DNA from: Candidatus Poribacteria bacterium
GTDB taxonomy: Bacteria; Poribacteria; DTPJ01; WJIO01
NCBI GenBank assembly: GCA_014730235.1
Contig: WJIO01000304.1
Location: 1-36,543 of the forward strand
Direction: 5' to 3'
Length of the DNA stretch: 36,543 nucleotides
Shown: positions 1-36,543 of the stretch, one piece after another
How positions within the stretch are numbered: position 1 is the first letter of the stretch
Layout of the letters: each line of letters opens with the position of its first letter
Made by a program: the position numbers and the translations under genes
Notes under the pieces: model-generated
Databases searched by the model: none
Told to the model about the DNA's origin: nothing
What the model saw: the letters and a program-made list of their open reading frames with translations, nothing else

Positions 1-181
1 CCGGTGTTGCGCCCTGTTCTTCCCATTCTTCCTTTAAGCCTACAATAGGGCCAAATATTTCCGTAAACATAGGACGCTCGTTTCTTTTAAATGTCATATA
101 ATCCAGATATTCTTCCCGTTTTACTGTTGGTGTTTTCTTTATGGCCAGGTCTGAATGTTTTATCCATTTAAGTTTTCGCAT
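1..181 (-). CDS. Uroporphyrinogen-decarboxylase-like protein (5' part only)
   Basis: Partial gene whose first 60 codons lie on the minus strand and which runs off the left edge. I translated it directly. It starts at the ATG whose first base is 181, preceded by an AAGGGG-type ribosome site. The N-terminus contains YLDYMTFKRNERPMFTE and then an EEWEEQG segment. This resembles the start of URO-D superfamily proteins used in methyltransfer or corrinoid-linked metabolism rather than haem synthesis, which begin with a 'MTF..NDRP' type sequence. The catalytic part is outside the window. It lies 51 bases downstream of the GH13 gene on the same strand and may be cotranscribed with it. The family assignment rests on a short segment and is tentative. 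Confidence 0.55.
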   Translation of the reverse strand, partial: MRKLKWIKHSDLAIKKTPTVKREEYLDYMTFKRNERPMFTEIFGPIVGLKEEWEEQGATP

Positions 182-232
182 TTCCTTTTTCCCCTTCGCT
201 GAATATCCAGGTATTTTTAAAAGATTGGTTCT

Positions 233-2131
233 TTAGCCGACCTCTGTTACCAAAAATATATGAGACTTAAACATTTCCAATCCCACAACTAATTCTTTAC
301 TTAGCTGCTTACCTGAATAAACATATTCCTCATGATTTAATAAATCTCTAAGCCTGTATTTTTTAGCAGCATCATTTATTATTTTCAGGTTATTTGCCAC
401 TTTCAGATTTGCCCACTGCTTACTACCATCTGTATAATCAAAGTTAATAGACACAATTATCCTGTTATCTCCATAAGTTCTGGAATATGCCAGAATGTGC
501 CTGTTATTTGACTCCATAAACTCCAGATTACCGTAAATTAAAGCAGGATTTTGCCGCCTGATTCCCAGAACTTTTGCATACCAGCTTGTGAGATCGGGAT
601 TTCTGTTAAAATCAATTTGAGGGAAATCCAAGCTCCCCCGATCTCCCTTAAAGAGCGGCGGTCTGATCACTTCTCCCGATTCTTGTCCTGCATAGATACA
701 TGGCACACCCGGCAAAGTAACAATCAACAACGTAGGGGCTTTCGCAGCATCCGCACTTCCATACATCTCCGCAGCCCTTATTTCATCATGGTTTTCAGAA
801 TATCTCATAAGACGGTATCCATCAGGATATTTTCGGTCTTCAAGTTTTATCAAAGCGGGTATATAGGCTAGCTCGTGATAGGGATCATAATTTCTGATTT
901 CATGATAAAGGCTTTTTAGCATGTTATATAACCTGTAATGGTATACAGCATCAAAACCTACTTCCAGATGTTCTTTAAGCCTTTCATAGACTTCGCCAAT
1001 AAATATAACTGAAGGTTTTACAGCTTTTACCTCGTTAATAGCACTCCTCCAGAAGGCCAGGGGTACCCAATGGGCAAAATCGCACCTGTAACCGTCTATA
1101 TCAAATTCAGTAACCCAATATTTCAGGACTGAGAGCATGAAGCTCCACATAGCTTCCCTGTCAACCTCATTCGAATATTTTGGTTTATTAACTTCGTCTA
1201 ATCCTGCCCCATATTTTAAATCGGATGTATCCCACCATTCTTCATAAGGAGGTTTTGGGTTTCCGTTTTTATCCATGAAGAACCACTCAGGATGATAACC
1301 TCCTTTTTCCTTCGGGTTATTAATATTAAGCAGCACATTATCAGACGCACAGTGATTACCCACAAAACCGATTATTATCTTCATATCCATGCTGTGGGCA
1401 GTATTAACTAACTCTTGCAACTGCTGTTTTCCCAATTCCTGGATTTCCTTATCCGTTTTCCCCGGCTCTTTCCTTATTATATTATGATCAATTCCCAGAT
1501 AATCCCTCACCGAATAAGGGCTTCCAAATTCACCCTTGCGATTTAATTTCCCTATAGGATGTATAGGCATAAGCCATATAGTATCAATATTAAGTTTTTT
1601 TATTCTGGGCAAGTCTTCCTTTATATCCACAAGAGTACTAAGATCACACTCGCCGATTTTTCCATCCCTATCTTTATCTCTACACCTGTGTATTCTTGGA
1701 TATATCTGATAAATAGATGATTTTGCAAACCAATTTGGGCCAACAATCAAATTTCTATATACCTGTTTTCCTTTCCTGTCTTCGGAATATTTCCAGGTTT
1801 TACCTTTATCAACGGAAAATCTTACTGTGTAAAAAAACGTTCCCCCAATCCCTTCACTGATTTTACAATTACCTTTGAATAAGCCATCTTTAACATCAAA
1901 ACTCATATTAATATATCTAAACTTCCGCTGAGGATTATCATTCAGGCACAAATGCACTATTAAATCTTCAATATTTTTTATGTTTTCAACAGTGACCTTC
2001 GCCTCAACCTGAATTTCCTGTCCTGCAAATCTATAAGCTGCCAGCGGTTTGATTATATGGGTTTTTGATTCGATTATGTTATTCGAATTATGAAGTATAA
2101 CGGGGTTGATTATATTATCAATAGAAATCAT
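233..2131 (-). CDS. GH13 alpha-amylase family glycosidase
   Basis: 632 residues with an N-terminal beta domain (about 1-130) followed by a GH13 (beta/alpha)8 barrel. Visible family motifs: region II GYRCDFAH with nucleophile D351, region III FIGEVYE with acid/base E380, and region IV YSENHDE with N447-H448-D449. The catalytic triad is therefore present. Region I reads GFVGNH (256-260 area), so the usual leading Asp is Gly. An EF-hand-like loop, DKDRDGKIGECD, spans 152-163 and probably binds calcium. There is no signal peptide, so it should act in the cytoplasm on maltodextrin- or glycogen-like glucans. It is separated from the upstream inositol synthase gene by a clear terminator. Exact specificity (amylase, neopullulanase or transferase) cannot be told from sequence alone. 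Confidence 0.88.
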   Translation of the reverse strand: MISIDNIINPVILHNSNNIIESKTHIIKPLAAYRFAGQEIQVEAKVTVENIKNIEDLIVHLCLNDNPQRKFRYINMSFDVKDGLFKGNCKISEGIGGTFFYTVRFSVDKGKTWKYSEDRKGKQVYRNLIVGPNWFAKSSIYQIYPRIHRCRDKDRDGKIGECDLSTLVDIKEDLPRIKKLNIDTIWLMPIHPIGKLNRKGEFGSPYSVRDYLGIDHNIIRKEPGKTDKEIQELGKQQLQELVNTAHSMDMKIIIGFVGNHCASDNVLLNINNPKEKGGYHPEWFFMDKNGNPKPPYEEWWDTSDLKYGAGLDEVNKPKYSNEVDREAMWSFMLSVLKYWVTEFDIDGYRCDFAHWVPLAFWRSAINEVKAVKPSVIFIGEVYERLKEHLEVGFDAVYHYRLYNMLKSLYHEIRNYDPYHELAYIPALIKLEDRKYPDGYRLMRYSENHDEIRAAEMYGSADAAKAPTLLIVTLPGVPCIYAGQESGEVIRPPLFKGDRGSLDFPQIDFNRNPDLTSWYAKVLGIRRQNPALIYGNLEFMESNNRHILAYSRTYGDNRIIVSINFDYTDGSKQWANLKVANNLKIINDAAKKYRLRDLLNHEEYVYSGKQLSKELVVGLEMFKSHIFLVTEVG

Positions 2132-2155
2132 TTAATTTTTCAAGTATCAAATAGT

Positions 2156-2192
2156 AAAACCCAGAGCAAATATATTATTTGCTCTGGGTTTT
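2156..2192 (-). terminator. Rho-independent terminator of the inositol synthase gene
   Basis: A perfect 16-bp stem (AAAACCCAGAGCAAAT and its complement) closes a 5-nt loop, 21 bases past the stop codon of the inositol-3-phosphate synthase gene. On the minus strand the 3' arm ends in TTTT. It should separate that gene from the amylase gene downstream. Confidence 0.85.
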
Positions 2193-2213
2193 AAGCAAAA
2201 TATAGTTAATAAT

Positions 2214-3284
2214 TTACCTACCTGCGATGAAAGATTCTACCATATCTCTGGCTTCTGAATCCGAATACTGGATAGGAGGTGATTTCATAAAATAAGCCGA
2301 AGGTCCAATTAGTGAACCAGATATACCCCTATCCATAGCTAAGCGACAGCATCTAAGGGCATCAATAACTATACCGGCGGAATTTGGCGAATCCCATACT
2401 TCCAGTTTTAAATCCAGACTGATAGGCACATCACCAAAAGCTGTACCTCTCATAGAAATATAGCACCATTTTCTGTCTGTAAGCCAGGGAATATGGTCGC
2501 TGGGGCCTATATGAACATGATCTGCTCCAATATCATAATCCAACTGGGATACGACAGCATCTGTTTTGGATTCCCTTTTGGATGTGAGTCTTTCTTCCTG
2601 GAGCATGTTCTTGAAGTCCATGTTTCCACCCACATTCAACTGGGATGTATCAATCAACTTTATTCCTCTATCTCTGAAAAGCTTTGTCAAAACCCGGTGA
2701 GTAATAGTCGCGCCTACCTGGGATTTTATATCGTCACCTACTATTGGCAATCCTGCCACTTCAAATTTTTCCTGCCATTCCTTTCTTTTAGCTATAAATA
2801 CGGGTATGCAGTTTACAAAACCGCATCCAGCCTTTATCGCTTGCTCTGCATACCATTTAGCGGCTTCATCGCTTCCCACCGGCAGGTAATTTATCAGAAC
2901 ATCAATATTTCTTTCCTTTAACACCTCTGCAATATCCACCGGTTTTTCTTCGGATTCATCAACAGTTAAGCGATAATATTTTCCCAAACCATCAAACGTT
3001 GGGCCTCTCTGAACTATTACATCGGTTTTTGGAACTTTGGCAAATTGGATTGTATTATTAGGCGGCATCAGGAGAGCTTCTGTAAACTCTTTACCTACCT
3101 TATCTGAATCTACATCAAAGGCTGCTGCAAATTCGATATCACTTACATGATAACCACCTAAATTCACATGCATAAGCCCTGGTACAAATTCATCATCTTT
3201 GGCATTTTTATAATATTCAACCCCTTGCACAAGAGCCGATGCACAATTACCTACGCCAGCTATTGCTACTTTAATTTTTCCCAT
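2214..3284 (-). CDS. ino1: Inositol-3-phosphate synthase
   Basis: 356 residues. The N-terminal Rossmann motif [12 protein letters not shown] (about 10-21) binds NAD. Later motifs [10 protein letters not shown] and SKTDAV are typical of the bacterial/archaeal myo-inositol-1-phosphate synthase family (as in Actinobacteria and Thermotoga), and the length fits. The enzyme converts glucose-6-phosphate to L-myo-inositol-1-phosphate in the cytoplasm, feeding inositol phospholipids or compatible solutes. It has its own near-consensus promoter (3341-3369) and its own terminator (2156-2192), so it is monocistronic. The ATG at 3284 is preceded by GGAGG about 11 bases upstream. Confidence 0.93.
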
Positions 3285-3340
3285 CCTCTCAAGTCCTCCA
3301 TTAGAAAATAAATAACTTTTGGGTAAAAACCCTTAAGAAT

Positions 3341-3369
3341 AGTATATAATAGCAAAAAATTGATGTCAA
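3341..3369 (-). promoter_or_regulatory. Sigma-70-type promoter for ino1
   Basis: On the minus strand TTGACA (3369-3364) is followed by 17 bases and TATACT (3346-3341). This matches the -35 box fully and the -10 box at 5 of 6 positions. Transcription should start near 3334, about 50 bases before the gene. Confidence 0.75.
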
Positions 3370-3439
3370 GCGTATTTCAGATGGAAAATTTGTTTTAACA
3401 GTGTTTATCTTTATGCACTTTTTTATAAATATTTCCAAA

Positions 3440-3495
3440 AATTTAGTCCTGTAAGAATTCCCAAAACCTTTCAGAAACATTTACAGGACTAATTT
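3440..3495 (-). terminator. Terminator after the ThuA-like gene
   Basis: AGTCCTGTAA at 3445-3454 pairs with TTACAGGACT at 3481-3490. The stem extends further with one mismatch through an A/T-rich end. On the minus strand the 3' arm is followed by AAATTTTTGG. It lies 31 bases past the stop of the ThuA-like gene. The 26-nt loop is long for a terminator. Confidence 0.6.
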
Positions 3496-3525
3496 TAATC
3501 ATTCTTTTGAGGTAGCGTCTCTATA

Positions 3526-4332
3526 CTATTTAGGCAGATATGAATCCAATTCTTCCTTTGTTGGCTTTGGTGTAGAAATTCCACCCTCAGGAACTTCCAG
3601 GCCTGCTGTCCATACAATGGCGTTTATTATGAACATTCTTAACTGGTCAACAGCCCATTTATCGTGGTAATGTCCGCCAGTAAATCCAACACCTCGTCCA
3701 CCATCTTCCCTTTCAACGCACCATCCCAGATGCTGTGGTTCTTTGTTGGCTACGGCCTTACGTACATGGGGATTCCCGCTATGGGGACCATCGGGTCTTG
3801 TAAGTGTTGATTCCGGCGGAACTGTGCTTAAAAGGGGAGTAACACCTTCCATGCTTTCCCTGAAACGCATGTGATAGTACCACTCATCTTCCATAGAAAA
3901 AGGTGTCATGCCATTATTTATAGGATGTTCCGGGAATTCTGTAAAATCCGCTGTCCAGTGAGGATTTACAGACCAATGGGTCTCAAAATATCCTCCGATC
4001 CAATCCAGAAAACGCTGTCCAGCTTCACCTGTTGGCACTTCCACCGCATAGTGCATCATCATTATGCCGACACCCTGGGCAGCCAATTTATCTAACTGTT
4101 CCAGGTGTGGGATGACTGGATGCCCGCCGCCGCCGTCAGAATATACCACCACAGCCGCAATATCTTCAAGAGCTTCAGGGGTTTGAGGCCAACCTTTGTA
4201 TACTACAGCATCTACTCCATCTACATGTCTATTAAGAAGATCTGCAAATAAAGCACATCCTGCTGAATGTTCATGGGAACCAGAGCCATGACTGTCTTTT
4301 CCTGCCACCAGAGCGATCTTTGCTTTTGCCAT
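3526..4332 (-). CDS. ThuA-like domain protein
   Basis: 268 residues when started at the ATG with first base 4332, which has GGAGG six bases upstream. An in-frame ATG 33 bases earlier lacks such a site. The protein has a glutamine-amidotransferase-like fold of the ThuA (trehalose utilisation) family. Visible family segments include VVVYSDGGGGHPV, MMMHYAVEVP, GGYFETHWSVNPHW, EFPEHPINNGM, DEWYYHMRF and the C-terminal GGHYHDKWA. No catalytic Cys-His-Glu triad can be assigned. The family is abundant in Planctomycetes, Poribacteria and Bacteroidetes near sugar-catabolic genes; its biochemical role is unsettled. No signal peptide is seen. It has its own promoter (4406-4434) and terminator. Confidence 0.85.
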   Translation of the reverse strand: MAKAKIALVAGKDSHGSGSHEHSAGCALFADLLNRHVDGVDAVVYKGWPQTPEALEDIAAVVVYSDGGGGHPVIPHLEQLDKLAAQGVGIMMMHYAVEVPTGEAGQRFLDWIGGYFETHWSVNPHWTADFTEFPEHPINNGMTPFSMEDEWYYHMRFRESMEGVTPLLSTVPPESTLTRPDGPHSGNPHVRKAVANKEPQHLGWCVEREDGGRGVGFTGGHYHDKWAVDQLRMFIINAIVWTAGLEVPEGGISTPKPTKEELDSYLPK

Positions 4333-4405
4333 GTTTTCCTCCATATTTACAGGCGCAATCGGCATGTTTTACATAATATTAAAAGCTTTTACAATTTGAC
4401 AGAGG

Positions 4406-4434
4406 ATTTTAACACTGGATTATTATCATGTCAA
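4406..4434 (-). promoter_or_regulatory. Sigma-70-type promoter for the ThuA-like gene
   Basis: On the minus strand TTGACA (4434-4429), a 17-base spacer and TAAAAT (4411-4406) give a near-consensus promoter. It lies about 75 bases upstream of the chosen ATG and just after the sigma-factor stop codon. Confidence 0.72.
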
Positions 4435-4453
4435 CAGTAACAAAATAAACTTG

Positions 4454-6286
4454 TTATAACTTAGAACTCAAGGTATACACAGTTATTAATTTCTTTGCTT
4501 TATTTATACCTCCGTTTTTATCTGTAACTGTTAGATTCACTGTGTATTTTCCCGGAGTATTGTATGTATGAACAGCCCGAGGGCCGTAGCTTTTTTTACC
4601 ATCTCCAAAATCCCATAGGAACGCTATATAATCGTTGTCCGGATCATAGGAATCAGTACCATCAAAGGTTATTTTTTCACCAGTTATAACATTCCCAGGG
4701 CAGATAAAATTGGCTTTAGGTGGGTTATTATCAGTAAAATCTTTAATCACAAGGTTATCTATACCCACAGTGATCTCCGGGGGTGATTTTGAACCTGTGT
4801 ATAGATTTAGGTGTTTAATAGAACTATCATCAGGAACAGGTCTTCTGAAATTTACCCCATAGACTTTTAAAACTTTTTGGGGGTTATTATTCATATCTTG
4901 TAGATTACCCGAAATTTCTATGTCAAAACTATTGGATGCAATATCGGCAGTTATGGTTACATGATAAAGGTCATTTGGATTGTAATAACCTATTTGACTG
5001 AAACATGTAGATCGCAGATTGATTGTTCCATGATCCAGACTAAAACCGAAGTTCTCAGTTTCTTCTTCATTTTCAGTTTTATATGGTGCTTTCTGACTAA
5101 ACATAAAGATATGATTATATTTATCGGCTTTGAAATCAAAATCTATATGAATTTTCCCATCCAGACTGCCTAGATCAGGACTGCTGACTACGGCATGAGA
5201 GCCAATTTGTTTACTTTTAACAAAACGAAGACCGGGATTTCCTGTTTCAACAGCATCAACCGCAATTTCAACTAGAGATTTATCGTCTGAATTTTCTTTA
5301 TCTATACCTTCTTTATTCGTTATTTCTGAATAATAATGACCTTGCCAATCGGATACGTCATTGGAATCAAAATTATCCACGAATAAAGCCTTTTGGGATA
5401 TGTCGGCGACCTGTTTGCCATTGGTTAGGGCATAGGGATTCTGTATGGGAATAGATGTATCAATTATATCAATAAATATCTCGCTGTTGTCTATAAGTTT
5501 GGTTTTTGCAGGATAAAAAAAATTGCCATGTTGTTTTTCAAGGGTATATTTATGAACTATACCGGGTATTTGGATCAAACCCACCATAAAGATCACTATT
5601 CCCGTTGCGGTACTCAATCCGAAAGGCAGGGAATAACTGCGGGGTAAATCCATTATCCTGGTTTGACCAATTAAATCCATAATCTGAAGGGTAAATCCAG
5701 CAGGAAGTCTGTTGCGATCAAATTCCTCCTGTACCTTCTTGAAGTTGATTTCTTTAAAAGAATTCCTGGCTCTTTCTAATCTTTTTCTGACTCCTGAATT
5801 TGACATCCCAAGAAAACGGGCTATTTCTTCAACTTTTAAGTTTGATAAGTAATACATGGATAAAACTTTACGGTATTTTTCAGGCAAATTATTCAGTATC
5901 TTATGAACATAGTCAATATTAAATTCCCTGTATTGTTCACTAATATACGAATCCACAGCCTTTTTATCCACTAATTTCATACTATCAGCATTACCAATAT
6001 AACTCTTATCAAACTGACGTTTTTTCTCTCCTATTCTATCACTGCAAAGATTTGCAGTGATAGAATACATCCACGCGGTGAAGCTGTCTATATTTTTAAG
6101 TTTCTTAAGATTTTTATATGCTTTGATAAAGGCATCCTGAGTTACCTCCTCAGCATCCTGAAAGTTCATTAGCTTTGAATAAGCAAGGGCATATACGCTT
6201 TTTTGGTATCTTTCAACCAATATTCTAAAAGCTTTCTCATCTCCAGCAATACACTTGCGAACTATATGACCATCTTCAGTTCTCAA
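4454..6286 (-). CDS. ECF sigma factor fused to a membrane helix and extracytoplasmic PKD domain
   Basis: 610 residues. Residues 1-90 are sigma-70 region 2 (FRILVERYQKS, then DAEEVTQDAFIKAYKNL). Residues 125-180 are region 4 (NLPEKYRKVLSMYYL, then a helix-turn-helix with VEEIARFLGMSNSGVRKRL). A single hydrophobic helix follows at about 221-243. About 290-515 is a beta-rich domain resembling jelly-roll (LamG/DUF1080-like) folds. The last ~90 residues are a PKD domain with the signature FLWDFGDGKKSYG and HTYNTPGKYTVNLTV. Predicted topology puts the sigma part in the cytoplasm and the tail outside. The start is TTG at 6286 with GAGGTGG nearby; no better ATG exists in frame. ECF sigma factors are normally about 170-200 residues, so the tail is the unusual part. 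No separate anti-sigma gene is adjacent. Confidence 0.85.
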   Translation of the reverse strand: MRTEDGHIVRKCIAGDEKAFRILVERYQKSVYALAYSKLMNFQDAEEVTQDAFIKAYKNLKKLKNIDSFTAWMYSITANLCSDRIGEKKRQFDKSYIGNADSMKLVDKKAVDSYISEQYREFNIDYVHKILNNLPEKYRKVLSMYYLSNLKVEEIARFLGMSNSGVRKRLERARNSFKEINFKKVQEEFDRNRLPAGFTLQIMDLIGQTRIMDLPRSYSLPFGLSTATGIVIFMVGLIQIPGIVHKYTLEKQHGNFFYPAKTKLIDNSEIFIDIIDTSIPIQNPYALTNGKQVADISQKALFVDNFDSNDVSDWQGHYYSEITNKEGIDKENSDDKSLVEIAVDAVETGNPGLRFVKSKQIGSHAVVSSPDLGSLDGKIHIDFDFKADKYNHIFMFSQKAPYKTENEEETENFGFSLDHGTINLRSTCFSQIGYYNPNDLYHVTITADIASNSFDIEISGNLQDMNNNPQKVLKVYGVNFRRPVPDDSSIKHLNLYTGSKSPPEITVGIDNLVIKDFTDNNPPKANFICPGNVITGEKITFDGTDSYDPDNDYIAFLWDFGDGKKSYGPRAVHTYNTPGKYTVNLTVTDKNGGINKAKKLITVYTLSSKL

Positions 6287-6363
6287 TTTACCACCTCTTG
6301 GTCAATTTAAATCCATCAGTTACCAAAAACGAATCTATTTGACGGATTAACTTAACAGAGGTA

Positions 6364-6392
6364 ATTCTACCAAAACAATTCTATTTTGGCAA
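6364..6392 (-). promoter_or_regulatory. Promoter for the ECF sigma gene
   Basis: On the minus strand TTGCCA (6392-6387), a 17-base spacer and TAGAAT (6369-6364) match the housekeeping consensus at 5 of 6 positions in each box. The box pair lies about 80 bases upstream of the TTG start codon. Confidence 0.65.
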
Positions 6393-6450
6393 GTCGAATT
6401 TACAAGTGATGTGTAATTCTAAAGATTAATTCCTCCTTTTCTTTTAATAG

Positions 6451-6635
6451 TTGGCTCATCCGACTTGAATGTGGAAATGATTAAACATATTCTAAATAAG
6501 GGAAAATATCCTCTGTTTGTCATTCCTGCGAAAGCAGGTATCCAGTCTTTATGCGGATCTACTGGGTTCCTGATTTTGCAGGAATGACAAGCCGAGAGAA
6601 TTCTCAATTATAACTACACTAAAACCGGAAGAGTC
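6451..6635. repeat. MITE-like dispersed repeat, copy 1 (full length)
   Basis: About 185 bp with imperfect terminal inverted repeats. The left end reads GGCTCATCCGACTTGAATG; the right end read in reverse reads GACTCTTCCGGTTTTAGTG. Inside is a TGTCATTCCTGCGAAAGCAG arm and a partly matching return arm ending GCAGGAATGACA. No coding capacity; the open frame across it (IPAFAGMT-type peptide) is spurious. The 788-bp stretch 6287-7074 has no gene; it holds this element, the sigma promoter, a possible promoter at 6701 and the second repeat at 6922. Confidence 0.75.
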
Positions 6636-6700
6636 TATTTTTTTAACGATTAATATTAAGGATATTATATCTATAAAAATTATTTGAATCAACAAAAAGT

Positions 6701-6730
6701 TTGACATTTTAGTCTCAAAGACTTTACATT
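6701..6730 (+). promoter_or_regulatory. Possible promoter for the PorV-like gene
   Basis: TTGACA at 6701-6706 is followed by 18 bases and TACATT at 6725-6730. The spacer holds a short inverted repeat, AGTCT-CAA-AGACT (6711-6723), which could be an operator. The -10 box is weak and the gene starts about 370 bases away, so this is tentative. Confidence 0.35.
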
Positions 6731-6921
6731 TTCGTTATTTCATTTTGGACTTGCGTCTAAACATTTAGTGGTGTAAAATTAAAATATAAAATTTACGTTG
6801 TAAACCTTAGAATATAGCTTATCGTTTAAGGTGTGGCATAAGGTAATTTGTATATTGCACAGATATAGAAACCTCTGTGATACAATATATTATATAATCC
6901 CTGAAAGAATTTTATATAAAG

Positions 6922-7044
6922 TAATCGTTAAAAAATGAATACAATTTAGTTGTCATTCCTGCTTTCGCAGGAATGACATATTTTGTAATTTACCATCATG
7001 ATAAGGGTATTATTCTAAACACATTTTTCATTTTTTAACGATTA
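6922..7044. repeat. Small inverted-repeat element with perfect 18-bp ends
   Basis: TAATCGTTAAAAAATGAA at 6922-6939 is the exact reverse complement of 7027-7044, bounding 123 bp. In the middle is a perfect 12-bp palindrome of the dispersed TGTCATTCCTGC family (6951-6978, TTTC loop). A third copy of the end motif, TTTTTTAACGATTA, lies at 6639-6652 right after repeat copy 1. The element ends about 60 bases before the PorV-like start codon. Confidence 0.75.
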
Positions 7045-7104
7045 TATAAACTAACCAGTATTTTCTATTAAATAGTGAATGGATTGGGGAAGGAGATAGC
7101 ATTA

Positions 7105-8136
7105 ATGAAGCGAATTATTATATTGAGCACTGTTATTGTCTTCGCTTTGTTCTCAACAATTACTTACGCAGGCACAGGACGTACTGCTGCACAGTTTCTT
7201 TCATTAGGCGGCGGAACCAGAGCCGCAGGTATGGGTGATACATTTACAGCCATTTCCGGGGATGTAATATCTGCATTCTGGAATCCAGGAGGTTTAGGTA
7301 ATATATCCGATATACAGATGACTGTCTCCTACACTAATTATGCAGCTATGTTTGGTGAAGCCAGTGAAGGTATGTATTATGGTCTGGCTGCTTTTGCCAT
7401 GCCGGTAAAAGACTGGGGTGTTTTCGGATCAAGTATCCAGATTCAGGATCAAGGCACTATGTTAATCACCACCGACAGCCCGGAGCCTGTAGGCGAAGAA
7501 GATTTGGGTATGAATTGGGCCTGGGCTTTATCCTATGCGGATCAACTGGGTGATAACTGGTTGGCCGGGGTAAATGCCAAGATTATCCGCCAGAAGCTCT
7601 GGAAAGAATCTGATACTGCTTATGCCGCTGATATGGGCATACAGTATGTGGTATCAGCGATCCCCTTAGGTATAGGTCTGGCTTTGCAGAATCTCGGTAC
7701 TGGTATACAGATGACTGATGAGTATCAAACACAGCCCTTACCAAGAGCCATGAAACTCGGTCTGGTTTTTAGAGTTATTGATATGCCCTCCCACAGACTT
7801 CAACTACTTTCCGACTATACATCTTTCATTGATAAGCTCAGCGAAACAGAAGAAGATTCTGCTAATCCCGATTTTGACGCTTCAAAGGCCGGCGTAGGAA
7901 TACATGCCTTTAAACCCAATAACAGCCAGCAGGGAGTAGGGGCTGAGTACTGGTATTCCAACATACTGGGAGTAAGAGTTGGATATAAATATATACCGGA
8001 TATGCCGGGAGACCATATTACCATGGGATTCAGTATCAGGTATTCGGGCTATCAATTCGATTATGCAAGAGTTCCGGGTATTGATGTACCGGGCGGCGGT
8101 GATATTGACAAAGTTGCATTGATGTTCAGATTTTAG
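7105..8136 (+). CDS. PorV/PorQ-family outer-membrane beta-barrel protein
   Basis: 343 residues from the ATG at 7105, which follows GGGGAAGGAGAT. An ATG ten codons earlier would add residues before the signal peptide and has no ribosome site. The signal peptide MKRIIILSTVIVFALFSTITYA is cleaved after TYA. The mature start FLSLGGGTRAAGMGDTFTA and DVISAFWNPGGL are the hallmark of the PorV/PorQ (UPF0164) family. Alternating beta strands run to the C-terminus, which ends in Phe (KVALMFRF) as expected for an outer-membrane barrel. In Bacteroidetes PorV is part of the type IX secretion shuttle; in other phyla the role is unclear. It pairs with the DUF5683 gene 17 bases downstream and shares a terminator with it. 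Confidence 0.85.
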   Translation: MKRIIILSTVIVFALFSTITYAGTGRTAAQFLSLGGGTRAAGMGDTFTAISGDVISAFWNPGGLGNISDIQMTVSYTNYAAMFGEASEGMYYGLAAFAMPVKDWGVFGSSIQIQDQGTMLITTDSPEPVGEEDLGMNWAWALSYADQLGDNWLAGVNAKIIRQKLWKESDTAYAADMGIQYVVSAIPLGIGLALQNLGTGIQMTDEYQTQPLPRAMKLGLVFRVIDMPSHRLQLLSDYTSFIDKLSETEEDSANPDFDASKAGVGIHAFKPNNSQQGVGAEYWYSNILGVRVGYKYIPDMPGDHITMGFSIRYSGYQFDYARVPGIDVPGGGDIDKVALMFRF

Positions 8137-8153
8137 CTCAAAGGAAACTTTTC

Positions 8154-8951
8154 ATGAAAAGATTACTTTTTCTGCCTTTGGCTTTTGTAACTCTCCTTTT
8201 GTTTGTTTTTCCAGCCTTTGCTGAACCCTCCTTGCTGGACGACCATAAATTCAGTTCGGCAATATTTCAAATTAAACCGACAAACGATATAGTATCAGAG
8301 ACTATATCCATAAATAAACAGAAATCTCCCGCAAAAGCCTTTCTTTTTTCTGCTGTGGTTCCGGGAACCGGGGAACTTTACAGCAAAGCCAAAAGAGGTA
8401 TAATTTTTATGGCGGCGGAAGTGGCTTTATGGGTAACTTATTTCGTTATGAATGGCCAGGCGGAGGATCTAAAAGCGGACTATGTGGCCTATGTAGACGA
8501 ACATATAGTATTCGAGGATGATTCACCGGTATATTCCACAGAAACCTGGACACTGGAAGATTACGAACATGCAACCCAGTCAGATAACTGGCATTATGTA
8601 TATACTGAAAATAACGGTCAACCTTTAACCAGGGTGGGGAAATATTACTGGAAAGATTTACCTGAAGAAAAAATTGACGCACCGGGCGGTATTAGCCTTT
8701 CCGAATCTGAATCACAATACCGGATAGAGGCATTTAATAAACGCACTGATATGAACGACAAGTTTAAGCAGTCCAAAGTCTTTATAGGTTTGGTTGTTAT
8801 AAATCATATTGTAAGCGCAATAGATGCCAGGATAGCCGCAACAATTTACAACAAGCAAAATAACAAGGCGGATGTAAGTTTTTCTCTCCTACCTATGATG
8901 TCAAACTCCAGGGATACTAACGCGATGTTGAATATGAGCGGCAGATTTTAG
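8154..8951 (+). CDS. DUF5683-like membrane protein
   Basis: 265 residues with a signal peptide ending FPAFA. After it comes SPAKAFLFSAVVPGTGELYSK, which resembles the conserved start of DUF5683 (a hydrophobic segment with P-G-x-G-x-x-Y). A transmembrane helix follows (GIIFMAAEVALWVTYFVM), then a polar middle rich in Tyr and acidic residues, and a second hydrophobic helix near 203-220 (VFIGLVVINHIVSAIDARI). The C-terminal SLLPMMSNS..ALNMSGRF resembles a last barrel-like strand. Function is unknown. In FCB-type genomes such proteins often sit beside PorV/PorQ genes, as here. The ribosome site is AAAGGAAA; the gap to the upstream gene is 17 bases, so one operon. Confidence 0.7.
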   Translation: MKRLLFLPLAFVTLLLFVFPAFAEPSLLDDHKFSSAIFQIKPTNDIVSETISINKQKSPAKAFLFSAVVPGTGELYSKAKRGIIFMAAEVALWVTYFVMNGQAEDLKADYVAYVDEHIVFEDDSPVYSTETWTLEDYEHATQSDNWHYVYTENNGQPLTRVGKYYWKDLPEEKIDAPGGISLSESESQYRIEAFNKRTDMNDKFKQSKVFIGLVVINHIVSAIDARIAATIYNKQNNKADVSFSLLPMMSNSRDTNAMLNMSGRF

Positions 8952-8981
8952 CAGTAAATATAAATAATTCATGCAAAACAT

Positions 8982-9016
8982 AAAAAGCCCTTTGATTATT
9001 AATCAAAGGGCTTTTT
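8982..9016 (+). terminator. Rho-independent terminator after the PorV-DUF5683 operon
   Basis: Perfect 16-bp stem AAAAAGCCCTTTGATT with an ATT loop, ending in a T run on the plus strand and symmetrical on the other. It is placed 30 bases after the DUF5683 stop. Confidence 0.9.
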
Positions 9017-9030
9017 ATGTTTTATCAGTA

Positions 9031-9059
9031 TTGTTTTGGAAACTATTTTCTGTTAAACT
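9031..9059 (+). promoter_or_regulatory. Probable promoter for the URO-D-like gene
   Basis: TTGTTT at 9031-9036, a 17-base spacer and TAAACT at 9054-9059 lie between the preceding terminator and the URO-D-like gene. The boxes are moderate matches (4 of 6 each), but spacing and position fit. Confidence 0.45.
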
Positions 9060-9122
9060 AATAACAATGAAGGTCCTGCTTTTTCAACTACAAAAGCGTA
9101 AAAATAAGGAGTAATACTTATC

Positions 9123-10127
9123 ATGACCAATAGAGAAAGAGTTATTGCAACTTTAAATCATAGACAGCCGGATAAAATACCATATAATATTGGTTTTACC
9201 CAAAAAGCCCATGCTAAAATGGCTAATTTTTACAATGATCCGGAATTCGTCTCAAAACTTGGTAACTGTCTAATTACGTTAGGATGTGAACCAGAGAGCG
9301 CATGGAAAGAAATTAAACCTGATATATGGCGAGATCAGTTTGGTGTAGAATGGGACCGAACTATTGATAAAGATATAGGTGTAGTTCGTAATTGCCTGAT
9401 AAACGATGAAAACATTGATGAATATGAATTTCCAAATCCTGATGATCCCTCAAGATACCGGAATTATAAACCGTTAATATCATCTAATAAAGATGGTTTT
9501 ATCGTTTCTAACTTGGGTTTTAGCCTGTTTGAAAGGGCCTGGACACTGACTGGAATGGAAAATCTACTTATAGCTATGGGAACAGATCCGGATTTTATTC
9601 ATGATCTACTTGAACGGATTTTGCAATATAATCTGAAGATCATCCAAAACGCATGTTCCTTTGACATTGATGCCATGATGTTCGGAGATGATTGGGGGCA
9701 TCAGTATGGATTAATTATGGGTGCTGAAATGTGGCGGGAATTTATTAAGCCCAGGATAAAGGAAATGTACCAATTAGTAAAATCAAAGGGGAAATTTGTA
9801 TTTATACACTCATGCGGCAAAGTTGATGAAATATTTCCTGATCTTATAGAATGTGGTCTCGATATGTTTAATCCGTTCCAGCCCGAAGTCATGGATGTCT
9901 TTGAAATAAAAATGCGATATGGTGACCGGTTGTGTTTTTATGGTGGCATAAGCACACAGCAGACTTTACCTTACGGCAGTATTCAGCAAGTTAAACAGGA
10001 AGTAAGAAAGCTTCTGGAAAAAGTAGGAAAAGATGGTGGATATATTGCATCACCGGCTCATGCTATACCTTCCGATGCTAAAGTAGAAAATATAGATGCA
10101 ATGATAAAGACTCTTCAAAACCAATGA
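9123..10127 (+). CDS. Uroporphyrinogen-decarboxylase-superfamily protein
   Basis: 334 residues, starting MTNRERVIATLNHRQPDKIPY as usual for the corrinoid-methyltransferase-like (MtaA/CmuA/Mta-related) branch of the URO-D fold. HSCG at 229-232 and a His near the end (ASPAHAIP) are the residues expected to hold zinc in that branch. GDDWGHQYGLIMG and EFIKPRIKEM are also typical. True HemE has a different N-terminus with arginines for porphyrin carboxylates, so haem synthesis is unlikely. These proteins are highly expanded in Poribacteria-like and related genomes with unknown substrates; methyl transfer or demethylation is the best guess. The ribosome site AAGGAG is 11 bases from the ATG. It is a single gene between a terminator and the repeat at 10235. 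Confidence 0.82.
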   Translation: MTNRERVIATLNHRQPDKIPYNIGFTQKAHAKMANFYNDPEFVSKLGNCLITLGCEPESAWKEIKPDIWRDQFGVEWDRTIDKDIGVVRNCLINDENIDEYEFPNPDDPSRYRNYKPLISSNKDGFIVSNLGFSLFERAWTLTGMENLLIAMGTDPDFIHDLLERILQYNLKIIQNACSFDIDAMMFGDDWGHQYGLIMGAEMWREFIKPRIKEMYQLVKSKGKFVFIHSCGKVDEIFPDLIECGLDMFNPFQPEVMDVFEIKMRYGDRLCFYGGISTQQTLPYGSIQQVKQEVRKLLEKVGKDGGYIASPAHAIPSDAKVENIDAMIKTLQNQ

Positions 10128-10234
10128 AATATTTATTGGCAGCGGTTTTCAAAAGACACAAAGCATAAATTTTACATCCTTGTGTTATTGCGAAGAACGG
10201 AGTAACAAATAAAGTTTTTAGTCTGTATCAGAAG

Positions 10235-10403
10235 TTTTGGCTCATCCAGTTTGAGTGTGGAAGTGTAAAAAACATTGTCCAATTAAAAAAAAATATCCTC
10301 CATTTGTCATTCCTGCTTCAAGCTTTTTGAAAAAGCTTGAAGCAGGAATGACAAGCTGAGAAAATTTTCAAATTATTACCATACTCAAACCAGAAGAGCC
10401 AAA
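10235..10403. repeat. MITE-like dispersed repeat, copy 2 (full length)
   Basis: About 169 bp. The left end TTTTGGCTCATCCAGTTTGA matches the reversed right end CTTTGGCTCTTCTGGTTTGA. The centre is a long perfect hairpin: TGTCATTCCTGCTTCAAGCT and its complement around a short A/T loop. It lies in the 621-bp gene-free stretch 10128-10748 between the URO-D-like gene and the polysaccharide locus. The rest of that stretch holds a promoter and a leader. Confidence 0.78.
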
Positions 10404-10450
10404 GTTTTCACGGTCACAAATTTTATGCTTGGTAAAAAAGGCATTTTTTA

Positions 10451-10479
10451 TTGACACGTCTTTATATACATGATATAGT
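10451..10479 (+). promoter_or_regulatory. Strong promoter of the polysaccharide locus
   Basis: TTGACA at 10451-10456, exactly 17 bases, then TATAGT at 10474-10479. This is the only near-consensus promoter seen upstream of the locus. Start of transcription is expected near 10486, leaving a leader of about 260 nt before the first gene. Confidence 0.7.
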
Positions 10480-10485
10480 TTTTAA

Positions 10486-10748
10486 ATCTATGACACAATT
10501 CGACATCTTTGTAAGTTTATGTATATAATATTTTTTATTAGATTCCAGTTTATACAGAAAGAGATATTACATTCCAGTTTAGTAGAGTTCTCAATGTCCA
10601 ACCAAATTTGGCAAATAAAATGCCCTACCTTTTTTACTACTGCTGTATATATTTCGTTTACGGCGGCTTACAAAAGTTATTTTTAGTCATGTTTTTACTG
10701 TGTTTACAAAATTATTTAAAAGTTGTAAGTTAAACGGGAGTAAAAGCC
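10486..10748 (+). promoter_or_regulatory. Long 5' leader of the polysaccharide operon
   Basis: No open frame of note. It contains a direct repeat ATTCCAGTTTA (10542-10552 and 10571-10581, 29 bases apart), a palindrome CCAAATTTGG (10602-10611), and CTTACAA at 10667-10673 that can pair with TTGTAAG at 10723-10729. TTACAA at 10704-10709 competes for the same partner, just before the GGGAG ribosome site. I recognise no known riboswitch. A regulatory leader is an inference. Confidence 0.4.
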
Positions 10749-11753
10749 TTGAAATATATACTTGTTTTTGCTTTAGCCTTTGTTGTTTCTGTTGTTCTTA
10801 CACCTTTGATGATTAACTTAGGTAAAAATCTAAAGATATTTGGTAGAAAAGCTGATGAAAGATGGAAATCTCAGCCTATACCTCGTATTGGTGGTATAGC
10901 AATTTTTCTGGGCTTTATTATAACTGTATTGATATTTGTTTCGATGGAAAGAGATATAATCATTTTTCTCCTGGGTTCTGTAGTTCTTTTTTTGTTAGGA
11001 TTGTTCGATGATAAAGTTGGGGCTATTCCAAGCGGAAAGCTACTAATTCAACTTGTTGTTGTTATTTGTCTTATGATTTTGGGTATAAGACTTAAAATAC
11101 TAAATATCTATTTAGCTATACCCTTGTCTTTAATATGGTATATCATGGTTATTAATTCTTTTAATTTAATTGATAATATGGATGGTCTATCCTCTGGTAT
11201 AACAATTATTGCCTCTCTGGGCTTCTCTATTTTAGCATGGGAAAAAGGTCAGAACCATATGGTGTTTATTACGCTGGCTCTTGCAGGAGCATCTGCGGGA
11301 TTTCTTATATTTAACTTTAATCCTGCAAAAATTTTTATGGGTGATTGTGGAAGTCTTTTCATTGGTTACGTTTTAACTACCTTACCTATGTTACTTTTCT
11401 GGCAGGAAAGCACAAATGTATTTCCGGATCTGGCTGCACCTGTACTTATTCTGGTATACCCTATATTTGATACAATCATGGTTACTATTCTGCGCTTGAA
11501 GGCCGGAAGCCGCCCCTGGATTGGTGGGAAAGACCATTCCTCACATAGATTAGCTATATGGAAATTAGGTGAAGTTGGTGCGGTATTTTCAGCATATCTG
11601 ATTGGAATTATAGGTTGTGTTTCTGCATATATAATACTAAGTGTCAAACCTTCCTTTTATATACCCCTTTTGATCTTACTTGGTGTGGTGGCTTTATCTT
11701 TTGGTATGTCTATTTCCAGAATAGATATTTCTAAATATAAAAGCATTCATTAA
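10749..11753 (+). CDS. WecA/MraY-family polyprenyl-phosphate glycosyl-1-phosphate transferase
   Basis: 334 residues, mostly transmembrane (about 10-11 helices). Family motifs: RKADERWKSQPIPRIGG (33-49), GLFDDK with D87-D88, NSFNLIDNMDGLSSG with D142 and D145, FNPAKIFMGDCGSLFIG with D199, and the cytoplasmic loop GGKDHSSHRLA with H263 and H266. These bind Mg and the UDP-sugar. It transfers a sugar-1-phosphate (probably N-acetylhexosamine) from UDP-sugar to undecaprenyl phosphate, the first step of exopolysaccharide or O-antigen synthesis. The HSSHR-type loop favours WecA/TagO over MraY. The start is TTG at 10749 with GGGAG upstream. It is first in the locus; the next gene begins 12 bases after its stop. 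Confidence 0.88.
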   Translation: MKYILVFALAFVVSVVLTPLMINLGKNLKIFGRKADERWKSQPIPRIGGIAIFLGFIITVLIFVSMERDIIIFLLGSVVLFLLGLFDDKVGAIPSGKLLIQLVVVICLMILGIRLKILNIYLAIPLSLIWYIMVINSFNLIDNMDGLSSGITIIASLGFSILAWEKGQNHMVFITLALAGASAGFLIFNFNPAKIFMGDCGSLFIGYVLTTLPMLLFWQESTNVFPDLAAPVLILVYPIFDTIMVTILRLKAGSRPWIGGKDHSSHRLAIWKLGEVGAVFSAYLIGIIGCVSAYIILSVKPSFYIPLLILLGVVALSFGMSISRIDISKYKSIH

Positions 11754-11765
11754 GAATTTGGGAAA

Positions 11766-13268
11766 ATGAAGATATTTAAATGGATAATAATAACGACGAT
11801 AATATTTGTATTTGTTTGTCAATTTAATATAATTTTTGCTCAGGATTATAAGGCAAAACCCGGTGACATTATTACAGTAACGGTTTGGGAACGTCCATCT
11901 TTGTCAGGAAGTGTGCCTGTTGATTCAAACGGTAACATAGTTCTTGCTATGCCCATTGGAACTCTGTCAGTAGCAGGATTAACGGCTGAACAGATTACCG
12001 ATTTGTTAACAGAACGACTGGAAGAATACATGATTAATCCTACAGTTTTTGCCTCTATTAGTCCAGCATCGGGTTTTTTTATACATATCATAGGTGAGGT
12101 ACGTTCCCCAAATTTTGTAAAAGTTCCCGAAGGTACGAGAGTTCAGGAAGCTATAACAAGAGTTGGCGGTTTTACCCCTATTGCAAATTCAAGCAAGATA
12201 AAGCTAGTTCGCAAACAGGACGATGCTGTTAAAGAAATATATCTGGACTTTAATAAATTTATAGAAACGTCTGATTTATCCTATAATCCTGTTCTTAAAC
12301 CAGATGATTTGCTTGTTGTTCCAAGATTACCAGAGTCAGAACGTAATAAATATATAAGTATAATGGGAGCAGTTAATTCTCCGGGTATATACGATTTGGA
12401 CAGATCATTGAAATTATCTGCAATTCTCGCCCGGGCCGGTGGTATATCAGAAAATGCAGTTATTGAAAATATATCTATACTTAAATACAATAATGGTGAT
12501 TATTTATGGGAAAATGTTAACTTTAAAAAATTTTTTACAGAAAGAGATATGTCTTATAACCCTGAAATATTACCGGGTTATACTATTTTTATACCGGGGG
12601 AAAATTTACAGGATTTGACCTTTAACGTAAATGTTATAGGTCAGGTAATGAATCCCGGAAATTATAAACTTATTAAAGAAAGCCGCTTAATTGATGCTGT
12701 ATACATGGCAGGTGGTTTTACTGAAAGTGCAAAAACAAAAGAAGTCAAAATAATAAGTGGAGACAAAACCATAAAAAAAGTAGACGTAGAATCATACTTA
12801 ACAACAGGTGATAATAAATACAACCCAATGTTAAAAGAAGGTGACGGTATATTTGTAACCGCACCTGATAACCTTAAGAAAATGCTGCAAACCCCCAAGA
12901 CATTCTCAAACCTTATTCCAGTAAGTGTTATTGGGGCGGTGGAAAAACCGGATATATATCAGGTTTTCCCGGAATCCAGTATTTTGGATGTACTTGAAAT
13001 TGCAGGTGGACCTGCGCCAGAAGCCGATCTGGATAAAGTTATTATTATCAGAAAAGAACCAGAGGGTTACATAAATAAAAGATTTATTGAACTGAGAAAG
13101 ATTTTTGAAAATGAAGGTAAACAGGAAATTGTAAAAATCAATCCAGGTGATACTATATTTATACCAAAATCAAAGCCAAAACGGGATTTATGGAAAAGCG
13201 TTGTGAATATCGCAGCCGGTGTTTATACCATAACCCTGGCTTATTTAATAGTAACTGGCAAACGTTAA
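11766..13268 (+). CDS. Wza-like polysaccharide export protein with several SLBB domains
   Basis: 500 residues. A signal peptide (1-25, ending IIFAQ) is followed by the Poly_export domain (YKAKPGDIITVTVWERPSLSG...). Then come four SLBB repeats, each opening with a motif of the type IGEVRSPNFVKV, MGAVNSPGIYDL, IGQVMNPGNYKL and IGAVEKPDIYQV, and closing with AGG-type turns. The C-terminus (LWKSVVNIAAGVYTITLAYLIV) is a hydrophobic helix like the outer-membrane alpha-barrel helix of Wza. There is no lipobox cysteine. It should form the periplasmic/outer-membrane export channel. Wza has about 380 residues and fewer SLBB domains, so this is an enlarged version. It sits between the transferase and kinase genes with 12- and 10-base gaps. 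Confidence 0.9.
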   Translation: MKIFKWIIITTIIFVFVCQFNIIFAQDYKAKPGDIITVTVWERPSLSGSVPVDSNGNIVLAMPIGTLSVAGLTAEQITDLLTERLEEYMINPTVFASISPASGFFIHIIGEVRSPNFVKVPEGTRVQEAITRVGGFTPIANSSKIKLVRKQDDAVKEIYLDFNKFIETSDLSYNPVLKPDDLLVVPRLPESERNKYISIMGAVNSPGIYDLDRSLKLSAILARAGGISENAVIENISILKYNNGDYLWENVNFKKFFTERDMSYNPEILPGYTIFIPGENLQDLTFNVNVIGQVMNPGNYKLIKESRLIDAVYMAGGFTESAKTKEVKIISGDKTIKKVDVESYLTTGDNKYNPMLKEGDGIFVTAPDNLKKMLQTPKTFSNLIPVSVIGAVEKPDIYQVFPESSILDVLEIAGGPAPEADLDKVIIIRKEPEGYINKRFIELRKIFENEGKQEIVKINPGDTIFIPKSKPKRDLWKSVVNIAAGVYTITLAYLIVTGKR

Positions 13269-13278
13269 ATGGGCGATT

Positions 13279-15513
13279 ATGCAGACAAAGACTTCTAACG
13301 CTAGAGACAAAAATATATATGGACAAATAGAATCATTTTCTCTCCGGGATTATTTAAGAATAGTTACAATAAGAAAATGGCTGGTTTTAGCTATATTTAT
13401 TGTATCTATAGGAATCTCTATTTATTATCTGGCTGTAACGCCACCAAGCTATAGAACCCGGGTTTTGATAATGAGGGAAGAAACAAACAGGACGTTTCCA
13501 GAAAGCTTTATGTCTCTTTCACCTATGATGGACACATGGGATAAAGGAGAGGAATTAATACTGAAAAGTTTTTCTTCTTTGAGAGAAATAAAAGAAAAAA
13601 TCTATAAAAAGCATGGTTTTACATTCGATATACATAATCTTTCGGATAATATATCTTTATCCAACTACGAGGAAAGCTCTCGTATACTGGAGTTAAAGGT
13701 TAGCAGTGATACACCAGAAAAAGCTCGAACCTTGGCTAATACAGCAGCAGAAATATATATCAAAAATACGGGTGAAATTGAAAGTAATAGGTTAAAACAA
13801 GGCCTGAATTTCATGAAACAGCAGATGATAAAGTTGGAGGAAAAAATTCAGGAAACAGAAAAAGCTTTAAGCAATTTCAGCAGTAAAGAAGGCCTTGTAC
13901 TTACAAATAATCTGGCCTCGAATAATTTAATCGATAGATTGGGAGTCATGCAAAGTGAACTTATAAAAACAGAAAGCGATATAGAATTAACAAAAACCCA
14001 GCTTCAGTCTGTAGACGAATTAATAGCTGAAAAAAAGAAATATTCCCGATCATCTTCAGTTGCTGAATTATCTCCACAAATAGATCAAATTCAAGAAAGA
14101 CTTATAACTCTGCAATTAGAACTAAGTACAAAAAGAGAAACGCTAAAAGAGAAAGACCCGGAAATCATATCTCTTCAGAGAAAAATAGATGTTATGCAAA
14201 AGCAATTAAAAACTGAATTTGATAAATTATTAGAAACACCAGAAATAAAATCTTTTGATCCTATATCAGAAATACAAGCTCTCATGCAGCAGTCTATTAC
14301 CCTGAATGTAGATTTAAAAAAAATGGAGAGAAAGGCTGAATTGTTAAAGGAAAGGATGAAAAAATTTGAATTAGATCATCCTGAATTAATATCCAAACAT
14401 ATAGAGCTAAGCCGCCTGGAAAGACAGGCAAGAATTTATGAGCAAACATACACCGATCTAATGACAAAATACGAAGATATGCTTTTGCTAGAACAAATGA
14501 AGGGAAATGGATTAGAAATAATTGATGAAGCTTTCCTCCCTTCATCACCTGTCAATCCTGGCAAAACAAGGGTACTTGCTGCAGGCGTTATTATAGGCCT
14601 TTCCATGGGAATACTTAGCGCTATTTTACTGGAATTATTAGATGATTCTATCAAACGTAAAGAAGATGTTGAGCAATATATGGAATTACCGGTAATAGGG
14701 ACAATACCAAGGATTGATGGATTTAATACAGATAAATCAAAAAATAATATAATCAAAAATAATTCAGAAAAATTTGATAAAAATGTAAAAGAAATAATAA
14801 GACACATTGTCCTTTATTCCCCAAAAGAATTTTCCGAATCTCCTTGGATGGAAAGTTACAGAAATTTGTCGGCAAATATAAGATATCATAATGTGGATAA
14901 ACCTATCAAATCATTATTAATTACAAGTGCTATGCCTCAGGAAGGTAAAACAACCACATCAAGCAATCTGGCCGTAGTGATGGCACAGACGGGTGTGAAA
15001 ATACTCCTTATAGATTCCGATATGCGACGTCCCAAGCAAAACATTATTTTCCAGCAAAATCGAAAACCCGGTCTTTCGGATTTACTCTTATCTGATAATA
15101 ATTCAGAATCAATTAACTTTGAAAGTTATATTCGCCCTACCCAACAGGAAAATCTGTATTTATTAACAGCAGGAGATCACTTTTCTGATTCTAACAAATT
15201 GATAACATCCGGTAAAATGCAAAAATTAGTAAATGATCTGAAACAGGATTTTGACCTCATTATAATGGATTCTCCGCCGCTTATGTTGGCCTCGGATTCT
15301 ATAACCCTCAGTAAAATTGTTGATGGTACAATAATAGTATTGAATTCAGGTAATACCAAAAGAAAAATAGGCATCCAGGCCCGGGAAATTCTCGAAGGTG
15401 TTGAAGCGGAAATTATTGGTGCAATACTTAATAATGTAGATTATTCAAAACAATACGGAAATTATTATTATAATTATCGTTATTATAAAAGTTATTACGA
15501 TAGTAAAAATTAA
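13279..15513 (+). CDS. Wzc-like chain-length regulator and BY-kinase
   Basis: 744 residues. A Wzz domain opens the protein with a first helix at about 34-56 (WLVLAIFIVSIGISIYYLAV). A long coiled-coil periplasmic section follows (about 170-420), with a second helix at 431-454. The C-terminal cytoplasmic tyrosine kinase has Walker A MPQEGKTTTS (K557), Walker A' LLIDSDMRRP (575-585) and Walker B DLIIMDSPP (D664). The tail of 23 residues contains ten tyrosines, the usual autophosphorylation cluster. It controls polymerisation and export of the polysaccharide with the Wza-like partner. It is of the fused Gram-negative type rather than the split Gram-positive type. No strong ribosome site is seen; translational coupling with the gene 10 bases upstream is likely. 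Confidence 0.92.
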   Translation: MQTKTSNARDKNIYGQIESFSLRDYLRIVTIRKWLVLAIFIVSIGISIYYLAVTPPSYRTRVLIMREETNRTFPESFMSLSPMMDTWDKGEELILKSFSSLREIKEKIYKKHGFTFDIHNLSDNISLSNYEESSRILELKVSSDTPEKARTLANTAAEIYIKNTGEIESNRLKQGLNFMKQQMIKLEEKIQETEKALSNFSSKEGLVLTNNLASNNLIDRLGVMQSELIKTESDIELTKTQLQSVDELIAEKKKYSRSSSVAELSPQIDQIQERLITLQLELSTKRETLKEKDPEIISLQRKIDVMQKQLKTEFDKLLETPEIKSFDPISEIQALMQQSITLNVDLKKMERKAELLKERMKKFELDHPELISKHIELSRLERQARIYEQTYTDLMTKYEDMLLLEQMKGNGLEIIDEAFLPSSPVNPGKTRVLAAGVIIGLSMGILSAILLELLDDSIKRKEDVEQYMELPVIGTIPRIDGFNTDKSKNNIIKNNSEKFDKNVKEIIRHIVLYSPKEFSESPWMESYRNLSANIRYHNVDKPIKSLLITSAMPQEGKTTTSSNLAVVMAQTGVKILLIDSDMRRPKQNIIFQQNRKPGLSDLLLSDNNSESINFESYIRPTQQENLYLLTAGDHFSDSNKLITSGKMQKLVNDLKQDFDLIIMDSPPLMLASDSITLSKIVDGTIIVLNSGNTKRKIGIQAREILEGVEAEIIGAILNNVDYSKQYGNYYYNYRYYKSYYDSKN

Positions 15514-15518
15514 AAAAC

Positions 15519-15594
15519 TTGGTTCTTCCGGGTTTAGTGTGGTTATAATTGAAAATTCCCTCAGCTTGTCATTCCTGCCTTCCCAGGAATGACA
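15519..15594. repeat. MITE-like dispersed repeat, copy 3 (half element)
   Basis: Only the left end is present: TTGGTTCTTCCGGGTTTAGT, then the conserved ATAATTGAAAATTCCCTCAG spacer, then an 11-bp hairpin of the TGTCATTCCTG type (15567-15594). It starts six bases past the kinase stop codon and sits inside the polysaccharide operon. It supplies a spurious in-frame N-terminal extension to the flippase. Confidence 0.75.
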
Positions 15595-15641
15595 GTATAC
15601 AGAAGGGGCGTCTGACATTTGCGGTAAAAAATCATTTCAAT

Positions 15642-17105
15642 ATGCCTATTTCAAGAGTTATAAAAACTGCTGAGAGTATTTTTAAAGGTGACTCAATCGG
15701 TAGTAAAGCCAGACGTGGAAGTATATTTATTCTTTCTTCCAATATCCTCAGGCAAGTTTTAGATTTTACAAGAAAAATTATTTTGGTAAGAATTCTTACT
15801 CCTACGGATTTTGGGCTGGTTGGTATAGCCATGACAGTTATTTCTGGAGTACAAATATTATCAAATACAGGACTCAGAGCTGCACTTATCCAGAAGAAAG
15901 ATTTGAATAAATCACTTCTTGATACAGCCTGGTCAATTGAGATTACCAGAGGTTTAATACTTAGCTGTATAGTTTTTTTCTCCGCGCCGATAATTTCAAA
16001 TTTTTTTAAAAGTGAAAATTCAACCAATATTTTAAGAGTTTTGAGTATTTTGCCATTAATGGATGGTTTAAGGAATATTGGTACCATATACTTTGATAAA
16101 GAGCTAAAATTTCATAAAATTCTTTTATATCAGCAAATTATAGGTATTACAGTCTTTGTTACTTCCTTGTTATGTGTTCTTGTTATAAAAAACGCCTGGG
16201 TTATAGTTGCAGGAAGTATTTCTGGGGTAGCAGCAAGTGTTATTGCTTCTTATATTCTGCATAAATATCGCCCTAATTGGCGAATCAACTGGAATGATTT
16301 TAAGATATTATTTGATTTTGGGAAAAATCTACTTATTATTGGAATAGTTACTTACCTGCTTGAACAAGGTGGTAATTTTTTTATTGGTAGAATATTAGGA
16401 ACAGCATCACTGGGCATATATCTTCTGGCTTATAATACAGCAATTTTACCTATAAATATCTTTGGAGATTTAATACGCAGGATTACGTTTCCAGCTTATG
16501 CTCATATTCAGGATGACTTATATAGGCTGCGACATGCTTTTCTTAAATCCTTTAAGACTTCGATGGTTCTGCTGGTTCCGGTAACAATAGGTTTAATAAC
16601 CTTGTCTGATAATTTTATACTAATTATTTATGGTGCTAAATGGCAAAATGCTGTGGAACCTTTCAAAATACTTTGTTTCTTTGCGTTACTACGGGCAAAC
16701 TCCTTTGTTATTGCCCCTTTATTACACGGAATCGGCAAACCGAATTTAGCAACCAGAGCCAGGATTGTTGAATTGGCAGTCTTTAGTATACTTATTTACC
16801 CCGCAATACGAACTTATGGAATTATTGGTGTAGCTTTAGCTATTACTATTACATACTTAATTGCATTATTACTAAGATATTATTATATTTTGAAAATTCT
16901 ACCATCAACTCTAAAGCCAATGACGTTAATTATACTGAAAATATTAATAAATGCTTTTGGAATGACTATAATATTATTATCGTTTCGAAACTCTGTATAT
17001 TCTATATTATCTTTGATCGGTCTGGTCTTAGTTTCAGCAATTGTATATTTTTCAGCAATGTTTTTGACGGATAAAAAATGGTTGTATAATTTAGCCAATA
17101 GATAA
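15642..17105 (+). CDS. Wzx-like polysaccharide flippase (MATE/PST superfamily)
   Basis: 487 residues from the ATG at 15642. The frame is open further upstream, but those codons are translated dispersed repeat, so I reject them. About 12-14 hydrophobic helices; the start ARRGSIFILSSNILRQVLDFTRKIILVRILTPTDFGLVG is characteristic of the polysaccharide biosynthesis / MviN-like flippases, as is FGKNLLIIGIVTYLLEQGGNFFIGRILG in the middle. It should move undecaprenyl-linked repeat units across the inner membrane. No clear ribosome site precedes the ATG, and the repeat hairpin at 15567-15594 is only 47 bases upstream, so expression may be reduced or separately initiated. The next gene starts six bases after the stop. 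Confidence 0.86.
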   Translation: MPISRVIKTAESIFKGDSIGSKARRGSIFILSSNILRQVLDFTRKIILVRILTPTDFGLVGIAMTVISGVQILSNTGLRAALIQKKDLNKSLLDTAWSIEITRGLILSCIVFFSAPIISNFFKSENSTNILRVLSILPLMDGLRNIGTIYFDKELKFHKILLYQQIIGITVFVTSLLCVLVIKNAWVIVAGSISGVAASVIASYILHKYRPNWRINWNDFKILFDFGKNLLIIGIVTYLLEQGGNFFIGRILGTASLGIYLLAYNTAILPINIFGDLIRRITFPAYAHIQDDLYRLRHAFLKSFKTSMVLLVPVTIGLITLSDNFILIIYGAKWQNAVEPFKILCFFALLRANSFVIAPLLHGIGKPNLATRARIVELAVFSILIYPAIRTYGIIGVALAITITYLIALLLRYYYILKILPSTLKPMTLIILKILINAFGMTIILLSFRNSVYSILSLIGLVLVSAIVYFSAMFLTDKKWLYNLANR

Positions 17106-17111
17106 TACATT

Positions 17112-17717
17112 ATGCGCAGAATAATTAGCAGTGTTACAGATGCAATTATAAAATTGTTTATTTATCTTGAGCCTGGGTTGAGGTGGAAATATTATAAACT
17201 GCGGAACCAGATATTAAAGCAAAAAATGAAGAAATGCGGCGAAAACTGTATAATTCGCGGAGGAGTTACTATTTTGCATCCAGAAGGCCTTTCCCTTGGC
17301 AATAATATACATATTGGTAATAATGCACTGATTGATGCTCTTGGCGGTATCTCCATAGGTGATAATACGCATATTGCACGAAATTTGACAATTTATTCCT
17401 ATAATCACAATTATGAAGGCAGCGTTTTGCCTTATGATGATACTATCATTAAGAAACCCGTTGTAATTGAAAAAAATGTCTGGATTGGCGCGGATGTAAA
17501 AATTGCTCCCGGAGTTACTATTGGGGAAGGTTCGATTATCGGTATGGGGTCACTAGTCGGTAAAGATGTACCACCTTTAGCTATCATGGTAGGAAAGCCT
17601 TTGCGCATTATAAAATACCGCGATAGACAGCATTATGATAAATTAGAAAAGACATCATCCTACGGTGGTATCAATGGCACACCTTTAAAATCTGCGGATA
17701 AAAAAAATGGCAATTAA
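17112..17717 (+). CDS. Left-handed beta-helix acyltransferase (WcaF/NodL/Maa type)
   Basis: 201 residues. Hexapeptide repeats run from about 48 to 170 (GNNIHIGNNALIDALGGISI, then IEKNVWIGADVKIAPGVTIG). A loop with SYNHNYEG carries the likely catalytic H99. The end IMVGKPLRIIKYR is typical of acetyltransferases for sugars or serine. It would O-acetylate the polysaccharide or its precursor using acetyl-CoA. Its stop overlaps the next gene by 11 bases, so the two are translationally coupled. Confidence 0.85.
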   Translation: MRRIISSVTDAIIKLFIYLEPGLRWKYYKLRNQILKQKMKKCGENCIIRGGVTILHPEGLSLGNNIHIGNNALIDALGGISIGDNTHIARNLTIYSYNHNYEGSVLPYDDTIIKKPVVIEKNVWIGADVKIAPGVTIGEGSIIGMGSLVGKDVPPLAIMVGKPLRIIKYRDRQHYDKLEKTSSYGGINGTPLKSADKKNGN

Positions 17718-19374
17718 TGAAACAGCAAATAAAGTTTGTGTGATTGGTTTGGATGGTATGGCCCCACATCTTTTGGAATGGCTTGTATCAGAAGGACATA
17801 TGCCAAACATAAAAAAGTTTATGGATAAAGGAATTTACGGACCATTAAAATCCACAATCCCCCCTATAACGCCCACAGCATGGGCATCCTTTATAACAGG
17901 AAAAAATCCAGGAAAGCATGGTATATATGGTTTCTTGAATTTTGATCCGGGGAATCCTGGGGAGGTATCATTAAATAATTCTCAATCAATCGTTGGTGAT
18001 ACACTTTTGAATATTCTCAGCCGGAATGAAAAAAAGTCAGGTATTATAAATTTACCGATGACATACCCCCCACAGCCTGTAAATGGGTTTTTGATTACGG
18101 GCCTAATGACACCATCCATAGAAAACACTTTTACTTATCCTCCAGAACTGAAAACAGAATTGTTAGAAATATTTCCGGAATATGATTTTCTTGTGCATTT
18201 CGAGCTTTTTGATGTAAATTCAGATAGAAGATTCAAAAATTTTGTTGATACAGCAATTAAGGTAATTACTATTAGAGCAAATGCCTGCTTATATCTGATG
18301 GAAAAATATCATTGGGATTTTCTGATGGTACATTTTCAGAGTGTTGATGCTATACAGCACAAATTGTGGAGTTATATTGATCCTGATCTCAAATTATCCA
18401 AAAGTAAAGATAAATGGAGGCGGGATCGTATTATTGAATTTTATAATGTTCTGGATAAATTAATTGGACAGATAAAATCTCGTATAAATCTTTCAGACAC
18501 AACGACAATTATAATGTCTGATCATGGTTTTGGGGCAAGGAAAGGCAAGATTTTTCCCAATGTATTACTTAAAAAATTGGGCATATTGAAATCTTATGAT
18601 GAAATTTCAAATGTTCAATCAAACATTTTTAAGAAAACAAAAGAATTCTTAAGGTATATCCCATTGCTTGTTCCTATATATAAAATGGCTAGAAAAAATT
18701 TCAGTCGAAAAAGCAGGATAACATGGCTGGAATATTTGGAAAGACAACAGGATTCATTCGATTTTCACAAAAATTTAGATTTCAACAAAACTAAAGCCTA
18801 TTTAATGTCAGCAGGATCATATTATGGCAGTTTATATATTAACGAACAAAGTCATAAACTTTGTGATTCACTAATTAAACATTTGGAAAATGCCAGAGAT
18901 CCTGAAACCGGAGAAGTAATATTTAAGGGAATATTCCGAGCAAAAGACATATATTCCGGAGAACAGTTGAAACTTGCCCCTGACCTGATAATTGTTCCCC
19001 GTGAAGGATATGCTATAGATGATTCTTTATCAGCTAAAAAACTTTTGGAAAGATCAAGTAAATTAGTGTGGGGAGAACATCGCGAATATGGAATATTCAT
19101 GGCTTTTGGTGATATAATCAAAGAAAATAATAATTTGACAAATGCTCGTATAATAGACATCGCTCCGACAATATTATATTGTTTGGGACTTATGATTCCA
19201 GAAGATATGGATGGCAGAATTTTAGTCTCAATTTTTAAGGAAAGTCATATGGATAATTATCCAGTTGAATATAGTAAAATGGATAAAACCAATAACAACA
19301 GGCTGAAACATACTTATTCTCAAAGTGAAAAAATTATAGTTAGGGATCGCTTAAAGAATCTGGGATATTTCTAG
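17707..19374 (+). CDS. Alkaline-phosphatase-superfamily phosphodiesterase/phosphotransferase
   Basis: 555 residues, no signal peptide. Family metal and nucleophile residues are visible: D16 in GLDGMAP, T55 in PPITPTAW, D214 and H218 in SVDAIQHKLW, D272-H273 in MSDHGFG, and H458 in WGEHREYG. This is the type I phosphodiesterase / nucleotide pyrophosphatase fold with all expected ligands. Cytoplasmic members of this subgroup are common in polysaccharide loci and may hydrolyse nucleotide sugars or phosphorylated intermediates; the substrate is unknown. It overlaps the acyltransferase gene by 11 bases and closes the locus. It is not an arylsulfatase, because the CxPSR signature is absent. Confidence 0.82.
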   Translation: MAINETANKVCVIGLDGMAPHLLEWLVSEGHMPNIKKFMDKGIYGPLKSTIPPITPTAWASFITGKNPGKHGIYGFLNFDPGNPGEVSLNNSQSIVGDTLLNILSRNEKKSGIINLPMTYPPQPVNGFLITGLMTPSIENTFTYPPELKTELLEIFPEYDFLVHFELFDVNSDRRFKNFVDTAIKVITIRANACLYLMEKYHWDFLMVHFQSVDAIQHKLWSYIDPDLKLSKSKDKWRRDRIIEFYNVLDKLIGQIKSRINLSDTTTIIMSDHGFGARKGKIFPNVLLKKLGILKSYDEISNVQSNIFKKTKEFLRYIPLLVPIYKMARKNFSRKSRITWLEYLERQQDSFDFHKNLDFNKTKAYLMSAGSYYGSLYINEQSHKLCDSLIKHLENARDPETGEVIFKGIFRAKDIYSGEQLKLAPDLIIVPREGYAIDDSLSAKKLLERSSKLVWGEHREYGIFMAFGDIIKENNNLTNARIIDIAPTILYCLGLMIPEDMDGRILVSIFKESHMDNYPVEYSKMDKTNNNRLKHTYSQSEKIIVRDRLKNLGYF

Positions 19375-19400
19375 TATATTCTGAAAGGTCTTAGAATCTC

Positions 19401-19436
19401 ATTTCCCCCTTTTCCAAATAGGGATTAAGGGGAAAT
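19401..19436. repeat. GGGGAAAT inverted repeat after the polysaccharide locus
   Basis: ATTTCCCC at 19401-19408 pairs with GGGGAAAT at 19429-19436, with partial pairing inside. It resembles the CCCCCTTT...AAAGGGGG type of dispersed hairpin found in many genomes. There is no T run after it, so it is a poor rho-independent terminator, though it sits 27 bases after the last gene of the locus. Confidence 0.5.
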
Positions 19437-19570
19437 CCTGGCGCAAAAGAAAACTTAACAATTATTTTTAAATACTAATGAAGAACCATATTTTTGAAAA
19501 AAATTGTCAAAGATTCAACGGTTTAAGTTAAGCTAAAAAATAACCATTGGCAACGGAGGCGCTTTTAATT

Positions 19571-21019
19571 ATGACTAAACAGGACGACGGATTTGTAAAA
19601 GAGATAACATCTAAAGAAGAGGATTTTTCCCGATGGTATGTGGATGTTATACGCAAAGCAGAATTGGCTGACTATTCATCCATAAAGGGTTGTATGGTTA
19701 TCAAACCTTACGGTTACGAACTATGGGAAAATATAAAGAACGATCTGGACAACAAGATAAAGGATACGGGCCATAAAAACGCTTATTTTCCTTTGTTTGT
19801 GCCGGAAAGCTTACTAAAAAAAGAAGCAGAACATGTTGAAGGTTTTGCGCCGGAAGTCGCCTGGATTACTCATGGCGGAGACGATGAATTAGAGGAACGT
19901 ATAGCTATTCGTCCTACCTCTGAAGCTATAATAGGCGATACATTTTCCCAATGGATAGAATCATGGCGGGATTTACCTCTGCTGATTAATCAATGGGCTA
20001 ATGTGGTGAGATGGGAAAAAGTTACAAGACTATTTCTCAGAACAAGAGAATTTTTATGGCAGGAAGGACATACAGCCCATGCTACCCAGCAAGAAGCTGA
20101 AGAAGAAACAATGAAGATGCTGGGCGTATATCAGGAACTTTGTGAAAAAGTGCTGGCGATGCCTGTAATTCCTGGAAGAAAAACGGAAAACCAAAAATTC
20201 CCCGGTGCTTTGCATACATACACTGTAGAAGCTCTTATGTCAAACGGCTGGGCACTACAGGCTGGCACATCCCACAATCTTGGCCAGCATTTTGCCAGAG
20301 TCTTCGATATACAATACCTGGACCAGAATCAGGAACAGCAGTATGTGTGGCAGACGTCGTGGGGGGTAAGCACTCGTCTGGTGGGAGGGGTTATAATGAC
20401 TCATGGGGATGATTCAGGTTTAATACTTCCACCTGCAATAGCACCGCTGCATGCTGTAATTGTACCAATACTATTCGATAAAACTAGAGATATTGTGCTG
20501 GAAAAGGTAGATCAACTCCTGAATACTTTATCCGGCAAAATTCGTGTGGAAGCTGACACCAGAGACGAATACACACCAGGATGGAAATTTAACGAATGGG
20601 AAATGAAGGGTGTCCCTGTAAGAATTGAAGTAGGGCCAAGAGATGTGAAAAATCAGCAAGTGGTTTTAGTTCGCAGAGATAACAGAGAAAAGATTATAGT
20701 GAAAGAAAATAATCTGCTGGATGAAATCCAAAAAAACCTGGAAGACATACAATCAGGTTTATTCCAAAAAGCTCTGGACTTCAGAACCGAAAACACCTAT
20801 GAAGTTGACAACTTTAAGGATTTTGAAGACATTATGGCTGGAGGACGGGGTTTTATATATGCCAACTGGTGCGGAAGCAGCGAATGTGAGGATGAAGTCC
20901 AAAACCTTACAAAAGCTACTATTAGATGTATTCCTTTGGAAGGATATAAACCTACAGGTGAATGTGTGCATTGTAGTAAAGAAGGTAAGTACAAGGTCTA
21001 TTTTGCTAAAGCTTATTAG
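19571..21019 (+). CDS. proS: Prolyl-tRNA synthetase, archaeal/eukaryal type
   Basis: 482 residues from the ATG at 19571, which follows CGGAGG; an upstream in-frame TTG overlaps this site and is rejected. Class II synthetase motifs are present: FLRTREFLWQEGHTAHAT (motif 2 area) and TRLVGGVIMTHGDDSGLILPP (motif 3). There is no bacterial-type editing (INS) domain between motifs 2 and 3. The C-terminal Cys-rich zinc domain (C434, C439 and later CVHC) matches the archaeal/eukaryal ProS class, which several bacterial groups also carry. It charges tRNA-Pro in the cytoplasm. A hairpin with modest T content follows at 21031. Confidence 0.95.
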   Translation: MTKQDDGFVKEITSKEEDFSRWYVDVIRKAELADYSSIKGCMVIKPYGYELWENIKNDLDNKIKDTGHKNAYFPLFVPESLLKKEAEHVEGFAPEVAWITHGGDDELEERIAIRPTSEAIIGDTFSQWIESWRDLPLLINQWANVVRWEKVTRLFLRTREFLWQEGHTAHATQQEAEEETMKMLGVYQELCEKVLAMPVIPGRKTENQKFPGALHTYTVEALMSNGWALQAGTSHNLGQHFARVFDIQYLDQNQEQQYVWQTSWGVSTRLVGGVIMTHGDDSGLILPPAIAPLHAVIVPILFDKTRDIVLEKVDQLLNTLSGKIRVEADTRDEYTPGWKFNEWEMKGVPVRIEVGPRDVKNQQVVLVRRDNREKIIVKENNLLDEIQKNLEDIQSGLFQKALDFRTENTYEVDNFKDFEDIMAGGRGFIYANWCGSSECEDEVQNLTKATIRCIPLEGYKPTGECVHCSKEGKYKVYFAKAY

Positions 21020-21030
21020 ATTTATAAAAA

Positions 21031-21048
21031 GGCACGCGCCAGCGTGCC
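21031..21048 (+). terminator. Hairpin after proS
   Basis: GGCACGC and GCGTGCC form a perfect 7-bp GC-rich stem around GCCA, 11 bases after the proS stop. The following TATAATATTTATTT is A/T-rich but not a clean T run, so termination may be partial. Confidence 0.65.
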
Positions 21049-21090
21049 TATAATATTTATTTGTCTAAAAATTCCAAAGGAGACAGCATT

Positions 21091-24087
21091 ATGCTCTGGT
21101 TTTTAATCATACCATTGTACTGTTCCACCGCTGTTCCTCAGATAAACGATGTTATTGTAGAATATAGCAATGAAACCATTCAACCAAACCTTGCAACCAA
21201 CTTCAGTTTTGAGGAGATAGAGAATAAATCCCCAACAGGATGGAAGTGGAGCAAAAGAAACACCGACTCCCAAATGACAGTAGACGACAGCATATCCCAT
21301 ACAGGCAAACGTTCCGTCAAGTTCCAGAACAAAACTCCTTTTGGCGCTCATGTCTATGGTTCTATGTGGACGGAACCCCCTATACATGTTAAGCCCAAAA
21401 CCCGTTACACCCTGAGCTTTTACGCTCTTTCCGATTCCCCCGGTGCAGCATGGGTCGGTGGAGGTGCAGGATGGAACATAAGGATAGGAATACAGCCTAC
21501 CGACGGAAAATGGCGGCGCTTTTCCCGAACATTTACCACCGGCTCTGATGAAACAGAATTTGTCCTGCGCATAAATACCGACAGTCCTACACCGGGATTT
21601 TGGGTAGATGATATAAAGCTGGAGGAAGGTTCGTCAGCTACCATCTGCAAACCGCCTGAAAATCACAAAGGGCTGGTTCTGGCAACTCCCTGGTGGCCTT
21701 CGGCTATACCTGATGGCCCCTGGGAAGGGGTTTTTGAGGTATATTCTCCGGAGAAACTCAGCGTTACAATTGAAACGTCTTTGTTTCAGGGTGACGATAC
21801 GTTTCAGCATTCCACAGATACAAATCTATCCGAAGGTTTATCTCTTATTCACATAAAGGGAAAAGCTGTAGACCCAAAAGACGATCCATGCGAGCTGATA
21901 CTGGAAATTTCAGATTCCGGGAAGATACTGGCCAGAGATTCCCTGCAAATCCGCTTTCTGTCCTTATCAAATGCAGAGAAGCGTCTAGAAGCTTTAAAAA
22001 AAGAATCAAAAGAGCTAAATAAAATAATTCAGCGGGTTAAGGAAATGGGCATAGACCCGGCATATCCCTTAGTGGGTGTTACAACTGTCAGCGACTTCAT
22101 ACAGTACGTTAAAGCCGATCTGGATCATGATGAGATCGAAAGAGCCTTTGACCAGCTTAATCAGATGGAAGCTATAGCAAAAAATACCCGTAAAAACCTT
22201 GAATCAGTTATCGCAGGAGATGTAAAGCTTCCCGAAGTTCCTCGTTATGTCACCAGCCCTATAGAAATAGATGGCTCCTCTTTTGTAGCTAATACCCGTT
22301 ATTCTGCTGATGATATGGAAAAACGCCGCCCTGTGTTTTTTACAGGTTATGGACATTTCAGCCAGGTTAGATCCGATCTGGAAAAATTCCCCGGATATGG
22401 CGTAAATATTATACAAATAGAATTCGGACCCAGAAGCATATATCCCGAAGAAAATCAGATCGATGACTCCATAATAGATACTTATCTGAAAGACTTTGAT
22501 CGGGCGGCAAAAGCCGGTGTCTCCGTTTGCCTGCTTATAAGCCCTCATTACATGCCCCAGTGGATGATGGATAAATACCCTCAGCTTAATATCGAGAAAC
22601 AGGGATTTTTAAGATATTGCCTGCATGTTCCTGAAGGACAAGAGTTTTTAAAGCGTTACCTGCGTTACATTACCCCAAAGATAAAGGACCATCCGGCTTT
22701 GCACAGTATATGCCTAGCCAATGAACCCATCAACCCTGTTCCGCCGGAGTGTGAATATGCCCAAAGACTCTGGCACGAATGGCTTGAGGGACAGCACGGA
22801 AACATCGAATCACTGAACAGGCTGTGGGGTGCAAATTATAAAAACTTTGACGAAATTCCTATTCCCGGCGGGGTTGAGCCAACACCTCTGGGCTATGAGT
22901 TTACCATATTTAATCAGGAATGGTTCGCCGGATGGCATAAAATGCTGGCCGACGTAATCCACGAATCCGCACCGGATATTCCAATACACACAAAGGCCAT
23001 GACATGGAATTTCTTTTCGGATCAGGATCAGAGATACGGCGTAAACGCTGAGCTTTTCGCAGAATTCAGCCAGATAAACGGCAACGACTCGGCCAATATG
23101 TATAATCACGGTCGTGGAGAGTGGAATCAAAACTGGCAGCTTAACAACATGGGGCATGATCTTCAGCTTTCAGTGGCTGACATACCGGTATTTAATTCGG
23201 AAAACCACATAATCCGGGATCGGGATACAAAATATATACCATCAGGTCATATACGAACAGCTTTATGGCAGGCAGCTATACACGGTCAGGGAGCAACTAC
23301 TATATGGGTATGGGGCAGAACCTACGACCCCAGAAGCGACTTCTCCGGCAGTATAATGCACCGTCCCGAATGTGTGGAAGCTGTAGGTCATACCGGTCTG
23401 GATTTGTTGCGGTTATCGAAGCAAGTGCAGTCTATACAGAATATATCTCCTCGAATAGGATTGCTTTATTCCACTACGGCTATGGTCTACGACGGCGGGG
23501 AATATACCACCTGCCAAAGCAGGCTTTACAGAGCTTTATCTTTCACTGGCTTTAAGCTTTGTTTTGTTACAGAACGTCAGCTTGCTAATGGTGATGGCCA
23601 TCGCCCGGATGTGCTTCTTGTTCCAAACATCAAACACCTTTCAGATGCTGCTTTTGATGCCCTGGAAAAATATCCCGGTAAGGTTATACTTATGGGTGAT
23701 GTTGACATACTCCGATTAAACGAATATAACAAACCCAGAGGTAATGTTCCTGATTGGGACAAAATTCAGTATAAACAATCAGAAACAGATGCAGAGGCAC
23801 TTTGGGTAAAAATTCTGGAAAAGCTGCCAGAATGGAATCTACTGCCGCTGGTAGATGTCCGCAAACCCGACGGATCTTACCACTGGGGCGTGGAATGGTT
23901 AGCAGCGAAATATGATGGGAAAGTCGTTGTAAACCTTATCCAGCACGGTAGGGAAAAGCAGGAGGTGCATTTAACATATAAAGAGAAACCCTTTGCAGGA
24001 TTAAACATGTTCAATAATATTAAAATCAGTGGTAAAGCAACTTTGAAACCCCTGGAACCTGTAATTTTGATTCAGGATATTCCATAA
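21091..24087 (+). CDS. Secreted GH42-like beta-galactosidase with N-terminal carbohydrate-binding domain
   Basis: 998 residues from the ATG at 21091, preceded by AAAGGAGA; the frame is open ten codons earlier from a TTG without a site. A short hydrophobic start (LWFLIIPLYC) may be an export signal, but the basic n-region is missing. Residues about 35-190 are a beta-sandwich (FSFEEIENKSPTGWKW ... GFWVDDIKLEEG) typical of CBM-like domains. A helical linker follows (about 295-385), then a clan-A TIM barrel with acid/base E545 in LANEP and nucleophile candidate E704 in PVFNSENH, 159 residues apart. WVWGRTYDPRSDFSGSIMHRPE and a later Rossmann-like segment fit GH42-type enzymes. It would cleave beta-galactosides or related glycans outside or in the periplasm. 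It is slightly GC-richer than its neighbours. Confidence 0.78.
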   Translation: MLWFLIIPLYCSTAVPQINDVIVEYSNETIQPNLATNFSFEEIENKSPTGWKWSKRNTDSQMTVDDSISHTGKRSVKFQNKTPFGAHVYGSMWTEPPIHVKPKTRYTLSFYALSDSPGAAWVGGGAGWNIRIGIQPTDGKWRRFSRTFTTGSDETEFVLRINTDSPTPGFWVDDIKLEEGSSATICKPPENHKGLVLATPWWPSAIPDGPWEGVFEVYSPEKLSVTIETSLFQGDDTFQHSTDTNLSEGLSLIHIKGKAVDPKDDPCELILEISDSGKILARDSLQIRFLSLSNAEKRLEALKKESKELNKIIQRVKEMGIDPAYPLVGVTTVSDFIQYVKADLDHDEIERAFDQLNQMEAIAKNTRKNLESVIAGDVKLPEVPRYVTSPIEIDGSSFVANTRYSADDMEKRRPVFFTGYGHFSQVRSDLEKFPGYGVNIIQIEFGPRSIYPEENQIDDSIIDTYLKDFDRAAKAGVSVCLLISPHYMPQWMMDKYPQLNIEKQGFLRYCLHVPEGQEFLKRYLRYITPKIKDHPALHSICLANEPINPVPPECEYAQRLWHEWLEGQHGNIESLNRLWGANYKNFDEIPIPGGVEPTPLGYEFTIFNQEWFAGWHKMLADVIHESAPDIPIHTKAMTWNFFSDQDQRYGVNAELFAEFSQINGNDSANMYNHGRGEWNQNWQLNNMGHDLQLSVADIPVFNSENHIIRDRDTKYIPSGHIRTALWQAAIHGQGATTIWVWGRTYDPRSDFSGSIMHRPECVEAVGHTGLDLLRLSKQVQSIQNISPRIGLLYSTTAMVYDGGEYTTCQSRLYRALSFTGFKLCFVTERQLANGDGHRPDVLLVPNIKHLSDAAFDALEKYPGKVILMGDVDILRLNEYNKPRGNVPDWDKIQYKQSETDAEALWVKILEKLPEWNLLPLVDVRKPDGSYHWGVEWLAAKYDGKVVVNLIQHGREKQEVHLTYKEKPFAGLNMFNNIKISGKATLKPLEPVILIQDIP

Positions 24088-24103
24088 TTTACATTCTTTT
24101 AAC

Positions 24104-24132
24104 TTGACGAAGTCAGAAGCATTATATATTAT
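24104..24132 (+). promoter_or_regulatory. Promoter for the small secreted protein gene
   Basis: TTGACG at 24104-24109, 17 bases, TATTAT at 24127-24132; five of six matches in each box. Start of transcription is expected near 24139, leaving about 45 bases before the ATG. Confidence 0.65.
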
Positions 24133-24185
24133 ATCTATAGATGGTTTATCGAATTTAACCTTAAAATTTATAAGGAAGTGCTATA

Positions 24186-24449
24186 ATGAAAAAAATAATA
24201 GGAATCAGCTTTTTTACTTTAATATTGACAATCATATTTTCCATAAATGTTATGGCAAACGCAATGGGTAATGAAAATTATCATGGAGAAAACGGCGATC
24301 AACCTGGTGCAGGAGTTGATAAAGGTCCAGGAGAGCAAAATGATGAAATGCCAAAATCGGATCGGACAAGAAATAAAGACGCTTCAACAACAATCTTGAT
24401 GCTTTATCCACCTGCTTTTGTTATAATGCCCGTTACATCATTAATGTAA
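24186..24449 (+). CDS. Small secreted protein, function unknown
   Basis: 87 residues. A clear signal peptide (MKKIIGISFFTLILTIIFSI, then NVMANA) is followed by a Gly/Asn/Asp/Glu-rich polar stretch (NENYHGENGDQPGAGVDKGP). The C-terminus is a hydrophobic tail of about 20 residues (TTILMLYPPAFVIMPVTSLM). I recognise no family. It has its own promoter and an AAGGAAG ribosome site 8 bases before the ATG, and a dispersed-repeat hairpin begins 9 bases after its stop. Codon use looks like its neighbours. The tail could be a membrane anchor or a frameshifted end; the gene looks real because of its signal peptide, promoter and ribosome site. Confidence 0.6.
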   Translation: MKKIIGISFFTLILTIIFSINVMANAMGNENYHGENGDQPGAGVDKGPGEQNDEMPKSDRTRNKDASTTILMLYPPAFVIMPVTSLM

Positions 24450-24458
24450 GCAACACAC

Positions 24459-24488
24459 TTGTCATTCCTGCGAAAGCAGAAATGACAA
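24459..24488. repeat. Dispersed-repeat hairpin, copy 4 (core only)
   Basis: TTGTCATTCCTGC and its complement around GAAA, with one mismatch. It lacks the long flanks of the complete element. It may act as a 3' stem for the small secreted protein transcript. Confidence 0.65.
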
Positions 24489-24553
24489 TAAGTTATATTC
24501 ATTTTCTAAAGATTACAAATAAAAATACATAAAAGATCATTCGGGGGAAACAG

Positions 24554-25633
24554 ATGCAGAAACGAATATTTGGTAAGACTGGTTTAGAGGTCTCCATAAT
24601 AGGATTCGGTGCTATAAAGCTTCCGGGAATATCAAAGGATGAAGCAGTTAAAATAATAAACAGAGCGCTGGATTTGGGAATTAATTATATAGATACAGCC
24701 CGTAATTACAGGGATAGCGAAGAAAAAGTCGGTGAGGTACTCAAAGACCGGCGGAATGAATGTTATGTAGCCACAAAAAGCACAGCCCGGGATGCATCGG
24801 GATTAACCAAAGACCTGGAAACCAGCCTGAGAAATTTGCAGACAGATAAAATTGATGTATATCAACTTCACACCGTCAGCGATGGAGACACTTACAAAAA
24901 GGTCATGGCTCAAGGCGGCGCACTGGAAGCCGCAAAGAAAGCAAAAGCCCAAGGTAAGGTAGACCATATAGGCATTACAATACATAGAGATCTGGATACC
25001 ATGAGGGCAGCTATAAAGTCCAACGAATTCGAAACTCTGATGGTGGCCTACAGCCCACTGGATCAGGAAGGTGTTGAGGAAGAGATAATACCTATGGCAA
25101 AGGAAAAAAATATGGGTGTTGTCATAATGAAACCTCTGTCCGGCGGTTTACTGTGCCTGCCTGAACCGGAAAGAGAAAAATTGGGTAAAGATCCTATCGT
25201 CGTTGGCTCCCTCAGATACGTTGTCTCCAATCCAAACGTAACTCTGGCTATACCGGGTATGCAAAGGATGCGGGAAGTTGAGGAAAATGTAACCGTAGGT
25301 AATATGCCAAAACTGACTGACGAGGAAGTTACAGAACTACTCAAATCCCTGGGAAGCATGAAAAAGGAATATAGATACGGTCAGGTATGCCTCAGGTGTG
25401 GTTACTGCCAGCCATGCCCCCAGGGTGTTGTAGCTCCAACCATATTCCGGGCTGTTGACATGTATAAAAATTATCCTGATAATCTGAAACATCTGGGCAT
25501 AGAACTTTACTCCAGCCTGGAAATTAAAGCCGATGACTGCGTTGAGTGCGAACAATGTCTTGAGAAATGCCCTGCCGGAATCAACATACCGGTAAGGTTA
25601 AAACAGGCATCTGAGCTTTTTGCTAATATTTAA
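24554..25633 (+). CDS. Aldo/keto reductase with C-terminal 2x[4Fe-4S] ferredoxin domain
   Basis: 359 residues. The barrel has an intact aldo/keto reductase tetrad: D47 and Y52 (YIDTARNY), K75 (ATKST) and H106 (QLHTV). The last ~85 residues carry cysteines C279-C282-C285-C288 followed by Pro, and C329-C332-C335-C339 followed by Pro, a ferredoxin-like pair of [4Fe-4S] ligand sets. The family is cytoplasmic and redox-linked, with unknown physiological substrate; electrons probably pass between NAD(P)H and a partner via the clusters. The ATG is preceded by GGGGGAAA. It is followed after 12 bases by a DUF362 gene, forming a pair. Confidence 0.88.
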   Translation: MQKRIFGKTGLEVSIIGFGAIKLPGISKDEAVKIINRALDLGINYIDTARNYRDSEEKVGEVLKDRRNECYVATKSTARDASGLTKDLETSLRNLQTDKIDVYQLHTVSDGDTYKKVMAQGGALEAAKKAKAQGKVDHIGITIHRDLDTMRAAIKSNEFETLMVAYSPLDQEGVEEEIIPMAKEKNMGVVIMKPLSGGLLCLPEPEREKLGKDPIVVGSLRYVVSNPNVTLAIPGMQRMREVEENVTVGNMPKLTDEEVTELLKSLGSMKKEYRYGQVCLRCGYCQPCPQGVVAPTIFRAVDMYKNYPDNLKHLGIELYSSLEIKADDCVECEQCLEKCPAGINIPVRLKQASELFANI

Positions 25634-25645
25634 ATGAGGTAAGCA

Positions 25646-26575
25646 ATGAGTAGCAAAGTAGCATTGATAAAAGGAGATAATCGTCGCGAAAATATCCTCA
25701 AAGCGCTTCATCTTATTCATTCTCAAATAGAACCTAAAATATCCGGCAAGGATGTAATAGTAAAACCCAATTGCCTTCAGGCCGGTGTTCCTTTATCATG
25801 TACTCATGTTGATGCGCTCAGAGGAGTTATGGAATATATATCGGATATTCCTCATGAATCCGTTGTTCTGGCCGAATGTTGCAAAGATTCTGAACAATTT
25901 GAATCATATAAAAAACTCGCATATGATTCCCTGGTTAATGAATACAAAATCTTTCTAACAGAATTACAATCTGATGATTACTGGGCTGAAATGAAACTTT
26001 TAAGTAAATATGGTCCAGAAGTTAATGTAAGAGTTTCCAGGATGATGGTTAATTCTGAATGCAGAATTTCCGTTGCAGTAGCCAAAACTCATGATACTGT
26101 AATAATGACGGGATCATGGAAAAATATGATGGGTTCCCTTGCCCTGGAAGATAAGGTAAAAATGCACGGCTGCAACAGCCATAGTGAGCGCGTTCTAACT
26201 TCTGAAATAGCTATTCTGCCTCAAAATCTTGTACGTCTGGCAAAAATAGTTCCTCCTCATATAGCTGTTATTGACGGTTACATAGGGATGGAAGGAAATG
26301 GTCCCGTATCAGGAAATGAAAAGTCTTTGGGTATAGCTATTGCCAGTATAGATTTTGTCGCTGCCGATGCAGTCTGCGCAAAAGCTATGGGTTTTGAGCC
26401 TATGGATATAAGCTATCTGAATTATGGACATCAGGTAGATCTTGGTATTGCAGATTTGAGGGATATAGAAATACTTGGGGATTCCCTGGATGATGTAATC
26501 AAAGATTTTACACCACATAAGAGTTATTCAACTCTTAAAGAATGGCGTAAATTAGCTCCTGCTATACCGGGTTAA
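25646..26575 (+). CDS. DUF362 family protein
   Basis: 309 residues. The start, KVALIKGDNRRENILKALHL followed by KDVIVKPNCLQ and TPH-like CTHVDALRGVMEYI, is the DUF362 signature. Later segments ISVAVAKTHDTVIMTGSWKNMMGSL and FVAADAVCAKAMGFEP are also family-typical. Many DUF362 proteins carry a C-terminal ferredoxin; this one has no CxxCxxC motif. The upstream aldo/keto reductase has two such sets, so the two may work as a complex. Ribosome site AGGT, 12-base gap from the reductase. Cytoplasmic. Function is not established. A 28-bp perfect palindrome follows the stop. Confidence 0.83.
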   Translation: MSSKVALIKGDNRRENILKALHLIHSQIEPKISGKDVIVKPNCLQAGVPLSCTHVDALRGVMEYISDIPHESVVLAECCKDSEQFESYKKLAYDSLVNEYKIFLTELQSDDYWAEMKLLSKYGPEVNVRVSRMMVNSECRISVAVAKTHDTVIMTGSWKNMMGSLALEDKVKMHGCNSHSERVLTSEIAILPQNLVRLAKIVPPHIAVIDGYIGMEGNGPVSGNEKSLGIAIASIDFVAADAVCAKAMGFEPMDISYLNYGHQVDLGIADLRDIEILGDSLDDVIKDFTPHKSYSTLKEWRKLAPAIPG

Positions 26576-26596
26576 TTATTATTGTAATAATTACTT

Positions 26597-26624
26597 GTAG
26601 AGCCACAGCATGCTGTGGCTCTAC
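26597..26624. terminator. Perfect 28-bp palindrome between convergent genes
   Basis: GTAGAGCCACAGCA and its exact complement abut with no designed loop, 21 bases after the DUF362 stop and 5 bases beyond the DUF1854 stop on the other strand. It should act as a two-way terminator, though T runs are short (TAATTT on one side, TAATTA on the other). It may also belong to a dispersed palindrome family. Confidence 0.7.
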
Positions 26625-26629
26625 TAATT

Positions 26630-27148
26630 TTATATCTCGCTATCCAGAAGGGTTATACTTTTGGGATCCAGTTTAGTATAGTCCTTTATTTCGTAACGAT
26701 TTCCATCCGCATCCCTTATAACTACTCGTTTACCTTGCATTTTGCGTATATCTTCTTTATATCTTGTCTCAAAGGTTCTTGGGCCTTTTTCTGTTTCTAC
26801 ATCAAATTTCATGATCCCGTGATTTTCTTTCATGTTGTTTATCTTTGTTATCCTGGGCATGAAATACTCTCGTTTAAGCTCTTCTCTGAGAATTTTTTTT
26901 GATTTTGAGTCTAACTTTCCAACATCCTCGATTATACCAATTTCTTTATCCTTCTTGCCATCTTTAATCTCTGACAAAGACACATATTCATCAGGGTTTG
27001 TAAGTGGAAATCCCATGGTTGGCCGAATTTCCATGGTTTTACCTTCATCTTTTATAGTGAGGATAAGCCTGTTGAATTCGTCCTTGTGTATATGTAGCTT
27101 TTTAGGATCTAACATGTTTAATTCGTTCTTTATATCGTAAGCCTGCAT
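26630..27148 (-). CDS. DUF1854 family protein
   Basis: 172 residues from the ATG at 27148, which follows GGAGGTAGTA; an in-frame TTG inside the ribosome site is rejected. The protein is soluble and mixed alpha/beta. Visible family segments: MGFPLTNPDEYVSLSEIKDG, IGIIEDVGKLD, EELKREYFMPRITKI and a basic RDADGNRYEIKDYT end, all typical of DUF1854. Function is unknown. From memory, NCBI names relatives 'cyanophycin metabolism-associated DUF1854 protein', found with a matching ABC transporter; the same pairing is seen here, but no cyanophycin gene is in the window. It follows the ABC gene after 19 bases (to the ATG), so they are coexpressed. Confidence 0.8.
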   Translation of the reverse strand: MQAYDIKNELNMLDPKKLHIHKDEFNRLILTIKDEGKTMEIRPTMGFPLTNPDEYVSLSEIKDGKKDKEIGIIEDVGKLDSKSKKILREELKREYFMPRITKINNMKENHGIMKFDVETEKGPRTFETRYKEDIRKMQGKRVVIRDADGNRYEIKDYTKLDPKSITLLDSEI

Positions 27149-27167
27149 TACTACCTCCAAAAGAAAG

Positions 27168-29465
27168 CTATACTACTTTAATACTGGAAAGTTCTGACTG
27201 CATATCAACAAGGCGTTTATAAAGACCGTTATTCTTTATCAACTCATCGTGAGTTCCCATTTCTGAAATAACGCCTTTTTCCAATATTATTAGCTTGTCA
27301 GCCTTTCTCAGGGTTGAAAGTCTATGAGCTATGGCAAAAGTTGTACGACCCTCTACCAATCTTTCGATGGCTGCCTGTATCTGGGATTCTGTCTCTGTAT
27401 CGACTGACGAAGTAGCTTCGTCCAGGATCAGTATTCTTGGGTCTTTCAGTATTGCCCTTGCAATAGATATACGCTGTTTTTCACCACCGGAAAGTCCAAC
27501 GCCTCTCTCCCCTACCATTGTATCATAACCATCGGGGAAATTCATTATAAAGTCATGGGCATTGGCAGTTTTGGCGGCAGCCACAACACTTGCTCTGGTT
27601 GCATCGGGTTTACCATAGGCTATATTTTCCGCAATTGAGCCATGAAACAAAAATGGTTCCTGTAACACAACGCCAATCTGGCTTCTGAGGGACTTCATGG
27701 TTACCTCTTTAATATTATGGCCATCAACGTATATAGCACCCTCTGATACATCGTAGAACCTTCCAAGAAGATTTATCAGGGTACTTTTACCCGCACCGCT
27801 GGGGCCTGAGAGACCAATCATCTCACCGGCTTTGACCTCAAAGCTTATACCATCAATAGCATTCTTTTCATCGTCATAGCTAAAGACCACATCTTCAAAC
27901 TTAATGTCACCTTTTATGGCAGGTAATTCAACAGCATCTTCTTTATCATCTACATCAGGTTGAGCATCCAGAATTTCAAAAACTCTTTCCGCCGATGAAG
28001 CAGCCCGTTGCAGTGAGTGATTCAATCGGGTGAGTCCGTGTATAGGGCCGTAGAATTGCCACATATATCCCACAAAAAGCATAAGTTCTCCCAGTGTCAT
28101 TTCACCACCAATTATATCACGACCACCAAACCATCTGATGATAATTCCTCCGGCAAAAGTGGCAAGACCCATAAGTGGAAAATATATGGTACTGATCTTA
28201 GCGGCTCTCATGCTGTGGGTAAAAAACTCTTCGTTTTGTATGTTAAATCTGGTAATTTCCCTATCCTCAGCAGCGAATGCTTTAACAACTCTTACACCGG
28301 GGATAGTGTCAGCCAACACTGCCGATATACCGGCCATCCTGCGCCATACTTTGTGGTATACCATGTGCATTTTTTTACCAAAGATTATAGAGCCAACGAT
28401 CATTGTCGGTATAGGAACGAGAGATAAAGTTGCTAATCGCCAGTTAGTTATAAATAATACGGTACACATACCAACCAGCTTAAGTATATTCATTGCAAAG
28501 TCTTGAATACCATGAACAATAAATTCCTGAAGTCTTCCCGTATCATTGGAAATACGAGACATAAGCCTTCCGGTTTCCTTTTTATTGTAAAAAGACAAAG
28601 AAAGACGTTGCAGGTATTGATAGGCTGAAGTTCTAAGGTCATAAATAACCTTATTTCCCAGCCACTGCATCATGTAAGTTCTACCAGCACCCAGAAGCGT
28701 ATTTGTTATGTGTATCCCTATTATTGCCAGGACAAAAACGTTTAATAAAAATAAACGCCGATCAGTTGTAGTTTCTACCACAGGAGCAAAAACTCTGTCA
28801 GTAAGGTATTTCGTTAAATACGTTGGTACAAGTCCCAGAGCGGTTGTTACTAGAGTTAAAAGAAAGGCAATGATAGCGATCTGCCAATAAGGTTTCAGAT
28901 AACTGAAAAGCCTTCCTAATAGAGCACCTTTGTCCAAACAATTAGGACATGTGCCTGTCCAATGAGGTATAATGGCACCGCATTTCTCACAGCGATGGTC
29001 TTTCTTGCTACTGGGGCCTTGTTCGCCTGTGCTTTTTTGAGATTCTGATTTATGACCGTTTTTCTCTCTTATCTTATCTATGACCTTTGGTATTTCACCA
29101 ATTTCATTTTGATGAAAAGCGGTCTTTGAGAATCTAAGGAATTCAACGGCCTTGTCTTTGGTCGTAATCTCAAGTACACCATTTCCTATATAGTTCTTAA
29201 GTTTTACATCATCAATATCAACCAATAAAAGTTCTTTTACTACCTCAGCTTTTACTGAATGGTCACCATTAAACACCATAATGCGTTTATCAGTAGCTAA
29301 AAACCAGTTTTCCTTAAAATCACCTTCCAGACTCATATCGCTGGAAACAGCCATATGAATTTCTTCTTTGTCTTTTGTTATTTTGTTAAATTCTTCCTCA
29401 ACAACCTTAGGCAGTTCTCCTTTAGGTCCAATGGGGAGCGGTTCTTCTGGAATAGAAGCACTCAT
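27168..29465 (-). CDS. ABC exporter with N-terminal PH-like domain and zinc ribbon
   Basis: 765 residues, much longer than the ~580 of a standard half-exporter. Residues 20-135 look like a bacterial PH-like domain (FLATDKRIMVF). A linker rich in Ser, Lys and Glu leads to a zinc ribbon with C159-x2-C162-x10-C173-x2-C176. The ABC1 transmembrane domain is about 190-480 (six helices). The ATPase has Walker A GPSGAGKS (554-561), Q-loop Q602, signature LSGGEKQ (658-664), Walker B ILILDE (678-683) and H-loop H714, so it is active-looking. It likely works as a homodimer that exports a lipid, peptide or polymer. The substrate is unknown. It pairs with the DUF1854 gene downstream. The ribosome site is AAGGAGA. 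Confidence 0.88.
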   Translation of the reverse strand: MSASIPEEPLPIGPKGELPKVVEEEFNKITKDKEEIHMAVSSDMSLEGDFKENWFLATDKRIMVFNGDHSVKAEVVKELLLVDIDDVKLKNYIGNGVLEITTKDKAVEFLRFSKTAFHQNEIGEIPKVIDKIREKNGHKSESQKSTGEQGPSSKKDHRCEKCGAIIPHWTGTCPNCLDKGALLGRLFSYLKPYWQIAIIAFLLTLVTTALGLVPTYLTKYLTDRVFAPVVETTTDRRLFLLNVFVLAIIGIHITNTLLGAGRTYMMQWLGNKVIYDLRTSAYQYLQRLSLSFYNKKETGRLMSRISNDTGRLQEFIVHGIQDFAMNILKLVGMCTVLFITNWRLATLSLVPIPTMIVGSIIFGKKMHMVYHKVWRRMAGISAVLADTIPGVRVVKAFAAEDREITRFNIQNEEFFTHSMRAAKISTIYFPLMGLATFAGGIIIRWFGGRDIIGGEMTLGELMLFVGYMWQFYGPIHGLTRLNHSLQRAASSAERVFEILDAQPDVDDKEDAVELPAIKGDIKFEDVVFSYDDEKNAIDGISFEVKAGEMIGLSGPSGAGKSTLINLLGRFYDVSEGAIYVDGHNIKEVTMKSLRSQIGVVLQEPFLFHGSIAENIAYGKPDATRASVVAAAKTANAHDFIMNFPDGYDTMVGERGVGLSGGEKQRISIARAILKDPRILILDEATSSVDTETESQIQAAIERLVEGRTTFAIAHRLSTLRKADKLIILEKGVISEMGTHDELIKNNGLYKRLVDMQSELSSIKVV

Positions 29466-29546
29466 AAGATTTCTCCTTAAAGCCTGTTAAAATTAGCATT
29501 TACCCTTTTTAAGGAACCTTGAAAATAAGTTTTGAAATTTGCCTAA

Positions 29547-29575
29547 CAAAAAAGCAGAGGTTTCAGTACCTCTGC
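29547..29575 (-). terminator. Intrinsic terminator or attenuator upstream of the ABC gene
   Basis: On the minus strand GCAGAGGT, a 6-nt loop, ACCTCTGC and then TTTTTTG. It lies between a near-consensus promoter (29675-29703) and the ABC start codon (29465), and after the end of the fusion gene at 29916. Confidence 0.8.
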
Positions 29576-29668
29576 GTAAGCTGGTGGAATATTCTTTTAT
29601 TATGGTTCAGTATATTTACTGAGTTTACATAATTTATTTAAACTAAATACATAATATATACATTTTTG
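29547..29668 (-). ncRNA. Candidate small RNA or attenuated leader
   Basis: A strong promoter and an intrinsic terminator on the same strand bound about 122 nt with no plausible coding frame (only a six-codon ATG frame at 29643-29663 that is almost leaderless). Besides the terminator hairpin there is a 6-bp stem TCAGTA/TACTGA at 29607-29622. It could be a free small RNA, or a leader that stops early so as to control the ABC-DUF1854 operon. The 450-bp stretch 29466-29915 otherwise holds only repeat copy 5. Not similar to any RNA family I recognise. Confidence 0.45.
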
Positions 29669-29674
29669 GTATTT

Positions 29675-29703
29675 AGTATATATATGCAAGTTGCCTTTGT
29701 CAA
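29675..29703 (-). promoter_or_regulatory. Strong promoter upstream of the ABC gene
   Basis: On the minus strand TTGACA (29703-29698), exactly 17 bases, then TATACT (29680-29675). It is as good as any promoter in the window. Start is expected near 29668, about 200 bases before the ABC start codon and upstream of the hairpin at 29547-29575. Confidence 0.72.
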
Positions 29704-29802
29704 GTTAAAATAGGGTAAAAAATTAAATACATTTGTTAGACTTGTTTTAATAACAATGGTTGAATTTTTTTAAATGTATTTTCATATTTTTTAGATAAAG
29801 TA

Positions 29803-29907
29803 AGTTTGGTTATAATTGAAAAATCCCTCAACTCGTCATTCCCGCCTTCCCAGGAATGACAGCATGAAAAAGTATCTTATCTTTACCACACTAAATCCGG
29901 AAGAACC
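29803..29907. repeat. MITE-like dispersed repeat, copy 5
   Basis: About 105 bp. The left end is cut short (GTTTGGTTATAATTGAA), then comes a TCATTCCCGCCTTCCCAGGAATGA hairpin in two halves, and the right end CACACTAAATCCGGAAGAACC. It sits eight bases from the stop codon of the fusion gene on the minus strand. Confidence 0.72.
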
Positions 29908-29915
29908 ATAAATTT

Positions 29916-32273
29916 CTATACATAACGAATTTTGATCCCCTGTTTGCTGTCCAGCTCTCCTTCTTCTTTCAGGTTTATCAAAAGGTTATCAGCAGAAAAA
30001 CCAGATTTGATAAGGTCAACTCTGGTTAAGAAATCAAGGATCAAATCCCTGTAATGGTCACGCCTATTTTCATTTATTTCAACCCCGTTTCTCAGTTCTA
30101 TATCAATAGAAAGCACCGGATTGCTTTCGGAATCTTCCTCTGGTTCAAGGAAAAAACGCCCGGTAATCTCAGAAGCCACTTTAGAATCTTCGAAGAGTGA
30201 TTCCTTAATAACTTCAGGATGCAGGCATGATCCCTCTAACCATACCTCCCCGGTTGTCCTTCTGAAAACATAAAGAAATGGAAGCGGTAGATCAATACTA
30301 TCATCCATGCCAAAGTCTCTCAGGCTTTTTTGCATATCCCTGTAGGTGATTTTACCTCCCATATCATGAAGGTTATATTTTATCAAAGGGGCTATTCTGC
30401 CCGGGGAAATAGTACTGAATTCCAATTCCTGATTCTTATTTGATGTTATGTAATATCTACCGGGATTATATTGGAATAGCATAGGAATACTTTCTGAATT
30501 ATCCCCGAACAATTTGACGGTCAGATCCCTGTTTTGATTTGCTGCCCGTCTTATTCTTATGCTGTCAGGTGTTTCCATAAATCCAATAGCACCTATATCC
30601 GATGCACCGAAGGTTGATATAACAAAGTTGTCCATATCAGTTCTGTTTTCAGCATCAAGACATTGATTTATATAATCCCGCCAACCTTCAGAAAAACCTT
30701 CCCCGCTGTTTAGAAAAACAAACCTAACACCCTTGTCTTTCCAATAATCCGGGTCTTTCTCCATAGCTCTGTCAACCAGTTTCTTTATAAATGGAGGATA
30801 AGCTGTAATCAAAATCTGGTCATAATCTTTTTTGTGCCGATCTATTATATCCAGTATTACATAGTCCACAGGTCCGGGGGTAAAAAGTGTGATATAATCC
30901 TTTACCAGGCGACTGACACTTATGCCACTTACCCAGCCACCTGTTGCATAAGCATTTATCAAAAGGTTTTTATGTTTTGTTATATCAAAAAAATATTCAG
31001 TAAAGAAGGCAAAGTTTTTACGCCCTTCTTCCTCTTCCTCAATACCGATGGGCCATGTAGAAGCAGGTCCTGTAAAGCCTGAACTTGTGGTAAATATAGC
31101 CGCATTATCCGTTCTACCATCCAGACAAAGCTCTGAAGGTGATTGGATTGTATTTATGTAGTTCTTTTTATCCATGGCTGGAACTATATTTAGAATTTCT
31201 TCCACGCTGTCAATCTCGCTTGCATCAATACCTTTACTTTCCAGGAACTTCTTATAATGTGGAACACGTTCTGCTGCATTATGGAACGTTTGCAAAAGCC
31301 TGTTTCGGGAAAATTGTTCAGGAAGATCAGGACCTATCTTTTTAATGTCTTCGATCCACTGGCTGATTGTCCTGGATTCAACATCTTCTTTTTTGAGACT
31401 TACGGAATCTTTTTCCGGTTTTTCTGCTTGATCTGCCATAAGATGTTCCATAATATCTCTGGCATATCTCAATCTTGCATCACGTATAGTTAGTGGAGCT
31501 TTATTCTCATTGGGTATTTCAAGGTTAAATAATCCCTGATAGTTTATATCTCTCAAGGCAGAAATAACACTTTTCCAGTCAATATTGCCGCCAAAAGGCA
31601 TACGATGTTGATCGCTTGAACCATCGTTGTCGGACATATGGGTTGCAAATAACATGCCTTCACATTCATTTATGGCCTGGGTCATATCCAATCCGGTTAC
31701 GTTTGCATGACTGCTGTCAAAACAAATACCCAGAGATTCAGAACCTACAGCGTCAATAATTTCCCGAATATCGGAAATTCTTGCTCCTATTCTCCACTTC
31801 TCCTGTCCTATACGTTCCTGCATGTTTTCAATACAGAATCTTACGCCTAATTTATCGGCTGTTTCTGCCAACCTGCAAAAGGCCTCTATATTAGTAGTCT
31901 TTATTTTATCCTTTTCCCGGTCGTTTTCTGCGCGCTGTTTACCACCGGGATGGATAACAAGATTGGGAATATCGAGCAAATTTGCATATTCTGCCCATTT
32001 AAGAGCTATTTGCATATCTTCTTCGCATTTGTCTGGATCGTCTTGAGCTATATCCAACTCTAAGGGTGTATGAATCTGCCATATTTTTACATCTACTTTT
32101 TCACACAAATCTTTCAGCTTAATTAAACGTTCTTTCCAATCACCTTCCTGAGTCGCCATCTTTCCATGTTCAGCAGACATTTCCAAATGCTTCCAACCAA
32201 GTTCAGCAAAACGAAGAATAGAATTTTCTGGCGACAAGTCAACATAAAAACTACTCCATACACCTGACTCCAT
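29916..32273 (-). CDS. Fusion: sugar-isomerase-like TIM barrel plus PaaK-like adenylate-forming domain
   Basis: 785 residues in one uninterrupted frame. Residues 1-280 are an AP-endonuclease-2 / xylose-isomerase-like TIM barrel with plausible metal ligands E149 (FCIEN), D186 and H189 (FDSSHA), H212 (THMSDND) and E252 (LEIPNE). Residues about 300-785 resemble phenylacetate-CoA ligase / LuxE-type enzymes: AERVPHYKKFLESKGID, the ATP loop TTSSGFTGPAS (395-405), STFGASDIGAIGF and TGEVWLEGS. The linker (281-310) is charged. No signal peptide. The first part should isomerise or epimerise a sugar-like substrate; the second should activate a carboxylate as an acyl adenylate. The ribosome site GGAGAA is six bases before the ATG. 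Its neighbours do not reveal the substrate. Confidence 0.8.
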   Translation of the reverse strand: MESGVWSSFYVDLSPENSILRFAELGWKHLEMSAEHGKMATQEGDWKERLIKLKDLCEKVDVKIWQIHTPLELDIAQDDPDKCEEDMQIALKWAEYANLLDIPNLVIHPGGKQRAENDREKDKIKTTNIEAFCRLAETADKLGVRFCIENMQERIGQEKWRIGARISDIREIIDAVGSESLGICFDSSHANVTGLDMTQAINECEGMLFATHMSDNDGSSDQHRMPFGGNIDWKSVISALRDINYQGLFNLEIPNENKAPLTIRDARLRYARDIMEHLMADQAEKPEKDSVSLKKEDVESRTISQWIEDIKKIGPDLPEQFSRNRLLQTFHNAAERVPHYKKFLESKGIDASEIDSVEEILNIVPAMDKKNYINTIQSPSELCLDGRTDNAAIFTTSSGFTGPASTWPIGIEEEEEGRKNFAFFTEYFFDITKHKNLLINAYATGGWVSGISVSRLVKDYITLFTPGPVDYVILDIIDRHKKDYDQILITAYPPFIKKLVDRAMEKDPDYWKDKGVRFVFLNSGEGFSEGWRDYINQCLDAENRTDMDNFVISTFGASDIGAIGFMETPDSIRIRRAANQNRDLTVKLFGDNSESIPMLFQYNPGRYYITSNKNQELEFSTISPGRIAPLIKYNLHDMGGKITYRDMQKSLRDFGMDDSIDLPLPFLYVFRRTTGEVWLEGSCLHPEVIKESLFEDSKVASEITGRFFLEPEEDSESNPVLSIDIELRNGVEINENRRDHYRDLILDFLTRVDLIKSGFSADNLLINLKEEGELDSKQGIKIRYV

Positions 32274-32377
32274 TATTATTCTCCTTCCCTGAAAAGAAAT
32301 TTCAAAATAGAAATCAAACTATAAGGTAAACACATAGGATGTATAATAAATTCCAAATAAGGTTTTTTGATTCTTTA

Positions 32378-32391
32378 CTTTACTAGTAAAG
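32378..32391. promoter_or_regulatory. Palindrome upstream of the fusion gene (possible operator)
   Basis: CTTTACTAGTAAAG is a perfect 14-bp palindrome about 105 bases upstream of the fusion gene start. An A/T-rich stretch with a possible -10 (TATAAC on the minus strand) lies beside it. The 476-bp stretch 32274-32749 holds no gene: it carries this site, repeat copy 6 and a hairpin at 32638. Confidence 0.35.
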
Positions 32392-32503
32392 GGTTAAAAG
32401 TTATACTATAATCAAGTCTCCAAAAAATAATTATACTGATATTTCTAAAATTAACTAAAACCAGATGTTGCAGTGCTTATGGCAAATAAAAATGCTACCA
32501 GGC

Positions 32504-32622
32504 TGTCATTCTTGCGAAAGCAGGAATCCAGTTCTTCATAATGTGTTTTCAGGATTCCTGCTTTCGCAAGAATGACATGCTGAGGAAATTTTCAATTATA
32601 ACCACACTAAACCCGGAAGAAC
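32504..32622. repeat. MITE-like dispersed repeat, copy 6, with a perfect 26-bp stem
   Basis: TGTCATTCTTGCGAAAGCAG and six more bases (32504-32529) pair perfectly with 32552-32577 around a 22-nt loop. The conserved right flank follows (TTTTCAATTATAACCACACT to CCGGAAGAACC). The left flank is missing. Confidence 0.78.
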
Positions 32623-32637
32623 CGCTTTTCCTTTTTG

Positions 32638-32662
32638 CTCAAGCTTTTTCCAAAAGCTTGAG
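32638..32662. repeat. CTCAAGCTTTT hairpin
   Basis: CTCAAGCTTTT and AAAAGCTTGAG form a perfect 11-bp stem around TCC, followed by GCGAAGCTCCTAC. The arms share AAGCTTTT with the hairpin core of repeat copy 2. It may be a remnant of another REP-like family. No T run follows. Confidence 0.5.
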
Positions 32663-32749
32663 GCGAAGCTCCTACTGAACCTTTAATAGTAATACACAAT
32701 AATTTTTGGAAAATGGTATTACTCATAAATCTTACAGAATCTCAAAATT

Positions 32750-34231
32750 ATGCCATTAAATAAAACAATAATAGCCTTATCACTTCTAACACTTTTCGCA
32801 TGTTCCAAAAAAACAAATGAACCAGTTGAGATACCAAAACTAATTTTAGGCCCTTTACCCGGAATTTATATTAGTTACGACAGTCAATCAAACACATTCA
32901 GGCTGGGAAATGAGTTTATAGAACGACGCTTGATGCTAAATTCCGATAATAATTTTTTATACACCTTTGCTTTTATAAACAAATTATCTGGAAGAAATTA
33001 CATAAAATCACCTGATCGGGAAATCTCATTTTCATTGGGGGATAAAGAGATTTCTGGATTAAGCGGTGATCTTGAATACGTATCCCATGAAATAACCGGA
33101 ACTGCTGGTATAAAAATGTTAGAATTGGAATTTAAAATAACCATCAAAGAAAAAGGTATTTTAAATTTATCAGTATTTTACCAGATTTTTCAGGGGTTTC
33201 CTGTAATCAAAAAGTGGATAGAGATTAAAAATCCCACAGGTTCAGGTATTGCTATAAAAAATATAAAAACTGAGTATATCAAGATGTCTATAGGTCTTCA
33301 GAATCAAATATATAATAGGTATACCTCATTTATATTCGATTTTCTTGCTAATGAATATACAGGTGAAGAGATTGCCATTGGTAACGAAACTCCTGGTATT
33401 TTAAAAGAAAATCTTATAACCGCTAATGGTTTTATATCCGTAGGTATAAAATCCAGGAACAAAGGCTTTGAAATTCCTCCGGGTCAGAAGCTCGTTTTTC
33501 CTGCGTCATTAATTTTTATTTTGAGCAGTGATAATAAAGATATAATAAGTTCATTTCTGGAATACTATCTACCTGCTTATGAAAGGAAAGATTTATCTAT
33601 CTGGTATGAAGACATAAGTCCAGGTATAGATATGCAGAATCTGCAAAAAAAGATGACCCTGGCGGCAGAAAGCGGAGCAAAAACATTTTGTCTGAAAGGT
33701 AAATGGGCAAACAAGCGCGGTGATTGGTCGACGGAAAGCAATTTAGAAATTTCAAGCCAATATGTCCACAGCATCGGCTTAAAATTGGGTGTTGCAGTAG
33801 ATATCGCTGTTGCAGATGTGGGAAGTCAGGCTCTGGAGGTAAATACTGATCAAAAAGTCGAAGTCGGAGATGAATCTAATATTAGTATTCCTGATAATGG
33901 AAAATTAATGTGCCTTGCCAGTAGCTATGCTTCATATGTAAGTTATGAATTGGACAGCATGGTAAAAAACTACGGCATTGATTACCTGCGTTTTACCGGA
34001 AGTATTATTCCCAATGGTGATTTTACTGGATGTTCAGCCAGTAAACATATTCATTATAACCCAGCAGATTCAATATGGTATATATATCAGGGCCTATTTA
34101 CCATATGTGATTATCTTCACAGGCAAAACCCGGATTTAATAATACAGGTACATCCTGAATCTTACAATCCTATTAATGGTGTAGATTTAGCTTTACTTTA
34201 CTATACCGATCTTAAATTAATTTTAGATTGA
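32750..34231 (+). CDS. GH36-like lipoprotein, probably catalytically inactive
   Basis: 493 residues. The lipoprotein signal MPLNKTIIALSLLTLFAC gives a lipobox LFAC with C18. A beta-sandwich domain (about 40-290) of the type that precedes alpha-galactosidase barrels follows (FRLGNEFIERRLMLNSDNNF). After it the start of a TIM barrel is seen (GAKTFCLKGKWANKRGDWS). At the strand that should carry the nucleophile the sequence is YGIDYLRFTGSI, where GH36 enzymes have a YxKWD-type motif, so the Asp is missing. The protein also stops (YYTDLKLILD) before the usual acid/base and C-terminal domain. It may bind glycans at the cell surface. No strong ribosome site is seen. The next gene starts 17 bases after the stop. 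Confidence 0.6.
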   Translation: MPLNKTIIALSLLTLFACSKKTNEPVEIPKLILGPLPGIYISYDSQSNTFRLGNEFIERRLMLNSDNNFLYTFAFINKLSGRNYIKSPDREISFSLGDKEISGLSGDLEYVSHEITGTAGIKMLELEFKITIKEKGILNLSVFYQIFQGFPVIKKWIEIKNPTGSGIAIKNIKTEYIKMSIGLQNQIYNRYTSFIFDFLANEYTGEEIAIGNETPGILKENLITANGFISVGIKSRNKGFEIPPGQKLVFPASLIFILSSDNKDIISSFLEYYLPAYERKDLSIWYEDISPGIDMQNLQKKMTLAAESGAKTFCLKGKWANKRGDWSTESNLEISSQYVHSIGLKLGVAVDIAVADVGSQALEVNTDQKVEVGDESNISIPDNGKLMCLASSYASYVSYELDSMVKNYGIDYLRFTGSIIPNGDFTGCSASKHIHYNPADSIWYIYQGLFTICDYLHRQNPDLIIQVHPESYNPINGVDLALLYYTDLKLILD

Positions 34232-34248
34232 AAGAAAGGTGAACAAAA

Positions 34249-35337
34249 ATGGGTATATCCATCGGCATGGTAGGACTAGGGGCTTTTGGGCCCAGCTTCG
34301 TCAATCTATTCAAACTTCATCCTAAGGTTGATCGCGTCGCTCTTTGTGACCTCGATCCTGATAAGCTCTCGACCCGATCAAAGCAGTTCCAGATAAGTGA
34401 GACATACAACAGTCTGGATGAAATAATTAAAACCGACATCGACGCGCTGGTAATTATAACCCAACACTGGATGCATGCTCCCCAGGCTATAAAAGCCATG
34501 AAAGCAGGAAAACATGTATACACAGCAGTTCCAGCAGCTTATTCCCTGGAAGAGTGTGACCAACTGGTGGAAACGGTAAAAAGCACCGGTCAGATTTACA
34601 TGAACGGAGAAACCAGCTTCTTTTATCCCAGCGTAGCTTTTTGCAGAAAAAAGGCATCAGAAGGGGTTTTCGGCAAGTTTGTTTACAGCGAGGGCGAGTA
34701 TTTCCATGACCTCAGTCACGGTCTGATCCAGGTGTGTCAGCATCGCTACGGGAAAAACTGGAAGCATAACACCGGACTGCCGCCTTTCTGGTACATAACT
34801 CATTCTACCAGCGGCATTATCTCAGTCACAGGAGCGAGAATGACTGAAGTATCGGCAAAGGGTTATGTGGATACTGAGCACGATGAATGGTGGAGAAAAG
34901 ACACAGCAACCGGCAACCTGTTTAGCAACGAAGTAGGATTGTTCCGCATGAGTGACGGAGGAACCGCGCGTATCGCCGAATTTCGCAGGATTGGTCATCC
35001 GGGAACAGTGCGCTTCCGATTTTTTGGCACAGAAGGTAGTTTTGAAGCTGATGTAAGCGGCGCCAGGTGGTGTCACAAAAAAGGCTGGGAACCTGTTGAG
35101 CCAACCATGCAGCACGAGCCATTACCCGAACCTCTGGCATCAAATCTGGGAGGACATCAGGGTTCTCACGCCTATCTGGTGCATGAATTTGTAGATTCCA
35201 TAGTGAATGAAAGGCATCCCCGGATTAATGTGTGGCAAGCTGTCCGTTACTGCGCTCCAGGCTTAATAGCCCATAAATCAGCCCTGAAAGATGGCGAAAC
35301 CATGAAAATACCCGATTGGGGTAGTGCACCAAGTTGA
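34249..35337 (+). CDS. Gfo/Idh/MocA family oxidoreductase
   Basis: 362 residues. The N-terminal Rossmann motif GMVGLGAFGPSF binds NAD(P). ALCDLDPDKL, then ALVIITQHWMHAPQAIKAMKAGKHVYTAVPAA, follow family pattern, although the usual EKP after the nucleotide-binding domain is AVP here, so the catalytic Lys is replaced by Val. A C-terminal alpha/beta domain (EGEYFHDLSHGL, DTATGNLFSNEVGLFRMSDGGTARIAEF) binds substrate. No export signal is seen, so it is presumably cytoplasmic. It would oxidise or reduce a sugar, inositol or related compound. The AAGGTGA ribosome site is near the ATG and the gap to the GH36-like gene is 17 bases, so one operon. Confidence 0.85.
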   Translation: MGISIGMVGLGAFGPSFVNLFKLHPKVDRVALCDLDPDKLSTRSKQFQISETYNSLDEIIKTDIDALVIITQHWMHAPQAIKAMKAGKHVYTAVPAAYSLEECDQLVETVKSTGQIYMNGETSFFYPSVAFCRKKASEGVFGKFVYSEGEYFHDLSHGLIQVCQHRYGKNWKHNTGLPPFWYITHSTSGIISVTGARMTEVSAKGYVDTEHDEWWRKDTATGNLFSNEVGLFRMSDGGTARIAEFRRIGHPGTVRFRFFGTEGSFEADVSGARWCHKKGWEPVEPTMQHEPLPEPLASNLGGHQGSHAYLVHEFVDSIVNERHPRINVWQAVRYCAPGLIAHKSALKDGETMKIPDWGSAPS

Positions 35338-35354
35338 TAATTTAATATCATATG

Positions 35355-35430
35355 CTGTCATTCCTGCTTTTGCAGGAATGACAGGCTGAGAGAATTTTCA
35401 ATTACAACCACACTAAACCCGGAAGAGCCA
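35355..35430. repeat. MITE-like dispersed repeat, copy 7
   Basis: A perfect 13-bp stem CTGTCATTCCTGC with a TTTT loop (35355-35384), then the conserved right flank ending CCGGAAGAGCCAAA. It starts 18 bases after the oxidoreductase stop and may act as its 3' hairpin. Confidence 0.75.
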
Positions 35431-35479
35431 AAAAATTTCAACCGACTAAATTGAAACAGATACTAATTCGTTTTTTCAG

Positions 35480-35508
35480 TTGACAAAATCAATACGTTCT
35501 GTTAGAAT
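35480..35508 (+). promoter_or_regulatory. Promoter of the tRNA operon
   Basis: TTGACA at 35480-35485, 17 bases, then TAGAAT at 35503-35508. The first tRNA begins 12 bases later, the expected spacing for a stable-RNA promoter. Confidence 0.8.
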
Positions 35509-35519
35509 TTATAGACCAC

Positions 35520-35595
35520 GCGGGAATAGCTCAGCTGGTAGAGCACTAGCTTGCCAAGCTAGTTGTCGCGGGTTCGAACCCCGTTTCCCGCTCCA
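35520..35595 (+). tRNA. tRNA-Gly (GCC)
   Basis: Acceptor GCGGGAA pairs with TTCCCGC; anticodon stem CTAGC/GCTAG closes the loop TTGCCAA with anticodon GCC; the T arm has GGTTCGAACC. The 3' CCA is encoded. First of three tandem tRNAs. Confidence 0.95.
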
Positions 35596-35602
35596 TTTTT
35601 CT

Positions 35603-35677
35603 GGCGGCGTAGCCAAGCGGTAAGGCGGTGGTCTGCAAAACCACTATTGATGGGTTCGACTCCCATCGCCGCCTCCA
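35603..35677 (+). tRNA. tRNA-Cys (GCA)
   Basis: Acceptor GGCGGCG pairs with CGCCGCC; anticodon stem GTGGT/ACCAC holds loop CTGCAAA with anticodon GCA. Discriminator base T and CCA are encoded, as expected for Cys. Seven bases after tRNA-Gly. Confidence 0.95.
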
Positions 35678-35694
35678 GAGGTAAAGCCATGAAT

Positions 35695-35771
35695 GGGCGA
35701 TTAGCTCAGTTGGTCAGAGTACTTGGTCGACATCCAAGGGGTCATTGGTTCGAGTCCAATATCGCCCACCA
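35695..35771 (+). tRNA. tRNA-Val (GAC)
   Basis: Acceptor GGGCGAT pairs with ATCGCCC; anticodon stem CTTGG/CCAAG holds loop TCGACAT with anticodon GAC. Discriminator A and CCA are encoded. Last of the operon; an intrinsic terminator follows. Confidence 0.95.
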
Positions 35772-35790
35772 TATAATCAGGTTTTATATT

Positions 35791-35815
35791 AGAGCCTTCT
35801 TCAGGCTCTTTTTTT
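35791..35815 (+). terminator. Terminator of the tRNA operon
   Basis: AGAGCCT and AGGCTCT form a 7-bp stem around TCTTC, followed by six T residues, 20 bases after tRNA-Val. Confidence 0.88.
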
Positions 35816-35870
35816 ATTTATATAACAAACCAAAAAGCAGTAAATAGAATTCCATAGAAAGGAGAATAAA

Positions 35871-36543
35871 ATGAAAATTTTAAAGCTATTTCTATTTACT
35901 ATTTTGTTGGCTTCTGCATCAACTTCAATGCTTTCCGCCGCTAATATATGGCAGGATGACTTTGATGACAACAAGCTTGATCCTGCCTATGAAACACCTA
36001 ACGGAGGCGGCGGGGCCGGGCCTCCTGAATGGGTTGAGGAAGAAGGTGTTGCAAAACAAATTCAGCCAAAACCCGGTGATCCCACATATCTTGCTATTGA
36101 ACTTGATCAGGACATTAATTTCTGTGGTCAGTTAGTGAGAATTCGCTTTGACGAATGGGTGGATCATGACCGTTCCAGGGCAGGTGTGGGATTCTGGCTT
36201 GATCCGGCTGGCAGTTATCAGGGATATACCACTGTCATTCACAACAGCTTGACTGCTGGTAATTACCAGTTCCTGAATGATGCCAGAGCATGGGACGGCG
36301 CTCATATAGAGAATTTTGATACAGGCGGCGTTGGTTCATGGTTCTGGATGAGGGCTGAAATCAATGAAGCGGACAAAAGTCTTGTGGGTAAAGTCTGGGT
36401 CGGTGATCTGGCCGATGAACCGGATGATTGGATGATTGAAACAGATTATTCCACCTACGGTGGCTTAAGATCACCCACAAGATGGGTAGGTCTGAACGGC
36501 GGAGCAGGAACTGGCGACGGCTTTAACGTGGTATCATTTGACG
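35871..36543 (+). CDS. Secreted protein with jelly-roll-like domain (5' part only)
   Basis: I translated this region directly: 224 codons are open to the right edge. It starts at the ATG at 35871 after AAAGGAGAA. A signal peptide MKILKLFLFTILLASASTSM ending near LSAA is followed by NIWQDDFDDNKLDPAYETPN, a type of start seen in LamG/DUF1080-like beta-jelly-roll domains, then strands such as GVGFWLDPAGSYQGYTTVIH, RAEINEADKSLVGKVWVGDL and a Trp-rich face. Such domains bind carbohydrate in extracellular proteins. The C-terminal domains lie outside. It is preceded by the tRNA terminator, so it needs its own promoter within the 55 bases in between, where I see none clearly. Confidence 0.75.
   Translation, partial: MKILKLFLFTILLASASTSMLSAANIWQDDFDDNKLDPAYETPNGGGGAGPPEWVEEEGVAKQIQPKPGDPTYLAIELDQDINFCGQLVRIRFDEWVDHDRSRAGVGFWLDPAGSYQGYTTVIHNSLTAGNYQFLNDARAWDGAHIENFDTGGVGSWFWMRAEINEADKSLVGKVWVGDLADEPDDWMIETDYSTYGGLRSPTRWVGLNGGAGTGDGFNVVSFD

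Follow-up and report, generated by a model that had tools for sequence, protein, structure and literature searches.

A gene of Candidatus Poribacteria encodes, in a single open frame, a xylose-isomerase-like TIM barrel (here called barrel B) that is joined to a PaaK-like adenylate-forming ligase. The gene lies in the window, by which we mean the whole analysed stretch of 36,543 nucleotides. The window is a contig (C243) of an assembly of 5.5 Mb in 451 contigs, 91.6% complete, which is taken to be a metagenome assembly (G000). The fusion is one intact chain, and nothing points to a joining error. Both halves are enzymes of known kinds, and their combination in one chain is undescribed as far as we have searched. 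An open-access search, covering part of the literature, found nothing on a barrel and a PaaK-type ligase that are fused or otherwise linked. With a probability of roughly 0.6, we read the protein from its sequence as a bifunctional enzyme, in which a metal-dependent barrel for a sugar-like metabolite and a carboxylate-activating ligase would serve the same pathway as a second barrel (barrel A), which is encoded elsewhere in the genome.

Table 1. Features of the fusion gene, its flank and the second barrel-ligase pair of the same genome
Feature	Position	Strand	Contig	Basis or detail
Fusion gene: barrel, linker and PaaK-like ligase, 785 aa	29916..32273	-	C243	single open frame
Residues 1-282: xylose-isomerase-like (AP_endonuc_2) TIM barrel, barrel B	31428..32273	-	C243	PF01261, E 3.8e-37
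Possible internal start ATG, M281	31431-31433	-	C243	just ahead of the linker
Residues 283-299: interdomain linker, roughly 17 residues	31377..31427	-	C243	bounds from the end of the G001 barrel and the start of the paralogue alignment
Residues 300-785: PaaK-like adenylate-forming ligase	29919..31376	-	C243	19-member family alignment, PaaK profile match
Terminator-like hairpin separating fusion gene and ABC transporter gene	29554..29575	-	C243	8-pair stem, then TTTTTT
Barrel A, four-cysteine tail	L041:9441-10343		C246
Stand-alone ligase, 516 aa	L041:7847-9397		C246	41% identical to the C-terminal half of the fusion

A sequence-only reading of this DNA had described a sugar-isomerase-like barrel and an adenylating enzyme in one chain, and the intact frame, the PF01261 match and the PaaK profile match bear this out. 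The barrel half matches PF01261 over residues 23-265 with 128.8 bits (cut-off 31.1). The metal ligands named in that reading (E149, D186, H189, H212 and E252) are present at these numbers, and all five are conserved among the related A and B barrels as far as each sequence covers these positions. The nearest solved chains are MJ1311, IolI and D-tagatose/D-psicose 3-epimerases, which share with barrel B, as does IolO, the PF01261 fold family and a Glu-Asp-His-Glu metal site. To our knowledge, none of these enzymes carries a fused ligase. The barrel misses the NCBIfam equivalog cut-off for D-psicose/D-tagatose 3-epimerases (56.7 vs 300 bits) and that of the IolO model (55.4 vs 300 bits). As no substrate-specific subfamily model reaches its curated cut-off in either half, the reaction of the barrel cannot be named from sequence. 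Mn-dependent TIM barrels that act after sugar oxidation are also found in the 3-keto-glycoside beta-eliminases CGE and AtOGE (PMC10628242). The metal ligands of AtOGE are His-Asp-His (PMC10628242), unlike those of barrel B, and the partner subunit and flavin oxidase of the eliminases were not identified at the fusion locus. A Gfo/Idh/MocA gene is located 2 kb from the fusion on the other strand, and nothing ties it to the fusion. A link of the barrel to 3-keto-glycoside elimination might be followed up as a lead only.

By profile and motif residues, the C-terminal half qualifies as a PaaK-like adenylate-forming ligase in the broad sense. The loop TSSGFTG at residues 396-402 is intact, as the sequence-only reading had noted, and the adenylation residues D559, D637, R672 and the C-terminal K781 (fusion numbering) are not only present, but invariant in 19/19 aligned family members. 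The alignment of these 19 members contains 21 invariant columns; the loop reads SSG in 18 rows and S-A-G in the remaining one. SSG loop, motif aspartates, motif arginine and C-terminal lysine are all common to PaaK (2Y4O, 4R1L, 2Y27). In PaaK, the C-terminal Lys422 touches the alpha-phosphate (PMC7204872), and K781 is, judging by its position, probably the equivalent residue. The fusion departs from the family in having R671 in place of a nearly invariant glycine ahead of R672 (A8 region), and T-T in place of the usual S-D after the motif arginine, where its paralogue has S-T.

Pfam gives no meaningful match to residues 300-785, and no AMP-binding match to the fusion protein as a whole; models of PaaK and of F390 synthetase match weakly. 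When the 19-member family profile is compared with solved structures, PaaK scores best (2Y4O, E 1.5e-20; 4R1L, E 1.3e-17), with a match that spans stretches of both subdomains. The ligase half nevertheless differs from PaaK proper in falling far under the NCBIfam equivalog cut-off (27.5 vs 700 bits, haloarchaeal PaaK model). Of the earlier label PaaK/LuxE-like, the first part agrees with the best profile matches and the second is less apt. The similarity to the LuxE acyl-protein synthetase (7XC6) is weak (E 3.6e-4) and is lost with a larger profile, and the Pfam LuxE model has no match at E 1 in the 19 members. In LuxE, a cysteine near the C-terminus carries the acyl group; in the 19-member alignment, the last 60 residues hold no conserved cysteine. 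Structure models predicted from single sequences were too poor to use, with pLDDT values of 36.5 (AlphaFold2 mean, bearing on the two-domain adenylation fold) and 44.1.

The same genome has a second, unfused barrel-ligase pair. On contig C246, barrel A is followed, after a gap of 43 nt, by a stand-alone ligase and then by hisD. The latter was considered as a further gene of the pathway. However, the genome has no other hisD and the match is of full strength, so that the gene most likely belongs to histidine synthesis. In the nearest relative, G001, which is the only other listed genome of the order, barrel A stands directly before the barrel B orthologue, with about 10 nt from the stop to the likely start, and there is no ligase. 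In a tree, the B barrels of the two genomes group together (97/95), and their A barrels do so less firmly (89/88). Barrel A occurs in 8/84 genomes of the phylum; barrel B occurs in six, and never without barrel A (hypergeometric probability about 7e-8, uncorrected for relatedness). Apart from the genome with the fusion, the genomes with both barrels lack the ligase, so the function of the barrels does not need it. On a simple reading, an ancestral set of A, B and ligase may have been duplicated and split here, so that A now adjoins one ligase copy and B is fused with the second.

Further observations were made on barrels in the phylum. Long open frames in G057 and G074 were considered as additional fusions, and the genes there are stand-alone barrels. 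In G016 and G074, barrel A adjoins a gene that looks penicillin-acylase-like by eye (L084:5617-7968, L078:1-1428). Relatives show 'FPNPFNPETWIPY' tails, which would suggest the label Poribacteria. In G110, barrel B is flanked by a melibiase-like gene, whose likeness to a divergent lipoprotein gene near the fusion (32750) was set aside as too weak (E 0.001, one short stretch).

Both halves probably belong to one pathway, as an unfused barrel and ligase lie side by side in the same genome. The N-terminal divalent-metal TIM barrel would epimerise, isomerise or eliminate a hydroxy-keto, sugar-like metabolite. The C-terminal ligase would use ATP to convert a carboxylate, most likely a product or partner of the barrel substrate, to an acyl-adenylate. 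The acyl group would then be transferred, with CoA as the most likely acceptor and a hydroxyl or amine as a possible one. In this scheme, the catalytic activities, the metal, the substrate, the acyl acceptor, channelling and the shared pathway are all predicted. It draws on the intact frame, the two active sites, the pair on C246, the A-B tandem of G001 and the co-occurrence of A and B. Counted against it are the origin from one assembly, the subfamily cut-offs, R671, the poor structure models, the ligase relatives that elsewhere stand alone or beside kinases rather than barrels, and the genomes with A and B that lack a ligase. The earlier suggestion of a shared or sequential substrate in an unrecognised pathway gains from the C246 pair and the G001 tandem as far as a single pathway is concerned; substrate and pathway themselves are still conjectural. 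A conserved third gene, for which an acyl carrier, a thioesterase or a reductase had been proposed, was not found beside either ligase copy.

It is somewhat unlikely that the halves are joined for co-expression or docking only and catalyse different reactions without a common metabolite, part of the ligase possibly being made from a start at M281. Such a start would give a product of 505 aa, near the length of the stand-alone paralogue, and it is preceded by a weak GGA-type ribosome site; ligase relatives elsewhere are also without a barrel partner. However, the barrel-ligase link is found twice in the genome, with two different barrels, which goes beyond a chance joining of unrelated genes.

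We consider it comparably unlikely that, instead of being a CoA ligase, the C-terminal half forms esters or amides by coupling an acid to a hydroxyl or amine group on the barrel product. Two PaaK-like ligases, NatL2 and AjiA1, turn up weakly in the family profile search. For 6SIW, which we take to be NatL2, the match to the profile is very weak (E about 0.86), and the true CoA ligases of the PaaK type far outscore it in the same search. NatL2 is a PaaK-family ligase with a C-terminal extension of its own, which forms an ester via an acyl-adenylate, without CoA (PMC7204872). The penicillin-acylase-like neighbour of barrel A in two relatives, recognised by eye, hints at acyl conjugates. On the other side, a conserved gene for the acceptor side was not found.

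Outside the fusion, the ligase belongs to a wider family, on which a literature search returned nothing useful. A two-sequence ligase profile found strong-scoring members in six further genomes, and a protein search added members in Nonomuraea gerenzanensis and Gemmatirosa kalamazoonensis. In the phylum of G273, taken as cyanobacteria from gene content, 52/386 sampled genomes have a member, nearly always stand-alone and in single copy. In a tree, the fusion ligase and its paralogue fall together (100/99), next to the members from Gemmatirosa, G232 and G233 (98/95). In G232, the ligase is part of a frame of 978 aa (L072:7146-10082), where it is C-terminal to a different part that has the look of an alpha/beta hydrolase by eye, and that has no sequence match in Pfam or the PDB. 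In G178 (L074:5798-9575), three adenylate-forming genes stand in a row, namely a distant family member and two that appear LuxE/PaaK-like by eye.

Some of these relatives have kinase neighbours. A Ser/Thr kinase gene or gene pair, of the Zn-ribbon type, is close to the ligase in 11/17 cyanobacterial loci examined (L108-L123 and L070). The ligase genes of G232 and G233 adjoin genes for 7TM histidine kinases. Loci with such a direct neighbour are L071:6657-10556, L073:7276-10368 and L072:7146-11773; HisKA_7TM is matched in L071 and weakly in L072, and L073 was assigned by eye. At these loci, the ligase could be the synthase of a signal and the kinase its sensor. G233 also has a divergent response-regulator-like gene. 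The kinase neighbours, and the change from glycine to arginine in the A8 region of the fusion, could be taken to mean that the ligase half has been diverted to signalling or regulation and is no longer metabolic. We regard this as improbable, since the fusion retains the catalytic lysine and every other invariant residue, and a kinase is found beside neither ligase copy of this genome.

The frame of the fusion runs from an ATG without internal stops. The GC content is 0.38-0.42 on either side of the junction, and the codon usage of both halves stays within the range seen in adjacent genes. A 301-base stretch across the junction is unique in the genome, and no repeats of at least 14 bases were found near it. 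The barrel half reaches the same end as its 53%-identical homologue in G001, and the ligase half is complete except for a poorly aligned N-terminal extension seen in the paralogue. GC content, codon usage and repeats show no sign of a joining error, a possibility that the sequence-only reading had raised. The fusion is known from this one metagenome assembly only; in its exact form, it was not found in 83 other genomes of the phylum or in wider genome samples. Scans of the genome collection with the full 785-aa protein and with a two-sequence ligase alignment were blank, which reflects the patterns used rather than absence, as relatives were found by later searches. Occurrence in a single metagenome assembly leaves room for an artefact in which assembly or base calling erased a stop between two neighbouring genes, but this is very improbable given a linker that is coding and in frame, even GC content and codon usage and a unique, repeat-free junction. 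Moreover, a simple miscall presupposes that the two genes were adjacent, which in itself would show barrel and ligase to be paired.

The window contains other genes and signals of potential interest. An ABC transporter and DUF1854 pair downstream of the fusion (26630-29465, minus strand) was considered as a functional partner and rejected on account of the intervening terminator-like hairpin, which suggests that fusion and ABC transporter genes are separate transcription units. The pair resembles a cyanophycin-associated pair, with scores under the cut-offs; at its N-terminal end, the ABC protein carries a PH-like domain and a stretch resembling a zinc ribbon. The interval 29546-29703 (minus strand), which separates fusion and transporter genes, has a near-consensus promoter (11/12), a terminator-like hairpin about 100 bases on and a fold z-score of -3.3. 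A small RNA at this place is possible; Rfam has no family there at gathering score. A single frame at 4454-6286 (minus strand) combines an ECF sigma factor at the start with a PKD domain at the end. The region 10749-17717 (plus strand) is an exopolysaccharide export cluster, with a glycosyltransferase of family 4, a Wza-like export protein, a Wzc-like kinase, a flippase and a hexapeptide acyltransferase.

The bifunctional reading can be extended, tentatively, to an undescribed pathway. Barrels A and B would rearrange a sugar-like compound; in the same protein, an acid that stems from this compound or is attached to it would be activated by a ligase from an uncharacterised PaaK-like family that is spread across several phyla. 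This extension is possible, if rather doubtful. The fusion draws attention to a PaaK-like family that lacks a Pfam model and is present as one copy in many cyanobacteria, often near protein kinases. As a natural fusion, it would link two superfamilies of otherwise promiscuous enzymes to a single pathway, and would in this way narrow the search for the substrates of both.
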